DNA from: Thermophagus xiamenensis
GTDB lineage: Bacteria; Bacteroidota; Bacteroidia; Bacteroidales; Marinilabiliaceae
Assembly (NCBI RefSeq): GCF_900112795.1
Contig: NZ_FONA01000021.1
Coordinates: forward strand, 1-64,000
Reading direction: 5' to 3'
Length of the DNA: 64,000 nt
This document shows positions 1-64,000 of the stretch, one piece after another. The number at the start of each line of letters is the position of its first letter. Positions within the stretch are counted from its first letter, which is position 1. Below the pieces are notes generated by a model. It was not told where the DNA came from. It saw only the letters and a list, made by a program, of their open reading frames with translations, and ran no database searches. A program made the position numbers and the translations under genes.

Positions 1-2
1 GA

Positions 3-56
3 ATGCAAAAAGGCGACCCTGGATGGACGGAATATTTGCGAAAGTGGAAAGCCTAA
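3..56 (+). CDS. possible C-terminal tail of a gene entering the window
   Basis: Frame 3 is open from the window edge and ends in TAA at 54-56. The readable tail is MQKGDPGWTEYLRKWKA, which has protein-like composition (charged and aromatic residues, no low complexity). No family can be assigned from 17 residues, and the internal ATG need not be the start. It may equally be chance, as the following kilobase contains only gene remnants. Confidence 0.25.
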   Translation: MQKGDPGWTEYLRKWKA

Positions 57-154
57 GTCCACCTTTTAATTATTCTAATGCATAATCCGGGATAAGTCGA
101 TTCCCTATCTAAAAAAAATCAAATAATTATAATTTACGGTATGATTTTTCGTAA

Positions 155-409
155 ACATTAGACACATCAGATATCATAAATAGATTTAACGAGCATAACC
201 ATGAAGACTTGTCTCCAAAATGCTTTGACGGAAATGGCTCCGAAACGCTCTTCAAATATATTGGTGATGATCACACGTTGGATTTCGGGATAAACTGGTA
301 TCTCAATAAAGACAAATTAAAACTGGCATTGCACTATGTCATTCAGAACGGGTCCATTTCGCCAAACACGGGTGATTCCATATGGCTGGCTTGTCAGATG
401 AGATTATAA
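155..409 (+). pseudogene. C-terminal remnant of an OprO/OprP-like porin
   Basis: This open stretch has no plausible start; the upstream stop is at 152-154. It encodes about 84 residues ending in a beta-barrel-like terminus. The piece GINWYLNKDKLKLALHYVIQ followed by a short loop and a last strand ending in MRL resembles the last strands of phosphate-selective porin O/P family proteins, which run to about 400 residues. Only the last fifth is present, with stops in all frames just upstream, so it looks like the end of a decayed or deleted gene. A lipoprotein-like N-terminus follows 57 bp later. The resemblance is by eye; a chance open frame cannot be excluded. Confidence 0.4.
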
Positions 410-466
410 AAACCTTTATCCCGATACTTCAGAAACAAAATTATAGTTACCTAAAATTAAACCACT

Positions 467-565
467 ATGAAAAATACATGGATCCAACTTTTATTTATAC
501 TATCCTTCGTCATTTATCTCTCATCATGTGTCCCGGCACAGAGAAAAGATATTACCATGGCATAA
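467..565 (+). pseudogene. truncated lipoprotein (signal peptide only)
   Basis: This 32-codon frame starts at ATG 467 and stops at TAA 563-565. It encodes a textbook lipoprotein signal: Lys at residue 2, a hydrophobic core LLFILSFVIYL, then a lipobox-like LSSC with Cys21, then eleven residues. A signal peptide with almost no mature part suggests the 5' end of a gene that lost its body, or a tiny lipoprotein. It follows a porin remnant, so a porin plus binding-lipoprotein locus that decayed is a plausible history. Its product cannot be named. Confidence 0.45.
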
Positions 566-606
566 AGTTTGATATTTCACCTTGTGTAAAATTCATGCCA
601 CGTGTA

Positions 607-963
607 ATGAATAATATTCTACGAACCATATTATTCGTAACCTTATTATTCCTTTCGCCCTGTAAATTTCAACATTTTATACAGGCCCAACTTGGTATTG
701 CTCAAACAAAGGTTCCCAATCCACATAAAACAACCATCGGCGTTTCAACCTGCAGCATTTCTGAATTATCATCCAGTTGCTTTGTAAACATTGAATCACC
801 TTCTCCTTCGCATCACTTAACCGGATTAAAATCCGGCAACAATTTCTACAACGCATTTTCACTTTATCCCGTCACTTACCGGTATCCCGAAAAGGAAAGA
901 ACTCTCATCTCTTCTAAAATACCTCTTTACATTTTGTTTCATAACATTAAGGTCTTTCTATGA
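607..963 (+). CDS. doubtful hypothetical secreted protein
   Basis: From ATG 607 the frame gives about 118 residues. The first 28 have signal-peptide form (MNNILRTILFVTLLFLSPC, then a polar stretch ending in QAQ). The rest is rich in Ser, Pro and His and shows no recognisable domain. Codon content and the surrounding relic genes make it doubtful that it is expressed. It could be a small exported protein, a frameshifted remnant, or chance. The same frame extends upstream to 382, but that extension passes through the lipoprotein remnant in another frame and is unlikely. Confidence 0.22.
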   Translation: MNNILRTILFVTLLFLSPCKFQHFIQAQLGIAQTKVPNPHKTTIGVSTCSISELSSSCFVNIESPSPSHHLTGLKSGNNFYNAFSLYPVTYRYPEKERTLISSKIPLYILFHNIKVFL

Positions 964-1038
964 CCACACAAACTCCGGAAATTTAGTATCCCATTATCCT
1001 GCACCGATTAAAGGGATAACTCGAAATTATATCCAGTT

Positions 1039-1085
1039 GATGAAACGAGCATGGCAACTTAGGGTTGTCACAAAAGAAAATGTAT
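1039..1085 (+). repeat. dispersed element, copy A (P1 half)
   Basis: The sequence begins GATGAAACGAGCATGGCAAC and continues through GTCACAAAAG and AAAATGTA. It matches the P1 half of the copy at 5605-5740. GGCAAC and GTTGTC within it can pair (one G-T pair). A weak P2-like stretch (CATGC at 1159 and TAAATAAAA before the ATG of 1215) follows about 75 bp later, separated by a GGCAGAA tandem and unrelated sequence. Confidence 0.6.
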
Positions 1086-1096
1086 AAAACGACAGA

Positions 1097-1111
1097 GGCA
1101 GAAGGCAGAAG
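1097..1111 (+). repeat. GGCAGAA tandem (copy 1)
   Basis: Two adjacent GGCAGAA units. The same tandem occurs at 46600-46613 in another intergenic space. It sits between the P1 half of dispersed element A and the DoxX-like gene. Confidence 0.4.
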
Positions 1112-1214
1112 AAGTTTTTAATGAATCTGCAGGAAAATCTTCTGATCGCATCTATCATGCCTATTTTCAAAAGAAGTAAACATTAACAACACTAAATAAA
1201 AAATTTATATACCC

Positions 1215-1625
1215 ATGAATTTTCAAGACAAAACAATAACGGTAAGTTATAAATCGGTAGTAATTCTTCGTGTTATGGTCAGCCTGATTTTTATAGTGGC
1301 TAGTTTTAGTCATTTTTTCAAACTCGAACATACCGTCAGCCGAATAGAAAGTGCTAAACTGGGGTTTATCGGGCACATGCTCGGCTCGCCCGAAACGGCA
1401 GTGATTCTTTCCGGCATTGTTATGCTTATAGCAGGAATTTCATTACTTATAGGTTTTAAAACGAGATGGGCAGCCATTGCCCTTATCGCAGTTTTAATCC
1501 CCATTACCTTAACCATTCAGGTAGGACAAATGGCAACATTAGGACCGCTTTTCAAAAATATTGCCATCCTTGGTGGACTTATTTTTTTTAGTATGAACCC
1601 AAAACTAAATGACCAAACATCATGA
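1215..1625 (+). CDS. DoxX family membrane protein
   Basis: This is a 136-residue polytopic inner-membrane protein of the DoxX/SURF4-like type. Four hydrophobic segments are visible, near residues 15-35, 60-80, 85-102 and 115-130. The second helix region carries the Gly-rich, hydrophobic pattern usual for DoxX. Family members have been linked to redox and sulfur metabolism, but no single reaction is established. The ATG at 1215 is preceded by an A/T-rich run, as is usual in Bacteroidota. Its TGA overlaps the ATG of the next gene by 4 bp, so it is translationally coupled to a DsrE-like protein, which supports a sulfur or redox role (inference). Confidence 0.75.
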   Translation: MNFQDKTITVSYKSVVILRVMVSLIFIVASFSHFFKLEHTVSRIESAKLGFIGHMLGSPETAVILSGIVMLIAGISLLIGFKTRWAAIALIAVLIPITLTIQVGQMATLGPLFKNIAILGGLIFFSMNPKLNDQTS

Positions 1626-2047
1626 AAAATTGGATAATTGTTTTATCAACAATACTTTCCCTTTTATTATCGGGAACCCATCAATTAAACGCAAGCAATA
1701 AAATCCACGAAAAGGACAACTATCTGATATTTTCGAAAGACATACGGCAAATAGGTCCCATACTGACAACCGCTAAGGAATTAATGAATGAAGACGATGA
1801 AAAATTTGGTGAATTTCACGTTGTTTTCTGTGGAAAAACGGTGAAAGACATTCCCAATAACACCGATTTTATAAAGTTATTGGAAGAAGCCGATGCGCTC
1901 AACATAAAAGTTTTTGCTTGCGGTATTTCTCTTAACAAATTTAGCGTTGACAGAAATAGCTTACCTGAAAAAATTAAAATCACGGAAAATGGAATTCTAT
2001 ACGGATTACAACATACAAAAAATGGGTTTATAACGCTTTCAATATAA
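1622..2047 (+). CDS. exported DsrE/DsrF-like protein
   Basis: The 141-residue product has a signal peptide (hydrophobic residues 4-17, likely cleavage after Ala24). A small alpha/beta domain of the DsrE/F type follows. Two cysteines, Cys70 (VVFCGK) and Cys100 (VFACGISL), lie at strand ends; the second is where sulfur-carrier DsrE proteins place the active cysteine. DsrE proteins relay sulfane sulfur; exported versions are common in Bacteroidota but poorly characterised. It overlaps the DoxX gene by 4 bp and is surely cotranscribed. An inverted repeat lies just downstream. Confidence 0.7.
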   Translation: MKNWIIVLSTILSLLLSGTHQLNASNKIHEKDNYLIFSKDIRQIGPILTTAKELMNEDDEKFGEFHVVFCGKTVKDIPNNTDFIKLLEEADALNIKVFACGISLNKFSVDRNSLPEKIKITENGILYGLQHTKNGFITLSI

Positions 2048-2076
2048 CAGACCCACAAAAAATTCCGGTTGAATAA

Positions 2077-2167
2077 GAGGGTGTCTGAAAAGATTATATC
2101 TTTCCGGAACCACATTACAATCTGGTTGGGGAAAGAATTATAATCATCAGTAACGTTAGGCACCCTC
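2077..2167. repeat. imperfect inverted repeat, possible MITE remnant or hairpin
   Basis: GAGGGTGTCTGA at 2077-2088 faces TTAGGCACCCTC at 2156-2167, with 10 of 12 positions complementary. The spacer is 67 bp and contains no gene. The form (short terminal repeats around about 90 bp) resembles a miniature inverted-repeat element. It may instead act as a terminator after the DsrE-like gene, though no T-run follows. Confidence 0.35.
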
Positions 2168-2353
2168 TCTTCCACTTCTCCGGTCGTTAGTCTATTCTTA
2201 CTTTCTTCAGGGGTCAATACACTCGACACCCTCGCATCAAAACGCCCATAAACAATTGTTATAGTTCCTCTTACCAACCCAATCTTTATTCTCTCTGGCC
2301 GGGAATCTTATTGATTGGTCCTGCTCGCCTCAATATTTTTTTAAAAAACTTAA

Positions 2354-2372
2354 TACTATGTATTGCATAGTA
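2354..2372. promoter_or_regulatory. palindromic operator, probably of the PadR repressor
   Basis: TACTATG-TATTG-CATAGTA is a perfect 7-bp inverted repeat with a 5-bp centre. It overlaps a candidate -33 TTG (2363-2365) of the promoter serving the PadR gene downstream. PadR repressors commonly bind AT-rich palindromes of this size over their own promoters. The palindrome is seen; its assignment to this PadR is inference. Confidence 0.6.
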
Positions 2373-2394
2373 CTAATTTTATTTCATATATTTG
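2363..2394 (+). promoter_or_regulatory. Bacteroidota-type promoter of the PadR-PspC unit
   Basis: TTG at 2363-2365 and TATATTTG at 2387-2394 are separated by 21 bp, close to the -33/-7 pattern (TTG, 19-21 bp, TAnnTTTG) known from Bacteroides. Transcription would begin near 2401 and give a leader of about 100 nt before the small gene at 2501. A second box TAAGTTTG at 2430-2437 could be an alternative. Confidence 0.55.
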
Positions 2395-2450
2395 CAATAC
2401 CTTATTCAGGGTATTGACAGGTAATGTGTGTAAGTTTGCACAAAACAATT

Positions 2451-2503
2451 CATGCAGAATACCTGAAACCAACGACTTAAATAAAATTTACACAAATGAC
2501 ATG
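2451..2503 (+). repeat. dispersed element, copy B (P2 half)
   Basis: CATGCAGAATACC, then CCAACGACTTAAATAAAATT and TACACAAATGA align with the P2 half of the copy at 5691-5740. As in other copies, the element runs directly into a start codon (ATG 2501). The preceding TTTGCACAAAAC may be a trace of P1. Confidence 0.5.
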
Positions 2504-2737
2504 AAGAGAAAACAACCACTCACAAAAAGCAAATGGACAACCATCATTGCTGTTAGCGGCCTCTGCTTTTTGTCCGTTCTAACGGGCCAATGGCAACCGT
2601 GCCCAAGTGAAGAGGATAAACCTTCAGTCACCACTGAGATAATGAAAAAAGATGTTGAACACTGTTCCGAAGCAGATTCGGGACACGAAAGATCGAATAC
2701 AGGAACCCATGTGTTCATGATTGGTCTTCCGTTTTAA
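2501..2737 (+). CDS. small exported or membrane-anchored protein, unknown
   Basis: This 78-residue protein starts at ATG 2501, at the end of a P2 element; a TTG 138 bp upstream is less likely because it lies before the predicted transcription start. Residues 1-12 are basic, residues 13-29 form one hydrophobic segment, and the rest is hydrophilic with two cysteines (in QPCPS and EHCSE). No family is recognised. It lies 11 bp before the PadR gene and behind the palindromic operator, so it is the first gene of that unit. It may be a co-regulated envelope peptide. Confidence 0.5.
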   Translation: MKRKQPLTKSKWTTIIAVSGLCFLSVLTGQWQPCPSEEDKPSVTTEIMKKDVEHCSEADSGHERSNTGTHVFMIGLPF

Positions 2738-2748
2738 AAAACAATCTT

Positions 2749-3105
2749 ATGAAGATAGAAAATGCCAAAGCTCAGATGCGTAAAGGTGTGCTGGAATATT
2801 GCATTCTTTCGGTGCTATCCAGAGGTGATGCATACGCCTCTGACATCATTAAAGACCTTAAAGAAGCACGTATCATCGTGGTAGAAGGAACGCTTTATCC
2901 ACTCCTTACCAGATTAAAAAATGCAGGGCTTCTTTCCTACCGATGGGAAGAGTCGACACAAGGTCCTCCAAGAAAATATTATGAGCTGACCGACCGTGGT
3001 CAGGAATTTCTTCAGGAACTTGACAAATCCTGGAAAGAGTTAGTAGATTCTGTTAATTCTATAAATGAAAAAAAACATAACGATGAAAAAAGTAGTTACC
3101 ATTAA
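2749..3105 (+). CDS. PadR family transcriptional regulator
   Basis: The 118-residue protein is a compact PadR winged-helix repressor. The start MRKGVLEYCILSVLSRGDAY marks helix 1, followed by the DIIKDLKE recognition region. The wing is in EGTLYPLLTRLKNAGLLSYR, and RKYYELTDRG is the classic PadR strand-and-turn motif. The C-terminal helix, which makes the dimer, is short as in PadR-s1 proteins. Its end overlaps the next gene's start by 23 bp, showing tight coupling to two PspC-domain membrane proteins. It probably represses its own unit through the palindrome at 2354-2372 (inference). The effector is unknown, probably an envelope or drug signal. Confidence 0.9.
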   Translation: MKIENAKAQMRKGVLEYCILSVLSRGDAYASDIIKDLKEARIIVVEGTLYPLLTRLKNAGLLSYRWEESTQGPPRKYYELTDRGQEFLQELDKSWKELVDSVNSINEKKHNDEKSSYH

Positions 3106-4042
3106 CATATCAGGTCATTCCTTTTATATTGATGAAGATGCCTTTGCACGGCTGGATGATTATCTTAAAAAACTGGAAACCTGGTCGCAAGACAAGGAGA
3201 GCGGCCGGGAAATATATTCCGATATTGAAGCACGTATCAGGGAATTGTTCGAAGAGAGAATTAACCCTTCCACTTCGGTCATAACGACTACTTTGGTGGA
3301 CGAAATTATCGCTATTATGGGTCATCCGGAAGATTTCTCGGAAGAAGGTACTGACGAACCATTCGACGGACAAAAATCTAACACATCCTATTCTACTCCT
3401 CCGCCCCGACGTCGCTTATACCGCGATATAGAAGACCGCGTCATCGGAGGTGTTTGTTCAGGAATAGCAGCCTATTTCAACATCGACAGGGTTTTTGTTA
3501 GGGTATTGTTTGCCATTTTGCCTTTTTTAAGCTTTGGTGCCATCATACCCATTTATATTATTTTGTGGATAGCCATCCCACCTGCACTAACAGCGACCCA
3601 ACGACTGGAAATGCAAGGCCATGATGTTAATATTTCAAATATTGAGAAAAATATTCGCAATGAATATTATAAAGTAAAAAACAAATTCCAGCAATCGGAT
3701 GCTTACCGAAGAGGAGAAAACTATCTTTCAGGCATTCAAAAGCGAGACCGCACAGCTTTGATAATTGCATCGGTAGTTATAGGCGTTATAATCATTGGCA
3801 ATTTAATAAACATCCCTTTTAATTTGGGCTGGGCACCGGGGTTCCATGTTAATTTACCCTTTGTACATATGGGATTTCCCGGTGTTTTGCCTCTGACAGT
3901 AATACTATTAATTTTAGGACTGGCTTTCCGCACTGCCCTGAAGGGATTTCTGATATTGATAGGTGTGCTGCTAGTTTCGGCTTTTCTGTTCAAAATGATC
4001 GGGATTTTTATTTGGCCCCATTTAATTTTCCCTCATCTTTGA
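3083..4042 (+). CDS. PspC-domain membrane protein, first paralogue
   Basis: ATG 3083 is preferred over ATG 3065 because it aligns with the start of the paralogue at 4101 (MKKxVxINxxGHxF). Residues 1-95 form a hydrophilic N-terminal domain shared by both paralogues, with DEDA near residue 17 and two acidic helices. A PspC domain follows at about 108-172, marked by LYRDIEDRVIGGVCSGIAAY and two membrane segments. Three or four further hydrophobic segments fill residues 225-319. PspC proteins sense envelope stress or bind partner proteins at the inner membrane. Pairing with a PadR repressor is a recurring arrangement in Bacteroidota. Its start overlaps the PadR gene. Confidence 0.8.
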   Translation: MKKVVTINISGHSFYIDEDAFARLDDYLKKLETWSQDKESGREIYSDIEARIRELFEERINPSTSVITTTLVDEIIAIMGHPEDFSEEGTDEPFDGQKSNTSYSTPPPRRRLYRDIEDRVIGGVCSGIAAYFNIDRVFVRVLFAILPFLSFGAIIPIYIILWIAIPPALTATQRLEMQGHDVNISNIEKNIRNEYYKVKNKFQQSDAYRRGENYLSGIQKRDRTALIIASVVIGVIIIGNLINIPFNLGWAPGFHVNLPFVHMGFPGVLPLTVILLILGLAFRTALKGFLILIGVLLVSAFLFKMIGIFIWPHLIFPHL

Positions 4043-4100
4043 AACTCTTGACTATTTAATGCATTTTTCATTACCATAAAATATTAGCAAACCTGACATC

Positions 4101-5495
4101 ATGAAAAAAACCATACAAATCAATCTAGCCGGACATGCTTTTAGCATGGACGAAGATGCATATGATCGGCTTAACACCTATCTGGAACAAGTAAAAGCCA
4201 AACTTGGGATGACTGCAGAAGCACAAGAAACCTTTGAAGACATCAACCTTCGTATTGCCGAGCTCTTTAGAAGCATCCATCCCGATGCCACAACATCGGT
4301 TACCATTGAAAATGTAGAAGAAGTCATCAAAACATTAGGCGATCCGGCCGATTACGATACCCCTTCCGACCCAGATGACTCATCAAGCGCCTCATATGCA
4401 AGAGAACCTTACCGAAAAAAACAGCTATTCAGAGACCCTGACAACCGAATATTGGGTGGAGTCTGCAGCGGATTGGGTTATTACTTTAACATAGACCCAA
4501 TAATTTTTCGTTTACTATTTATCCTGGGAACATTTTTCTATGCATCATCAATCCTTATTTATCTAATACTATGGATTGCGATTCCCAAAGCCAAGACCTT
4601 GCAACAACGGATTATGATGACAGGCGTTTCGGCAGGTATTGAATCATCAGGGAAACGACCGGCAGTGAGAAGCCAAAGCAACGATTTAATTAAACGCACC
4701 CTTCGCATAATTTCAATAGTTGCCGGTATAATCCTGATTGTTCTCTCATTTATATCCCTCACCGGATTAATCATGACCTTTTCCATGACAGATTTGGTCT
4801 TCGAAAAAATATTTAGTCATGAAATATGGCTTCCTGAAATTGAACAACTATTCCTTTTACCTGAACAGCAAATAATGGTATTAATCGGCTCACTTCTAAT
4901 CGTTGGCATTCCGTTATTGGTAATATTTTATCTGGGATTATTTCTTGTTTTTAGATTTAAAAAGGGTGCAGTAACAATCCTGGTCACCTCACTTATTCTA
5001 TGGTTAATTGGAATAGGCCTGATAAGCTATTCTGCCATTCGAATGGCCACCGAATATTCCGCCAAAATGGAAATAGAAGAACGAAAATTATTGGAATTAC
5101 CATCTTCGGACACTATCTATATAAAACCTTCAGCTTCGTCACTTAAATTAGGGGAAGGAGAACAAATATTTAGCAGTAATGGTATCACTATCAAAAATCA
5201 AAAAGAAGGATTAGTTCTGGTGGGGACACCCAAATTTAACCTGATTAAAAATGCAAAAAATTTCGAAATATCAATCCGGAAAAAGTCGCGGGGTCGCAAC
5301 TCAGAAGAAGCTCTTAAAAATGCTGAAAGGATTGAATATTTTTTTCTGCAGGATGATTCTCTTTTATTACTCGACCGCTATTTCAGCATCCAGAATCCGG
5401 GGATATTGCGAAACCAGACCATTGAGGTAAATATTCAAATCCCAGAAAACAAACATATCGTTGTAGCAGATGAATTTAAATATTTGATGCAATAG
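4101..5495 (+). CDS. PspC-domain membrane protein, second paralogue with extra C-terminal domain
   Basis: This 464-residue protein has the same N-terminal module as its upstream neighbour (residues 1-95). The PspC domain is at about 108-170 (LFRDPDNRILGGVCSGLGYY). Two membrane hairpins occupy about 198-225 and 250-315. The last 140 residues are soluble and beta-rich, with a pattern reminiscent of DUF4097-like beta-solenoid domains; they should lie on the periplasmic side, but this is by eye. The gene pair probably arose by tandem duplication, with the second copy gaining the C-terminal part. It is the last gene of the PadR unit, 58 bp after its paralogue. Confidence 0.75.
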   Translation: MKKTIQINLAGHAFSMDEDAYDRLNTYLEQVKAKLGMTAEAQETFEDINLRIAELFRSIHPDATTSVTIENVEEVIKTLGDPADYDTPSDPDDSSSASYAREPYRKKQLFRDPDNRILGGVCSGLGYYFNIDPIIFRLLFILGTFFYASSILIYLILWIAIPKAKTLQQRIMMTGVSAGIESSGKRPAVRSQSNDLIKRTLRIISIVAGIILIVLSFISLTGLIMTFSMTDLVFEKIFSHEIWLPEIEQLFLLPEQQIMVLIGSLLIVGIPLLVIFYLGLFLVFRFKKGAVTILVTSLILWLIGIGLISYSAIRMATEYSAKMEIEERKLLELPSSDTIYIKPSASSLKLGEGEQIFSSNGITIKNQKEGLVLVGTPKFNLIKNAKNFEISIRKKSRGRNSEEALKNAERIEYFFLQDDSLLLLDRYFSIQNPGILRNQTIEVNIQIPENKHIVVADEFKYLMQ

Positions 5496-5518
5496 GGATA
5501 GAAAAGACAGAGTCAGAA

Positions 5519-5592
5519 AAAGTGATTAGTCACTAGTCAACAGTCATTAGTGTTAATGGAATAGTAACTAATGAACTAACCACTAATGATTA
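5519..5592. repeat. ATTAGT-rich imperfect inverted repeat
   Basis: The stretch is made of repeated ATTAGT, TCACTAGTCA and ACTAATG words arranged as an imperfect inverted repeat (GTGATTAGT at the left, CACTAATGATTAC at the right). It has no coding frame. A related motif, GTAGTAAATAGT facing ACTATTAGTGACTAC, lies at 28668-28699. It separates the PspC unit from the dispersed element and the DUF4252 gene. Confidence 0.4.
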
Positions 5593-5604
5593 CTTTTAAG
5601 AAAC

Positions 5605-5740
5605 AATATATCAATGAAGTAAGTAAAATTTATACGGATGAAACGAGCATGGCAGCTTTTGCCACAAAAGAACATGTAAATTTTATTAAGCCATGCGAGT
5701 TCCATTCGGCCAATGAGTTAAATAAATTATATACGAATGA
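5605..5740 (+). repeat. dispersed element, copy C (P2'-P1-P2, best preserved)
   Basis: It reads half a P2 (CAATGAAGTAAGTAAAATTT, TATACGGATGA), then P1 (GATGAAACGAGCATGGCAGC, TTTTGCCACAAAAGAAC, ATGTAAATTTTATTAAG), then a full P2 (CCATGCGAGTTCCATTCGGC, CAATGAGTTAAATAAATTAT, ATACGAATGA). The repeating unit is 99 bp. GGCA-N5-TGCC inside P1 can form a small hairpin. The P2 end contains the ATG (5737) of the next gene, so the element supplies its translation start region. Confidence 0.7.
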
Positions 5741-6210
5741 AAAAGATATTACTAATAATTACTGTTTTATTAGTTGCAGCTCCGGCACTTAGGGCTCAAC
5801 TTAGCGCATCTGAAAAATTATATGCCGGTCTGGAAGGCGCCGAAGGTGTAACCATTCTCACACTATCCAAAGATATTATTGATCTGGTGGATATGACGGT
5901 TGATGAAGAAACTAAACAAGTAACCGGTCCATTGCAAAAAGTAAAGCTAATGATATGCAATGAAGCGAATGGCTCCTCTGCCATAGGCTCGGTATTAAAA
6001 ACAATGAGAAGCAGGCCTTACAAAGAAATTGCAGAGGAAGATATAGAGGATACGGACAGTCGGGTTTTCGTCCTCCGTTCAGGAAAAAGGATTAAAGAAT
6101 GTCATATTATTGACCACAACGAAGGGAAACTGATTATGCTTTCATTTTACGGCAATTTTAAGGTAGAAGATATCGACAAATTTAAACAAAAGGCTGACGA
6201 CATAAGATAA
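5737..6210 (+). CDS. DUF4252 domain exported protein
   Basis: The 157-residue product has a signal peptide (MKKILLIITVLLVAAPALRA, cleavage near residue 20). The mature part of about 135 residues fits DUF4252, a family largely confined to Bacteroidota and of unknown function; these are small periplasmic or lipid-anchored proteins with paired beta-alpha units. There is no lipobox Cys here, so it is probably soluble in the periplasm. The ATG at 5737 is embedded in the end of a P2 element; no other start fits. A second secreted protein follows 51 bp later and may be cotranscribed. Confidence 0.7.
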   Translation: MKKILLIITVLLVAAPALRAQLSASEKLYAGLEGAEGVTILTLSKDIIDLVDMTVDEETKQVTGPLQKVKLMICNEANGSSAIGSVLKTMRSRPYKEIAEEDIEDTDSRVFVLRSGKRIKECHIIDHNEGKLIMLSFYGNFKVEDIDKFKQKADDIR

Positions 6211-6261
6211 TTTAGTAACTTAGTCATTGGAAATCAGACTTAAGTTTCAATATCTTAAAAA

Positions 6262-6786
6262 ATGACACGAAAACTTTTAGTCACTCTCTTCATATTATTA
6301 ATTACTACAGTCATAATTCCTCAGAAAATATGTGATGACACACTTTCAGATAAGGAAATAAGACATATTCTTGGCACACTGCCGCGTTTAGTACCCAAGT
6401 TAAAAGAAGTAGGCATAACCGTATCGCCGGCTTATTATATTTGGCCCAGGGATGCTTCATTACATTCTACAGGTCAATCAATTCTCGAACAATTTGGATA
6501 TGATGCACTTTTGCTAGATGCTTTGGAAACCTTTTGCAAAGCCTGGTTTTGTCTTAATTACGACACCCTAAATAATGACAGGCTGCAATTTTTACAAACC
6601 ACCAAAGAACATATTAACGAAAATCCCTATATTTCCGATGAGCAGAAAAAAATTAACATCCGTATTCTAAACAAAAGCCTTGGGCATAACAAAGAAGAAT
6701 TGAAACAGGTTATTGGAGAAAAAAATTTAAGAATAATACGTACTTATCGCAGTAAGATTTCAGAACTTTGGGCAAAATTGGACTAA
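6262..6786 (+). CDS. exported protein of unknown function
   Basis: The product has 174 residues with an N-terminal hydrophobic segment (residues 5-20) that looks like a signal peptide. The remainder is predicted to be mostly helical and contains no motif I recognise. Notable are the pair Cys-Asp-Asp after the signal, WPRD near residue 55, and two Cys around residues 93-98 (FCKAWFCLNYD). Its position 51 bp after the DUF4252 gene suggests joint expression. Family members are probably limited to Bacteroidota. Confidence 0.55.
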   Translation: MTRKLLVTLFILLITTVIIPQKICDDTLSDKEIRHILGTLPRLVPKLKEVGITVSPAYYIWPRDASLHSTGQSILEQFGYDALLLDALETFCKAWFCLNYDTLNNDRLQFLQTTKEHINENPYISDEQKKINIRILNKSLGHNKEELKQVIGEKNLRIIRTYRSKISELWAKLD

Positions 6787-6824
6787 CACACAACTCCCCA
6801 GCAGGGGTCAGTACTTTAAAGAAC

Positions 6825-8057
6825 TTATTTAAATTCCATTCCTATCAATGAAATATCATCAAAAACAGCGCCCAATTCAATGTGGTAAGAAACCAATTGC
6901 TTTGCTTCTTCCATATTTTCTTCAATACTTTTTTGATTGGTAATAATCTTCTCAATATTCATCAACCCAGAATGCACCTCATTGTCACGTTCCAATTCAA
7001 TAAGCCCATCTGTAAAGGCCATTAGTTTGGCATTTTTGGGAACTTTTATCTTACCTACTTCGATGGAAGGAATAACATCCAACATGCCTAAGCCTATACA
7101 ACCCTGGTCAAGAGACATTAGATGTGATTTTCGTCGGTCAAACAGCAAAGGCGGTAAATGTCCGGCATTTACATAAACAAGCCGACGACTGCGCAGGTTA
7201 TATTTCCCAATAAAAAGCGTGATGAATTTTTCATTATTGGCACTGGCATTTACTCTCTGATTCAATTGATGAATCAGTTTTTTCATATCAATCCCGGAGG
7301 TGAAAAGTGTGCGTACAACAGCCTGAAAATTGGACATTAATAAAGCTGCAGAGATACCTTTGCCTGAAACATCGGCCACGCAAAATCCAATGGAATGACG
7401 TGACAAAGGAATAATATCATAGTAATCACCACCTACACCCCAATGAGGATGATAAAACGCATGCAATGACAATTTTCGATGGTTTGGAAGATCCTCCGGA
7501 CTGGGAATGAGTTGAGTCTGTATTTTGGAAGCCACCTCCATCTCCTTCTTAAGGGCCTCTTGTTCCAGGATAGCTTCCTGCATGCGTTTGTTTTCAATGA
7601 AAACAATAATCAGATTGGATATTATTTGTATTAACTTTAAGTGCTTTATGGTAGGACTTATTCCGTGGTGTTCTTCTTCCACATCACCAATAAGAACATA
7701 TCCTATAGCACGATAACGATGGAAAAGAGGAATTACAGCATCAAACCCTTGCAAGGGGAGGGGCGGAGAAAGGGTAATATTTTCTATTGTTTTGAATGGT
7801 AATAAATCCCTTTCAACTTTAATTTTTTCAACCTCTTGGGCAGAGACACCAGAAACCAGCAAATTTTTCCACTCACCATCAGAATTGGTAAAAACAAGAA
7901 TTTTCCCAACCTCTAACTCTTCTCGAAGCAATATTTCAAACTCGGCCAGCAAATCTTCAACCGAATGGTCCTGGTTGATGGTTTGCGCTATATCTAACAA
8001 TATATTGAGTCTATCTTTATATAATCGAAGTCGCTTCTTTTTCACCTGCGTAATCAT
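6825..8057 (-). CDS. GAF-domain PP2C (RsbU/SpoIIE-type) serine phosphatase
   Basis: The 410-residue soluble protein starts with a GAF-like sensor domain at about residues 15-160. A short coiled linker follows (about 160-180, EQEALKKEMEVASKIQTQLIP). The C-terminal PP2C SpoIIE-type phosphatase domain covers about 190-405. Metal-binding motifs are present: GGDYYD near 207, ADVSGKG near 229, FTDGL near 354 and the final DDIS near 399. Such enzymes dephosphorylate anti-sigma-factor antagonists in partner-switching pathways. No kinase or antagonist gene is next to it. It converges on the unknown gene at 6262 and lies downstream of EF-P on the same strand. Confidence 0.85.
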   Translation of the reverse strand: MITQVKKKRLRLYKDRLNILLDIAQTINQDHSVEDLLAEFEILLREELEVGKILVFTNSDGEWKNLLVSGVSAQEVEKIKVERDLLPFKTIENITLSPPLPLQGFDAVIPLFHRYRAIGYVLIGDVEEEHHGISPTIKHLKLIQIISNLIIVFIENKRMQEAILEQEALKKEMEVASKIQTQLIPSPEDLPNHRKLSLHAFYHPHWGVGGDYYDIIPLSRHSIGFCVADVSGKGISAALLMSNFQAVVRTLFTSGIDMKKLIHQLNQRVNASANNEKFITLFIGKYNLRSRRLVYVNAGHLPPLLFDRRKSHLMSLDQGCIGLGMLDVIPSIEVGKIKVPKNAKLMAFTDGLIELERDNEVHSGLMNIEKIITNQKSIEENMEEAKQLVSYHIELGAVFDDISLIGMEFK

Positions 8058-8144
8058 GGGAATTTAATGTCATACATTCCGCATAAATGTACGAAATTAT
8101 ATTATTCTTTGCGAAAATTTATTTTATTGAAATTTATCAACAAT

Positions 8145-8188
8145 AAAAAACCTGCCAAAAGTATCAGATACTTTTTTGACAGGTTTGG
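8145..8188 (-). terminator. Rho-independent terminator after efp
   Basis: On the minus strand, AAACCTGTCAAAAAAGTATC pairs with GATACTTTTGGCAGGTTT and runs into TTTTTT. It lies 45 bp after the efp stop codon. Confidence 0.85.
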
Positions 8189-8232
8189 AAAATTATTTTT
8201 TAACGTCAAAAGAACTATTAACCTAAATACTT

Positions 8233-8802
8233 TTAATCTTTCACTCTTTCCACATATGATTGGTCGCGAGTATCCACCTTAATACGATCACCGGTATTAA
8301 TAAACAGAGGAACCATAATGGTGGCACCGGTATCAATGGTGGCGGGTTTCAATGAGCTGGTTGAGGAAGTATCGCCCCGCACCCCTGGCTCGGTATAAGT
8401 AACCTCATAGGTAATAAACTGCGGCAGATTAACCATCAAAGGGGTTTCGGTATCGGCGTGATAAACCACCTCAACTTCCAATCCTTCTTTTAATAAATGA
8501 GGACTTTCTACAAGGTCCTTTGCCAAATTGATTTGTTCAAAGGTTTCACTATTCATAAAATGATACCCCAAATCATCGTTATATAAAAACTGATGGGGTC
8601 GTCGTTCCACACGCGCCTCATTAACTTTATGTCCGGATGGAAATGTATTATCAATTACTTTCCCTGTTGCCACATTTTTAAGTTTGGTTCTGACAAAGGC
8701 AGGACCTTTACCGGGCTTCACATGCTGAAACTGGACAATAAAGTAGAGCTGCCCGTTTAATTCGATGCACATGCCATTTCTAAAATCTGCAGTAGTTGCC
8801 AT
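8233..8802 (-). CDS. efp: elongation factor P
   Basis: At 189 residues, it matches the usual length of EF-P (185-190). The N-terminal KOW-like domain has the exposed loop HVKPGKGPA, with Lys32 at the tip where Bacteria modify EF-P. Two OB-like domains follow, and the C-terminus has the expected [33 protein letters not shown] pattern in two short blocks. EF-P frees ribosomes stalled on proline runs. No EpmA/EpmB or YmfI-like modifier gene is in the window. Start ATG at 8802, with a promoter candidate about 45 bp upstream and a strong terminator after the gene, so it is monocistronic. Confidence 0.97.
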
Positions 8803-8842
8803 TTAATTTTCTGTTAAAATTAGATGTGTAATTTTTGCCCTG

Positions 8843-8874
8843 CAAAAATAGTGTAAATCAGATTAACCCTCCAA
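8843..8874 (-). promoter_or_regulatory. promoter of efp
   Basis: On the minus strand, TTGG (8874-8871) and TATTTTTG (8850-8843) are 21 bp apart, which fits the Bacteroidota TTG/TAnnTTTG pattern. Transcription would start near 8836, giving a leader of about 33 nt. Confidence 0.55.
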
Positions 8875-8884
8875 ATTATTGGCT

Positions 8885-9688
8885 TTATTCTACCACGAAA
8901 CTGGAAAATGGTTCCTGAAGGCCTCTAAATTGTTCCAAGTTACAAGTAAAAGCTCCAACCCTTAGCTGAAACCGAATACGTACGGGCACGCGGTTCTTGT
9001 CACGAGAGATCCAAACTTGCATATCGTCCTCGGTTTTAAAGGCACGACCGACCTCTGTCACCGGTGAAAACAAATAGCATTCCAATTTGCCCAACGGGGT
9101 ATTTATAACATCTATGCCCATATAACGAATGCGAAGGGGGAACAACTCATCTGAGAAATAGGTCATAATTTCGATAACCTCGCCTTTTTTCAGGTTATCA
9201 TTAAATTTATTTTTACGCGCATAATAAAATGCAGAAAGAATATCCTGAATATTCTTGGGGACCCAATGTTCACCAGATTTTTGGCTTCTTACCAATGCAG
9301 AATCCTCATGATGATGTTCAAACAATACTTCATTATAATATTTGTACCCCCCTTCCCGAATGCTTCGGATGGCTTTAACAGGTAATTGGGAGGAAGGATC
9401 AATAAAGCTTTCATACCGGTCACGCACTTTATAAACGGCGTCCGCCAATCCAACAGTTCTGCCACTGGCTACGACATGATGCACCGGTTTCCCCAATAAA
9501 ACAGTATCTTTTACAGTCAACCGGGCCTCTCCGCCTTTTATGAATCCATATTTGAGGGAATAAACGAGTTCCTCACCAGGAGAATAGTTCATGCTACCAC
9601 TGCCAGGAAAAGGTATAACCATATTTCCGGCCAAGGCAGATATCCCTGCAAAACAAGACAGAATAAAAAAAGTAGCTTTAAAAATCAT
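8885..9688 (-). CDS. DUF3108 domain exported protein
   Basis: This 267-residue protein has a signal peptide (about residues 1-20). The DUF3108 pattern follows: an N-terminal SPGEELVYSLKYGFIKGGEA strand pair, the GRTVGLADAVYKVRDRYES motif and a C-terminal PVRIRFQL strand. DUF3108 proteins are periplasmic, beta-rich, of unknown function, and conserved across Bacteroidota; structural similarity to LolA-like folds is sometimes proposed. The gene is transcribed toward efp but separated by the efp promoter. It lies after the ABC exporter operon with an 86-bp gap. Confidence 0.8.
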   Translation of the reverse strand: MIFKATFFILSCFAGISALAGNMVIPFPGSGSMNYSPGEELVYSLKYGFIKGGEARLTVKDTVLLGKPVHHVVASGRTVGLADAVYKVRDRYESFIDPSSQLPVKAIRSIREGGYKYYNEVLFEHHHEDSALVRSQKSGEHWVPKNIQDILSAFYYARKNKFNDNLKKGEVIEIMTYFSDELFPLRIRYMGIDVINTPLGKLECYLFSPVTEVGRAFKTEDDMQVWISRDKNRVPVRIRFQLRVGAFTCNLEQFRGLQEPFSSFVVE

Positions 9689-9774
9689 AACAATAAGGTT
9701 TTGCTCCCAAAAAACTAAATATTTATAGTTTTTATATGGGAGCTTTGCTTAATTGTTACAATTTTAGGGCCAAT

Positions 9775-10995
9775 TTATTCATAGCGTAATGCATCGATGG
9801 GGTCAAGACTGGCAGCCTTACGGGCCGGATACCATCCGAAAAAGATTCCAACTACTGCACAAACGGCAAATGAGAGCAAAATGGATTGCTCGGTTACCAA
9901 TATGGGCCAATTCAAAAAATTGCCTATTCCATAAGAAACAGCCAGACCAAGAAAAATTCCTAACAACCCCCCTCCCACACTTACAATTATGGCTTCCATA
10001 AGAAACTGCGACAGGATATCTATCCCGCGCCCTCCGATAGCCATTCGCAATCCTATTTCGCGCGTCCGCTCCGTTACGGAGACAAACATGATGTTCATGA
10101 TGCCAATGCCACCTACCAACAATGAAATTCCCGCAATGGCACCTAAAAGAATGGTAAGCATCTCACTGGTGGAACTAAATGTGGATATCAATTCCTGTTG
10201 AGACCTTACGGTGAAATCATCTTCATCGTCCTCACCAAGTTCGTGAGAAAGCCTCAAAGCCTCAGCTATTTCTTCTTCTGCGGCTTCGGAATCGGCCTCG
10301 CTGGTAGCACTGGCATAGATATCCTGAATGTGTGTAATGGCCATGACTCGTTTTTGTACAGTGGTGTATGGCGCCAGAATAATATCATCCTGGTCCTGTC
10401 CAAAAGAGTTCTCTCCTTTTTCGCCCAATACTCCAATCACCTTAAAGGGAATTTTTCCAAACCGAACCGTTTCTCCAATGACCGATTCTTTGTCCGGGAA
10501 TAACTCTTCAACCACTGTCTGCCCCAACAAACAAACCTTGGATGCACGTTTAATATGATAATCACTAAACATGACCCCCTCGTCCACTTCCATTTTTCTG
10601 ATGTCCAAGAATTCTGTGTTTACGCCTTGAATCATGGTAGGCCAGTTATTGGAACCTGCAATGGCCTGCCCCGATGTTTTCACCACGGGAGAAATAGCCG
10701 AAATATGCTCAGCATATTTTTTTATGGTCTCTATATCTTTCATATCCAAGGTTTTCATGGATGACGGATCAATTCTCACGCCACCCCGCTCTTCACTTCC
10801 CGGGCGAATCATCACCATATTTGCACCCATGGAAGAAATCTGTTCCTGAATACTTTGTTTGGATCCCTGCCCTATGGCCAGCATGGTAATAACAGATGTT
10901 ACCCCGATGATGATTCCCAGCATGGTCAGAAAGGTTCGCATCTTATTACGAAACATTGCCTTGAGGGCTATCTTTGCAAGATTAAATATATTCAT
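9775..10995 (-). CDS. MacB-type ABC transporter permease
   Basis: The 406-residue inner-membrane protein has the MacB/FtsX layout. TM1 is at about 20-42 (MRTFLTMLGIIIGVTSVITM). A large periplasmic MacB_PCD domain spans about 45-275. Three C-terminal helices lie near 285-310, 335-355 and 370-390, with the FtsX signature TERTREIGLRMAIGGRG. It lacks a fused ATPase, which is encoded just upstream (gap 18 bp). It is the last gene of a TolC-MacA-ATPase-permease operon. Such exporters use ATP to drive periplasmic substrates (peptides, lipoproteins, macrolides) through TolC; the substrate here is unknown. Confidence 0.9.
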   Translation of the reverse strand: MNIFNLAKIALKAMFRNKMRTFLTMLGIIIGVTSVITMLAIGQGSKQSIQEQISSMGANMVMIRPGSEERGGVRIDPSSMKTLDMKDIETIKKYAEHISAISPVVKTSGQAIAGSNNWPTMIQGVNTEFLDIRKMEVDEGVMFSDYHIKRASKVCLLGQTVVEELFPDKESVIGETVRFGKIPFKVIGVLGEKGENSFGQDQDDIILAPYTTVQKRVMAITHIQDIYASATSEADSEAAEEEIAEALRLSHELGEDDEDDFTVRSQQELISTFSSTSEMLTILLGAIAGISLLVGGIGIMNIMFVSVTERTREIGLRMAIGGRGIDILSQFLMEAIIVSVGGGLLGIFLGLAVSYGIGNFLNWPILVTEQSILLSFAVCAVVGIFFGWYPARKAASLDPIDALRYE

Positions 10996-11013
10996 GGTTT
11001 GTGAAATTTCTGA

Positions 11014-11727
11014 TTACATGCTTTTTGCCGGACGACCAATATTGGCATAATCGTCAATAATTTCGCCGTCTTTTAATACGATGGTACGTTTGCTGTACTC
11101 GGCGATGTCAGGTTCGTGCGTAACAAAAACGATTGTTTTTCCCTGACTGTTCAGCTCCTGAAACAGAGACATGATGTCGAGGGTTGTTTTGCTGTCGAGA
11201 TTTCCTGTGGCTTCATCGGCCAATATCATTACGGGGTCATTGACCAGGGCCCGGGCAATGGCCACCCGCTGCTGCTGACCGCCGGAAAGCTGATTGGGCG
11301 CATGGTCCATACGATTGGCCAATCCGACAATTCGCAGGGCTTCAACAGCCATTTCCTTTCTTTTACGTGAAGGAATAGTGGAATTATACATTAAGGGCAA
11401 CTCCACGTTTTCCAAGGCTGAAGTACGAGGAAGCAAGTTAAAAGACTGAAAGACAAATCCTATTTTCCGATTTCGGATTAAAGCCAGTTCATTTTTGGAC
11501 AAACTGCTTACATCGACCCCGTCGAGGAAATAATGCCCGGATGTGGGCTTATCGAGTGCACCAAGAACATTTAATAAGGTAGATTTTCCCGAACCACTGG
11601 TTCCCATTATGGTAACGAATTCGCCCTCTTCCACGGTAAAAGAAACACCTCGTAAGGCATGAACGGTCTCAATCCCCACAATAAAATCTCTTTTCAGCTG
11701 CGATATTTTTATGATTTCATGCTTCAT
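11014..11727 (-). CDS. MacB-type ABC transporter ATPase
   Basis: About 237 residues if started at MKHEIIKISQLKRD (11727); an in-frame ATG at 11748 would add seven residues. Walker A is GTSGSGKST, the Q-loop lies in FVFQSFNLL, the signature is LSGGQQQR, Walker B is VMILADEATGNLD, and the H-loop is VTHEP. This is the LolD/MacB-ATPase subfamily. Note Ala in DEATGNLD where most relatives have Pro (DEPT). It pairs with the permease immediately downstream and the periplasmic adaptor upstream. A 137-bp gap separates it from the adaptor gene. Confidence 0.92.
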   Translation of the reverse strand: MKHEIIKISQLKRDFIVGIETVHALRGVSFTVEEGEFVTIMGTSGSGKSTLLNVLGALDKPTSGHYFLDGVDVSSLSKNELALIRNRKIGFVFQSFNLLPRTSALENVELPLMYNSTIPSRKRKEMAVEALRIVGLANRMDHAPNQLSGGQQQRVAIARALVNDPVMILADEATGNLDSKTTLDIMSLFQELNSQGKTIVFVTHEPDIAEYSKRTIVLKDGEIIDDYANIGRPAKSM

Positions 11728-11864
11728 TGCATCATTTCGTTTTATCAAAAATTCATGTTAACCCCGAATAACCGGTACTTTCTAAACCACATTTCTTAAA
11801 TAGTTCCGAATTGTGTTTTCGGGAAAAAGATACCGAAGCTTTCCGACAATACCATCAAGAAGCA

Positions 11865-13064
11865 TTATCTTCTGCCCCCACCCGGTCTGCTGGGCATAAA
11901 AGGACTCCTGTCCGACTCGGAAGAACCATTGATTTGTGCATGATCCATTCCTATAACTACCGAATCCCCGGGCAAAACCCCTTCTTTTATTTCGTAAAAA
12001 ACACCATCATCTATTCCGGTAATCACGATGGTTGGCTTTAAAGTGCCATGTTCCCACAGCCATAATCTTTTATGATCTGCGGCCGATTCATCTCCCATCC
12101 TATCTTCTGGCCCTCTATGAGGAGGCATATCCATTCCTTCTGGCATATTCCCTTCCGGCGAAAACTGAAAGGCAGCAGCAGGAACAACGGTAACATCCGT
12201 AGCTTCCTCCGTTATAATGGTAACCTCGGCCGTTAACCCCGGTTTTAGTTTCAAGTCAGGGTTGGGCGCATCGATAATAACGGTATATGTCACCACATTA
12301 CTCTCTTCCACAGCCTCCAGGCGTACCTGGGTTACTTTACCGGCAAATACCTGATCGGGATAGGCATCAACGGTAAAAGTCACTCTTTGCCCCTCTTCCA
12401 CCTGGCCAATATCTGCTTCATCAACATCTGCTTCCACTTGCATTTGCGTCAAATCTTTGGCAATCAAAAATAAGGTAGGCGTACTAAAACTGGCTGCCAC
12501 AGTCTGTCCTTCTTCCACACTTACACTAAGAACAACGCCGTCGATAGGAGAATAGATGCGAGCATAAGAAAGATTAACCGCTGCTTGTTCAACCTCCGAC
12601 TCAAGAGATTCAACCGAAGCTTTAGCTGTCCTGTAAAGGTAGTTGGCTTCATCATATTCGGCCTCGCTCACCATGCCTTTTTCAAAAAGCATTTTAACAC
12701 GCTGAAAGGCTTTTTCCTGATATTCCAGTTCACTGCGTGCTGATGATAAACTTGCCTTACGTTGCAAGAGACTTGCACTTAAAGCACTTTCATCAATTTG
12801 AGCTATTAACTGTCCTTTGGTAACTTTGTCGTTGTAATCGACAAAAATGTTTTGGATGACACCCGAAACCTGAGTACCCACTTCCACCTGATCTATTGGT
12901 TCAACGGTTCCCGTTGCGGTAACGGTGTTAACGATACTCCCTTTTTCAACCACTTGAATACGCGGTTTCAATTCATTTTCAGGGCTCTTTTTCCCCACAA
13001 AAAAAACAATTACCAGGATCAGAGCCAGGATGGCTGCACCCCCATAGATGTATTTACGCTTCAT
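11865..13064 (-). CDS. MacA/HlyD-type periplasmic adaptor subunit
   Basis: About 399 residues from ATG 13064 (MKRKYIYGG); an ATG at 13088 is possible. One N-terminal TM (about 4-23) anchors it in the inner membrane. A lipoyl half-motif VEVGTQVSGVIQ near residue 60, a helical hairpin (about 95-165), the second lipoyl half (YSPIDGVVLSV) and beta-barrel domains follow. An unusual acidic, Met/Pro/His-rich insert (NMPEGMDMPPHRGPEDRMGD) lies near residue 315. The C-terminus ends PGGGRR. It bridges the ABC permease and TolC. It follows the TolC gene in one operon. Confidence 0.9.
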   Translation of the reverse strand: MKRKYIYGGAAILALILVIVFFVGKKSPENELKPRIQVVEKGSIVNTVTATGTVEPIDQVEVGTQVSGVIQNIFVDYNDKVTKGQLIAQIDESALSASLLQRKASLSSARSELEYQEKAFQRVKMLFEKGMVSEAEYDEANYLYRTAKASVESLESEVEQAAVNLSYARIYSPIDGVVLSVSVEEGQTVAASFSTPTLFLIAKDLTQMQVEADVDEADIGQVEEGQRVTFTVDAYPDQVFAGKVTQVRLEAVEESNVVTYTVIIDAPNPDLKLKPGLTAEVTIITEEATDVTVVPAAAFQFSPEGNMPEGMDMPPHRGPEDRMGDESAADHKRLWLWEHGTLKPTIVITGIDDGVFYEIKEGVLPGDSVVIGMDHAQINGSSESDRSPFMPSRPGGGRR

Positions 13065-13193
13065 AATGTTGTTGGTATTTCGTGACATTTTACTTTAAAA
13101 ACGCGAACACGTTCTCTCTGTTAAGTTTATTATATAGTTTTCAAATTCTTCCCTTTTCCCAAAAGGGTACGGGGAAGCACCTGTTAAAATTTT

Positions 13194-14552
13194 CTATTCA
13201 CTTGTATTTGTTTCCATTGCCGTATCGTAATTCTCCGTACCAATAGGATAACCTCTGTAAAAATCCAATATCTTGTGGTACAACAAAACCGAATATCTGG
13301 CTTGAATAAGTTCCGCATTGGCGTTTAACAAATCGTTTTTAGACTGCCGCAAGTCTATTGCATTGGACATCCCCAACTGAAATTGCTCCTGCTGATATTC
13401 GTAGCTAATCTTTGCTGCATTTACTTTCTCAAGAGCCGCCTGATAGCGTTCCTGTTGTCCTTTAAGTTCCACAAAAACCTGTTCAACAGTTTGCAGAAGA
13501 TTATTTTGGGTTTCCCGGGCATTCAATTCAGCCTGGTAGACCATTACTTTCGAACGGGCTACATTGGCTTTATTCTGGTTCCGACTGAAAATGGGAACAC
13601 TTAATGATAGCCCCACATACTGAGTGAACCGGTCATTAAATTGAGAACCCAAAGAACCATCGTAATTATCGGAATAGGAAGAACTGGCAGAAGCATTAAG
13701 ATTAATTGTTGGCAAATATCCTGCCTTAGCGTTGGCGAGGTCAATACGTGCAACCTCAGTTGACAAATTACTGTTTTTTACCTCAGGACGTTTGGTTAAA
13801 ACCTCTACCACGATGGTGTCCAATGAAGGGACCTCGTCGTTTGGGACATCCACCCGGTCAGGGAACAGTGGACTAAAATCAATATCATACGATAGATTGA
13901 GCATGGTTTTCAGGTCGGTGATGCGGATATCCAACTCATTTTTTGCAGTCACCATAGAATAACGGTCCGAAGCATATTGGGACTCGATCTCTGCTAAGTC
14001 TTTTCGCGAAATGGTTCCGGCATCAAACAATGCTTTGTAACGTTCCAGATTTACCTTTGATGTTTCAACCACATCCTGATAGTACAGATAATTCTCTCTA
14101 GCATAAAGGATATTGAGCCATGCCTGAGTAACCGACAAAACGATATCATTTTGGGCTTCGGCAACATCAAGTCGTGCCTTCTCTAATTCAATTTCTCCGG
14201 CCTTGATGTTATTATTTATGATGCCTCCCTGATAAATGGGCACTTCAGTATTTACTCCAACCTGTACGCCTTTTGAGAACTCACCACCCGTATTATCAAA
14301 AGCCCGGGAATTATTGCCCGACAGGGTTGATGAAGCACTTAATGAAGGCAGTCGACTACTCTTTGTTTCCAAAAGATTTGCTTCTTCTGCTTCTATGGCT
14401 ATTCTTGCACTTTGAACAGATATATTGTTTTCGAGCGCATATTCTATACATTTTTCCAAGGTCCATCCTTTCGCTCCTTCTTCATTCTGCGAATAAAGAG
14501 GAATAGTGAATAACAGCCCTAATAACAGTATTGCGTTAATTATTCGTCCCAT
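13194..14552 (-). CDS. TolC family outer membrane efflux protein
   Basis: From ATG 14552 (MGRIINAILLLG) the product has about 452 residues; an ATG 54 bp upstream lacks a signal-peptide shape. The signal peptide ends near residue 22. Two OEP repeats of long amphipathic helices with short strand pairs follow, the TolC trimer architecture. The conserved start WTLEKCIEYALENN matches OEP proteins. It is the first gene of the operon with adaptor, ATPase and permease, making a complete tripartite exporter. Confidence 0.92.
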   Translation of the reverse strand: MGRIINAILLLGLLFTIPLYSQNEEGAKGWTLEKCIEYALENNISVQSARIAIEAEEANLLETKSSRLPSLSASSTLSGNNSRAFDNTGGEFSKGVQVGVNTEVPIYQGGIINNNIKAGEIELEKARLDVAEAQNDIVLSVTQAWLNILYARENYLYYQDVVETSKVNLERYKALFDAGTISRKDLAEIESQYASDRYSMVTAKNELDIRITDLKTMLNLSYDIDFSPLFPDRVDVPNDEVPSLDTIVVEVLTKRPEVKNSNLSTEVARIDLANAKAGYLPTINLNASASSSYSDNYDGSLGSQFNDRFTQYVGLSLSVPIFSRNQNKANVARSKVMVYQAELNARETQNNLLQTVEQVFVELKGQQERYQAALEKVNAAKISYEYQQEQFQLGMSNAIDLRQSKNDLLNANAELIQARYSVLLYHKILDFYRGYPIGTENYDTAMETNTSE

Positions 14553-14696
14553 CTTAGAAATTTCAGTTTTGATTTGGATGCCTAAATTATACCAGCAGAT
14601 ATTCATTCTTCCATTTTTTCATTCAACAACCACTTTTTCACTACCATAATGTATTTTATCTCTATATTACGAACTCTTTAAAGGTGTAGCACCGGC

Positions 14697-14750
14697 TATC
14701 TTTGTTAACATCTCATTAACATGGAATAAAAATTCAAAAACATATCTTTG
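14697..14750 (+). promoter_or_regulatory. tandem -7 boxes before the Cys/Lys-rich gene
   Basis: TATCTTTGTTAA occurs twice, at 14697-14708 and 14743-14754, each containing a perfect TAnnTTTG. The proximal one would start transcription near 14757, about 50 nt before the ATG at 14808. Matching -33 TTG elements are not obvious for either copy. Confidence 0.45.
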
Positions 14751-14807
14751 TTAAGAATCAATCTAAATATTAAGAACAGATTTTATTAACCTAAAAACAA
14801 TAGTACT

Positions 14808-15032
14808 ATGAAACGTAAACTGGCTTTATCCTTTCTTTTGGTATTTACTTTAGCAATTACGGCTCCCGTAATGAGCAGCGCAGCTATTCAGGAACCGGAA
14901 AAAACCGAAAAAAAGGCATGTGACAAGGAAAAACCATGCTGCGAAAAAGAAAAAAAAGCATGTGACAAGAAAGCAGAGAAAAAAGAATGTAGTAAGGCTT
15001 GTGATAAAAAAGCTAAAGAAGAAAAAAAATAG
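14808..15032 (+). CDS. small exported Cys/Lys/Glu-rich protein, possibly metal-binding
   Basis: The 74-residue protein has a clear signal peptide (MKRKLALSFLLVFTLAITAP, cleavage near residue 26). The mature 48 residues are almost only Lys, Glu, Asp, Ala and seven Cys in repeats of the type KACDKE, PCCEKE, KACDKK, KECSK, ACDKK. The spaced cysteines suggest metal or redox binding, but no metallothionein family match can be claimed. It has its own -7 boxes and a terminator, so it is a monocistronic, probably well-expressed gene. It is divergent from the exporter operon. Confidence 0.75.
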   Translation: MKRKLALSFLLVFTLAITAPVMSSAAIQEPEKTEKKACDKEKPCCEKEKKACDKKAEKKECSKACDKKAKEEKK

Positions 15033-15047
15033 TTGTTGTATGACAAG

Positions 15048-15087
15048 AAAAAGGGCTTCCTATCAAATTAGGATAGCCCTTTTTTTG
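15048..15087 (+). terminator. bidirectional terminator
   Basis: AAAAAGGGCTTCCTA pairs with TAGGATAGCCCTTTTTTT around a 6-nt loop. T-runs on both strands serve the Cys/Lys-rich gene (plus) and the outer-membrane protein gene (minus). Confidence 0.9.
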
Positions 15088-15094
15088 TAAAGCT

Positions 15095-17935
15095 TTAGAA
15101 TCGTCCCATGGGGAAAGGCCTGTCGCCAGGGGGTCCCTCCATAAGTCCGGGACGTTCCGGTCGCTCCATACGTTGACCGAAGAAATCGCGAAAAGTCCAG
15201 GTAAAGGTAACCATAGCATAACGTTGCACTACCAAAGAACGACTCTGTTCTTCATAAGTTTCGGTAACAGTACGCGATATACTTTGGTTTTCTTTTAGAA
15301 TGTCATAAACCCCAAGTTTTATCTCCCCCGATCTATCCTTAAAAATTTTTTTCCCTAAAGATGCATTCAGCAACGTATAATTGGGATCAATAGATTCCGA
15401 CAACCCCACATACCAAAGATGGTTCAACGTGGAATTAAAAACCCAGTCATCACCAAAAATCCAGTTTACTTTACAACCAGAAGTCTGGGTATAATAACTT
15501 TCTTCTTGAGTATCTAACGTCGAATGGACCTCATCCCATCCACCATTCCAAAAAAGGGAAAAATCCAAATCCTCACTAATGTTACTGGAAAGCTGAACAC
15601 CCTGATTAAATGACCATGTTTCTTTTTTAGTAACCTGATCATTGACCATGCCTGGCGTTCTATTATAGCCCAAATCAGTATTAAGAGACAGGTTGCTACC
15701 CAACCAAGTTACCGGTGTTCCAAAATTAATCACGCCTTTTAAATCCCAATAGCCATCCATGTTTTCAGGAATGGTCAGCTGACCACCATCAGGTACGGTA
15801 TAACCCTTCGGTACCGATTCATTATTGGTATAGGTATGATTAACAATATAATCGGAACCAATTTCCAGGAATAGAATAAAAGCAACATTTCTGCCGGTTT
15901 CAGCATTGACGTCGGTATACCGAGCCATGGCACGATGGATCGTTTGCTGTGAAAGGTTGGGGTTTCCGGTGGTAAGGAACAATGGTTCGCTATTATCAAC
16001 CACATCCTGCAACTGATTGGCACTTGGCTCCTGGGTCGAAGCATTATACATGGCCATAAGATTTTTACCCTCACCTGGTTTCCAATTAAGCCAAATACGC
16101 GGTCTAAAACTGGTAAAACTTTTTTTCAGGTCATAGGATTCCGGATATTCACGATTTGCCTTAAGTTTCGATTTTTCTGCCGACAATGATAGAGTAATAT
16201 TAAAAGCACCTTTATTAAATCGATATCCAGCTTCCGAAAAATAGGTTTCGAACGTGCTGGAAAATACATTAGACAGAGTGGGATCCAAAGTATATTGATA
16301 CAGCTCATTGGAAAAAACCCACTTCTCATTTTCCGAATCGGAGAATGAACCACCTAGGGTAAGCATCACCTGGCTGTATTGACCCACAGGTTCGGTATAA
16401 ACTAACCGGCTACGGATACTGCTGGTGGTATTCTCAATAAGCTTATCCAGGTCATAATCGGTTAAAATATCTGATTCACCGAACGTTTCCTCAATCGTCT
16501 GTTGCTCTTCCTCTCCTTCTTTTTTATTATAGGAATTATTAACCATTAAAGAAATGGTACGTCCTTTTAGTCCAAACTTATGCCTATAAATTAATGTATT
16601 TCCCAAATTATATCCGTCATTCTCCTTGTCCAAATCTGTCTCCGTAGCATTTAGCAAATCATCTCCATCAAAAGTTTCACTATAACTGAAACTAAAACTC
16701 TCATTATTCTGAAAGCTAGCCTGAGGCAGTAATATGATAGAGTTATTTTCATCGATATCGTAAATAATACGGGCATTAAGCCGATTATTAAAATTGTAGA
16801 ATCCGGATTCACTTTTTTCAGAATAAAACTTTAACGAATCGGTTCCATAGAGAAAATCTCTCCATGTTTCAGATTCATTTTCATTATCAATATAGTTAAA
16901 GAAGTAGCTGGCACTCACTGTCAGCTTTTCACCAAACTTATTTTGGTAGTTAATACCAAATGAATTGGTACTGTTGATTCCGCCATTCGAGGCCATTTGG
17001 ATTGACTGGTCCAGCGGGCCTCTCAGGGCTCCACCACCGCCACCTCCGCCACGACGGCCTCCCCCCATTCCGGACATAGCCCCCAGCATGTCTTCACGAG
17101 TAAAATTCTGCCGGTTTACATTATTAAATGAGGTAATGATGGAAATCCGATTGTCACCATTAAATTTGTTATACATCCCTCCTGCTTGGTAATAATGGTC
17201 GGTACCGTAACCGGCAAACAACTTTCCAAACTTACCGTTACGACGAGATGGCTTGGTAATAATATTCATGGTTTTTTGACTATTGCCATCGTCAAACCCG
17301 GAAAATTGGGCCTGATCACTCATCTTATCAAACACTTGCACCCTTTCAATAATTTCTGCAGGCAAATTTTTAAGAGCAATGGACGGATCGCTTCCAAAAA
17401 ATTCATAACCATCTACAAGCACTTTTTTTATTTCTTCACCGTGTGCCTTTACTGTACCGTCTTCCACAACAATTCCCGGCATTTTGGTCACCAGGTCTTC
17501 CACACTGGCATCTTGATGGGTTTTAAAAGATTCGGCACGAAATTCCGTGGTGTCCCCAACCACTTTTACCGGTGGTGCCCAATCCTTAACTGTCACTTCT
17601 TTTAGGTTATATGCTTCGGGCTGCAAACCAACGGTTGCCTTTTGATAACCTCCTTTTACGGCGATAACACCTCCCTTGGTTCTATAGCCAATAAATGAAA
17701 TACGATAATAATAATTCCCTGCTTTGGGCAGTTGAATCTTAAAAAATCCTGATTCATTGGTTACTCCAAAATATTGTCGGCTTGCATCCTCGCGATCTTG
17801 GATAATAACATTCGCTTGAGACAATCCTTTTCCGCTTATTGAGTCTATTACCTGAATCCCTATAGTGTATCCACCATCCTGACCGACAGCGCCAAGCGAG
17901 ACAAATATCAAAATTAACAATAAAACCTTTCTCAT
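15095..17935 (-). CDS. outer membrane beta-barrel protein with carboxypeptidase-regulatory-like domain
   Basis: From ATG 17935 (MRKVLLLILIF) the product has about 946 residues; the ATG at 17959 adds residues before the signal peptide and is unlikely. A CarboxypepD_reg-like beta-sandwich covers about 25-105. A plug-like region follows (VEDLVTKMPGIVVEDGTVKA near 135 and PAEIIERVQVFDKMSDQAQF near 190). The rest is a barrel of the OMP_b-brl_3 type, as in Bacteroidota TonB-linked receptors. A Gly/Arg tract (GGGRRGGGGGGG) sits near residue 295. The end is Pro/Gly-rich. It lies downstream of a LytTR two-component pair on the same strand, a frequent arrangement that suggests regulation by it. Substrate unknown. 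Confidence 0.85.
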   Translation of the reverse strand: MRKVLLLILIFVSLGAVGQDGGYTIGIQVIDSISGKGLSQANVIIQDREDASRQYFGVTNESGFFKIQLPKAGNYYYRISFIGYRTKGGVIAVKGGYQKATVGLQPEAYNLKEVTVKDWAPPVKVVGDTTEFRAESFKTHQDASVEDLVTKMPGIVVEDGTVKAHGEEIKKVLVDGYEFFGSDPSIALKNLPAEIIERVQVFDKMSDQAQFSGFDDGNSQKTMNIITKPSRRNGKFGKLFAGYGTDHYYQAGGMYNKFNGDNRISIITSFNNVNRQNFTREDMLGAMSGMGGGRRGGGGGGGALRGPLDQSIQMASNGGINSTNSFGINYQNKFGEKLTVSASYFFNYIDNENESETWRDFLYGTDSLKFYSEKSESGFYNFNNRLNARIIYDIDENNSIILLPQASFQNNESFSFSYSETFDGDDLLNATETDLDKENDGYNLGNTLIYRHKFGLKGRTISLMVNNSYNKKEGEEEQQTIEETFGESDILTDYDLDKLIENTTSSIRSRLVYTEPVGQYSQVMLTLGGSFSDSENEKWVFSNELYQYTLDPTLSNVFSSTFETYFSEAGYRFNKGAFNITLSLSAEKSKLKANREYPESYDLKKSFTSFRPRIWLNWKPGEGKNLMAMYNASTQEPSANQLQDVVDNSEPLFLTTGNPNLSQQTIHRAMARYTDVNAETGRNVAFILFLEIGSDYIVNHTYTNNESVPKGYTVPDGGQLTIPENMDGYWDLKGVINFGTPVTWLGSNLSLNTDLGYNRTPGMVNDQVTKKETWSFNQGVQLSSNISEDLDFSLFWNGGWDEVHSTLDTQEESYYTQTSGCKVNWIFGDDWVFNSTLNHLWYVGLSESIDPNYTLLNASLGKKIFKDRSGEIKLGVYDILKENQSISRTVTETYEEQSRSLVVQRYAMVTFTWTFRDFFGQRMERPERPGLMEGPPGDRPFPMGRF

Positions 17936-17984
17936 AGCTTTTAAATTCGCATGATACATTTATAAAAAAACTACCACAATCATT

Positions 17985-18090
17985 GTCAGTAAAAAATTCA
18001 TTTAATTTATTGGTCAGATGGAACTCGCATGACAAATTTTTTTATTAAGGTTCTATTGTGACACCATTTATTGTCATACTTATTTCATCG
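17985..18090 (-). repeat. dispersed element, copy D (P1-P2)
   Basis: On the minus strand, P1 reads GATGAAATAAGTATGACA then GGTGTCACAATAGAAC. P2 reads CATGCGAGTTCCATCTGACC, AATAAATTAAATGAATT and ACTGACAATGA. It ends 50 bp before the ATG of the outer-membrane protein gene. A shortened P2-like string, CATGCGAATTTAAAAGCT, sits directly before that ATG. Confidence 0.65.
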
Positions 18091-18689
18091 ATTTTACCAC
18101 GAATGCACCACAAAAACATCTTCATATTAAACCTATTAGCACACTCGTCACAAAACAAACCTAAAGAATCCACCTACGGGTAGAAATTTTTTTCATCCAA
18201 AGGTTTTATTTCTTCTACATTCAAAGCTTTTACTTCTACTTTCTACCATGACAAAAAATGGAACTATTGCTTTTTGGTAGTCATATTAATTTTGAGTACA
18301 GTCTCTTAACAGAATAGAGGGGAAATGAGTAAATATTATTCTTTCAATGCAGATCAATTAGGGTCCTTTATCCGTGGCAAATAATTCTGCCCATTCTTCT
18401 TAATTTATTAAAGATTAACATCTTTGTCCTTAAATAATTACAACCACTAAGGATTAAAGCCTGGCACCATTGGTATTTTACAAATGGTTATTACCCATAA
18501 CTTTTTGAGCCAATAAGTTCAGTTTCTAAATAAAAGGATTATATGCCCTCAACACCTTGGGGTTAAAAAAAGAACCCAAACCAAAATATTTAATCAACCA
18601 TTATTTTTAACATATTACATAAGTCGAGAAGGATAACATTTCATAAAGAAACGTCACGCCCCATAAAAAGAAGAAAGTTGTAATCAAGG
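18091..18689. other. intergenic region between barrel gene and LytTR regulator
   Basis: No coding frame of note was found on either strand. The only structure I see is a direct repeat, TTTTATTTCTTCTAC at 18204-18218 and TTTTACTTCTAC at 18228-18239. Because LytTR-domain regulators bind spaced direct repeats, and one is encoded next door, this could be a binding region; the match to a known LytTR box is not good enough to assert. Confidence 0.3.
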
Positions 18690-19415
18690 TTATAGATTGA
18701 AGAGGCTTTTTCGAACCTCATCACGATAAGACTGACCTATAGGTACCACCTTTGATGTATGATGCATCTGCAATTGATTGCCATACAGTGCCTTTACCTG
18801 CAAACGATTAACGATATATGATTTATGAACACGCATAAAAACTTCGGAAGGCAGAGTCTCAATAAGTTTTTTCAACGAATCGAGAGAAACCAGTTTTTGG
18901 TCGATACAATGATATGCCACATACTCCCGCAAACTTTCGATAAACAAAATATCAGAAACTTTGACCCGATAAGATTTATGGTTGGCCTTAACAATAATAT
19001 ATTCCTGTTCGTGTTGGAAATTTTGCACCAATAGGTTATTATCGGTGGTTCGTGCTTGCAACCGTTCTCCCGCCTTTTGTACCGATTGTACAAAACGTTC
19101 AAAAGAAAACGGTTTTAGTAAATAATCGATTACATCCAATTCATAACCTTCGAGAGCATACTCAGGATAAGCAGATGTGATAACAACTAATATATTTTTC
19201 AGATGAAATGATTTAAGAAAATCCATTCCCGAAATCTCCGGCATTTGAATATCGAGAAAAGCCAGATCAACAGAGCCACTCTGCAAAGCGGGCAATGCTT
19301 CGAGGGGCGACTTAAAGGCCCCGACCAACTCCAGATGCGGAAATTTTGTAATATAATCCTTCAAAAGCGACCGGGCAGGAAATTCATCATCAATTATAAC
19401 ACATCGAATAGTCAT
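18690..19415 (-). CDS. LytTR-type response regulator
   Basis: The 241-residue protein has a receiver domain at residues 3-118. Its acidic pocket is IIDDE, the phospho-acceptor Asp is in LAFLDIQMPE (Asp55), and the conserved Lys is in LLKPF. A LytTR DNA-binding domain covers about 138-238 (IVKANHKSYRVKVSDILFIE, EVFMRVHKSYIVN). The start overlaps the kinase stop (TGATG), so the two are cotranslated. It probably controls the adjacent barrel protein (inference). Confidence 0.95.
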   Translation of the reverse strand: MTIRCVIIDDEFPARSLLKDYITKFPHLELVGAFKSPLEALPALQSGSVDLAFLDIQMPEISGMDFLKSFHLKNILVVITSAYPEYALEGYELDVIDYLLKPFSFERFVQSVQKAGERLQARTTDNNLLVQNFQHEQEYIIVKANHKSYRVKVSDILFIESLREYVAYHCIDQKLVSLDSLKKLIETLPSEVFMRVHKSYIVNRLQVKALYGNQLQMHHTSKVVPIGQSYRDEVRKSLFNL

Positions 19416-20593
19416 CAGGCATCAATTTCCAGTTTAACTTCAAAAACATCCTCATTGTCTTCAATAACCAGTTTATGGCATTCTTTATATAAAACAGAAA
19501 GTCGTTTTTTTACATTTTCAATCCCAATACCTTTCAACCGATCTTTGGAAACATGCCCCCTGGGCTTACTGTTTAAAATATAAAAAGAAAGATGTCCACC
19601 TGTATCTTTCAATGACATAACAATACGTCCATTCTTTGTATCATCGATATTTCCATGTTTAAAAGCATTCTCGACAAAAGGGAAAATAAGCATAGGTTCG
19701 ATTCGTCGATCCCGATCAATTTGTTGAAAATCTATTTCAATATTGGGTTGTTCTTCTAATTTAATTTTTTGAAATTCAATAAAATCGAGGATATAGTCGA
19801 CTTCTCTTCCGATGGGAATTTTTTTGTCATCCGTTTCATACAAAATATACCTCAACATTGAAGAGAGTTTTAAAATCAACTGGGAAGTTTTGGGATTACC
19901 CTGCTGAGAAAGGGAGTAAATATTGTTCAGGGCATTAAATAAAAAATGCGGATTCATCTGGGATTTAAGAAATTTCATTTCTGTCTCCAGATTCTGGTTG
20001 GTTAAAGAGAGTTGTTCCTTTTCCTTTCGCTTTGACTCCAAAAAAACCCAAAACAAAGTACTAAGAAACAACATTCCCACAAATGGAAGTAAACCGAAAA
20101 TCATACGACGAGGAAAAATTTCCCCTCTCGGACGAGGACTATTGGTAGGATTTCTCAACCCAAAGGTTCGCCTGTTGAGGGAAAGAGTATCAATTTGAAC
20201 TTCTCTGCCACTTGGTGGAGGCGGCACTTCATTAGGGACCCACACCTTTCGAACTCTTAACTGTTCCCAGGTTTCTGGTTTTATTGGATCAGTTACGTGA
20301 TATATAAAGGAAACAAAACTTAGCAAAAGTATTAACGAGAAAATATACCCCTTAATTTTATTGCGTCCCATTAAAAGAGGCAGCAAAATAAGAATATTGA
20401 TATAAAATATAAATGCATTGATTCCTAGCGTTCGAATGGTTAAAATAATAGCTGTACGGGTATCAAAAAATATTGCAGGACCATAAAAAAAGACTATTGA
20501 ATACCCCACCCACAGAAGAATATGCCACCTGCCAAGTCGTTTCCATTCTCGAACAATTATCGCTAAAATATTTCTCAAACAGCTATTTGTCAT
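19415..20593 (-). CDS. LytS/YehU-type sensor histidine kinase
   Basis: The 392-residue kinase has about four membrane segments in the first 200 residues: near 26-45, 48-72, 80-98 and 160-185. A periplasmic loop lies between the third and fourth. A coiled linker (LTNQNLETEMKFLKSQ) leads to the His_kinase domain, with phospho-acceptor His in QMNPHFLFNALNNIYSL. The ATPase N-box is PFVENAFKHG and the G-box is KGIGIENVKKRL. It forms an operon with the LytTR regulator. The loop carries a proline run (VPPPPSG), relevant to EF-P dependence. Ligand unknown. Confidence 0.93.
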   Translation of the reverse strand: MTNSCLRNILAIIVREWKRLGRWHILLWVGYSIVFFYGPAIFFDTRTAIILTIRTLGINAFIFYINILILLPLLMGRNKIKGYIFSLILLLSFVSFIYHVTDPIKPETWEQLRVRKVWVPNEVPPPPSGREVQIDTLSLNRRTFGLRNPTNSPRPRGEIFPRRMIFGLLPFVGMLFLSTLFWVFLESKRKEKEQLSLTNQNLETEMKFLKSQMNPHFLFNALNNIYSLSQQGNPKTSQLILKLSSMLRYILYETDDKKIPIGREVDYILDFIEFQKIKLEEQPNIEIDFQQIDRDRRIEPMLIFPFVENAFKHGNIDDTKNGRIVMSLKDTGGHLSFYILNSKPRGHVSKDRLKGIGIENVKKRLSVLYKECHKLVIEDNEDVFEVKLEIDA

Positions 20594-20834
20594 TCTTCAA
20601 AAATAAAAACTTATCCTGTGAAATTATTCATATATTCTCAAAATTCTCCAACCTCTATTCTCAGTTGAAACTATCATAAATATTTTAGTCACACCAAGAC
20701 ATCAATAAAATAAACAAACAGGAAGGGTGAGTGTATTGGTTTTTAAGTCTTTAGTTTTTTTCTGACAAAAAGAAACTAACAGGATTAAGAATTCTTTTTA
20801 TCAATCAAAAATATTAAAAACTAAAAGATGATTC
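20594..20834. other. intergenic region upstream of the kinase
   Basis: AT-rich, with no gene detected. A loose hairpin (TTAGTTT facing AAACTAA) lies near 20754-20781. Nothing else is supported. It is followed by dispersed element copy E. Confidence 0.3.
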
Positions 20835-20960
20835 TTCCATCCGGCAAATAACATAGAAAATATTTTATGCGGATGAAATGAGCAAGGCAACATTATCCAC
20901 CACAAGAAAATGTAAAAAATAATAAGGCCATGCAAGTTCTAATAGACTTATGCACTAAAA
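20835..20960 (+). repeat. dispersed element, copy E (degenerate P2-P1-P2)
   Basis: TTCCATCCGGCAAATAACAT then TTTATGCGGATGA is P2-like. P1 follows as GGATGAAATGAGCAAGGCAA, CCACAAGAAAATGTAAA. A second decaying P2 begins GCCATGCAAGTTC. It points toward the 3' end of the kelch gene, and no start codon of a gene follows, so this copy has no obvious client. Confidence 0.6.
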
Positions 20961-20981
20961 AACATTATTCCAATATTTATT

Positions 20982-21020
20982 TTAAAAAAGGAATACCTGA
21001 TCACCTAACAAGTGATCAGG
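20982..21020 (-). terminator. terminator of the kelch lipoprotein gene
   Basis: CCTGATCAC and GTGATCAGG form a perfect 9-bp stem around 7 nt. On the minus strand a T-rich tail (CCTTTTTTAAAAT) follows. It begins 9 bp after the stop codon. Confidence 0.8.
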
Positions 21021-21028
21021 CTTTAAGG

Positions 21029-22060
21029 TTAATCATTATCGTCCTGTTCTTCGTCAGGATAAAAGGTCCACACATCATCAAAATAGTAGCCAGAACTATT
21101 ACCGGTGGCCACGAAAGCCTGGTTATTAATCGTAAATGCCACCGCATCCGTCCGGGAAGAACCTTCGAAATTAGACTTCTCTTCCCAAAAATCGGTCTCC
21201 GGGTCATATTCCCAAGTTCTATTTCCGGCATATCCTGGACCTCCGGTAGTAATATATGCATAACCATTTAGTGTGAATGCAACACCATTAGATCCTACAA
21301 TGCTATAATCATCATCATAACTTTCATCGTCGTTGGTTCCACTGGTTATCTTTCTTAATTCGGTCCAGACATCGGTTTCAGGATTATATTTCCATGCATC
21401 TGTAACATAATCACTGTTGTCTACACCCGTAAATATGTATCCTTCCCCATTAATAACAAAAGCTACGGCATCGCGTCGTTTAGAACCTTTGACACTTTTC
21501 TTCTGAGTCCATTGTCCGGTTGAAGGATCATATTCGTAAAAATCTTTCAGTCTGTTACCGTCATAACCGGTCCCTACGTACCCTTTATCGTTAATTGCGA
21601 AGGCAACGGCACCATAACGTCCCGAACCGGGGAAATCAGCAATACGCGTCCAACTACCCTTCGCCCCGTCATTGGGATCAAATTCCCAAAAGTCATTTAG
21701 CTTATTCTCATCATCATCAAAACCGGTACCTACATATCCTTTCCCGGCAGCAGCAAAAGCTACGGCACCATTACGAGCGGGAGCCTCATCAGGCAGGGGT
21801 GCCACTTCCTCCCAAGTGTCATATTGTGGATCATATCTCCAGAAATCACGGTAGCGTTCATCTTCTTCACCATTATATCCGGTTCCTACATAGGCATAAT
21901 CACCGATAACAAAAACTACGGCATCGGTACGGGGCAGCCCCTCAAAGGCACCAAGTTCAACCCAGTTACCCCATAGTTCATCATCATCGTCACTATCACA
22001 TCCATTTATAATTGCCACAACAGCCAAAAGTGTCAACCAATACAAGAAGGATTTTTTCAT
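21029..22060 (-). CDS. kelch-repeat beta-propeller lipoprotein
   Basis: From ATG 22060 (MKKSFLYWL) the product has about 343 residues. The signal peptide ends in the lipobox IINGC (Cys near 21), followed by an acidic tether (DSDDDDE), a typical surface-export signal in Bacteroidota. Six kelch-like repeats of about 50 residues follow, each with a VAF.I...GYVGTG strand and a W.YDP..D.W.E turn. They should close a six-bladed propeller. Kelch propellers bind proteins or glycans or act as sialic-acid mutarotases; catalytic residues cannot be judged here. It is monocistronic, with a terminator. Confidence 0.85.
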   Translation of the reverse strand: MKKSFLYWLTLLAVVAIINGCDSDDDDELWGNWVELGAFEGLPRTDAVVFVIGDYAYVGTGYNGEEDERYRDFWRYDPQYDTWEEVAPLPDEAPARNGAVAFAAAGKGYVGTGFDDDENKLNDFWEFDPNDGAKGSWTRIADFPGSGRYGAVAFAINDKGYVGTGYDGNRLKDFYEYDPSTGQWTQKKSVKGSKRRDAVAFVINGEGYIFTGVDNSDYVTDAWKYNPETDVWTELRKITSGTNDDESYDDDYSIVGSNGVAFTLNGYAYITTGGPGYAGNRTWEYDPETDFWEEKSNFEGSSRTDAVAFTINNQAFVATGNSSGYYFDDVWTFYPDEEQDDND

Positions 22061-22321
22061 TCTTACTTTTTTTGTTTCCATATTTTACTTTTTGTGTAAC
22101 TCAAGGAAGCAAATAAAGCGTACAGCGCACCCAAGATGATATTTTTTCAACCAAACACTCATTATTGTCTTACAATCGGTCATTTTTTTTCTATTATCCA
22201 TATATTTTTGGGTTCATAGGAAAAATTAGCCAGTTGATAGGAGTGACTCTCTGCTTTGTTGAAAAAAAATCAGCTTTCTGAATGCCCGGTCTAAATTCGT
22301 GCTCAAATAATTAATTATTTT

Positions 22322-23659
22322 ATGCAAAGAGAGATAGGAAATATCAGACCAATAATTATACTTCTTCTGTTGACCGTGGTCCCTCTCCTTATACCATCCT
22401 GCTCGGAGGGGGACCTTTCTATTGGTGACCAATTTGTCAAAACGGATACCTATACGGCCATTGTTGACACATTTAGTTTACAGCTTTCTACCATTAAAAT
22501 GGATTCTGTAGAAACTTCTTCCACCGGCATTGCGCTAACCGGCTACTACACAGATGACTATAGCGCAACCAAAGCTGTATCCTTTTTTGAAATTATGAAT
22601 GAAGCCTATTCCATTGACGGAAAAGAGCAGTTCGACTCAATTTGTTTAATCTTAAATCATTCGGGCTTCTATTTGGGAGATACATCCCAAGTTTTCACCA
22701 TAAACGTACACCGGGTGGAAGAGGAAATAGAAACCAATACTTCGGGGACAATAAGTAACAATAGTTTCTTAAAATATTCTGCAACACCCCTTGCCAGTTA
22801 TCAGTATACCCCAGAACCTTATAAGGAAAGAACTATTTATATTAGGTTGGATGATAATCTGGGAAAAACCTTGTTGGATACCCTACAGACTGATACTAAT
22901 TTAACCTCTTCCGAATTTATCGATTGGTTTAAAGGATTGGCTTTAGTTCCAGACACTGTCAACAACAATCTCATTCTGGGTTTTGAAGCCGGAAGTGATA
23001 GTATCTACCTAAGACTTTATACTCACCGGGTAGAGCTGGAGAAAGTTAAAAATTACTTCGATTTTTCTCTAAATGAATCATCATTACAATACAACCACAT
23101 CAAAAGTTATCCGGTTAATACCGCATTAGAAACACTTGATTCATACAAAGAAAAACTTAAATCCGAGAATCTGGACAAAAAGGCCATTTTAGAAGCCGGA
23201 ACAGGTTATTTTACCCGAATCGACATCCCAGGACTATCCTCAATGAAAGCTTTACAACAAATAGGCAGAATTGTAAAAGCCAATCTGATAGTAGGAGTTG
23301 ACCCATCAACTTTTGATTTCCAAGATCCGCCGGAAACCATTTATCTTCTTGAAGCAGATAAAATTAATCAGGTAGCGGGTTATATCGTCAACAGCAGTGA
23401 CTACCCTGTTTCGGGAACCTTGGTATCTACCTCAACTCTTTACGAAAAAGAATGGTATTATACCTTTGATATAACCTACTTTCTCAACGCACTGGTAGAT
23501 GAAGAGATAACCTCTGAGGGCACAGGAATGCTAGTTGCCTTTTCCGAAGATAATCTACAGGGTAGTTGTTATAAAATGATTTTCGATGGTTATGATGGTG
23601 AAGGCGCTTACACTCAACTAAATGTTTTTTACTATTACTACGATGTCGAAGAAAAATAA
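22322..23659 (+). CDS. DUF4270 family lipoprotein
   Basis: The 445-residue protein has a signal peptide ending in a lipobox (LLIPSC, Cys27) followed by acidic residues. The body fits DUF4270, a Bacteroidota family of surface or periplasmic beta-rich lipoproteins of unknown role. The pattern near residue 300, TGYFTRIDIPGLSSMKAL, is typical of the family's late strand region. It is followed 141 bp later by a FadL-like barrel, a pairing seen in other Bacteroidota, suggesting a shared envelope task. It diverges from the kelch gene. Confidence 0.75.
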   Translation: MQREIGNIRPIIILLLLTVVPLLIPSCSEGDLSIGDQFVKTDTYTAIVDTFSLQLSTIKMDSVETSSTGIALTGYYTDDYSATKAVSFFEIMNEAYSIDGKEQFDSICLILNHSGFYLGDTSQVFTINVHRVEEEIETNTSGTISNNSFLKYSATPLASYQYTPEPYKERTIYIRLDDNLGKTLLDTLQTDTNLTSSEFIDWFKGLALVPDTVNNNLILGFEAGSDSIYLRLYTHRVELEKVKNYFDFSLNESSLQYNHIKSYPVNTALETLDSYKEKLKSENLDKKAILEAGTGYFTRIDIPGLSSMKALQQIGRIVKANLIVGVDPSTFDFQDPPETIYLLEADKINQVAGYIVNSSDYPVSGTLVSTSTLYEKEWYYTFDITYFLNALVDEEITSEGTGMLVAFSEDNLQGSCYKMIFDGYDGEGAYTQLNVFYYYYDVEEK

Positions 23660-23800
23660 AATCAATCACAATAACCTCTGTTATTACTGAACATAAAGCA
23701 ATGCCGCTGAAAATATTAAATAAGTCATCAATACCAAAGCTTCGTTGAGGGGGATAAAAAGGTTTCAACGATAGAGTAACAAATCGAGATTTAACAAAAA

Positions 23801-25045
23801 ATGAAAAAAATATTCCTAATCATATCATCTCTTCTAATGGTCTGGCATTATACTGTTAAAAGTCAAAACAGCACTTCTTCTCCTTACTCTGTCTATGGAT
23901 TTGGTGTATTGGAATCCACGACCAATACCATCAACAGTGGTATGGGTGGAAGCGGCGTTGCGTTGCCTTCGAATGGTTATCTGAACTATCAAAACCCGGC
24001 ATCTTTAAGTGCTTTGGATAGTTTAACCTTTTATTTTAATATCCAGGCAAAAGGAATAATTAACCATTATTCCATGTCGGGAAAAGCTCAGAGCAACTTT
24101 GATTCGAATATAGATGCTTTTTCATTTGGTTTTAGAGTAGCACGCTTTTGGGGAATGAGCTTTGGTTTGTATCCTTTCTCAAGCGTAGGATATACCATCG
24201 AACAAGAAAACGACATACTAGGGTCTTCTCTGACATATCCCGTAATACTGGAAGGTAGTGGAGGACTTTCGCGTATTTCCCTATCCAATGGCTTCCGATT
24301 AACCAAAAATTTTTCAGTAGGATTAGATGCTTCATTTATCTGGGGCTCCACTGATATTGTAGAAACAGCTGATTATTCAGCATTAGGCCAAAATAATATC
24401 ATTAATACCCGAAAATGGTATTTCAACAATCTTCTGTTAAAATACGGGCTGCAATATCAAAGCAAGCAAAAGCATGGTGCACTTTTTGCTGGAATATCAT
24501 GGCAACCCGAAACCAACATCTACGCCACATTTAATCAAACCATTGAGGATGAATCGACAACATCGTATTACGAAAATGATGCGTCAGCCGACGACGTAAT
24601 ACTTCCCAACATGTACAGTGCTGGTTTTGCCATATCCAAAGACAAAGGATGGACATTTTCAGCCGATTATTCTTTCGCTAAGTGGTCGGTTTTAAACGAT
24701 TATTCAACCCTCAAAGGTACCTTCTCCGACTCATATACCGTAAATACCGGTATAGCCTATTCACTTCCGAAAAACAAATCCAAATTCATTAACCAGATTC
24801 AATGGCGTGCAGGGGCCTTTTATTCAGACGGCTACCTAAAAGTTAAAGAACAGAAAATTGATGAAAAAGGTATCACAGCAGGTCTTTCCCTTCCTTTAAG
24901 CAGAAATGGAAACATTTTACACATTTCTTATGCCTATTCGCTCAAAGGAACCAGCAAGTCAAGCCTTGTTAGGGAACAATACCACACCATTAAAATAGGT
25001 TTTTCCATGACCGAAAGGTGGTTCTCAAAAAGTATGTTTTATTAG
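23801..25045 (+). CDS. FadL/OmpP1-like outer membrane protein
   Basis: The 414-residue protein has a signal peptide (about 1-21). SSPYSVYGFGVLES is followed by GMGGSGVALPSNGYLNYQNP, the FadL-type N-terminal hatch pattern with the conserved N-PA-L element (NPASLSALD). The rest alternates hydrophobic and polar residues in about 14 strands, with a final aromatic Tyr. FadL relatives carry hydrophobic compounds across the outer membrane. It is probably coexpressed with the DUF4270 lipoprotein. Confidence 0.75.
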   Translation: MKKIFLIISSLLMVWHYTVKSQNSTSSPYSVYGFGVLESTTNTINSGMGGSGVALPSNGYLNYQNPASLSALDSLTFYFNIQAKGIINHYSMSGKAQSNFDSNIDAFSFGFRVARFWGMSFGLYPFSSVGYTIEQENDILGSSLTYPVILEGSGGLSRISLSNGFRLTKNFSVGLDASFIWGSTDIVETADYSALGQNNIINTRKWYFNNLLLKYGLQYQSKQKHGALFAGISWQPETNIYATFNQTIEDESTTSYYENDASADDVILPNMYSAGFAISKDKGWTFSADYSFAKWSVLNDYSTLKGTFSDSYTVNTGIAYSLPKNKSKFINQIQWRAGAFYSDGYLKVKEQKIDEKGITAGLSLPLSRNGNILHISYAYSLKGTSKSSLVREQYHTIKIGFSMTERWFSKSMFY

Positions 25046-25149
25046 AATTAAATTATTTTCCGTAAAGCAATTTCTTATTCCTATTTTTAAAAGCTAAAAG
25101 GTTTAATTTTTTCACACCAGTAATCCGAGGGGTGATTTAATATTTTTTA

Positions 25150-25157
25150 TATTTTTG
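25150..25157 (+). promoter_or_regulatory. -7 box before the PAS/MCP-like gene
   Basis: TATTTTTG matches TAnnTTTG; transcription would start near 25164, about 22 nt before the ATG. No good -33 TTG is found at the expected distance. Confidence 0.4.
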
Positions 25158-25185
25158 CACAAGCAACCACTCATTTTATTACCCC

Positions 25186-26211
25186 ATGGTTGAATTTTTA
25201 ATATTTATATGCATCATAACCCCATTTTTGTCAGGGTATATTAAAAAAAGAAAACAACTTAAAGAACTAAAAATTAGTCACACCCTTTTACAAAGGGAAT
25301 GTGACAAATGGCGCTCTACTGCCGGCGATAATAGGGATGAGTCCTACTCAAAAACTAACGATAAGGAAAAACAAACGGAATTACTTTCAATTGTTGCCAC
25401 ACAAACTGAAAATGCCATCATGATAATGGATCCTGAAGGAAACATTGAGTGGATAAACGAAGGATTTACCCGCATGTATGGCTATACCTTTGATGAATTT
25501 ATTGAAACCAGAGGGAGCAACATTCGCCAAACAAGTTTTAGCAGCATAATAGAAGAGCGTTTATATAAATGTAAAATATTAAAACAACCGGTCTTTTATG
25601 ATGCACCTAACATTACCAGAGATGGCAGAGAAATATGGACGCGTACTACGTTAACTCCCATTTTCAACGATAAAGGGGAAGTCATACATCTTGCAACCAT
25701 AGATACCGACATAGACCGGCGAAAACGGGCAGCCGATGTTTTGTTAAAAGAATTATCCGTTTTACGCCAACGATTGAATCAGCTAACCCATCACCAGCAA
25801 AAAGTAAGCAATGTAATTAATCATTTATTACATAATCAAAAAAAATCGGGTAAAGAGGTAGAAGCGACAAAACAAATTATATCATTCATCAATGATGTAT
25901 CGGATCGGGTAAAAATTATGGGTTTGAATGCTTCCATAGAAGCAGCCACCATTGCCCGCAATGGACAAAAGAATATGCATGAAGCAGGATTTAGGGTTTT
26001 GGCATCAGAAATTATTAAACTTTCAGAAGAAACAAAAACCAAATCTTCTGAAATCGGCAAAATAATAAACCGATTGGACGAATCGTTCGACGTTGTAATT
26101 CAATACAAAAACGAAGTAGAAAATACCACTCGGTTATTTATGCAAAACATAACCCGCTTGGAGGAGGGTTTAAAAAAAGTTGAAGAAGTGGCTGAAAAAT
26201 TAAATGAATAA
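25186..26211 (+). CDS. membrane-anchored PAS protein with MCP-like signalling hairpin
   Basis: The 341-residue protein starts with a single TM (residues 3-18). A coiled linker and a PAS domain follow (about 70-180, with IMIMDPEGNIEWINEGFTRM and the PAC-type TPIFNDKGEVIHLATIDTDI). The C-terminal coiled coil contains a chemoreceptor-like tip: IMGLNASIEAATIARNG near 245 and GFRVLASEIIKLSEETKTKS near 268. This matches the MCP tip pattern (LNAxIEAA, GFxVxAxEIxxL). No HAMP domain and no che genes are nearby. It may signal to a remote CheA or act through other partners. Confidence 0.75.
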   Translation: MVEFLIFICIITPFLSGYIKKRKQLKELKISHTLLQRECDKWRSTAGDNRDESYSKTNDKEKQTELLSIVATQTENAIMIMDPEGNIEWINEGFTRMYGYTFDEFIETRGSNIRQTSFSSIIEERLYKCKILKQPVFYDAPNITRDGREIWTRTTLTPIFNDKGEVIHLATIDTDIDRRKRAADVLLKELSVLRQRLNQLTHHQQKVSNVINHLLHNQKKSGKEVEATKQIISFINDVSDRVKIMGLNASIEAATIARNGQKNMHEAGFRVLASEIIKLSEETKTKSSEIGKIINRLDESFDVVIQYKNEVENTTRLFMQNITRLEEGLKKVEEVAEKLNE

Positions 26212-26250
26212 CAGAAAAAAAACATTTAAAGCCAAATAAAAAATCCTGTA

Positions 26251-27108
26251 TTATTTCATATTTAAGAAATTACCCCTAACAATTTTCAGGAAAGAATAAT
26301 ACTTAACCTTAAAATAATTTCCGGTAGAATGTTCCCAACGCAAACGACAATCTTTACAAGTGGGATCATCACAAAAGAAAAAAGAAGGGTCTTCCTTTAA
26401 TTTTTTCATTTCAACCGCAAGGGTACCTGCCATGTCGGTCAATGCGGCATCGGCATTACCAACTTTTATCCACTTTAAACAACCGGCCTGTTCATACAAC
26501 GGGATAAACTTGGGAAAGCCACGTGCACAGCCTCCATTCCAGTTCACTTTAAATAATTTAATGTTCCCCTCTTCATCCAAATAATTAACTCCTTTGGGTG
26601 GATTTTTCTTGGTAAATCCCAGCTTTTCAATGGCCACATGAGTAGTTCCTACCCCAATTGTATTGCGTCCTACCGAAAGATTAAGTGCGCCCATACGGGC
26701 CATCCGCTCGAGCACATCATATCCACCACTTTCAGGGGTGTGGTTATCCATGAGTTCATGAGCCAGTTTCCCAATAGCCGTAAAGCGTTGAATGGGATGC
26801 TTACTTCTAACCATAAGCGGATGCCTAATCATTACATTAGCCAATGCCCCTGCATAGGAAGCGGTCTTTGGGGTGCTAATTTGCCGGGCATGCTTTTTGC
26901 TCAAAGGTAAAGGATAAGAAGTAACAAAAGAATCGATAACCAAAGTACCTTCAGGGCCAACTGTATCAAGCAATGCCTCTAACAATGTTTCGGCACCCCC
27001 ATCAATTTTACCAATAGCTCTAATCGATACTTTCAAATGTAATAGGGCACCCTTGGGGATACCACCCTTTTTCAAATCCGAAACTAAATCTTTTTTTGTC
27101 CACATCAT
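26251..27108 (-). CDS. AAC(3)/YokD-family acyltransferase
   Basis: The 285-residue protein fits the aminoglycoside 3-N-acetyltransferase (AAC(3)) superfamily. LLHLKVSIRAIGKIDGGAETLLEAL and GPEGTLVIDSFV form the N-terminal part of the acetyl-CoA fold; HPIQRFTAIGKLA corresponds to the family's HP..S/R..A.G motif; GVGTTHVAIEKL carries the conserved THxAE-like region. Family members acylate amines of sugars or antibiotics using CoA thioesters; resistance cannot be inferred. A C-terminal Cys cluster (CDDPTCKDC) could bind metal. It follows the CitE-like lyase by 110 bp on the same strand. Confidence 0.75.
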   Translation of the reverse strand: MMWTKKDLVSDLKKGGIPKGALLHLKVSIRAIGKIDGGAETLLEALLDTVGPEGTLVIDSFVTSYPLPLSKKHARQISTPKTASYAGALANVMIRHPLMVRSKHPIQRFTAIGKLAHELMDNHTPESGGYDVLERMARMGALNLSVGRNTIGVGTTHVAIEKLGFTKKNPPKGVNYLDEEGNIKLFKVNWNGGCARGFPKFIPLYEQAGCLKWIKVGNADAALTDMAGTLAVEMKKLKEDPSFFFCDDPTCKDCRLRWEHSTGNYFKVKYYSFLKIVRGNFLNMK

Positions 27109-27218
27109 TGCCTTGATAAAATTTTTTTTGAAAGCAAGCTTTTTTAAAAAAATCGAAGAAAATTGTCGTCCTAAAACAATAAGAAAATAAGATAAATAAT
27201 CTCAACGGTATTTTTCAA

Positions 27219-28136
27219 CTAAGCTCCATTCAAAAAATCTTCAAATACTTCAATTTTTTTCATCCTTGCCAGTAATTTTCTGGCTTTTGAAACGGTTGGT
27301 GGCGAAATAAACATACCCTTTTTTACAGAGATTCCTCTGTTGGCTTTATTGGTTTCTTCAGCAAGCTCAATAATTTCTTTCGCTCTATTCAATTCTATCG
27401 GGTCTGGTGTATAATAGTTTTTTACCAACTCAATTTCACTAGGCGACATAACCAGCATACCTTCAAATCCCAGTTCTTTAGCTTCTTCCATATGTCTTTT
27501 TAAGCCTTCTCTGTCGCCAATATTAACATAAGGGGTATCAATTGGGACAACCCCTGCTGCTCGGGCAGCCATACTAATCATATGCCTCGGCATAAGAATA
27601 GATCGACCACCAGGACCATGCTCTCCCTCTATCTCGGCTAAAAAATCTTCACTACCAAACAAAAGGGCAACAACCCGCTTAGAAGCTGTAGCTATACTAT
27701 AAGCATTTAATATGGCTTCAGGCGTTTCGAGAAGAGCAATAATCTTAAAATGCCCCTTTTCAATACCCAGATTTTTCTCTTTTAAGGTCAACTGAGCATC
27801 AAAAACTTCCATATCCCTGGCATTACTTGTCTTGGGATATACAAATCCATATAGTCTAGGATCGGCCACTGTATCCAAATCCTTTAAGGTATCTCCAGTC
27901 TCCATCGGATTAATTCTAACAAATACCGGCCGACGATCTATCAAATCAGAGTTTAATACCCTTGTAATGGAAACCCTGGCTTCCTCTTTTTGGGATACTG
28001 GGACAGCATCCTCCAAATCCAAAACAATAACATCGGCATCGGAAGCAAAGGCCTTTTCCACATAATGAGCATTGTGTCCGGAAGTGAACAACAAAGTCCT
28101 AGCAACAAAATCGCCGTTAAATCTTGAATACGTCAT
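27219..28136 (-). CDS. HpcH/HpaI (CitE-like) CoA-ester lyase
   Basis: The 305-residue protein has the CitE/malyl-CoA lyase TIM-barrel pattern. RTLLFTSGHNAHYVEKAFAS is the N-terminal strand and helix. DVIVLDLEDAVP has the metal-site acidic residues, RINPMETG the substrate Arg, and ALLETPEAILNA the catalytic Glu region. Substrates in the family include malyl-, citramalyl- and methylmalyl-CoA. It lies 3 bp after a MaoC-type hydratase, a pairing used in itaconate and C5-dicarboxyl-CoA pathways. No CoA transferase is nearby. Confidence 0.85.
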   Translation of the reverse strand: MTYSRFNGDFVARTLLFTSGHNAHYVEKAFASDADVIVLDLEDAVPVSQKEEARVSITRVLNSDLIDRRPVFVRINPMETGDTLKDLDTVADPRLYGFVYPKTSNARDMEVFDAQLTLKEKNLGIEKGHFKIIALLETPEAILNAYSIATASKRVVALLFGSEDFLAEIEGEHGPGGRSILMPRHMISMAARAAGVVPIDTPYVNIGDREGLKRHMEEAKELGFEGMLVMSPSEIELVKNYYTPDPIELNRAKEIIELAEETNKANRGISVKKGMFISPPTVSKARKLLARMKKIEVFEDFLNGA

Positions 28137-28139
28137 TAT

Positions 28140-28613
28140 TTAATTCTTTTTTGGAATCAAAACTTCCCTTAAAAAAGAAAGAACCTTCTCACCTTTTTGA
28201 TTGGTTACCGTCGTTTTAACTTTAATCACGCCCCTATCTGGCTTTGAACGGGAAGAACGTACAGATAATATTTGTGATTCAGCATAGATCGTATCCCCAA
28301 TAAAAACAGGAGAATGATGTAAAACTTCAGAATAGTTAAGATTAGCAATAGCTCTTCCACTAATTTCTCTGACGGTAAGACCAACAGCTAAAGAAAACAC
28401 CAGGGTTCCTACGACCAAAACCTGACCATGTGTGGCCTCCGAAGCATAATGTTGATCCAAATGTACCGGATGGTGATTCATTGTGAGCAACGAAAAAAGA
28501 TTATTGTCAGATTCGGTGATAGTTTTCCCCGGCCAATGCCGAATTACCATACCTTCCTTAAAATCTTCCAAGTATCTACCAAAATCACTATCATGAATTA
28601 GTTCTGATTGCAT
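28140..28613 (-). CDS. MaoC-like enoyl-CoA hydratase
   Basis: The 157-residue single hotdog-fold protein has the MaoC signature. EDFKEGMVIRHWPGKTITES opens the fold, FSLLTMNHHPVHLDQHYASE holds the catalytic Asp/His region (NHHPVHLD), and VLVVGTLVFSLAVGL forms the central helix. Related enzymes hydrate mesaconyl-CoA or itaconyl-CoA. It opens the three-gene unit with the CitE-like lyase and AAC(3)-like gene. Substrate is not decidable from sequence. Confidence 0.85.
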   Translation of the reverse strand: MQSELIHDSDFGRYLEDFKEGMVIRHWPGKTITESDNNLFSLLTMNHHPVHLDQHYASEATHGQVLVVGTLVFSLAVGLTVREISGRAIANLNYSEVLHHSPVFIGDTIYAESQILSVRSSRSKPDRGVIKVKTTVTNQKGEKVLSFLREVLIPKKN

Positions 28614-28912
28614 TAGTATATATTTTTTTAAACATTTGTCTAATAAAAGTTAGAAATAGATTTTAGTCGTAGTAAATAGTGTAACTATTAGTGACTACGG
28701 ACTTTTCACCAATCACTACCTTCATCTGCCTGCACACATTTTATATTCCTTTAAAGTCTACATCAATCATACTATTTTATCCGTCAATTTTCTAATAAAA
28801 ATAGAAATATTCCGAGATATGCAAACATAGTTTTCCATTTTCCCCATAAAGTTAGTAACTCCTAACATATCATTATTCACTGAATCAAATTATAAATCTT
28901 GATATATAAAAC
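28614..28912. other. intergenic region upstream of the MaoC gene
   Basis: It holds an imperfect palindrome at 28668-28699 (CGTAGT and AATAGT facing ACTATT and ACTACG), related to the ATTAGT repeat at 5519. Otherwise AT-rich, with no gene seen. Confidence 0.35.
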
Positions 28913-28940
28913 AAACCCGGGGCACAAGGGCCCCGGGTCA
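28913..28940 (-). terminator. terminator of fabH
   Basis: ACCCGGGGC and GCCCCGGGT form a perfect, very GC-rich 9-bp stem. On the minus strand it is followed by TTTGTTTTATAT. It lies 70 bp after the fabH stop. Confidence 0.8.
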
Positions 28941-29007
28941 ATTAATTTCTATCAATTATATAGATTATCAATACCTTAATGAGATTCTCACCACCAAATA
29001 AATTCAA

Positions 29008-30012
29008 TTATACTTTATCGCCATCATATCCCCACTTAAGGTAAATAGCTCCCCATGTAAAACCGGCACCGAAAGTCGCCAAAATTAAATTATCGCCTTT
29101 TTTAAGTTTTTTCTCCCACTCCCATAAACATAAGGGAAGAGTCGCCGCAGTAGTATTGCCATAACGCTGGATATTAATCATTACCTTACTTTTATCGATT
29201 CCCATACGTTGGGCAGTACCTTCTATAATCCGCATATTTGCCTGATGAGGTACCAGCCAGTCAAGGGTTTCGGCAGTAATATTGTTACGCTCCATAACCT
29301 CAACAGCCACATCAGCCATTTTAGACACAGCATGCTTAAACACATGTCGCCCTTCCTGATAAATATAGTGTTCTCTGTTATCAATGGTTTCGTGAGTAGG
29401 AGGTTTGACCGAACCACCGGCTTTCTGGTGCAAATAAACTCTTCCAAAACCATCACTTTTCAGGATACTGTCGGTAACACCAAGATCTTCGGTAGTGGGT
29501 TCAAGCAAAACGGCCCCGGCACCATCGCCAAACAACACACAAGTAGTACGATCGGTATAATCGGTAATTGAAGACATTTTATCTGCTCCAACCACAATAA
29601 CCTTTTTTCTTGCACCGGTTTCAACGAATTTAGCGGCAGTATCAAGAGCATACAAAAAGCCGGAACATCCTGCATTTAAATCAAAGCTATGTGCATTCCG
29701 AATGTTACATTTATCGGAAATAATATTGGCAGTGGCAGGAAAAACATGATCCGGGGTCACGGTAGCACAAATCAGCATATCAACCTCATCGGGGGAGGTC
29801 CCTGATTTTTGTAAAACCTGATTCACAGCTTCGACTCCCATGTCGGAAGAGCCTTTCCCTTCACCCTTCAAAATCCGTCGTTCACGAATTCCCACACGGG
29901 TAGTAATCCATTCGTCCGACGTATCGACCATTTTGCTAAGTTCCTCATTAGTGAGAACATAATCGGGGACATATCCCCCTACTGCGGTAATTACTGCATT
30001 CAATTTTGCCAT
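29008..30012 (-). CDS. fabH: beta-ketoacyl-ACP synthase III
   Basis: The 334-residue protein is a standard-length FabH. The catalytic Cys is in [12 protein letters not shown] (near residue 115), the His in [10 protein letters not shown] (near 254) and the Asn in [11 protein letters not shown] (near 284). It condenses acetyl- or branched acyl-CoA with malonyl-ACP to start fatty-acid synthesis. It lies after yceD-rpmF, the usual neighbours, but a terminator at 30106-30139 separates them, so fabH may have its own promoter. Confidence 0.97.
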
Positions 30013-30105
30013 TGTTACAGACTGGATTTAGTGGCCAAAGCAGATCATTGAAAGAACCTAAAAGTCAGCTCTGGCTCATAAACAAAAGGCCTTATGATTC
30101 AAGCC

Positions 30106-30139
30106 AAAAAAATTGCCCCTAATGACCTTACACAGGGGC
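30106..30139 (-). terminator. terminator after rpmF
   Basis: On the minus strand AGCCCCT pairs with AGGGGC around a 13-nt loop and is followed by AATTTTTTTGG. It lies about 140 bp after rpmF and 93 bp before fabH. Confidence 0.7.
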
Positions 30140-30278
30140 TATGTTACAAAAAATAAGGCGGTGCCTATATTGGCTAAAAAAAAGAAAAAATTAAAACTGA
30201 CTGTATTTTTTAATTTTTAACACATTATTTTTTCAACAAAAAATGTATCAAAGGGAAAAACATAAATGTAATCTAAAA

Positions 30279-30464
30279 TTAAACAGTCACCTCTTTTTCT
30301 ATTGCCAGTTTTCCTCTATAATGTCCACATTCTTGACAAACTCTGTGCAACCTGATAGTAGCACCGCAATTAGAGCAAACGCCCAAGGCAGGAACAGTTG
30401 CTTTGTAATGAGTACGTCTTTTGTCTCTTCTGGTTTTTGATGTTTTTCGTTTTGGATGTGCCAT
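30279..30464 (-). CDS. rpmF: 50S ribosomal protein L32
   Basis: The 61-residue protein begins MAHPKRKTSKTRRDKRRTHY, the L32 signature. It carries CSNCG and CQECGHYRG, two Cys pairs for zinc, so this is the C+ (zinc-binding) form. It follows yceD by 12 bp in the usual order. Confidence 0.98.
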   Translation of the reverse strand: MAHPKRKTSKTRRDKRRTHYKATVPALGVCSNCGATIRLHRVCQECGHYRGKLAIEKEVTV

Positions 30465-30476
30465 TTTTATCTCCTT

Positions 30477-31052
30477 TTATTTGTTGTTTTTATTTATCAA
30501 TTTTTTTAACTCGTCCCAACGAGGATCTATATCTTTCAAACCACTATCTTCTTTGTTTTCGTCCGAGATATCATCAACAACATACTGGTTAAGTTGCTTC
30601 AACATATCAGGATCACATCCCGGCAACCCACCGTTGTCGGGGTGAACATGCCTTACAGGCATACTTACTACAATAAACTCATACATATGCCTGGCGATAT
30701 TAAACGAGTGTTCCTCATAAGGGAGCACTAATATATCATCGCCAGAATCGTCAAATGTATCTCCAAATTTAATATACAATGTTCCATTATACTTCACCGG
30801 AACGTCCATTTTCCCCAAACATCTATCACACAACGCTTCAACACAACCATTAATTTCAAACAAAAGCTCCATCATATTAGAGCTTTTTTGGAGCACAACT
30901 ATTGCAGATAATTTTCCTGCTTCAATCTGTGGTTGGTCAAACAACTCAAAAAAAGCATCCTCCAGCTCGTATTCAAAAACATGCTTACCAGCCTTCAGCC
31001 CCTTAAAGGGAATGTCATAATCGCTGAGTTTATTTTGTCGTTGTACTACCAT
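30477..31052 (-). CDS. YceD/DUF177 family protein
   Basis: The 191-residue acidic protein fits DUF177 (YceD), linked in other bacteria to 23S rRNA maturation. It has the conserved cysteine motif CVEALCDRCLGKMDVPV near residues 80-96 and an acidic C-terminus ending in DPRWDELKKLIN, the family's usual end. It is directly upstream of rpmF, the classic pairing. Confidence 0.88.
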   Translation of the reverse strand: MVVQRQNKLSDYDIPFKGLKAGKHVFEYELEDAFFELFDQPQIEAGKLSAIVVLQKSSNMMELLFEINGCVEALCDRCLGKMDVPVKYNGTLYIKFGDTFDDSGDDILVLPYEEHSFNIARHMYEFIVVSMPVRHVHPDNGGLPGCDPDMLKQLNQYVVDDISDENKEDSGLKDIDPRWDELKKLINKNNK

Positions 31053-31066
31053 ACGTAAAAACTTCG

Positions 31067-31074
31067 CAAAGGTA
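31067..31074 (-). promoter_or_regulatory. -7 box before yceD-rpmF
   Basis: On the minus strand TACCTTTG matches TAnnTTTG. It lies 15 bp upstream of the ATG, so the leader would be only about 8 nt. No clear -33 TTG is visible. Confidence 0.45.
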
Positions 31075-31140
31075 TAAAATATTCAATGCGTGAGAAAAAG
31101 AATTCTATAAAAAGTTATTTCTCAATCGGCAAGAAATACT

Positions 31141-32322
31141 TCAAACCGGCAGTTTTCCTGTCTCTTTTGAATCCAACAAAATTCGAAAAGTAGTTCCTTT
31201 CCCTGGAGCTGATTCTTTTACAAAAATCCGCCCATTATGATACTCTTCAACAATTCTCCGAACCAAAGTAAGACCAAGTCCCCACCCACGCTTTTTAGTG
31301 GTATATCCAGGTTTAAAAATGGTGTTATGTATTTTTCTCGGTATCCCTTTTCCTGTATCAGAAATATCAATAAAAATTTTCTTATGCCAGACACCCCAAT
31401 TAAAGACAATAACACCTTCACCCTGCATAGCATCTACTGAATTTTTACATAGATTTTCTATCACCCATTCAAAAAGAGGCCGGTTAACAACTACGTTCAT
31501 AGCTTTAATTTGATTTTCAGTTTCGATTCGAAATTGCACCCGAGAGGAAATACGATGAGAAAGATAAACAATCACATCATTTAACATATTAGCTAGATTA
31601 ACCTGTTCCAGGTGAGGAGGTGAACCAATTTTTGAAAAACGATCGGCAATAGTTTGGAGCCGGTGGACATCATGACGCATTTCATCTACCAAATTAGCAT
31701 CAGTATTTTTCAATGAAAGCACCTCGAGCCAACCTAGCAAAGATGAAGTAGGTGTCCCCAATTGATGGGCAGTCTCTTTTGCCATACCCACCCATACTTG
31801 ATCCTGCTCCCATCGACGAGCAACACTAAAAGTCCAGTAAGCCAGCAAAACAAATAACATCACAACCAAAAGTTGGACGATTGGAAACCATCTTAATTTA
31901 ATAAGCATCACAGAATCGGCATAATAAAGGTACTGACGTTCTCCATCCCCTAAATCAATAGTAATGGGATTCCGATTTCCATCTTTCATCTTTTGGAGTT
32001 GGCGATGCAAAAACTCTGCTTCCTTTTTAACAGGCAGTTTTAGGTTTCGGAAAAAATAGATTGTGTCATTCTCATCGGCGATAATAAGAGGCACGGTATT
32101 ATTATTTTGAATTATCTCAAAGATTAATTCCAAAGATTGATCATCTAAGTCGGGACGGGTAAATAATCGATTGGCTTTGGCCCATAATTCCATTTTTCTT
32201 GTTTCCTGATCTCTAAGTTGGGCAGTGAGACGATTTGTATAGAACAAAGAAGCAGCACCAATCAATAAAGCTCCGGCCATAAAAAAAAATTTCCACCACT
32301 TTTTTCTGCTGTACAATTCCAT
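31141..32322 (-). CDS. membrane sensor histidine kinase (HQLGTP type)
   Basis: The 393-residue protein has TM1 at about 12-30, a periplasmic sensor of about 120 residues and TM2 at about 148-168. The HisKA-like helix has phospho-acceptor His in KETAHQLGTPTSSLLGWLEV. The HATPase domain has an N-box ENLCKNSVDAM, a G1 box DTGKGI and a G2 box GWGLGLTLVRRIV. There is no HAMP domain and no regulator gene beside it, so it is an orphan kinase. The His motif with LGTP in place of the common EIRTP is a recognised Bacteroidota variant. Confidence 0.88.
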   Translation of the reverse strand: MELYSRKKWWKFFFMAGALLIGAASLFYTNRLTAQLRDQETRKMELWAKANRLFTRPDLDDQSLELIFEIIQNNNTVPLIIADENDTIYFFRNLKLPVKKEAEFLHRQLQKMKDGNRNPITIDLGDGERQYLYYADSVMLIKLRWFPIVQLLVVMLFVLLAYWTFSVARRWEQDQVWVGMAKETAHQLGTPTSSLLGWLEVLSLKNTDANLVDEMRHDVHRLQTIADRFSKIGSPPHLEQVNLANMLNDVIVYLSHRISSRVQFRIETENQIKAMNVVVNRPLFEWVIENLCKNSVDAMQGEGVIVFNWGVWHKKIFIDISDTGKGIPRKIHNTIFKPGYTTKKRGWGLGLTLVRRIVEEYHNGRIFVKESAPGKGTTFRILLDSKETGKLPV

Positions 32323-32391
32323 AAGAAAGAAATTAAAAAAATCCCGCCCCCTAACAGATGCAAAAAAGAATACCTTATCCGATGTGGAAAA

Positions 32392-33318
32392 TCACCTAAA
32401 TTTCTCGTCTCGATTCAGAAATATTCTGACATAACTATTGTAACGGCTTAAAGCAATATTTCCTTTTTCGACAGCATCTTTCACTGCACACCCTGGCTCG
32501 TGAAGATGGGTACAATTATGGTATCGGCATTGTGACGAAAATTTAAAAATTTCTCTAAAAAAATGAGCCAACTCTTCCTTTTTAATGTTAAACAAACCAA
32601 ACCCCCGAATACCAGGCGTATCAATAATGTAACCACCAATACCGAGAGGATGCATCTCAGTAAATGTAGTAGTATGTCGACCTGTATTATGTGCATCAGA
32701 TATTTTAGCAGTTTTAAGATTAAGTGTGGGTTCCACTCTATTAATTAGTGTACTTTTTCCGACGCCAGAATGTCCTGCCAACAAAGAAACCTTATTCTTC
32801 AATAACTCTCTAACCAAATCAATATTTTGATCGTGTTTGGCTGAAGTAACCAAAACATTATACCCTATATTATTATATATTTGAATGGTTTCCTTTAATT
32901 GATCCTTATGATAATGGTCGTATCGATCTATTTTATTAAAGATAATGGTAGTAGGGATATCATAAGCTTCGGTTGTAGCAAGAAACCGATCGATAAAGAC
33001 TGGCGTAGTTACAGGATAGTTAATTGTAGCAACTAGAATTGCCTGATCAATATTAGCAGCAAGGATTTGGGTTTGTCGTGAAAGATTAGAAGCTCTTCGA
33101 ACTATATAGTTTTTTCGTTCCAAAATTTCTTCAATGATTCCAATACCGTTTTTTTCATCGACAGAAAATATTACCCTGTCACCCACGGCAACCGGATTGG
33201 TACTTTTAATGTCGTTCAACCTAAAACGGCCTTTAATTTTACATGACACAGGCCTTTCGTCATCTGATTTGACGAGATACCAGCTTCCTGTCGATTTTAT
33301 TACAAGTCCTTCTTTCAA
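32392..33318 (-). CDS. rsgA: ribosome small subunit-dependent GTPase A
   Basis: The 308-residue protein has an N-terminal OB fold (about 5-65). A circularly permuted GTPase follows, with NKID (G4) before GHSGVGKSTL (G1) and DTPG (G3). The C-terminal zinc knuckle is CRYHNCTHLHEPGC. RsgA proofreads late 30S assembly. Start ATG 33318. Confidence 0.96.
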   Translation of the reverse strand: MKEGLVIKSTGSWYLVKSDDERPVSCKIKGRFRLNDIKSTNPVAVGDRVIFSVDEKNGIGIIEEILERKNYIVRRASNLSRQTQILAANIDQAILVATINYPVTTPVFIDRFLATTEAYDIPTTIIFNKIDRYDHYHKDQLKETIQIYNNIGYNVLVTSAKHDQNIDLVRELLKNKVSLLAGHSGVGKSTLINRVEPTLNLKTAKISDAHNTGRHTTTFTEMHPLGIGGYIIDTPGIRGFGLFNIKKEELAHFFREIFKFSSQCRYHNCTHLHEPGCAVKDAVEKGNIALSRYNSYVRIFLNRDEKFR

Positions 33319-33658
33319 AAAGTCCTGATTTAGTTAAAGTTAATTTTAAATTCGCTAATTATATCAAACGATAGCATCGAAATATTATATACTACCCTTC
33401 AATAATCCAATCACTCATAAAATTACAATGTATATTTAGAATAATTCAGTTGGTTCTGCTTTTACTTTTTTAATTTCCTAATATATAATGATAATAACTT
33501 ATAATTTTTCACTTCCCAAAAATACAGATTTATCATATTTCGTCATAATAAATTGGCCATGTAAGAATATAAATACCCAACAAATTATATTAGAAATATA
33601 GATTTAATTAATTTTCAAAACAACAAATCTGTATAACAGAAAATTAGGATAGATTCTT
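33319..33658. other. AT-rich intergenic region
   Basis: No gene is seen on either strand. On the minus strand TATTTTTG at 33524-33517 could be a -7 box for rsgA with a leader of about 190 nt, but no -33 match was found. Confidence 0.3.
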
Positions 33659-34123
33659 TTACACTTGAGGATTATATTTCAAATAATCCTTTATATCCAA
33701 GAAAGCCTTTTCGAGCCTCATCATCCTGTCGATCATAAATCTATGAATTTCCGGCCATGTCTCTTTAATATAAATATCACCGGGGCGTTCAACATAGACG
33801 CGACAAACCTCTCGACCATTATCCTTGGTATACGCCCAGTCCCAGATCATAGGTTCTCCAAATTGATTTTCAAAAAGAGATTTGGCAGCTTCTAATTTTT
33901 CATATAGAGTTAAACGTTTTTCTTCGTCTTTTATATTGATTTCTAAAGCTACAATAATTTTTTCCCGTCCTACATCAAAACGTAAATCTAAACCTTTAAT
34001 GCCTGTTTTATCAGCGATCCAAACTTTTTTTCGTCCTTTTTGGCCGGGCAGTCTACGCGTCCGATTGGCCAATTTTTGCCAGAATTCTAGCCGAAGTGCC
34101 TTAGCTTCTTCTTTTGAAAACAT
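33659..34123 (-). CDS. DUF4268 domain protein
   Basis: From ATG 34123 (MFSKEEAKALRLEFWQKL) the product has 154 residues; an upstream ATG at 34135 adds only four. The family, DUF4268, is small and soluble with a PD-(D/E)XK-like look in other contexts; here GLDLRFDVGREKIIVALEI (near 44-62) fits such a strand pair with Asp and Glu, but I cannot confirm catalysis. Standalone copies in Bacteroidota are of unknown function. It follows a 54-residue membrane-protein gene 230 bp upstream. Confidence 0.75.
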   Translation of the reverse strand: MFSKEEAKALRLEFWQKLANRTRRLPGQKGRKKVWIADKTGIKGLDLRFDVGREKIIVALEINIKDEEKRLTLYEKLEAAKSLFENQFGEPMIWDWAYTKDNGREVCRVYVERPGDIYIKETWPEIHRFMIDRMMRLEKAFLDIKDYLKYNPQV

Positions 34124-34352
34124 ACAGAACCCCAATAATCTTAATAAAATACCACCGAAAGAATGACCTCATTAATAGCTTCTAAGGAAATAAAATAAGA
34201 CAATCATTAAAATTTTCACCAATGATAGCTTAAGTAAACTTATCAGAATTACTACAATCAGGACTTAATAATAAAAAGAAAATTTATTGAACACGACTTT
34301 TGAAATTCTTCCACAATCAGAACATTTTTTACTATTATTCAAGATCATTATT

Positions 34353-34517
34353 TCATTTTTTCTTACCCCCCACCACTAACAATAAATATAGTAAATATAA
34401 AATACCTGTTCCCATAAGTCCTATGGCGATCCTTTCCATTGTTACAGAACCACCATGAATCATACCAAATCCTAGAACGACAAACAACACAGCTACTATG
34501 CCCAATTTGGTTTTCAT
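34353..34517 (-). CDS. 54-residue two-helix membrane protein
   Basis: ATG at 34517, TGA ending at 34353. Two hydrophobic segments are visible: residues 6-20 (GIVAVLFVVLGFGMI) and 32-50 (IGLMGTGILYLLYLLLVVG). A short loop HGGSVTMERIA joins them and the end is GKKK, which by the positive-inside rule puts both termini in the cytoplasm. It has a TATCTTTG promoter box, a leader of about 105 nt, and a P2 element that ends at its start codon. No family is recognised. Confidence 0.65.
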   Translation of the reverse strand: MKTKLGIVAVLFVVLGFGMIHGGSVTMERIAIGLMGTGILYLLYLLLVVGGKKK

Positions 34518-34557
34518 CGTATTAAATTTAACTCATTTGTCAAATAAGACCTGCATG
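34515..34557 (-). repeat. dispersed element, copy F (P2 half)
   Basis: On the minus strand it reads CATGCAGGTCTTATTTGACA then AATGAGTTAAATTTAATACG and ATG. It aligns with the P2 of copy C with a short gap. The ATG is the start of the 54-residue gene. Confidence 0.6.
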
Positions 34558-34629
34558 TCTAAGATTAACTATATTGTTATGGTCTTAACTTAATTTCTAA
34601 ACAACTGGTTCCTTTCAAAATTTAATACA

Positions 34630-34637
34630 CAAAGATA
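34630..34637 (-). promoter_or_regulatory. -7 box for the 54-residue gene
   Basis: On the minus strand TATCTTTG, a perfect TAnnTTTG. The predicted transcript begins near 34623 and includes the P2 element. Confidence 0.45.
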
Positions 34638-34727
34638 GTAAATTCTATTAAAGTCATTATTTTAGCCTTTTGTTAGACCAAATCCCAGCTGTGCTATCTT
34701 TTCGAAACCAAAAGAATTCAATCAATA

Positions 34728-37430
34728 ATGGAACGAATAATTAATTTTCTTGTTTCCAGACGACTAATGGGCATATTATTCCTGATCTTAGCAGCTGTCC
34801 TGGCGGTGGCCACTTTCCTTGAAAATGATTTTGGAACACGAGCCGCAAGAGCCATGGTTTATAATACATGGTGGTTCGAACTCCTATTTGTCCTTTTAGC
34901 AATCAACATGTTTGGTAGCCTCTTTATATTCAATCTTTGGAGATGGGAAAAAGCACCAGTAACAATATTTCATTGTGCATTTTTTGTAATAATCTGTGGA
35001 GCTGCAATAACCAGATATACCGGATATGAAGGGAAAATGCACATCCGTGAGGGCAATACATCCAATACAATTTATACGATTGATGAATACGTCTCAATTG
35101 AAATACATGATCAATCAGGCACAAGAGCATTTCATAAACGAGTATTTTTATCAGCCAAAACGCCTCGTCAATTTTCTGCCAAAGTAAAAATCAATGAAGA
35201 AAAATATAAAATAAAAAGCACCGGTTATATTCCATCAGTTAAAGGCTCTCGAAGCTCTGACATGGTAATATTTACAATTTCGAATGGAAAACAAACCCAA
35301 ACTCTGCATGTTTATGGCCAACCCGGGAAAGTTGGACAGCCAGAATCTTTAGTACTAAACAACGGAACTCTAATTATTAAATATGGATCCCTGCCTCTTC
35401 AATTACCATTTTCTCTTTATTTGCGCAAATTTGAAATAGAACGTTACCCAGGATCCGAAAGTCCCTCTTCTTATGCAAGTGAAGTAACAGTTATTGACCC
35501 CGATAATTCAACGAAAAGGGACTTTCGAATTTTTATGAATAATATATTGAGCTACAAAGGCTATAGATTCTATCAATCCTCGTATGATAGGGATGAAAAA
35601 GGAACTATTTTGTCAGTAAATCACGATTTTACCGGAACTCTTATCACATATATTGGTTACTTTCTTTTGAGTATTAGCATGATATGGTCACTATTTGCAC
35701 CACACACTAGATTTAGACAATTGTTAACCAAAACCAACCGAATCTATCAAGCACGAAAAATGCTTGCCATATTGATTTTAACCACAATTGCCAGTCCCTC
35801 AAAGGGACAGAATCTCTTTCCTTATCCGGACCAGAAGATAGCCAAAGCGTTTGGCGAAATATGGGTGCAGGGCAAAGGTGGCCGTATCAAGCCACTAAAT
35901 TCGCTGCATCAAGAAATCATGGTAAAATTAGTTAAACACAATTCATTCAAAGGCTTAACACCGGATCAAATGTTATTGGGAATTCTTTCATATCCCAACG
36001 AGTGGAAACAAGTACCACTAATAACTATTAAGCACCCGAAGTTAAAAAAGATTTTGGGGATTGATGGGCGTAAAGCTGCGTTAAATGACTTCTTTTCTAC
36101 AGACCACCAATACAAAATTATGCAGTTGGTTAATGATGCTTATAGAAAAAGTCCGGCCAACCGCAACAAATTAGAACAGGAATTAATAAAAGTTGACGAA
36201 CAGGTGAATGTTTTTTTTATGGCTCAATCCGGCCAATTTCACCGAATTTTCCCTGTAAGTAAAGACCCACAAATTCCCTGGATATCACCTGTCGAAAAAC
36301 GACTTAATTTATCACAAAAAGACAGCTTATTTATCAGCCAGAGCGTTAATATGCTTATTAACACTCTCAGAAACAATGATAAAGAAAAAACTTTCCAACT
36401 AGTAAATAAATTAAAATCATTTCAAGAGGACAAGGCCGGCCATATATTGCCATCTAAAACTAAAATGCAAGCAGAACTCTTATACAACCGATTAAACATC
36501 TTCATGTGGCTAGCAACCTTCTTCTTTTCTATAGGAATTGTTTTAATTATTTACAACATCGCAAGTTTAATTTACCTTCCACTATATAAAAAATGGGTAC
36601 ACAAATTATCCATAGTGCTAATCTTGGCAGGATTCTTATATCAATCCTTTGGGTTGGGGCTGAGGTGGTATATTTCGAACCATGCACCATGGAGCAATGG
36701 TTATGAATCAATGCTAACTATTGCCTGGACCTTGTTACTGGCAGGTCTCTTATTTAGCCGTCGTTCGCCTTTGGTTTTGTCTGTCACCACTTTATTTGCA
36801 GGAATTGTATTAATGGTATCTCATTTGAGTTGGATGAATCCTGAAATAACGAACTTAGTTCCTGTATTAAAGTCATATTGGCTTACATTACATGTGGCTG
36901 TTATAATTGGGGGGTATGGTTTTTTGACGTTGGGCGCTCTTCTCGGTTTTATGAACCTTTTGATAACTTCATTAAAAACCCCGTCCAACGCTTCTCGGTT
37001 AAAAAATACCATAATGGAGCTCACGGCCATAAACGAGATGTCTCTAATTGTTGGATTGTACCTAATGACTATAGGTTCATTTCTTGGCGGCATTTGGGCC
37101 AATGAATCCTGGGGTCGTTACTGGGGATGGGACCCTAAAGAAACATGGTCTCTTATTACCATTCTTATTTATGCTTTTGTTGTACATATGCGTCTAATTC
37201 CCGGACTACGAAATTTTTTGGTTTTTAATACTGCTTCTCTAATAGCCTTCGCTTCAGTTATTATGACATATCTTGGTGTCAACTATTATCTTACCGGGAT
37301 GCATTCCTATGCAGCTGGAGATCCAGTGCCAATTCCTACCCCAATTTACTACATCGTAGCGGTTATTGTTACAGTCATTATAGCAGCGTTTTGGAAAGAA
37401 CAACGATTTACTATTAAAGAATCTCATTAG
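34728..37430 (+). CDS. ResB-CcsA fusion, cytochrome c maturation (System II)
   Basis: The 900-residue membrane protein fuses ResB-like and CcsA-like parts. Residues 1-330 are ResB-like: three N-terminal helices, a periplasmic domain and a helix near 310. A middle periplasmic region of about 220 residues follows. From about 595 on is the CcsA part with at least eight helices and the tryptophan-rich haem motif WGRYWGWDPKETWSL (about 800-814). Conserved His flank it (LHVAVI near 722, VHMRLIP near 824). System II synthases attach haem to apocytochromes at the outer face of the inner membrane. No cytochrome gene is adjacent in the window. Confidence 0.88.
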   Translation: MERIINFLVSRRLMGILFLILAAVLAVATFLENDFGTRAARAMVYNTWWFELLFVLLAINMFGSLFIFNLWRWEKAPVTIFHCAFFVIICGAAITRYTGYEGKMHIREGNTSNTIYTIDEYVSIEIHDQSGTRAFHKRVFLSAKTPRQFSAKVKINEEKYKIKSTGYIPSVKGSRSSDMVIFTISNGKQTQTLHVYGQPGKVGQPESLVLNNGTLIIKYGSLPLQLPFSLYLRKFEIERYPGSESPSSYASEVTVIDPDNSTKRDFRIFMNNILSYKGYRFYQSSYDRDEKGTILSVNHDFTGTLITYIGYFLLSISMIWSLFAPHTRFRQLLTKTNRIYQARKMLAILILTTIASPSKGQNLFPYPDQKIAKAFGEIWVQGKGGRIKPLNSLHQEIMVKLVKHNSFKGLTPDQMLLGILSYPNEWKQVPLITIKHPKLKKILGIDGRKAALNDFFSTDHQYKIMQLVNDAYRKSPANRNKLEQELIKVDEQVNVFFMAQSGQFHRIFPVSKDPQIPWISPVEKRLNLSQKDSLFISQSVNMLINTLRNNDKEKTFQLVNKLKSFQEDKAGHILPSKTKMQAELLYNRLNIFMWLATFFFSIGIVLIIYNIASLIYLPLYKKWVHKLSIVLILAGFLYQSFGLGLRWYISNHAPWSNGYESMLTIAWTLLLAGLLFSRRSPLVLSVTTLFAGIVLMVSHLSWMNPEITNLVPVLKSYWLTLHVAVIIGGYGFLTLGALLGFMNLLITSLKTPSNASRLKNTIMELTAINEMSLIVGLYLMTIGSFLGGIWANESWGRYWGWDPKETWSLITILIYAFVVHMRLIPGLRNFLVFNTASLIAFASVIMTYLGVNYYLTGMHSYAAGDPVPIPTPIYYIVAVIVTVIIAAFWKEQRFTIKESH

Positions 37431-37721
37431 CATTTTATGATTTCTGAAATAAAATTTACGTAACTAATTGGTAGAATGAAAATCGCTTGAAGTCATAAGC
37501 ATATACTATATTTTTTGTGACAAATTTTCTTGGTCATGCTCCTATCATTATCATATTTTCCCCAACTCCAAGGCATAATACGCTATATAACGGCTCCTCA
37601 GCCTTCTCACTTCTACATTTACACTTTCATGCATGTTCTTTAATAACAAACATTCTTGTTCATGCCCTTTTTATCTGTTAACTTTATAATAGCGCAAGAG
37701 GAGTGTAAAATATCTATGATT

Positions 37722-38735
37722 ATGAAGGAAGCTCTGTTATATCAAAAATTAAGCAATAAAAGCGTTCAGTGTAATTTGTGTTCTCATTTATGCAAAATCC
37801 CATTAGGAAAGTCAGGAATTTGTAGGGTAAGAAAAAACATTAATGGGAATCTTTATTCTTTAATCTACGGAAAATTAATTGCACAACATTGCGATCCTGT
37901 AGAAAAAAAACCTTTATATCATTTTTATCCCGGAACCAAAGCCTTATCTATTGGAACTTTAGGTTGTAATTTCCATTGCTCCTTTTGTCAAAATTGTGAT
38001 ATATCCCAAATCACGGATAAACAGATTGCAGCATTCGGGAAAAGCTATCAACCAAATGAAATTGTAGATTTAGCAATTCAAAAAGGATGTAAAAGCATAG
38101 CTTACACCTACAATGAACCTACCATTTTCTTTGAATATGCTTATGATGTTGCGCGAATAGCAAATCAAAGAGGACTAAAAAACATTTGGGTTTCCAACGG
38201 TTATATGACTGAAAAAATGCTTGATTGGATGCTACCGTGGATAGACGCCTTCAATATTGATCTTAAAGCTTTTCAAGAAAAGACTTACCACCAAGTAACA
38301 GGAGGACATCTGAAACCGGTATTAGATTCCTTAATAAAAATAGCAAAAAGTGGCAAATGGCTCGAAGTTACGACCCTCATCATTCCTGAAATTAATGATT
38401 CTCCCTCAGAATTAAACGCAATAGCACAATTTATCGCAAACCACCTCGGGTTTGATGTGCCCTGGCATATAAGTAGATTTTTCCCTGCTTATAAAATGAA
38501 TGAGATTCCTCCCACTCCTTTGGAAACGCTTTTAACTGCCTATGAGATAGGGAAAAATTCCGGATTAAATTATATTTATATAGGGAATATCCCCAATAAT
38601 AAACATCAAAACACCCTTTGCCCTAAATGTCACAACTTACTGGTCGAACGGTCCGGATATCATATTTATTCCTATACCCTTGATAACGGGAAATGTCCAT
38701 ATTGTCAGAACCCTATTCCAATAATTACCGAATAA
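37722..38735 (+). CDS. AmmeMemoRadiSam-type radical SAM enzyme (AmrS-like)
   Basis: From ATG 37722 (MKEALLYQKL) the product has about 337 residues; the longer frame to 37656 adds an unlikely leader. An N-terminal Cys motif, CNLCSHLCKI and GICRVR, comes first. The radical SAM cluster CNFHCSFCQNC (C-x3-C-x2-C) is near residue 85. The PflA-like barrel continues with YTYNEPTIFFEY and WVSNGYMTEKML. A C-terminal pair CPKCH and CPYC may bind zinc. The usual partners, Memo and AMMECR1 domain proteins, are not in the window. Substrate is unknown. Confidence 0.88.
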   Translation: MKEALLYQKLSNKSVQCNLCSHLCKIPLGKSGICRVRKNINGNLYSLIYGKLIAQHCDPVEKKPLYHFYPGTKALSIGTLGCNFHCSFCQNCDISQITDKQIAAFGKSYQPNEIVDLAIQKGCKSIAYTYNEPTIFFEYAYDVARIANQRGLKNIWVSNGYMTEKMLDWMLPWIDAFNIDLKAFQEKTYHQVTGGHLKPVLDSLIKIAKSGKWLEVTTLIIPEINDSPSELNAIAQFIANHLGFDVPWHISRFFPAYKMNEIPPTPLETLLTAYEIGKNSGLNYIYIGNIPNNKHQNTLCPKCHNLLVERSGYHIYSYTLDNGKCPYCQNPIPIITE

Positions 38736-38744
38736 AATTAAATA

Positions 38745-41579
38745 TTAATATGCTTTAACCCCTAACACAAAACTATCTTTAAATTCTCTGACATTGCCAT
38801 TTAAATCAAAAATTCGACACCAGATGACATATATTCCCGGTGGTGCCAGTGTATGATCGTCAGTAATACCATCCCATATAATTTTGCCGGAAGTACTCAA
38901 TGTTTGATTATTTATCAGATGTTTAACAGGTCGACCCTCAATATCATATATTATAAAAGTACCTTTCTGACCAGGAATTCCTAATGTATAATTCACAATC
39001 AAGAAGTCATCAACTCCGTCTAAATCGGGAGTAAACACCTTAGGTGTAAGTTCTAACAATTTGGAATACTGCCCTGAAGATGTCTCCACATATTGCGAGT
39101 TTTTCCCTGTAGGAGTTCCATACCCCACCATGGAAGAGGCTGATTGCCAGGACATGGGACTATTTGTAATAGCATCGTATGAAATCCGCTCTAAAGCCAC
39201 CCCTTTCGTCTCTGCCAACAGTTCAAAATGATAATCCGGAGAATAATCAAACCTATCAATCACATGTCCATTCAAGGATGTCAAAAAAACAACACCACCA
39301 TCCGAATAAAAGTTGGGGAATTTTGACAATTCAACCAGCTGATCTTCAGCTTCACAAATAAAATTTGATTTTACCCATTCGGCATTTTTTGTAAAACATA
39401 AATGCCGACCAGGTAAAAACCAACGTGTTCGATCAGACAGTCGGAACAATTCTTCCGGTTGATTTTGGGAGCCATTTCTGGCAATACACAAACTGTCAAG
39501 CGCAGCAATCTTGCCTGAACGATTATAAAGTTCTACATATTCAAATCCACCGACAGGAGGGTCAAACAACAGCTCATTAATTACAATGTCAAAACTATCA
39601 ACTTGACCCGGTAGACCAAAAAGCAATGAGTGCTCCTCAGAAAATAAATTACCTGACAAATCAGAAATATTTGAAGGTAAATTCAACTTTTCTATCTTAT
39701 GAGGAATTAATCGCGTCTTAAACGCTACCCTAACCTGGTCTTTAAATACGCTGTCCCATAAAATTCTTTCGATATCCAACCCATTCGATGTTAAAGAAAA
39801 GCCACTATCTACTATATTTTCATATTTTATTGGTTCAGAAAAGGCCAACGTCAATACTGAATCATTCTCAAGCCAAGAATCGACAAGCCTTGGTCCAGAA
39901 AAGTCGGGATTAACAGTTGTAACAGAATTGGGTTCTCCTGGAGTCCCACCTCTGTTGTTAGTAGAATAGGCCCAATTACTCAAATCATTAGATAAGTTGT
40001 CAGGATCAATAAGTTCCATCGACCACCCACCTTGTTGTTTAAAAAAATTGTCACTTTCTAATACGGATGGGTATCTAAATGCGTCAACCACAATACCTGA
40101 CGGATTATATAACACCAATTCGCCACCCATATTGTTTAATGTAACCCATTTTTCTGGAATATACCTCCCCTTAGAAGTAACTGCATCATTTTGGATAATT
40201 ACCACATATTCATTCGGGAAAAGGAGGTAAGACTCTAAGGTTATTTTATTTCCGTTAATACTTAAAATCATATTTTTTAAATCAACAGGAAGTTCAGAAC
40301 GGTTGTATAGTTCCAGGTATTCAACTTCAGGAAGCAATACCTGTGGTGATGGATCATGCATTATTTCGGAAAAGACAATATCAAATGGCGCAGCTTCATG
40401 ATAATACAACTGGTAAGGCCCGTAAGGGATTACATCACCATTGGGAAGTGTCAAATTTTCAATATAGCATATGGTCTCTTCCGCATCACCAATAGGCCGA
40501 TTAAGACGTAAACGATAATTCCCTTGTTTCAGGTCTAATATTTCAGAAACCTTAATATTTCCATTTCCTATATTAAAATTATCTGGTTGTAATAAACCCT
40601 CTGGCAATGATAGATTAAAAGATAAGAAAAGGTCATAATATCCCTCTGCATAAAATTGAAGGACTTTAGGAGACTGGTATGAAAAAATTAAAATTGTATC
40701 GTCTATACATTGTCCATTTTTCGAGCACCAACCAGAAATGAACAATTGACCCTCTTTAATATCGGGGAGTAAATTCATCAACTCGACTTTTGAGGAATTA
40801 AAACCATCGCCATAGACGAAATTATCTATTGAAGGAAGTTCAAAGTTAACGCCCCTCAAAACAGGTTGCGAATAAGTAGAGGAAAGAGTATCAGAAAACT
40901 CAAATAGCAAGGTATAACCATTAACAACTTGAAAATTGGTGATATTAAATGGATAAGGATTGCCGGTGATAGAAATGTTTAGAATATAAAATTTATTAGC
41001 CCTAGTTTTGGTATAATGACAGCTGAAACCAAACCATTTTGCCCCAAAACCGAAACTGCTAAAAGCTTCTCCTACTGTAATCCATCCTGTCCCAATATTT
41101 ACCTCAAGTTTCCAATAACCATCAGCTCGGCGATTAACCTTTATATCCAATGCCACCTGTTCTTGGTTTAATAGTTTTTCTGCCCCTTCGATCAATAGAT
41201 GATCTTCTCCTTCAATTCTTTCCCATAAGGTTATATTATCGTGTGTAGTTCCTATTACTAAATAAAACCCATTTTTAAATTCCTCTTGCCCATCAGTGGC
41301 TAAGTAAATTTTCATATAATTATATGCTGACGGATTAAAATCTAAAAGAACCCGAATATTCCAAACAGCATCATTAATTCCCGTTGATGGCGAAAAAAGA
41401 AACGCATCTCCTGCTTCTTCAGGCGCGTTTAATCGAAGTCCCCCATTCTCATCTTTCACAAACAGAGCAGTATCCCCTATCCACCCCTGGGGATAATCAT
41501 CGAAAGAAATAGAATAAATATTGAAAACAGAAGTCCCATAGCATACAGCAAGTAAAAAGTAATAACCAATCAATCTCAT
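38745..41579 (-). CDS. lamin-tail domain surface protein with gliding-type C-terminus
   Basis: The 944-residue protein has a signal peptide (1-18). An N-terminal beta-sandwich region (about 30-200) resembles a LamG or concanavalin-like fold. Two lamin-tail domains are marked by IVFSEIMHDPSPQ with YLELYNRS (near 405-425) and IVINELLFDPP with YVELYNRS (near 655-675). SbsA-like Ig modules lie between. The C-terminus has TPDLDGVDDFLIVNY and YDIEGRPVKHL, the CHU_C/type-B sorting style of the type IX secretion system. So it is probably secreted and surface-attached (inference). Ligand unknown. Confidence 0.8.
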   Translation of the reverse strand: MRLIGYYFLLAVCYGTSVFNIYSISFDDYPQGWIGDTALFVKDENGGLRLNAPEEAGDAFLFSPSTGINDAVWNIRVLLDFNPSAYNYMKIYLATDGQEEFKNGFYLVIGTTHDNITLWERIEGEDHLLIEGAEKLLNQEQVALDIKVNRRADGYWKLEVNIGTGWITVGEAFSSFGFGAKWFGFSCHYTKTRANKFYILNISITGNPYPFNITNFQVVNGYTLLFEFSDTLSSTYSQPVLRGVNFELPSIDNFVYGDGFNSSKVELMNLLPDIKEGQLFISGWCSKNGQCIDDTILIFSYQSPKVLQFYAEGYYDLFLSFNLSLPEGLLQPDNFNIGNGNIKVSEILDLKQGNYRLRLNRPIGDAEETICYIENLTLPNGDVIPYGPYQLYYHEAAPFDIVFSEIMHDPSPQVLLPEVEYLELYNRSELPVDLKNMILSINGNKITLESYLLFPNEYVVIIQNDAVTSKGRYIPEKWVTLNNMGGELVLYNPSGIVVDAFRYPSVLESDNFFKQQGGWSMELIDPDNLSNDLSNWAYSTNNRGGTPGEPNSVTTVNPDFSGPRLVDSWLENDSVLTLAFSEPIKYENIVDSGFSLTSNGLDIERILWDSVFKDQVRVAFKTRLIPHKIEKLNLPSNISDLSGNLFSEEHSLLFGLPGQVDSFDIVINELLFDPPVGGFEYVELYNRSGKIAALDSLCIARNGSQNQPEELFRLSDRTRWFLPGRHLCFTKNAEWVKSNFICEAEDQLVELSKFPNFYSDGGVVFLTSLNGHVIDRFDYSPDYHFELLAETKGVALERISYDAITNSPMSWQSASSMVGYGTPTGKNSQYVETSSGQYSKLLELTPKVFTPDLDGVDDFLIVNYTLGIPGQKGTFIIYDIEGRPVKHLINNQTLSTSGKIIWDGITDDHTLAPPGIYVIWCRIFDLNGNVREFKDSFVLGVKAY

Positions 41580-41648
41580 TTGATTAGGGTTTATTACTAA
41601 AAACTATTACTTTTGTAACAATTGGATTGTTTTCCTAAAAAAAAGACA

Positions 41649-41666
41649 TCCAAATTGAAATTTGGA
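41649..41666. promoter_or_regulatory. perfect palindrome between divergent genes
   Basis: TCCAAATT-GA-AATTTGGA is an 8-bp perfect inverted repeat in the space between the lamin-tail gene (minus) and asd (plus). It could be an operator for either. No regulator can be named. Confidence 0.35.
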
Positions 41667-41817
41667 CACTCTTTTAATCGTTTTGCTTAACTCAGATTTT
41701 TGTCCTAAAAATTAGATATTTTTTTAATAATAGCAAAGTTTTATAATATTGTGTTTCTAAACATAAATAGGAGAACGAGAGATTTTAAAAAACAATTAAC
41801 AGAATAACCAGTTATAT

Positions 41818-42831
41818 ATGAAAATAGCGATTGTAGGAGCCAGCGGTGCCGTAGGGCAAGAGTTTCTAAATATTTTAGAAAACAGGAAAGATTTTCCTAT
41901 TGATGAATTGGTACTTTTTGGGTCATCACGAAGCGCCGGGAAAAAGTATTCATTCAGAGGCAAAGAAATAGAAGTGAAAGAACTTCAACACAACGATGAT
42001 TTTAAGGATATCGATATTGCACTTACCAGTGCGGGAGCTTCGACCTCAAAAAAATTTGCCGAAACCATTACAAAGTACGGCACAATCATGATTGACAATT
42101 CCAGCGCTTTCCGAATGGACGATGATGTTCCTTTAGTAGTACCTGAAGTTAATGCAGAAGATTGTGCGAACTGTCCTCGAAAAATAATTGCTAATCCCAA
42201 TTGCACCACCATTCAGATGGTTGTAGCACTCAAAGCGATAGAAGATGTATCCCATATTCGTCGTGCTCATGTAGCTACTTACCAGGCTGCCAGCGGTGCG
42301 GGTGCCAGCGGCATGGCCGAATTGGAAGGACAAATTCGCCAAATCGTCGAAGGCGAAAAGCCTACTGTTCAGAAGTTTGTTCACCAATTGGCCATGAACA
42401 TTATTCCGCAGGTGGATGTATTTACCGACAATGGTTACACCAAGGAAGAAATGAAAATGTTCAATGAAACTCGGAAAATTATGCATTCCGACATACAGGT
42501 TAGCGCCATGTGTGTCAGGATTCCGATACTTAGAGCACATTCAGAAGCAGTCTGGGTAGAAACAGAGCGACCTATAAGTGTAGAAGAAGCGAAAGAGGCC
42601 TTCGCAAAAGCCAAGGGAATAAAAATTATTGATAATCCTGAAAACCATGAATATCCCATGCCTTTATACCTTTCAGGAAAAGATGAGGTTTATGTGGGTC
42701 GTATTCGTTCCGATTTGTCCAATCCCAACGGTCTTACTTTCTGGGTCGTGGCAGATCAAATTAGAAAAGGAGCTGCAATGAATGCGGTTCAAATTGCAGA
42801 ATATTTAATACAAAAAAATTTAGTAAAATAA
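41818..42831 (+). CDS. asd: aspartate-semialdehyde dehydrogenase
   Basis: The 337-residue protein matches Asd in length. The NADP-binding start is [18 protein letters not shown], the catalytic Cys is in [10 protein letters not shown] (near 130), and [14 protein letters not shown] follows. [12 protein letters not shown] carries the catalytic His. It makes aspartate semialdehyde for lysine, threonine, methionine and diaminopimelate. It is a single gene with a strong terminator. Confidence 0.97.
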
Positions 42832-42874
42832 CTTTTCTGCTTGATTTAAACCTAAAGTAATTGTACCATATTAA

Positions 42875-42915
42875 ACCGGCCTGATGTCATTGAATGCTTT
42901 TCAGGTCGGTTTTTT
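42875..42915 (+). terminator. terminator of asd
   Basis: ACCGGCCTGA pairs with TCAGGTCGGT (one G-T pair) and is followed by a T-run at 42910-42915. Confidence 0.85.
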
Positions 42916-43024
42916 CTACTTTATAAAACGTTTTTATTAATCCCAGTATTGGGATTAATACATTCGCTAAAGCAAAAACTTAGATGGTGGGACTTCCATT
43001 TCTATTCCATAAAATTTATCTAAT

Positions 43025-43729
43025 TCATAGGTATGGTGGAACTCGCAAAATATAGCCAACAGTAGGAATATTTTCAATTTTCAACCGAGGATCACTTTTT
43101 AAATAGCGTCTCAACTTGCTAATAAAAACATCTAAGCTTCGTCCGTGAAAATAGTCCACATCCCCCCAAAGCTGCATTAATATTTCATCACGCTTTACCA
43201 ATTGATTCTTACGGTTACAAAGCATGCGCAGAACTTCACACTCCCGACGCGTTAATCGTTGCTCTTTATTTTCGAATCTTAAAAGTTGATGTGTAAAATC
43301 AATAGAAAACAATCCCAAAGGGATCTCTTGGTTAAACTGTTCTTTTGAATTATAGCTCAAACGTCGTTGAATAGCATTAATTCTCCATAATAGCTCTTCT
43401 GGATCGAAAGGTTTCACTAAATAATCATCAACCCCAAGTTCAAAAGCTTTTCGTTTATCTTCTTTTTTTTCACTATGACTAATAATTATTATTGGAATAA
43501 AAAAATCTTTCTCGCGAACTCTCTCTGTTAAACTAAAACCATCAAGCCCAGAAAGAGCAACATCAAAAATGCAAAAATTAAAGTGACCGTTGCAATAACT
43601 ATCAAACCCATTAAAACCTTCCACACAATGTTTCACACGGTATCCATTAGACCTTAATTGTTCTTTTAGTTTGGGTCCAAATACCAGATCATCTTCAACC
43701 AGTAAAATATTTAAAATTGGATATCTCAT
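43025..43729 (-). CDS. OmpR-family response regulator (orphan)
   Basis: From ATG 43729 (MRYPILNILLVEDD) the product has about 234 residues. The receiver domain has LLVEDD, the phospho-acceptor Asp in CIFDVALSG, and DDYLVKPFD. The winged-helix domain covers about 135-232 (LTRRECEVLRMLCNRKNQLV, RSLDVFISKLRRYL, PTVGYIL). No kinase gene is adjacent; the multi-PAS kinase at 46790 or the kinase at 31141 could be a partner, but this is speculation. Confidence 0.9.
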   Translation of the reverse strand: MRYPILNILLVEDDLVFGPKLKEQLRSNGYRVKHCVEGFNGFDSYCNGHFNFCIFDVALSGLDGFSLTERVREKDFFIPIIIISHSEKKEDKRKAFELGVDDYLVKPFDPEELLWRINAIQRRLSYNSKEQFNQEIPLGLFSIDFTHQLLRFENKEQRLTRRECEVLRMLCNRKNQLVKRDEILMQLWGDVDYFHGRSLDVFISKLRRYLKSDPRLKIENIPTVGYILRVPPYL

Positions 43730-44023
43730 CAAAACTTTAAACAAGAATAAAACACTAAGGTTTATTTTAAAAAGCTTTGAAAGAGAATTAGATTAATATT
43801 TTTTTAGTATTGACCGTATGACTTTATATGGATAGATTAAACGAGTACAACAAAAATGAAATCACTTAAAACGAAGTATTATTTATTTGGAATAAAAATT
43901 TCAGGAGATCCTGTGTAAAAAGAAAAAAACATCCCAGATACAACAATCAATAGGTTGAAAAGCATACCCCATACTATTCACACACTTTTCTAAAGACCGA
44001 AGAAGCATCAGAAAACATTTCCG

Positions 44024-44731
44024 TCAAAGAATTTTTCTTTTGGGAATAGTGGCAATAAAATCTTTTAAATAAAACGGCTCAAAATAAGCAACATCTTCAA
44101 ATTGTTGATTTCGCCATGCATCATAAGCCAAATAAGCCATATTCCTGGCCAGAGGGCCTTCGTCTTCCAAGAAAAATGCATTCTGATGCTTCAGTACATC
44201 TTTACACTTTTGCGCACCATTACCAAAAAAGAATACTTTGCGCTTTTGTAGAATATCAAGATAACTATTAGCATCGATAATATCGGCAGAAGTATCTCGT
44301 TGCTGAATCATGTTCTGATCGAACATGGCCGTATAAACTTCCATACGACGGGCATCAATCATAGGACAATACCAGTCATTGGAATCGGGTGAGGAAACAG
44401 CATGTGTTTTTACTATTGGCCACGCCAAAATAGCCAAAGAAGATATAGCAATCAAAGGCTTATCCAATGCAAAACAAATCCCTTTAGCAGTAGAAACACC
44501 AATTCTCAGCCCGGTATACGAACCGGGACCGCTACTAACAGCTACTGCATCAATATCATAAATTTCTTGGTTAACCAAGGAATCGTCAAACAATTCTTGA
44601 ATAAGTATTGTCAAACGATGAGCATGAGAGTTCCCTTCATTATCTTGTCGGGCAGCAATAACCTCCCCATCATCAACTAATGCTGCAGAACATATGGTAG
44701 TAGATGTTTCGATACAAAGTATAAGCGCCAT
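44024..44731 (-). CDS. tsaB: tRNA threonylcarbamoyladenosine biosynthesis protein TsaB
   Basis: From ATG 44731 (MALILCIETS) the product has about 235 residues. The ASKHA-type fold shows LCIETSTTICSAAL at the start and SSGPGSYTGLRIGVSTAKGI, the TsaB signature, near residue 65. TsaB binds TsaD for t6A synthesis at tRNA position 37. It follows an outer-membrane protein gene on the same strand. Confidence 0.93.
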   Translation of the reverse strand: MALILCIETSTTICSAALVDDGEVIAARQDNEGNSHAHRLTILIQELFDDSLVNQEIYDIDAVAVSSGPGSYTGLRIGVSTAKGICFALDKPLIAISSLAILAWPIVKTHAVSSPDSNDWYCPMIDARRMEVYTAMFDQNMIQQRDTSADIIDANSYLDILQKRKVFFFGNGAQKCKDVLKHQNAFFLEDEGPLARNMAYLAYDAWRNQQFEDVAYFEPFYLKDFIATIPKRKIL

Positions 44732-44800
44732 TTGAATTGTTTTTGGCAAAAATAGCGAAACACCTTAAAGATTAAAATTTGAGCTCAATCTTTTTGGTTA

Positions 44801-45466
44801 TTAATGAATGTAAAATGAAACACCTACTCCCAAACTCCATATTTCCAAAATATTAACATAATTGGTTCGCACAGCTTCGAGTAAATAAGCATCCAAGGCT
44901 GAAAATTCAAAATAAATGCCCATCCCTGTAAAATGTTTATCCTTAATAGGCAAGTACCATTCTCCACCCCAAAAAGGTGCTGCGTGAATTTTATTCTGAA
45001 AATAATACTTTTCAGGGTAATAGGGGGGCAATTTTCGGAATGTATTATTGGTATTGCCCCAATTGATCAATAAACCTGCTCTTGGCCAGAAATGTTTTAA
45101 CCAAGGCTCTGAGGTTAAATAGAAACTACTTTTTAAAGATACAGTATGGACAGAAACATTGCTTCCACCAAAATTTTCCGACAAATAACCATACATCAAG
45201 GTTGGTTCATATATGTCCCACAAACGATACCCGAAGCCTAATGAAAAAAAACCTATACTTCCCGCATATTGCACTTTTGCATGTTTTGGGAAAAACCATC
45301 TCGGCCGAATGTAAATAGTATCTTCCCCTATAATCTTCAGCTTAGGTTGATATAACTTATCGAATATCTTTGACCTAGAAGATAAACTATTTGATGGTAT
45401 TTGACCATTTATTTCAGCCAAACAAATTGATGCTATAAAAACCCCAACTATTCTTAGGTAACTCAT
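44801..45466 (-). CDS. predicted outer-membrane beta-barrel protein, unknown
   Basis: The 221-residue protein has a signal peptide (about 1-21). The rest alternates in short amphipathic strands rich in Tyr, Trp, Phe and Gly (SIGFFSLGFGYRLWDI, SVHTVSLKSSFYL, FTGMGIYFEFSAL) and ends in GVGVSFYIH. This fits a small 8- to 10-stranded barrel. No family is recognised. It starts 3 bp after the metallophosphoesterase gene, so the two are one operon. Confidence 0.6.
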   Translation of the reverse strand: MSYLRIVGVFIASICLAEINGQIPSNSLSSRSKIFDKLYQPKLKIIGEDTIYIRPRWFFPKHAKVQYAGSIGFFSLGFGYRLWDIYEPTLMYGYLSENFGGSNVSVHTVSLKSSFYLTSEPWLKHFWPRAGLLINWGNTNNTFRKLPPYYPEKYYFQNKIHAAPFWGGEWYLPIKDKHFTGMGIYFEFSALDAYLLEAVRTNYVNILEIWSLGVGVSFYIH

Positions 45467-45469
45467 AAA

Positions 45470-46279
45470 CTAAATGGATTGACGCGTAACAATGAGCGTA
45501 TCTTTTTTTACTTGCAGAAATACTATTTCACGGTCGGTACTATCTCCTGTAATCAAAAAAGGAACATCACAATTTTCCCTAGAACCGTAAAAATATGTGT
45601 GGGTATGCCCATGAACAGAGAGATCTACTTTACAGCTCTCCAAAATATTATAAAACAGATATCGGTTCCCGATGCTAAAAGAATCATCCCATGGTTGAAT
45701 ATGGGCAAATACGAAAATATAATCTAAACCTTTTTCATCCTTCACATTACAAGCATTGTACAACCACTCAAAATCAGGGTCCTTCACATTTTTTTCCCAA
45801 ATTATATCATCAAAAAAAACAAACCGACAATTATTATAATCCAACACAAAATTGAGTGGTCCGAACATTTCTTTAAAAACATACTCTCCATTAGAAAGAT
45901 AGTCGTGATTACCTATTAAAGTAATCAAAGGATGTTTCAAAGAAGAAGTTATTTCGGAATACCAATAAAATTCGCGGTAAATTCCACTCAAAGTTATATC
46001 GCCATTGTGGACCACAAAATCTATTGAATCGATTTGGTTGAGATATTCAATTTGGTCTTTAAAATCATCATAGTAAGTATGACTATCACCTAAAAGAGCT
46101 ATGGTAAAAGGACGAAATGTATCTTTTTGAATATCATCTAAGAATTTTATTGTCCTCGTATTACAAGCCTCAGGTAAATCACCTACTCCACTTTGATAAG
46201 GACTATATTCAATTAGATTTTCACATCCGCCCAAAAGAATCCCACTAAATAAACTGTATATCCAAAAGTAACGACTCAT
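45470..46279 (-). CDS. calcineurin-like metallophosphoesterase lipoprotein
   Basis: From ATG 46279 (MSRYFWIYSL) the product has about 269 residues. The lipobox is LLGGC (Cys near 19). Metallophosphoesterase motifs are in order: LLGDSH (GD.H), VVHNGDI, LIGNHDYL, FVFAHIQPW and VHGHTH, which supply all metal ligands. It is lipid-anchored and should act outside the cytoplasm. Its substrate is unknown. It shares an operon with the barrel protein downstream. Confidence 0.88.
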   Translation of the reverse strand: MSRYFWIYSLFSGILLGGCENLIEYSPYQSGVGDLPEACNTRTIKFLDDIQKDTFRPFTIALLGDSHTYYDDFKDQIEYLNQIDSIDFVVHNGDITLSGIYREFYWYSEITSSLKHPLITLIGNHDYLSNGEYVFKEMFGPLNFVLDYNNCRFVFFDDIIWEKNVKDPDFEWLYNACNVKDEKGLDYIFVFAHIQPWDDSFSIGNRYLFYNILESCKVDLSVHGHTHTYFYGSRENCDVPFLITGDSTDREIVFLQVKKDTLIVTRQSI

Positions 46280-46789
46280 AATACGCTCTTGTTGACATCC
46301 TTTCTTTCTTCTTATAACCAATTTATGCTCTTATTCTGATAGCAATATGGCAATGAAAAGCAGCATTTTAATGCTACATTGTCATATATTATCCATCGGT
46401 ATTGATTAAATAAATAGAAAAATCTACCCTTTAAATTCGTTTACAACAAATGAAATTCAAATTAAAATTTAATTCAATCTAAAACAGACATAGTAACAAA
46501 AATGATGGATGAATCAACAAATACCCGGAACAAATAAAACCGCCAAATAAGATTGCCAATACAAGAACAGATATAAAAAAGAAAGTAGCAGAAGTACACG
46601 GCAGAAGGCAGAAAAGGAATTTATCAATTTCATGGTTGTTGGAAGGATGGTTTCCCCTTTAAACTTCGACATGAGTTCAGCCGAATGCATTGAAGATGTG
46701 CAAGTTAGAATTAAAAAATTTTAACCAGACAGGAAAGATTAATCTTTGGACTGGAAATGAAAACTAATTTCACTACTACGGTAATTAAC
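46280..46789. other. intergenic region with a long hairpin and a GGCAGAA tandem
   Basis: A strong hairpin at 46345-46387 (ATATGGCAATG facing CATTGTCATAT, with inner AGCAT facing ATGCT) lies in the upstream region of the lipoprotein gene. A GGCAGAA tandem at 46600-46613 repeats the one at 1097. No convincing gene is present. Confidence 0.45.
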
Positions 46790-48784
46790 TCAATCAAAAA
46801 ATTTTGTCTCGGATTCTTTTGTCTGTTTTGACTGATCTATAGGAATAGTAAAAAAGAAGGAAGCACCATGCCCTGGTTCTGATTCAACCCAGATATTGCC
46901 CCCCATCAGTGTCACAAGACTTTTGCTTATTGAAAGGCCCAATCCAGCTCCTTTTCTGGCTGAACGGGGTTCATTGCATACCTGTTCAAAGCGCTCAAAA
47001 ATGAGTTTATGGTTTTTCGGTTCAATACCGACCCCATTATCCACCACAAAAAATTGAAACATATTGTTTACATGCTCATAACCAAAGGTAATTTGTCCTC
47101 CTTGAGGCGTAAACTTTAAAGCATTACCAATCAAATTATTAAATACTTGTGTTATTTTTCCTCCGTCGCTAACCAGGTAATGTTCTTTTTGTGGTATACG
47201 ACAGTTCAACTCAATCGATTTACTCTGCGCCTCTATACTGAAAAAACGCATTAAATCTGACATTAGGCGGTTTAAATTTATTTTTTCCGGAAACAAGCGT
47301 ACTTGACCTGTTTCAAGTTTTGAAACCTCGAGAACATTATTGATTATGGAAAGCAATTGTTGACCACTATTAACAATAATATCTATATAGCTATCCTTTT
47401 CATTCTGACTAAGATGAGGATTTCTAAGTAATTCAGAAAAACCAATAATGGCATTCATAGGCGTCCTAATTTCATGACTCATATTGGCCAAAAAAGCAGA
47501 CTTAAGCCGGTCACTTCTTTCTGCTCGTTCCTTTGCCCTGATCAATTCGTTTTCTACTTCTCGTGAATGAGTGATATCCCTGACAATGGTTAAAACTCTA
47601 TCTTTATCCATATAAACCATCCGTGATTCAAACACACCACATAAATCCCCACCTTTTAACTCATATTCATACGTTTCAACATTTTTATGTAACATTACTT
47701 CTTTAATTTTTTCTCGGGTAAGGTCAGCTAAATCAGGAGGTAAAACTGCATCGACAGGCCTATCAAGAAAAGCTTCAGGAGGGACAATTAACGAATTGAT
47801 AGAATTGGCATGATAATCTTTAATGATTCCCTTTCTATCGAATATAAAAATTAGATCGGGCATAACCGAAAGCAAACTTGTTATTCGTGCCTGGTTGTAT
47901 TGGGCAACCTCTACCGATTCACGCAAGTTGTCAATAAGTTGTTTCTCTAGTGTTACATCGGCAAATGTTCCCAAAGCTTTGTCGGGGTTTCCGTTTTTAA
48001 ATAACATTATTCCTGATGCCCTATAGTAAATTAATTTCCCTTTTGAGCTAAAAATTCGAAATTCATCCTTCCATTCCTTTTTTTGTTTAAATTCTTTTTT
48101 CCAAAAAGAAACAATACGTTCTTTATCCTCCGGATGAACAAAAGTCAAAAACTCATCTAAAGTTTGTGGAGTATTATTTTCTCCCACTAAGGTATCATAT
48201 TTCCCATACCATTTCAGAACATCGGTACAAGGCTCCCACTCAAAAATTATATCATTAGCATGAGTGGCCACAGTTCGGAAACGCTCTTCACTTTCACGAA
48301 GTTTTTCCTCTGTCTTTTTCCGATTGGTAATATCACGGCCTAAAACAACAATTCCTTTTCTGGCACCTGTTTCATCGAACACCGGTGTTTTTATGACATC
48401 AAAGACCCTAAGCGTTCCATCAGGTAAAGGAATAACTTCTTCTGTCTCCACTCTTTGCTTTTTCTCCCAAGCTTCCTGATCAGTAGAAATGCATTGTTCA
48501 AATACATCTGCCAGCTCGGGCACCATCTTTTTTAATTGTTCATCGCTTTTCAGAAAGAATTCGTTTCCCTTCAAGCGAAAAAGTTTTTTAGTAGATACAT
48601 TTGCTTCAAGCCATTTCCCTGTTGAATCTTTAAAACAAATAATATCTGGGGTTGCATTTATCAATATCTGCAAGCGTTCCTTATTGCTTAATAATTTGGC
48701 CAGGGTAACAATTTGTCGGAATTTAGCAGTTTTATTTATAAAAAAATTTGCAATCTTCTGAAGAATATTAACACTTCTCCACAT
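46790..48784 (-). CDS. soluble multi-PAS sensor histidine kinase
   Basis: The 664-residue protein has no membrane segment. Three PAS domains lie at about 35-160 (ATPDIICFKDSTGKWLEANV), 165-285 (HANDIIFEWEPCTDVLKWYG) and 295-415 (VMPDLIFIFDRKGIIKDYHA). HisKA follows with phospho-acceptor His in FLANMSHEIRTPMNAIIGFS (near 438). The HATPase has VFNNLIGNALKFTP, DNGVGI and GAGLGLSISKSLV. No receiver domain is fused. It probably senses a cytoplasmic redox or small-molecule signal through PAS. No regulator is adjacent. Confidence 0.92.
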   Translation of the reverse strand: MWRSVNILQKIANFFINKTAKFRQIVTLAKLLSNKERLQILINATPDIICFKDSTGKWLEANVSTKKLFRLKGNEFFLKSDEQLKKMVPELADVFEQCISTDQEAWEKKQRVETEEVIPLPDGTLRVFDVIKTPVFDETGARKGIVVLGRDITNRKKTEEKLRESEERFRTVATHANDIIFEWEPCTDVLKWYGKYDTLVGENNTPQTLDEFLTFVHPEDKERIVSFWKKEFKQKKEWKDEFRIFSSKGKLIYYRASGIMLFKNGNPDKALGTFADVTLEKQLIDNLRESVEVAQYNQARITSLLSVMPDLIFIFDRKGIIKDYHANSINSLIVPPEAFLDRPVDAVLPPDLADLTREKIKEVMLHKNVETYEYELKGGDLCGVFESRMVYMDKDRVLTIVRDITHSREVENELIRAKERAERSDRLKSAFLANMSHEIRTPMNAIIGFSELLRNPHLSQNEKDSYIDIIVNSGQQLLSIINNVLEVSKLETGQVRLFPEKINLNRLMSDLMRFFSIEAQSKSIELNCRIPQKEHYLVSDGGKITQVFNNLIGNALKFTPQGGQITFGYEHVNNMFQFFVVDNGVGIEPKNHKLIFERFEQVCNEPRSARKGAGLGLSISKSLVTLMGGNIWVESEPGHGASFFFTIPIDQSKQTKESETKFFD

Positions 48785-49021
48785 TTTAACAACATTTTAT
48801 CATTAATGGCTGTCACTTTAATTAACACAGACAGTTTGGAGTCGAAAAATAATTAATTAAAATGCCCAAATTAAGGCTAATCTTCCTATTTTTGAGCAAA
48901 GGTTTTATTTTGTTGGCCAATGGAACGAATCAATCAACATCAACAATCTTCTTCTTTTAGGCATAAAAATTGATGTTAAAAAAGGTAAACCAAATTTGCA
49001 CTAACCTAAAAAACTGTTAAC

Positions 49022-49720
49022 ATGAAAAAGCTATCCTTTATTTTATTTTTAATCGGATCGATTCTGGCTTTTAATTCATGCAATGATGACGAAGTTGATT
49101 TCAATGCTTATGGTGACGTAATCGTCCTATCTCGTTATTTAGAAACTGACGAGCTAGAATTTGCAGCAGCCTATTATGCCTACGGAAATAAATCTATGGA
49201 AAATGTTACAGTAATAACACCTGACGGGAATAATATTGAGTTAGAGCCCTATAACGAATACATTACCTCTTCCTTTAAAAAGGAACCTACGGATGAAAAT
49301 TACTCGCCAAACTTACCTCTTTCAGGGGTTTATCAATTTGTAATAAGCACCACAAGCAATGAAACCGATAGTGTTTCTGATATCGTAGAAAGTGAAAATT
49401 TTGTATATCCGGTAAAAATCAACGATGTAAGTTTTACAGATAATACCTTGAGTGCCGAATGGGACGAAGTTCCTAATGCGGACGCTTACGGAATTAGAAT
49501 TGTAAATTTATCAGATCCTGAAACTATTTATTTCTCTTCTGGATGGTTTTCAGAAACATCTTTTGAACTCTCTTATGTCAATAGCCAAATAACCAATCCG
49601 CCCCAAAGCGGCGAAGAGGTTATCATCGAAATTTTAGCTTGCAAATTTGAAGATGTTGTAGGCGATATCTACAACATTGAATCCATTAGTTCAAGCCGTA
49701 CCACCCTAATATGGGAATAA
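49022..49720 (+). CDS. lipoprotein of unknown function
   Basis: The 232-residue protein has a lipoprotein signal with lipobox AFNSC (Cys20), followed by acidic NDDEVD, a surface-export-type tether. The rest is beta-rich and acidic; residues about 140-230 (SFTDNTLSAEWDEVPNADAY) look like a fibronectin type III-style domain. No enzyme motif is seen. It has an IR downstream and is probably monocistronic. Confidence 0.6.
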   Translation: MKKLSFILFLIGSILAFNSCNDDEVDFNAYGDVIVLSRYLETDELEFAAAYYAYGNKSMENVTVITPDGNNIELEPYNEYITSSFKKEPTDENYSPNLPLSGVYQFVISTTSNETDSVSDIVESENFVYPVKINDVSFTDNTLSAEWDEVPNADAYGIRIVNLSDPETIYFSSGWFSETSFELSYVNSQITNPPQSGEEVIIEILACKFEDVVGDIYNIESISSSRTTLIWE

Positions 49721-49798
49721 GTTTAATTCGTTAAATGTTTTCTAACAGTTCTTACTTTAATCAACTTACGCCTAATAATTAATTATACTTATAACCTT

Positions 49799-49849
49799 AA
49801 AGGTGGGTGTCTATTAATAAATTACATGATATTTGGGACACCCACCTTT
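49799..49849 (+). terminator. 13-bp perfect inverted repeat, likely terminator
   Basis: AAAGGTGGGTGTC (49799-49811) and GACACCCACCTTT (49837-49849) are perfectly complementary around 25 nt. It sits between the lipoprotein gene and the trpS promoter. The T-run is short, so termination is likely but not certain. Confidence 0.55.
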
Positions 49850-49872
49850 AAATTTTCACTTCTACTTCCACA

Positions 49873-49902
49873 TTGTAATACCCCTATATTTTACTATTTT
49901 TG
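49873..49902 (+). promoter_or_regulatory. promoter of trpS
   Basis: TTG (49873-49875) and TATTTTTG (49895-49902) with exactly 19 bp between match the Bacteroidota consensus. Transcription would begin near 49909, 28 nt before the ATG at 49937; this rules out the longer frame from 49826. Confidence 0.65.
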
Positions 49903-49936
49903 CCTCGTCTTTAATGAATTTGATGAGAAAAAAGTT

Positions 49937-50926
49937 ATGGAAACTGTAGTTAGTGGAATTCGCCCTACCGGAAATCTTCATCTGGGAAATTATTTTGGTG
50001 CTGTAAAAAACTTCCTGAAAATGCAGGAAAGCTATAATTGTTTCTTTTTTATTGCCGATTATCACTCACTAACGACCCACCCGCATCCGGATGATTTACA
50101 TGGCAATGTACGGCAAATTTTATCCGAATACCTGGCTTGTGGACTTGACCCTGAAAAAGCTACGATATATATTCAAAGTGATTTACCTGAAGTTGCAGAA
50201 TTAACCCTTCTGCTCAACATGAATGCTTACCTGGGGGAGCTGGAAAGAACAACCTCTTTTAAAGAGAAAGCCAGGAAGCAACCCAACAACGTTAATGCAG
50301 GGTTGTTAACTTACCCGGTATTAATGGCTTCTGATATTCTTATTCATCAAGCTGCCAAGGTGCCGGTAGGAAAGGATCAAGAACAACATCTAGAAATGAC
50401 CCGCAAGTTTGCCAATCGATTTAACCGCATATATGAAATAGATTATTTTACAATTCCGCAACCATTTAGTTTCGATGGCTCTTTAATCAAAATACCGGGT
50501 CTTGACGGCACTGGAAAAATGGGCAAATCAGAAGGAAATGGTATCTTTTTAGCAGATGAACCTGAAGCCATTCGAAAAAAAGTAATGAAAGCTGTGACTG
50601 ATAGTGGACCTTCTGTTCCCAATTCCCCTATTAGTGAACCGATTCAAAACCTGTTTACTATAATGGAAGCCGTATCAAAACAAGAAGTATTGGAACAGTT
50701 TAAAGAAGATTATGCCAAATGTACTATTCGATACGGCGACCTCAAAAAGAAACTGGCAGAAGATATTATTGCTTTTACTACCCCAATAAGAGAAAAAATT
50801 CTAGCTATTTCTAAGGATAAAGCTTACTTAAGAAAAGTTGCCGCACAAGGAAAAGAAAAAGCACATCAAAGCGCTGCCAAGACCATCAAAGAAGTGCGTG
50901 AAATAATTGGTTTTAAACCATTTTAA
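49937..50926 (+). CDS. trpS: tryptophanyl-tRNA synthetase
   Basis: From ATG 49937 (METVVSGIRPTGNLHLGN) the product has 329 residues, the family's usual length. The class I HIGH motif is HLGN and the KMSKS loop is GKMGKSEGN. ASDILIHQAAKVPVGKDQEQH is the tryptophan and adenylate region. The start is set by the promoter inside the longer open frame. Confidence 0.97.
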   Translation: METVVSGIRPTGNLHLGNYFGAVKNFLKMQESYNCFFFIADYHSLTTHPHPDDLHGNVRQILSEYLACGLDPEKATIYIQSDLPEVAELTLLLNMNAYLGELERTTSFKEKARKQPNNVNAGLLTYPVLMASDILIHQAAKVPVGKDQEQHLEMTRKFANRFNRIYEIDYFTIPQPFSFDGSLIKIPGLDGTGKMGKSEGNGIFLADEPEAIRKKVMKAVTDSGPSVPNSPISEPIQNLFTIMEAVSKQEVLEQFKEDYAKCTIRYGDLKKKLAEDIIAFTTPIREKILAISKDKAYLRKVAAQGKEKAHQSAAKTIKEVREIIGFKPF

Positions 50927-51030
50927 TACTCATTAGGCATGTTTTGTTGCTTTGGGCGTTGACAAACCGGAAATGATTGATGTGTTAAATAATGGAATAA
51001 CAAAGAAGATTAATTTTTGCCCAAATAAAA

Positions 51031-51780
51031 TCACTCAACTTCCATAAACCGCTGTTTAACAACATTATACTTTCTTGGATCCAAAGGGATTTTAGTGCTT
51101 TCATTACCGGTAGCAATGATTAAAGAATTTTCTTCAACCTTGAATACTTTTCGAAGATTTACAACATATAGAGGATGACATCTATAAAAGCCATATTTCC
51201 CAAACATCTGTTCATAATAACGTAAAGGTCTTGGAACAAATATTTTTTCCAAAGAGTCATCATAAATTATACATCCACCTGCCACAGCCTCGCCATATAA
51301 AATACTAGACAACGGAACTGCTTTTGACGATTCTGTAGTAGGAAACACGACCGTCCTCGCCGATGCTGGCAATTTAGCATTGGTTAATAGGATTTCCATC
51401 CTACTTTGATATTCACTTTCTTCCATCGCATCACAGGCCTTATCTATGGCAAAAACCAACTCTGAAAGATCAAAAGGTTTCAATACATAACTGGCAGCAG
51501 AAAATCTAACAGCTTCAACCAAGTAATCTTCGTGCCCCGACAAAAAAACTACTTTAAAGTCAAAAAATTCTACTTTACGGAGTAAATCAAAAGCAGTGCC
51601 GTCGGGCAATCCAATATCTAACAACACCAAATCTGGTGCATTTGCTTTAATCGAAGCCCATGCATCTGCGACAGTAGAAACTCCATCAAGCAACTGAAAT
51701 TCGGGAAAATGCTGCAATATTACTGCTCTAATGATCCTTTGCATCAAAGGTTCATCTTCTACAACCAATATTTTTTTCAT
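51031..51780 (-). CDS. LytTR-type response regulator
   Basis: The 249-residue protein has a receiver domain with VVEDEPL, phospho-acceptor Asp in LVLLDIGLPDG (near 56) and YVLKPFD. A divergent LytTR DNA-binding domain covers about 150-245 (LYGEAVAGGCIIYDD, FYRCHPLYVVNLRKV). It lies 21 bp after the TPR kinase and forms a pair with it. This second LytTR system has no adjacent target, so its regulon is elsewhere. Confidence 0.92.
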   Translation of the reverse strand: MKKILVVEDEPLMQRIIRAVILQHFPEFQLLDGVSTVADAWASIKANAPDLVLLDIGLPDGTAFDLLRKVEFFDFKVVFLSGHEDYLVEAVRFSAASYVLKPFDLSELVFAIDKACDAMEESEYQSRMEILLTNAKLPASARTVVFPTTESSKAVPLSSILYGEAVAGGCIIYDDSLEKIFVPRPLRYYEQMFGKYGFYRCHPLYVVNLRKVFKVEENSLIIATGNESTKIPLDPRKYNVVKQRFMEVE

Positions 51781-51801
51781 TATATTATTTCATATCCCAT
51801 A

Positions 51802-53802
51802 TTAAACGCTCTCTATAATTCTTTTGTAAAAAGTTTTATCCTGCTTCTTATTAAAATTAGTCATTTCCACCACTGGAAGTGTTATACGAACCAATGTACC
51901 TCTATCAAAAGGATTAATTTGCTTTTTATCAAGAATAACCAAATCTGTTCTTCGTCCGGAATCTCTTGTCAACATATCAAGTCGCTCGCGTGTAATTTTT
52001 ATGGCCATGGATTCATGATTCTTCCCTTTTTCACTGGCTTTTTTTGATGCATCTATCCCAATGCCGTTATCACCTACTTCAACAATCATTTTATCGCCTT
52101 CACGAAAAAACTTCACAGAAATAAACCCATCCGTTCCGGAAGGTCTAATCCCATGCTCAATGGCATTTTCAATAAATGGTTGAGTTAACATTGGTGGAAC
52201 CATTATACTTTCTACATCCAGAGAGCTATCAATATCTAAGGAATATTCAAATGCCTCAGAAAAACGTAATCGCTGAAGTTCAAGATAATAGCCAAGTATT
52301 TCGGCTTCTTCTTTCAAGGATATATAATCATGAGCTGAACTCTGCAAAACCTGACGCATAAGTCTTGCAAAATCAGTAAGAAAGCGCGATGATTTTTCAA
52401 TATCATGCTCAAGAATATAAACTTGAATAGCACTTAAAGCATTGAAAATAAAATGAGGATTCATCTGTGATCTTAGCAATCGTTGCTGATGGCGTACGTT
52501 TTTGTATCTATGTCTCAATTGCGATTGACGAACCAGCATAATAATTGCAAAAGAAATAGCCGCAACAATTATCAGCCCCAATGTCAGTATAAAGCGCTGA
52601 CGATCCAGGGCAGCTTTTTGCTGTAGTGTTTGCTTATTTAATTCCTCTATTCGTTTACGCTGCCGCTCCGATTCAAAAATTGCTTCCTGAGTTGCTAAGT
52701 GATTAATATTTTTTTCATTAATTATACTATCACTATATGCTGCCGACATTTTAAAATATTCTAAAGCCTTAGCATATTCACCTCGTTTTTCAAATAACTC
52801 TGATAAAAGCTGTGAAGTTTCTTCAATCTGAAACAACGAACCAATTTCTTTCGCCACTTCAAGGCCTAATTTTAAATGCTTTTCAGCTAAAGGAAAATCG
52901 CCCATCTGCAAATAAGTTTGACCTATCTTAGTATGGCTAATTGCAACCTGCATCAAATCCCCCAGCTCCTCATTGAGATGTAGGGCTTTCTCCAAATACT
53001 CTAGGGCTTTAAAAGGACGTCCCTGTTGCAAGTAAGCACCCCCAATACTATTAAAACAAATAGATTGCCCCACTTTACTTCCTATTTGATAGTTATATTC
53101 AAGAGAAGCAAAAAAATGGTTCAACGCTGAATCAACTTGGCCTAATTTAAGCAAGGCTTCCCCCATATTATTGTGGTTAATGGCAAGGCCAAGCTTATTA
53201 TTCATTAAGTTTGAAAGATTAAGAGCGCGCTTAAAATATTCTATTGAGGTTACATAACGATTTAAATTATAATTAACATTCCCAATACTATTAATCGACG
53301 CGCCTATCAACAAAGAATCCCCGGTTTCTTTAGCCAAATTTAGTGCCTTGGTGTGCATCTCCAAAGCAGTAGGATTATCATCGATACGGCGATATACCAC
53401 CCCCAATTGATTATATACTTGCCCTAACAACCTTTTGTCTTCTGTTTTAGTAGCCAAATCCAAAGCCTTTTGATGATTCTTCATGGCCTCGCCATACTGA
53501 GCACGATTACGATAACGTTGTCCTAACAGATTATATATACGGGCCAATTGGTTGAGGCTTTCGTTTTTCCGGGCAATATCCATCGCCTCAGCCAAATAAT
53601 CATCAGATATATCAACATGAAGGCCGCCTTGTCCATATAACTCTATAGACCGTTTTATCAATTGCTCAACAATGACAGAATCGGTTCCGGCTAAATCTAT
53701 ATCTCCTCCTATCTTTTGAACGGCGGACTCTTTTTCCACGCCATTCCGGCAAGAAAATAACTGAATACAAAGTAGGAACATCAATCCTGACTTACTCTGC
53801 AT
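51802..53802 (-). CDS. periplasmic-TPR sensor histidine kinase
   Basis: The 666-residue protein starts with a hydrophobic leader ending in QLFSC (Cys18), a possible lipobox. Residues about 60-370 are seven or more TPRs, each with AxxxY / LGxxY patterns of 40 residues. A coiled linker leads to one TM (about 402-421). The LytS-type kinase has His in QMNPHFIFNALSAIQVYI and the N-box PFIENAIEHG. So TPRs should lie in the periplasm. It is paired with the LytTR regulator downstream. Confidence 0.9.
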   Translation of the reverse strand: MQSKSGLMFLLCIQLFSCRNGVEKESAVQKIGGDIDLAGTDSVIVEQLIKRSIELYGQGGLHVDISDDYLAEAMDIARKNESLNQLARIYNLLGQRYRNRAQYGEAMKNHQKALDLATKTEDKRLLGQVYNQLGVVYRRIDDNPTALEMHTKALNLAKETGDSLLIGASINSIGNVNYNLNRYVTSIEYFKRALNLSNLMNNKLGLAINHNNMGEALLKLGQVDSALNHFFASLEYNYQIGSKVGQSICFNSIGGAYLQQGRPFKALEYLEKALHLNEELGDLMQVAISHTKIGQTYLQMGDFPLAEKHLKLGLEVAKEIGSLFQIEETSQLLSELFEKRGEYAKALEYFKMSAAYSDSIINEKNINHLATQEAIFESERQRKRIEELNKQTLQQKAALDRQRFILTLGLIIVAAISFAIIMLVRQSQLRHRYKNVRHQQRLLRSQMNPHFIFNALSAIQVYILEHDIEKSSRFLTDFARLMRQVLQSSAHDYISLKEEAEILGYYLELQRLRFSEAFEYSLDIDSSLDVESIMVPPMLTQPFIENAIEHGIRPSGTDGFISVKFFREGDKMIVEVGDNGIGIDASKKASEKGKNHESMAIKITRERLDMLTRDSGRRTDLVILDKKQINPFDRGTLVRITLPVVEMTNFNKKQDKTFYKRIIESV

Positions 53803-54022
53803 AAAAGGTCTGTTTTTTCAATAATGAAACTAAAGTTTTTCTTTAACGGACTAATATAGAAAAGCACTTTCATCCGGGAAATAGCAACACTGCTTTATCC
53901 ATTACTTTGATTTAAACACACAAAGACAACTTAAAATATAGATCCCTAATTATTACTTTTGGAAAGTTACATAAATTTTATGCCTCTTAGTCATTATTAC
54001 AGTGTTTTTTTTGATGAAGGTT

Positions 54023-54030
54023 TATCTTTG
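54023..54030 (+). promoter_or_regulatory. -7 box before dus
   Basis: TATCTTTG matches TAnnTTTG, with transcription from about 54037. It lies inside the longer frame that begins at 54002 and so argues for the GTG start at 54050. Confidence 0.5.
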
Positions 54031-54049
54031 TACGCTAAATTATACTACA

Positions 54050-55027
54050 GTGAAGATAGGAACTATAGATTTTGGGAAAGAGCCTCTTTTTCTGGCTCCA
54101 ATGGAAGATGTAACCAACAAAGTTTTCAGACAGCTTTGCAAAAGTTATGGAGCTGACCTAGTCTATACTGAATTTGTGTCGGCAGATGCCCTTATTCGGG
54201 AAATAGATAAAACAATAAAAAAAATAGATATTGGAGAAGATGAGCGCCCCATAGGCATACAGCTATACGGAAAGGATATAGATACCATGGTTGAAGCAGC
54301 ACGGATCGCCGAAGAGGTTAATCCAGATTTAATTGATATTAATTTTGGTTGTCCTGTAAAGAAAATAGCAACTAAGGGAGCTGGTGCCGGATTGCTGCGC
54401 GATATCCCTAAAATGATTGCCATAACACAAGCTGTTGTAAAAGCTGTAAATAAACCTGTAACCGTTAAAACACGGCTTGGATGGGACGAGTCATCCAAAA
54501 ACATCATCGAAATAGCAGAAAGACTACAAGACGTAGGCATACAGGCATTAACCATTCACGGCCGAACCAGAGCACAAATGTATTCTGGTGAAGCGGATTG
54601 GACGCTTATCGGAAAAGTAAAAAACAATCCCAGAATTAGCATTCCAATTATTGGAAACGGAGATGTTACCGATCCCTTAAAAGCCAAATATTTTTTTAAT
54701 AATTTCGGTGTTGATGCCCTTATGATCGGAAGAGGGGCCATTGGTCGACCTTGGATTTTTCGGGAAATTAAACATTTTCTTAACACCGGAGAATTATTAC
54801 CGGATCTTTCCATTCCTGAACATGTGGAATTAATACGAGACTTTGTTCATAAATCTATCGATTGGTTAGGTGAAAGAAGAGGAATTTTACATTCAAGAAG
54901 GCATTTAGCCATTACTTTTAAAGGACTTGATAATTTCAGACCTATTAAAATAAAAATGCTGCAAGCAGAAAACATACAAGAGTTGGAGGCTGTTTTTAAT
55001 GAAATAAAAGTACGATGGAACAATTAA
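54050..55027 (+). CDS. dusB: tRNA-dihydrouridine synthase (DusB-like)
   Basis: From GTG 54050 (KIGTIDFGKEPLFLAPMEDV) the product has 325 residues. This FMN TIM-barrel enzyme has the catalytic Cys in INFGCPVKKI (near 86), the Lys motif KTRLGWD and the FMN-phosphate motifs IPIIGNGDV and DALMIGRGAIGRPWIF. It reduces uridine in the tRNA D-loop. Its stop overlaps the stop of the convergent permease gene. Confidence 0.93.
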   Translation: MKIGTIDFGKEPLFLAPMEDVTNKVFRQLCKSYGADLVYTEFVSADALIREIDKTIKKIDIGEDERPIGIQLYGKDIDTMVEAARIAEEVNPDLIDINFGCPVKKIATKGAGAGLLRDIPKMIAITQAVVKAVNKPVTVKTRLGWDESSKNIIEIAERLQDVGIQALTIHGRTRAQMYSGEADWTLIGKVKNNPRISIPIIGNGDVTDPLKAKYFFNNFGVDALMIGRGAIGRPWIFREIKHFLNTGELLPDLSIPEHVELIRDFVHKSIDWLGERRGILHSRRHLAITFKGLDNFRPIKIKMLQAENIQELEAVFNEIKVRWNN

Positions 55028-56262
55028 TCATTCCCCTGACCTAAGTAGTAGCTTTTAACAATAACACGAACAGGATACCAGGCCGCCAACAACCCAATTA
55101 TGGATACACTCAAACATACCATCACCAAATCACTCCATTGTAACTCGACAGGATAGGCATCAACAATAAATATACCTTCTCCACTAAATTGGAGTAACCC
55201 ATATTGTTGTTGTATCCATACTAAAACAGCACCTAAAAATCCACCTCCCAACACACCCAGCAAGGATATCATCCAACCTTCGGTCAAAAAGATTTTATTA
55301 ATTAACGAACGGGTAGCACCCATACTCTTCAAAGTCCCTATACTTTCTTTCTTCTCAAAAATAAGTAAAGATAATGTTCCTATGATATTGAAAAAGGCGA
55401 TGACAAGAATAAACAACAAAATTAGATAAGCCATTAACTTTTCGACCTGCATCAGTTTATAAAAGGTGGCATGCTGTTCGTGCCTATCCAGAACGTTGAA
55501 ATGTTTTCCTACTAGTTGCTGAAGTTGAATCTTTATTGCATTTACATCAAATCCTTCTTTAACAGAAATTCCTAACGAAGAAACTATATCATCCTGGTAA
55601 TCAAACAATCTGCGTGCCTGTTCAATATTAATAATCAAATATTTCGAATCATATTCCAACTGCCGTACCGCAAAAATTCCTGAAGGATTTAAATACTCCT
55701 TATTAAATGAGAGGTCGGGACGCATCATATTAATTTGACCGGTACGTTTCGGTGCATATACCACCAATGGTTTCACGAAATTAAGTCTTAATCCTAACTG
55801 ATCTGCTAAAGCATACCCGGCTACCCCAAAATTGATATTATGCTCCTTAACTTTATACTTCCCTTCTACAATAATGGTATCAATGCCTGACACTTTTGCA
55901 AAATTTTCATCAACACCCATAACAATAGCCGGAACTTGACGATTATCAGACCTTAGTAAGGCTTGATCTTCCAACATGCAAGTCACCTGATCAACCCCTT
56001 CCGTAGCATGAATCTCTTCTATTGGCAACATTTCCATTGAAAAAACTTTCCCTTCGACAGGGACAACCTTCAGTTCAGGATCAAAAGACTCATACAAAGA
56101 ACCTATCAAACCATGAAGACCATTAAATACTGACAACACAACCACTAAGGCCATAGTCCCCACTAAAACCCCTGAAACAGATATCATCGAGATTACATTA
56201 ATTATATTCTGGGATTTTTTCGCAAAGAGATATCTTAGTGCAATTCGAATGGCCAGATTCAT
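55024..56262 (-). CDS. LolC/LolE-like ABC permease (lipoprotein release)
   Basis: The 412-residue protein has the FtsX/LolC layout: TM1 at about 22-46 (NVISMISVSGVLVGTMALVV), a periplasmic domain of about 210 residues, and three C-terminal helices near 280-305, 330-350 and 378-400. LIFEKKESIGTLKSMGATRS is the LolC/E signature. The ATPase LolD is not adjacent. It follows the methyltransferase and rbfA on the same strand. Its stop overlaps the dus stop. Confidence 0.88.
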   Translation of the reverse strand: MNLAIRIALRYLFAKKSQNIINVISMISVSGVLVGTMALVVVLSVFNGLHGLIGSLYESFDPELKVVPVEGKVFSMEMLPIEEIHATEGVDQVTCMLEDQALLRSDNRQVPAIVMGVDENFAKVSGIDTIIVEGKYKVKEHNINFGVAGYALADQLGLRLNFVKPLVVYAPKRTGQINMMRPDLSFNKEYLNPSGIFAVRQLEYDSKYLIINIEQARRLFDYQDDIVSSLGISVKEGFDVNAIKIQLQQLVGKHFNVLDRHEQHATFYKLMQVEKLMAYLILLFILVIAFFNIIGTLSLLIFEKKESIGTLKSMGATRSLINKIFLTEGWMISLLGVLGGGFLGAVLVWIQQQYGLLQFSGEGIFIVDAYPVELQWSDLVMVCLSVSIIGLLAAWYPVRVIVKSYYLGQGND

Positions 56263-56343
56263 TTAGTTGCGTATTTATGTAAAAATTGGATTCAATGTGC
56301 CCGGCTAATTGACTTACCCTTTAATCACACCCAAATGTATGAT

Positions 56344-57171
56344 TTATTTATTTTCCGGTTTGTATGCTTTTATCAGAAGACCTGTCCCTGTTGAATGTGC
56401 TGTTTTAACATCAAAATAATTCAAAATCCAACAAAATGGCCAAACCAACAAATAGTAAACTGGAAGAAATATAAAGAATATTTTACTCTTATTGAGCATT
56501 ATGATGGGATATTTCATTGACCATTTCCAGGCTATATGACCTGGCTCCCCGTAAGTGTACCGTACGTCTATTCGTTCAAAGCCAGCATCCCGGAGTTTCT
56601 GTGATATATCTTCAATACTGTACCCATCTCTAACATGTTCATCAATAAAACCAGTCACCCCTTCACTATGCTCGTGGACTTCGGAACCACCTTTATCGGA
56701 TGGTGTAGAAATCAACAGCATCCCATTGGGGACAAGACTTTCAAAAAAATTTCGAAACACTTTCTTGTCCTCTTCAATATGTTCCATAACATCAACCGAA
56801 AGTACAAGATCAAACCTAGAAGGTTGTACAAAGCGCGTTAAATCAGCTTTCCGAAATTGCACCTGCTCTGCTTTACCAAGCTTTTTAATAAAGTTATTAC
56901 AATCTTTTACCTGCTCTTCCTTTACATCAACACCCAAGATATTATAATTTGAACCAAGCCGAGACAGATACCAAGAGTACTGACCAAAACCTGAACCAGC
57001 ATCCAAAATATTTGCCTTATGTTTCCGCGGGGCTGCCCATTTTTTCAATTCCCTTCTTATATACCACGAGCGCAGTAGCAATAAGTTTAATAAACGGTAA
57101 AACAAGATGCGCAGAGAAGGAGTAATGTTAAATATTCGTCCCAAAGAGCGCTTTATGGGGTCATATTGCAT
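56344..57171 (-). CDS. class I SAM-dependent methyltransferase
   Basis: The 275-residue protein has the Rossmann methyltransferase motif I LDAGSGFGQYSWYL near 56, the acidic post-I residue in ILGVDVKEEQ, and motif IV LVLSVDVMEHIEED. The C-terminus has two hydrophobic segments (about 215-245) that may attach it to the membrane. Similar proteins act on lipids, quinones or surface sugars, but the substrate is unknown. It lies between rbfA and the LolC/E-like gene. Confidence 0.82.
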   Translation of the reverse strand: MQYDPIKRSLGRIFNITPSLRILFYRLLNLLLLRSWYIRRELKKWAAPRKHKANILDAGSGFGQYSWYLSRLGSNYNILGVDVKEEQVKDCNNFIKKLGKAEQVQFRKADLTRFVQPSRFDLVLSVDVMEHIEEDKKVFRNFFESLVPNGMLLISTPSDKGGSEVHEHSEGVTGFIDEHVRDGYSIEDISQKLRDAGFERIDVRYTYGEPGHIAWKWSMKYPIIMLNKSKIFFIFLPVYYLLVWPFCWILNYFDVKTAHSTGTGLLIKAYKPENK

Positions 57172-57205
57172 ATCTCAAATTATTATTTCCATAGTTACCC
57201 GAATG

Positions 57206-57544
57206 CTATTCTTTTAACAAACGGTCTATTTTTTCAAGATAATCCAAACTGTCATCAATAAAAAATTCCAGATCGGGAATTACACGTAGCTGTTTTCCAA
57301 CACGTTTCCCTAAAAGATATCGAATGTGAGATTTATTTTGGACAATATTGTTAAATACTTCATCCTTTTTATTTCCCGGGAAAATGCTCAAATATATTCT
57401 GGCAATACTTAAATCAGCTGTTACCCGCACTGCCGTAACAGAAACCATTGAACCCATAAGCAACTCACGGACTTCGCGCTGAAACATATCACCCAAATCT
57501 TTCTGCAGTAAACGTCCTATTCTTTTTTGTCGGGTTGAATCCAT
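57206..57544 (-). CDS. rbfA: ribosome-binding factor A
   Basis: The 112-residue protein is of RbfA length and type II KH fold. RQKRIGRLLQKDLGDMF opens it, VTAVRVTADLSIARIYLS is the core, and the final helix has IPDLEFFIDDSLDY. It acts in 16S rRNA 5' processing and cold-shock 30S assembly. It heads the rbfA-methyltransferase-LolC/E unit. Confidence 0.95.
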   Translation of the reverse strand: MDSTRQKRIGRLLQKDLGDMFQREVRELLMGSMVSVTAVRVTADLSIARIYLSIFPGNKKDEVFNNIVQNKSHIRYLLGKRVGKQLRVIPDLEFFIDDSLDYLEKIDRLLKE

Positions 57545-57648
57545 ATTATTTTCCTTGTTAATTTGAATGCACGAATTTAGCTAAAAATATGAAAAAATAA
57601 CCCCCATGCATATTACCATGCAGCCAATATTAAACCGCCATAAATAAA

Positions 57649-58365
57649 TTACGAAACTCTATTCTTGACTGGGTTATAGTAAAAGTAAGGTGTCTCCTTT
57701 GAAACAAGTTTTCGGATCACTCTGTTCAGATTATAAATAATTCGGCCAAGCTCCTCAATTGGTGTGGTTTGATAAAGTAATTCCACAAAATCAAACAGAG
57801 TTCTTAGAGAATCTTCTACCATTGGTCGGGTTTCACGTATTGATATTTCCTTATAAGCATCTATTTTCTTTTCTTCACTACAAACATCAAAGGCTACCTG
57901 CGCATCCACCAACTCTTTAAACCAATCTAAAGCACCAAGCTTTTCAATAGCGGCCACATGCTCTTCCTCTAATTCATGTATCAAGGAAGGCAAGCCCTTA
58001 TTTTTCCGTTGATATCCATCCTTTTGATTTTGCCATTTGTGTTTCTGCAACACTTCTAACAACCTTGTTGCTATAATATTTTTGTCGCCCACCAAACGAT
58101 GACATGACGCTTCCACAAAACGATAAAAAGCAATAAACGCTTCATTTCTTTTACTGGCGAGCAAGGTTTTTCTTTCCATCTTAGCACTGACCACTCTACG
58201 CTGGAAAGTTTTTTCATAGCTCTTTAGGCTATCACGAACATTTTCTACAAATGGATTTAACGCGGTTTTAAAAACGGTACAATTATCAAGAAGCTGCAAG
58301 GATATTTTTGCAAGGTCATACAAATCAAAAGAGGTTAATTGAGAAAAATTCAAAGATTTCAACAT
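57649..58365 (-). CDS. DUF6261-like helical protein
   Basis: The 238-residue soluble protein is predicted all-helical, without signal or TM. The layout (N-terminal DLYDLAKISLQLLDN, a central Lys-rich helix, LEEEHVAAIEKLGALDWFKE and a C-terminal RVIRKLV tail) resembles DUF6261, a Bacteroidota family of unknown function. I rank this as likely rather than certain. It is between dgt and rbfA with wide gaps on both sides. Confidence 0.6.
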   Translation of the reverse strand: MLKSLNFSQLTSFDLYDLAKISLQLLDNCTVFKTALNPFVENVRDSLKSYEKTFQRRVVSAKMERKTLLASKRNEAFIAFYRFVEASCHRLVGDKNIIATRLLEVLQKHKWQNQKDGYQRKNKGLPSLIHELEEEHVAAIEKLGALDWFKELVDAQVAFDVCSEEKKIDAYKEISIRETRPMVEDSLRTLFDFVELLYQTTPIEELGRIIYNLNRVIRKLVSKETPYFYYNPVKNRVS

Positions 58366-58807
58366 TTTAAATGGGTTTAGGCAATAAAATACGATACATA
58401 ACTCTATCAGAAACAGACATGGCGAGAGAACTTACTACAAAAAAGAGATGTACTAACCTTTAGCCATGTTTTGTCCTTTCAATCAAAATGCTAGATTAAA
58501 TCCACTCGATCAAGTCCTTTAGGCAGATTTTTTTAACAACAATTGCATGACCTAAGTTTAACCTGTTCCGGTAATTATATTTTTAGCGATGTTAATATAA
58601 TTACGTAACATTTTGAGGCAAGTTTCAATTATGTACGAAATAAGTTACTAATCCAGGACATTTTGCCATATCGCCACTTTAAATTTTCTTTTAAAGAAAG
58701 AAGCACATTACCCATTTTCTTTGTTTGTTTATTTTGAACGAAGAATTTTATTGCGCCACTTAAAAAATCTATTTAATTGGACAATCCTAATTTAAAAGAA
58801 TAATAGT
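58366..58807. other. intergenic region with a 10-bp perfect inverted repeat
   Basis: GTAATTATAT (58571-58580) and ATATAATTAC (58595-58604) are perfectly complementary around 14 nt. No gene, T-run or promoter is clear nearby. It may be an operator or a transcript structure. Confidence 0.4.
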
Positions 58808-60148
58808 TTAATTGATATTAATCTTTACTCCGCCCAACCTGGTTCCCTGAATTTTTTGAAACAAATCGAGCGCATATACATCGGTCATTCCTGAAACAAA
58901 ATCAATAACTGTTTGAATGCGAAGATGAATAGGACTCCTATCTGAAACGCGGTATTGTTCAGGAATAAAAGGAAGCAGTAAGCCGGAATAATAATGTTCC
59001 GGGTTGAGCACAGCTTGAATAAACTCATCAAGTAAAGTTCCCAATATTTTAAACCCTGCAATTTCAACTTCTACAACTGACGGATGTCGGTAAATTTTTT
59101 CATTGGCCACCTTATCACAATGATGCAAGGCACTGTTTAATGGCTCATCCAAATGGTCTACCAAAGATCCCCTAAATTCACCATTTAAAATTTTATCATG
59201 ATGCTTAATATATATATCTGAGCAGGCATTAACCAATTTTCCAATAACTCCGGCTCTTAAATAGGCAATCTGTTCATTCGTATCTGTAACTTCATGAAAC
59301 ACTTGTTGTATGCGGTCCAACTCAGCTTTTTCGCTCATCGAATCATAAAATGCCAATAACAAGTTGCGTGTTTCTTGAGTTGTGAGAATACCAAGTTTAT
59401 GGGCATCCTCAATATCCATTATTTGGTAACAAATATCATCAGCGGCTTCGACCAAATAGACTAAAGGATGACGAGCAAAAACACCGGGCCGCAATTCTTT
59501 TATCCCCAGTTCAGTTGCAATGTCATGGTATATCTCTTTCTCAGATTGAAAAAAGCCATATTTCTTTAACTCTTTATGACCGGAAGCATAAGGATATTTC
59601 ACTATAGAAGCCACGGTTGTATATGTGAGCGCAAAACCTCCGCTTCGACGACCGGTAAACTTATGGGTTAAGACCCTCAAAGCATTTGCATTCCCTTCAA
59701 AGTTGGTAAAATCATTCCACACTTCAGGAACATCCACCAATTCTTTTAATTGTTGCCCTTTTCCATACTTAAAAAAATCGGAAATAGCCTTCTCGCCGGA
59801 ATGACCAAAAGGTGGGTTCCCCATATCGTGAGCCAAACATGCAGCTGCAACCACTGATCCCAGTTCGCTTGCCAACGGTAACTTTTCCCCATATCTTTCC
59901 AATAGAAATTTGGCAATATTATTACCCAATGAACGTCCAACACTGGCCACCTCCAAACTATGAGTCAATCTGTTATGAACAAACACACTTCCGGGAAGTG
60001 GAAACACTTGTGTTTTATCCTGCATACGTCGAAAAGGGGAAGAAAATATCAAACGATCGTAATCTCGCTGAAACTGCGTACGGTCATGATGCCTATGGTG
60101 GGTCGATTGTCCGGTTCGTTTTGTGGAAAGAAGTTGATTCCAGTCCAT
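58808..60148 (-). CDS. dgt: deoxyguanosinetriphosphate triphosphohydrolase
   Basis: The 446-residue HD-domain protein has metal-binding HNRLTHSLEVASVGRSLG (first His) and LAHDMGNPPFGHSGEKAI (His-Asp pair), plus VYLVEAADDICYQIMDIEDA (final Asp). It cleaves dGTP to deoxyguanosine and triphosphate; Bacteroidota copies often use other dNTPs as effectors. It is 7 bp downstream of the YgjP-like gene and cotranscribed. Confidence 0.93.
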   Translation of the reverse strand: MDWNQLLSTKRTGQSTHHRHHDRTQFQRDYDRLIFSSPFRRMQDKTQVFPLPGSVFVHNRLTHSLEVASVGRSLGNNIAKFLLERYGEKLPLASELGSVVAAACLAHDMGNPPFGHSGEKAISDFFKYGKGQQLKELVDVPEVWNDFTNFEGNANALRVLTHKFTGRRSGGFALTYTTVASIVKYPYASGHKELKKYGFFQSEKEIYHDIATELGIKELRPGVFARHPLVYLVEAADDICYQIMDIEDAHKLGILTTQETRNLLLAFYDSMSEKAELDRIQQVFHEVTDTNEQIAYLRAGVIGKLVNACSDIYIKHHDKILNGEFRGSLVDHLDEPLNSALHHCDKVANEKIYRHPSVVEVEIAGFKILGTLLDEFIQAVLNPEHYYSGLLLPFIPEQYRVSDRSPIHLRIQTVIDFVSGMTDVYALDLFQKIQGTRLGGVKININ

Positions 60149-60155
60149 ATTGTTT

Positions 60156-60884
60156 TTAGTAGATTGTAGTGCGATATTGTTTCATTTCAGCAGCCAATAA
60201 TTTTGCTTTTCCACCGGTAACCTTATTCAATAACGTCCAAAATCCCGGTCCGTGATTTTTTTCTTTGGTATGACATAATTCATGAAGAACAACATAATCT
60301 ATTAAGTGTTCAGGTAATCTCATGAGCTGTAAATTCAAATTAATATTATTAACAGCGGAACAACTACCCCATCGTGACTTGAGGTTTTTGATGAAAACCT
60401 TGTTATAGGAAAAATGATACCGGCTAGCAAAATCTTTGACTTTTTTCGGTAACACAATTTTTGCTTCCAACCGCATCGCTTCTTCTATCCCTTTCCTTAT
60501 GGTATTTTGAACAAAAAGATCGGTAACAGGTAAATGAGCAGGATAAACCACATTCAAAACCCCTTTTGCCAATGTCATTTTAATATCAGAACCGGCTCCT
60601 TTTTCTACTTTCAATTGAAAACTGTGCGTCCGAAAAGTACTATTCTCATCAAAAACAGTTTTTCTTTGTTCAATATGCTCAATTTTTTTCAGATTGTGGG
60701 TTATCCATGCCTTTTTTTCTTCCACAAAGGCCATTACCTTCTTACTGCTGTAGCCGGGAGGAAACATTACAGTCACGTATTCAAACGGCTTAAGTTTAAT
60801 AGAAAGACGTTTATATCTATGGTTTGCTTTAAAAAGCACCGGACCAATCCCACTAATGTGCATCAAAAAACTATCCTTTGCCAT
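60156..60884 (-). CDS. YgjP-like (DUF45/M48-type) metallopeptidase
   Basis: The 242-residue protein has the zinc motif HELCHTKEKNHGPGFW (HExxH with the third ligand His after eight residues) near residue 205. NLKSRWGSCSAVNNINLNLQ, the family's signature, precedes it. These SprT/WSS1-related proteins are thought to process DNA-protein crosslinks or act as minigluzincins; the role is unproven. It is upstream of dgt with a 7-bp gap. Confidence 0.85.
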   Translation of the reverse strand: MAKDSFLMHISGIGPVLFKANHRYKRLSIKLKPFEYVTVMFPPGYSSKKVMAFVEEKKAWITHNLKKIEHIEQRKTVFDENSTFRTHSFQLKVEKGAGSDIKMTLAKGVLNVVYPAHLPVTDLFVQNTIRKGIEEAMRLEAKIVLPKKVKDFASRYHFSYNKVFIKNLKSRWGSCSAVNNINLNLQLMRLPEHLIDYVVLHELCHTKEKNHGPGFWTLLNKVTGGKAKLLAAEMKQYRTTIY

Positions 60885-60984
60885 AGGTCACAAAGTTAAA
60901 TAAAACTTTTTCGCTTCACCGTTAAAAATAGCTGTAACTTACACAAGGTGAAAAGCGTCCTTAATAATAACTTTTACAAACTAA

Positions 60985-61010
60985 TGTACGCTTGCGGACA
61001 CCCCGTGTCC
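60985..61010. promoter_or_regulatory. overlapping inverted repeats, possible activator site
   Basis: TGTACG-CTTG-CGGACA (60985-61000; 5 of 6 arm positions pair) overlaps GGACAC-CCC-GTGTCC (60996-61010; perfect). They lie about 100 bp upstream of a sigma-54-like box, the usual place for an enhancer-binding protein. No such regulator is in the window. Confidence 0.5.
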
Positions 61011-61088
61011 CAAAACATGACAATTTTAATTTCTAATTTTTAAGTTACACACCAATAAACATACTATATATCAACATTATATCATTTT

Positions 61089-61103
61089 TGGCAAATCAAT
61101 TGA
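61089..61103 (+). promoter_or_regulatory. sigma-54-like -24/-12 promoter
   Basis: TGGCAAATCAATTGA matches the TGGCA and TTG parts of the consensus (TGGCAC, five bases, TTGC) at the right spacing. The -12 C is replaced by A. Transcription would begin near 61115, 28 nt before the ATPase gene. Confidence 0.5.
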
Positions 61104-61142
61104 ATAGACAGTTGCAGAAAAACTTAAACAAAACCAGACACC

Positions 61143-61874
61143 ATGAGCAATAGTATTATTAAGGTTGAAAATCTTCACAAGTCTTATAAAATGGGAAATA
61201 ATGCCCTTCATGTATTAAAAGGGATCGATCTGGACATTAAAGCGGGCGAGATGGTGAGTATCATGGGATCGTCAGGTTCAGGGAAATCAACTCTTCTCAA
61301 CATTTTGGGTATTTTGGATACTTATGATAGAGGCAATTATTACCTGGACAACATAAAAATTGAAAAAATGAACGAGACCAAAGCGGCTCGATTCAGAAAT
61401 AAATATATTGGTTTTGTTTTTCAGTCGTTTAATTTGATATCCTTCAAAAATGCCATGGAAAATGTGGCTTTACCTCTATATTACAAGAATATAAGCCGAA
61501 AAAAAAGAAACCAAATGGCTATGGAAATGCTCGATCGTATGGGTCTGAAAGAGTGGGCTAACCATTTACCGGCTGAACTATCAGGTGGCCAAAAACAACG
61601 TATTGCTATTGCCAGAGCACTGATCTCCAATCCTAAAGTAATCCTGGCCGATGAACCTACCGGAGCACTGGATACCCAAACCTCGTACGAAGTCATGAAC
61701 ATTTTGCAAGAAGTCAACAAAATGGGAATTACCGTCATTATTGTGACCCATGAAAATGACATTGCTCACCGAACCCAACGCATTATCCGATTGCGAGATG
61801 GAATTATAGGAGAAAACATAACCAACGGTGATTTTCAGCCTATCACTGATAATGAAATTTTTACCAATAACTAA
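61143..61874 (+). CDS. MacB-type ABC transporter ATPase
   Basis: The 243-residue protein has Walker A GSSGSGKST, FVFQSFNLI, signature LSGGQKQR, Walker B VILADEPTGALD and VTHEN. It is the LolD/MacB-like subfamily. Two permease genes follow, so a heterodimeric exporter is likely. Its promoter region carries a sigma-54-like box and inverted repeats. It is a second, independent MacB-type system in the window. Confidence 0.93.
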   Translation: MSNSIIKVENLHKSYKMGNNALHVLKGIDLDIKAGEMVSIMGSSGSGKSTLLNILGILDTYDRGNYYLDNIKIEKMNETKAARFRNKYIGFVFQSFNLISFKNAMENVALPLYYKNISRKKRNQMAMEMLDRMGLKEWANHLPAELSGGQKQRIAIARALISNPKVILADEPTGALDTQTSYEVMNILQEVNKMGITVIIVTHENDIAHRTQRIIRLRDGIIGENITNGDFQPITDNEIFTNN

Positions 61875-61942
61875 AGGTAGTTCTTTGTGCAAATTGTAAA
61901 ACACAAAAATCAAATTGATTTAATAAAAATAATTTCAAAAAC

Positions 61943-63193
61943 ATGTTTAACTCTCTTCAGGAAATATTTTCAACCCTGAAACAAAATAAGTTAAGAGCCA
62001 TAATGACCGGCTTCAGTGTAGCCTGGGGCATCTTCATGCTGATTCTGCTTCTAGGTTCAGGCAACGGGCTTCAACATGGTATGGAAAACAACTTCAGAGG
62101 GGTCGCCAAAAATGCGTTGTGGATTTGGAGTCGCCAAACTCAGGTGGCGCATGACGGCTTGCAAGCGGGCCGACGAATCCAGTTTACCAACGAAGATTAT
62201 GATTTTTTGGTCAATATGTTCCGGGATGATATTTCCAATATTTCCGGCAGATTCCGACTTTGGGGACAAGGAACCGTTACTTATAAAGACAATTACGGTG
62301 ATTATGATCTGGAAGGAGTCCGACCCGAATTTAAAAATATTCAAATTGTTGATATCATTCAGGGACGCTATTTGAACCAAATGGACATGAATGAGTACCG
62401 CAAAGTAGCGATCATATCCCTTCCTGTAAAAAAAGCTCTTTTCAAAGATGAAGACCCCATAGGGAAATACATACGTATCAGCAATGTACCTTTTATGGTG
62501 GTAGGCGTATTCGAAAACCCTGAAAGACGAGACGATGAACAGATATACATTCCTGTTAATACTGCCCAAAGAGTCTTCAATGGCAGTAACCGCCTGAACG
62601 AACTCGCAATATCGACCAATGCCCTTACTGTGGCCGAAAACAAAAGAATTGAAGAGGCGGTCCGTACCACGTTGATGAAAAGGCACAAGGTAGCTCCTGA
62701 CGACAAACAGGCCATTGGCATTTGGAACACATTGGAACATTTTAAACAAGCACAGGGCGTTTTTAGAGGAATTCGTTTGTTTGTCTGGGTTATTGGAATC
62801 ATGACCATCATTGCCGGAATTGTAGGTGTAAGCAACATTATGATAATATTGGTTAAAGAACGAACCAAAGAAATAGGCATTCGGAAAGCCATTGGCGCCA
62901 CACCCTGGTCGGTCATCCGGCTAGTGCTTTCCGAATCGATATTTATTACAGCATTATCGGGTTTTCTGGGCCTCGTATTTGGAATGGGATTGTTATCAGC
63001 GGTTTCCATAATATTGAAAAATATAGCCCAACAATCACCTCAAGTTGAAAATATCTTTTACAATCCCTCGGCCAATTTGTCGGTAGTAGTATCTGCTTTA
63101 GTCGTCCTGATTATTGCCGGATTAATCGCAGGTTTTGTTCCGGCCCGAAAAGCTGCTGCCATTAAACCAATTGAGGCATTACACGATGAATAA
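61943..63193 (+). CDS. MacB/FtsX-type ABC permease
   Basis: The 416-residue protein has TM1 at about 18-42 (MTGFSVAWGIFMLILLLGSG), a MacB_PCD-type periplasmic domain (about 45-285), and three C-terminal helices near 285-310, 335-362 and 378-398. ERTKEIGIRKAIGATPWS is the FtsX signature. It begins 68 bp after the ATPase gene. The next permease shares its opening sequence pattern, indicating a paralogous pair. Confidence 0.92.
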   Translation: MFNSLQEIFSTLKQNKLRAIMTGFSVAWGIFMLILLLGSGNGLQHGMENNFRGVAKNALWIWSRQTQVAHDGLQAGRRIQFTNEDYDFLVNMFRDDISNISGRFRLWGQGTVTYKDNYGDYDLEGVRPEFKNIQIVDIIQGRYLNQMDMNEYRKVAIISLPVKKALFKDEDPIGKYIRISNVPFMVVGVFENPERRDDEQIYIPVNTAQRVFNGSNRLNELAISTNALTVAENKRIEEAVRTTLMKRHKVAPDDKQAIGIWNTLEHFKQAQGVFRGIRLFVWVIGIMTIIAGIVGVSNIMIILVKERTKEIGIRKAIGATPWSVIRLVLSESIFITALSGFLGLVFGMGLLSAVSIILKNIAQQSPQVENIFYNPSANLSVVVSALVVLIIAGLIAGFVPARKAAAIKPIEALHDE

Positions 63194-63251
63194 TAATCTT
63201 CGTTGTGGAAAAACCTATAAACCGCAAAAAGTAACTTAAAAAATAAAAACC

Positions 63252-64000
63252 GTGTTTGACAGAGATCGTTGGCAAGAAATATTAAATGCCATAAAACAAA
63301 ATAAGTTTCGTAGTATTCTGACTGCTTTTGGCGTCTTTTGGGCAATTTTCATGTTGGTGGTAATGACAGGTGCAGGAAATGCTCTGACCAATGGCATCAC
63401 TCATGGATTCAAAGATTTTGCCACCAATAGTGCATTTCTTTGGGCCAACCGGACCACTGTGCCTTATGAAGGTTATGACCGCGGACGATGGTGGAGCCTC
63501 ACCAATGCCGACATGGAAGCCATACGCGAACAAATACCAGAAATCGATGTTTTATCCCCCCGACTACAGGGATGGAATCTTCGTGAAGGACAAAATGTTG
63601 TTCGCGGCGAAAGAGCTGCCGCTTTCAACGTTATGGGCGATTATCCTCAATATCGGGAAATTGACCCGTGTACCATGCCCTACGGAAGATACATCAACAA
63701 CGAAGATATCGAACTGAAAAGAAAAGTGTGCATCATCGGCGAAAAAGTATATGAAATCATGTTTGATGAAGGTGAGGATCCTGTAGGACAATATCTTCGC
63801 ATCAACGGAGTCTATTTTATGGTGGTAGGAGTATTCAAATCCAATAATCCCAACATCAATATCGGCAGTAATAAAAAGGAAACTATTTATCTGCCTTTTA
63901 CCACGATGCAACAAACCTTTAATTACGGTGACCAGGTCCATTTTTTTGGATTCACGGCCAAACCGGGAGTTAATGTCCAATCTATTGTTGACAGGATAAA
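63252..64000 (+). CDS. second MacB/FtsX-type ABC permease, cut by the window end
   Basis: It starts at GTG 63252 (FDRDRWQEILNAIKQNKFRS) and is open to the window end, 249 codons. TM1 is at about 23-43 (TAFGVFWAIFMLVVMTGAGN), followed by the periplasmic MacB_PCD domain through GQYLRINGVYFMVVGVFKSN. It is paralogous to the gene 58 bp upstream and is probably its heterodimer partner. The missing C-terminal helices lie beyond 64000. An adaptor and TolC gene would be expected there. Confidence 0.88.
   Translation, partial: MFDRDRWQEILNAIKQNKFRSILTAFGVFWAIFMLVVMTGAGNALTNGITHGFKDFATNSAFLWANRTTVPYEGYDRGRWWSLTNADMEAIREQIPEIDVLSPRLQGWNLREGQNVVRGERAAAFNVMGDYPQYREIDPCTMPYGRYINNEDIELKRKVCIIGEKVYEIMFDEGEDPVGQYLRINGVYFMVVGVFKSNNPNINIGSNKKETIYLPFTTMQQTFNYGDQVHFFGFTAKPGVNVQSIVDRI

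Follow-up and report, generated by a model that had tools for sequence, protein, structure and literature searches.

A gene-free, two-hairpin mobile element with ATGAA ends that supplies start codons in Thermophagus xiamenensis

We analysed a 64,000-nucleotide stretch of Thermophagus xiamenensis DNA (the window), in which the start codon of a gene for a DUF4252 protein is the terminal ATG of a short repeated element. Directly upstream of this gene, at 2749-5495, lie genes for a PadR regulator and then two PspC-domain proteins. A profile built from 124 non-redundant units, out of 193, gave seven matches with E<1e-3 at six places in the window; in a single control, a window with its bases shuffled in 100-nt blocks, no profile match fell below E 7. 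The features, in order of position, are these:

1040..1217, plus strand: longer-type unit, left half clear (profile 1040-1089, E 2e-6)
2443..2499, plus strand: possible worn right half beside the ATGAAG start at 2501 (profile E 0.22 only)
5600..5642, plus strand: right end of the longer-type unit that precedes the complete copy in tandem (profile 5612-5642, E 0.28)
5638..5642, plus strand: left joint pentamer ATGAA, doubling as the end of the preceding unit (boundary profile, sequence)
5638..5741, plus strand: complete element of the short type, including the left joint pentamer (profile E 5e-24)
5643..5700, plus strand: hairpin 1, ACGAGCATGGC ... GCCATGCGAGT, with a GA/GA internal loop (arm pairing, 257 units)
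5701..5741, plus strand: hairpin 2, guide TTCCATTCG ... element 3' end CGAATGAA (guide TCG complementary to end CGA)
5737..6210, plus strand: DUF4252 gene, start codon provided by the element's terminal ATG (ORF; PF14060, E 9e-13)
17986..18088, minus strand: worn element (profile E 2e-13)
20835..20957, plus strand: worn tandem pair (profile 20873-20957, E 4e-6; 20835-20877, E 1.5e-4)
37449..37547, minus strand: worn element (profile E 6e-8)
43009..43047, minus strand: right half of an element (profile E 6e-5)

The first-pass annotation had placed a two-part repeat at six sites. Four of these, at 1040, 5638, 17986 and 20835, were recovered by the profile; the copy given as 2451-2503 is marginal, and that at 34515-34557 is unsupported, its best score (E 0.78) being on the opposite strand. 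The start-codon junction proposed at 34557 is lost with it, while the junction of the copy given as 5605-5740 is real and lies at 5737. The elements at 37449 and 43009 were absent from that list. The profile score of the 1040 unit comes from its left half only; judged by eye, it probably extends rightwards to the ATGAA at 1215, where a DoxX-family gene (1215-1625, PF07681) starts. The copy at 17986..18088 lies upstream of an outer-membrane beta-barrel gene (15095-17959, minus strand, PF14905). The stretch 5600..5642 was found alone at eight other loci in the genome, and the left part of its unit was not recognised.

A scan of the 3.9-Mb T. xiamenensis genome with the left arm ATGAAACGAGCATG, allowing at most one mismatch, gave 335 matches, compared with one for the reversed pattern, and the right arm CATGCGAGTTCCATY gave 169 matches, compared with none; the abundance of the arms is far above chance. 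When 5600-5745 (146 bp) was compared with the same genome by BLAST, at least 75 stretches matched at E<0.001; array fragments make up many of these, and the figures come from 83 listed rows, with 40 of 326 first-look candidates scored. Among the matches listed in a pattern scan of named genomes, the element was present in Anaerophaga thermohalophila, Marinilabilia, Draconibacterium, Mariniphaga and Bacteroidales/Prolixibacteraceae assemblies, and BLAST at E<=1e-4 found it in 14 of 61 genomes of the family and order, T. xiamenensis included. Across 395 genomes of the phylum, the exact right-arm pattern occurred in 13: 108 times in T. xiamenensis, 10 times in a genome of another class (G215) and once in each of 11 others, which is about the level of the reversed control (seven genomes, one match each). 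The G215 copies have the same build, with guide CTG and end CAG in 9 of 10, a count whose pattern presupposes these ends, which were first read in the loci; three of the 10 lie at the start of a frame of at least 80 codons. One IMG/VR contig (L354:440-582, minus strand) holds a copy ending at the start of a small gene, and its other genes presumably resemble those of Mu-like phages, making this short viral contig a possible vehicle for the spread of the element. There was no match in the plasmids searched with the window copy or in the phages searched with an Anaerophaga array. We did not find the element described in a full-text literature search largely confined to open-access papers.

Each unit opens with ATGAA, followed by hairpin 1 (ACGAG...CGAGT) and hairpin 2 (TTCCATYNG...CNRATGAA), and the short type measures about 90-105 bp. 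In longer types the left arm is kept, the right part is replaced by other sequence, often including a TTAGTCATTAG-like minisatellite, and the usual end is TATACNR ATGAA. A degenerate TTAGTCATTAG / GACTAACGACTAACCACTAA minisatellite, variable in length with constant ends, was also seen at 5500-5600 of the window and in L001, L006, L022 and other loci. With anchoring on internal motifs only, conservation began on the left at ATGAA (73 first-of-array ends) and stopped on the right at ATGAA (135 last-of-array ends). Beyond the right end there was merely a preference for A in the next position (104 of 135), and outside the left end an A-rich stretch lay about 9-14 nt before the left ATG. The boundaries are sharp and the ends, ACGAGC and CNRATGAA, lack terminal inverted repeats; end profiles and arm pairing place palindromes near them. 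Units chain into tandem arrays in the same orientation, in which neighbours share the ATGAA joint. Read from the left ATG, the units have an open frame of 4 codons (GCATGAC type) or 13-17 codons (GCATGGC type), and the earlier suggestion of a relic coding repeat is unsupported since this frame ends so early.

Evidence of mobility came from a site in Anaerophaga at which an element (L111) sits inside another repeat; 14 other copies of this repeat in the loci examined carry no element. In these empty copies the flanking sequences are 5 nt apart in 12 cases and 4 nt apart in two, showing that insertion was precise. The nearest empty form (L179) reads TTGAA, whereas in the occupied site the element has TTGAA to its left and ATGAA to its right, the two forms being otherwise identical save for one base in a T run; the remaining empty forms read TTGCA, TTGTA or similar, so that TTGAA occurs in L179 only. 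Other related loci showed small changes only (L107 vs. L198, and L104/L121 vs. L161) or one vs. two or more units at the same gene (L097 and L194). The host repeat (L111:4540-4800) is itself a dispersed Anaerophaga sequence of about 150 bp with near-inverted-repeat ends like TGAGCCCGGTCTAAAAAGCAT and ATGCTTTTTATACTGCACTCA; it looks like a classical MITE, and the 14 other copies seen lie in L103, L105, L134, L136, L144, L147, L169, L179, L181 and L182.

The left pentamer was ATGAA in 70 of 78 first-of-array units. In five of the eight exceptions the right pentamer was still ATGAA, so the two joints differ; right ends departed from ATGAA in 9 of 78 units (left ends in 8 of 78), at least two of these being misplaced anchors. 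These few sites suggest that the target contributes the left pentamer and the element the right one, without ordinary target duplication. An element that is short, non-coding, present in high copy number and bordered by ATGAA on both sides could also be a MITE moved by a DDE transposase that duplicates a fixed ATGAA target. We consider this very unlikely, given the lack of terminal inverted repeats and the five units of eight in which only the left pentamer differs from ATGAA. The BrickBuilt MITE of Porphyromonas gingivalis likewise belongs to the Bacteroidota and contains an internal minisatellite, as the longer type of our element does, but it differs in having terminal inverted repeats like those of IS5-family elements, 19 copies and target duplications in three of four testable copies (PMC4596501). 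In proposing a mobile leader or an integration product, the first-pass annotation was right in substance.

The data support a fold in which two adjacent hairpins span the element from one end to the other. Hairpin 1 has the form ACGAG-stem...stem-CGAGT, with a stem based on CATG in most copies and resembling TCCCGA/TCGGGA in a compact subtype (L040, L293 and G215). Counted pair by pair, its internal loop was G-A in 245 and A-G in 236 of 257 units; the arms hardly vary, so support from covariation is limited here, and the wobble asymmetry of this hairpin is uninformative. In hairpin 2 an internal guide, TTCCATYNG, pairs with the element terminus, CNRATGAA. The guide triple and the triple just ahead of the terminal ATGAA were exactly complementary in 124 of 157 units and the match was broken in 33, compared with a mean of 42 and a maximum of 58 in 2000 shuffles, which ignore relatedness. 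Six distinct guide/end combinations contributed: TCG/CGA, CAG/CTG, CCG/CGG, CTG/CAG, ACG/CGT and TAG/CTA. Among first-of-array units, the guide fitted the unit's own end in 40 of 55 and the triple on the target side in one of 55. Consensus folding of 124 units returned hairpin 2 as the single helix with RNA parameters (energy -3.0) and no helix with DNA parameters. When units were circularised, 47 of 60 in the sample had a bottom-strand fold no less stable than that of the top strand (mean z -2.8 vs. -2.3, 20 mononucleotide shuffles each), and one pair is G.T on the bottom strand and an A.C mismatch on the top in 240 of 257 units. The G-rich strand by GC skew accounted for 33 of 55 cases in T. 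xiamenensis (p 0.18) and 71 of 107 in other genomes (p 0.0009), figures confounded by gene direction.

On balance, we think it somewhat probable that the element is mobile but non-autonomous and that its moving form is a folded single strand. An enzyme acting in trans would cut after TGAA at the feet of both hairpins, a circular single-stranded intermediate would form, and the circle would insert 3' of a TGAA with which the guide can pair. This logic would be that of IS200/IS605 elements and their transposase-free derivatives, and we favour it for three features: the left end is bordered by the target, the target sequence recurs at the right end, and this right end pairs with an internal guide. 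In IS200/IS605 elements, an internal guide 5' of the hairpin sets the position of cleavage, acting both on the target at the flank and on the final bases of the right end, with which it interacts (PMC6006769). Because the terminus equals the target, new copies can insert at the ends of existing ones, giving rise to arrays.

Arrays in a single orientation are also expected of integron cassettes, and we considered whether the unit could be an ORF-less cassette on whose folded bottom strand a tyrosine recombinase acts. Core and inverse core are complementary in attC sites. The reverse complement of our unit can be laid out in the same way, from the start TTCATYNG to an inverse core CNRATGGAAC, a TC spacer and a GCATG arm, and then through a CATGC arm and a second TC spacer to GT|TTCA. 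Its inverse core is complementary to the beginning of the same unit (the same 124 of 157 units), the more stable bottom strand, helped by the G.T pair, fits, tyrosine recombinases were present in 30 of 30 genomes tested, and this route would explain the guide-terminus match and the bottom-strand preference about equally well. We nonetheless hold it to be rather unlikely. The core, GTTTCAT, departs from GTTRRRY, the crossover position is at or after GT|TTCA and not G|TT, and the targets are genome-wide and specific. An integron integrase over the family's curated cut-off was found in 0 of 30 genomes, and weaker matches to the integrase model are non-specific, occurring also in 14 of 14 control genomes. 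Of 30 recombinase loci examined, none contained the element. Compared with integron cassettes and attC sites (PMC8876359), the element shares a favoured folded bottom strand and oriented arrays, and differs in its core, its crossover, its specific genome-wide targets, the lack of an integrase over the cut-off and the lack of a gene within the unit.

Returning to the IS200/IS605-like reading, we searched for an enzyme that could move the element. No transposase was seen inside any element copy. Across 1.3 Mb of loci, there were three cases in which a left end was followed, with no other left end between, by a right end more than 260 bp but less than 4 kb away, and none of these intervals held a transposase (two were read, and the third is the 1040 copy of the window); 67 left ends had no right end within their own record. 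Clustering of 965 ORFs for recurrent neighbours revealed no mobility gene by eye. No family tracked the element among the Y1 matches (61 plus 15 genomes), IntI-model matches (30 genomes) or Y2 matches (30 genomes). An IS91 or rolling-circle origin was rejected: the Y2 model PF04986 had no match in G000, G013 and G028, the three genomes with the most first-look candidates, despite matches in 14 of 30 genomes.

T. xiamenensis, with its 335 left arms, had no Y---Q--HH protein among its Y1 matches, the only one being a RAYT-like protein of the YIHMNP type. This gene (L035:1000-2240) lies between copies of a GTAG-type palindrome of a different family (GTAGGCGTGGATTTGTAATCCACGCC). Paired palindromic arms, high copy number and the presence of this one RAYT-like gene would be compatible with a REP/REPIN element mobilised by a RAYT (TnpAREP). 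We judge that explanation very unlikely, as the GTAG foot is absent from the unit, the RAYT-like gene is flanked by GTAG palindromes of another family, and the Anaerophaga genome G028 (589 first-look candidates) has just two Y1 matches, one a 159-aa Y---Q--HH frame and the other a stretch inserted into a frame about 1000 aa long. With REP/REPIN sequences (PMC6006769), the element shares inverted palindromic arms and hundreds of copies, and differs in its missing GTAG foot, its fixed target and the other palindromes around its own genome's RAYT-like gene.

Four genomes (G007, G015, G016 and G074) had element matches, yet no Y1 match, and Y---Q--HH proteins were also present in genomes where BLAST found no match to the element. 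In 60 Y1 loci examined, a subset of all Y1 matches, no Y1 gene was enclosed by element ends, and copies lay nearby at one place only (L091 = L208), on one side and 0.3-0.6 kb away; the Y1 protein there reads YILNQEVHH, fitting the Y---Q--HH signature. In G032 (L355:2601-2933), an element copy abuts the C-terminal remnant of a Y1 gene, YIENQDKHH, which fits it too; the rest of the broken gene was not seen on the element's other side, and an unbroken relative of the protein is encoded in L229. Y1 proteins of subclass 1.2 carry Y---Q--HH and are described as near IS200/IS605 transposases, without IS features or a known IS of their own (PMC6006769). By its sequence signature, a Y---Q--HH Y1 transposase of this subclass is a candidate for the element's enzyme, and the element may give a partner to a class of Y1 proteins that is without one. 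Y1 matches within very long frames of L224 (G062) and L225 (G061) were set aside, being by eye stretches inside a methylase-like protein. In both, the ones read among such frames, the in-frame IS200-like stretch lies beside repeated QASSL/TSSLSEN peptides with the look of palindromic repeats in translation. G005, G022, G040 and G052 likewise have Y1 matches in very long frames.

The element is real, abundant and mobile, and in kind it is most like the PATEs (palindrome-associated transposable elements) of Haloquadratum, which are related to IS605-type transposons, while differing from them in anatomy, target and consequence. Both lack terminal inverted repeats, have palindromes near their ends, occur in high copy number and are too short for a transposase (PMC3119063); PATEs also lack target duplication, as our element may do, and we count it as a further likeness that PATEs move although the IS200-type transposases of Haloquadratum are mostly broken. 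In contrast to PATEs as described there, our element is filled by two hairpins along its whole length, its internal guide covaries with the terminus, its terminus equals the target, so that arrays form, the target is a start-codon sequence, and a cognate IS was not found.

To place the ends relative to genes, we compared terminal right ends with the other ATGAA sites in the same DNA, a gene start being an ORF of at least 80 codons in the first T. xiamenensis sample and in the other genomes. The 41 terminal right ends in T. xiamenensis fell 17 times at starts, 20 times in intergenic DNA and four times inside genes, compared with 103, 320 and 1049 for the other ATGAA sites. In other genomes the 102 terminal right ends divided into 53, 46 and three, compared with 215, 611 and 2280 for the remaining sites. 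When starts were compared with intergenic sites only, the odds ratios were 2.6 (Fisher p 0.006) and 3.3 (p 6e-8), respectively. A second T. xiamenensis sample with a 60-codon cut gave 14 starts, 16 intergenic and none inside among 30 clear ends, with a background of 59, 236 and 474. Starts make up only 20-26% of the background sites at starts or in intergenic DNA, and, measured by odds, element ends are enriched two- to threefold at starts among these tolerated sites. Copies in intergenic DNA and copies at start codons are about equally frequent. The start-codon effect would follow from the choice of ATGAA as target, as Met-Lys and Met-Asn starts begin with ATGAA. It needs no targeting beyond ATGAA plus selection, and selection against other sites probably adds to it.

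Comparison with family models confirmed starts among the proteins whose genes begin on an element ATG. Alignments ran from residue 1 in PurA (residues 1-419 to profile 1-424), Dxr (1-384 to 1-384), QueA (1-351 to 1-343) and an Rrf2 regulator (1-131 to 1-131), and from residue 2 to profile position 1 in MiaB; that of CysK opened at residue 9 and profile position 4, and that of an RluA-family protein only at residue 43. At dxr, element sequence runs to the ATG in both Anaerophaga genomes, and four Marinilabilia-type orthologs without the element have the same start codon. On insertion at a start, the gene keeps its start position and the element comes to lie between the gene and its old upstream region. 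The earlier idea of a portable translation start region was sound in substance, in that the element's 3' end is ATGAA and supplies start codons.

That about half of the terminal ends abut start codons, that the arms are conserved and that the hairpins can also form in RNA might instead point to a conserved leader RNA that regulates genes and was spread by some other route. This is scarcely probable: about half of the ends are not at starts, the genes downstream of element copies are unrelated to one another, mobility is shown by empty sites and arrays, the clearest covariation links an internal guide to the element's own end, and Rfam gave no match in the window at the gathering threshold. On the same evidence the regulatory RNA of the first-pass annotation is unsupported, while the element may still have a regulatory side effect. 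In substance our analysis covered the check proposed with that annotation, for further copies, a relation to starts and conserved pairing, and its reading was not refuted by it.

Tentatively, the element may stand for a class of mobile DNA that is new. Such a single-strand cassette would be free of genes, consist of two hairpins and bring along the base-pairing guide for both its terminus and its target; with ATGAA as target, it would spread as the start codon and leader of core genes, moved by a Y---Q--HH Y1 protein, an integron-like recombinase or another enzyme. The covariation of guide and terminus predicts that the ends chosen, and perhaps the target as well, can be reprogrammed. Normally a gene is broken by an insertion at its start codon; here the end of the element rebuilds the start. 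Many copies can consequently sit at gene starts and swap leaders, those of core-metabolism genes included, and the element leaders constitute a natural series of leader replacements that can be compared across orthologs.
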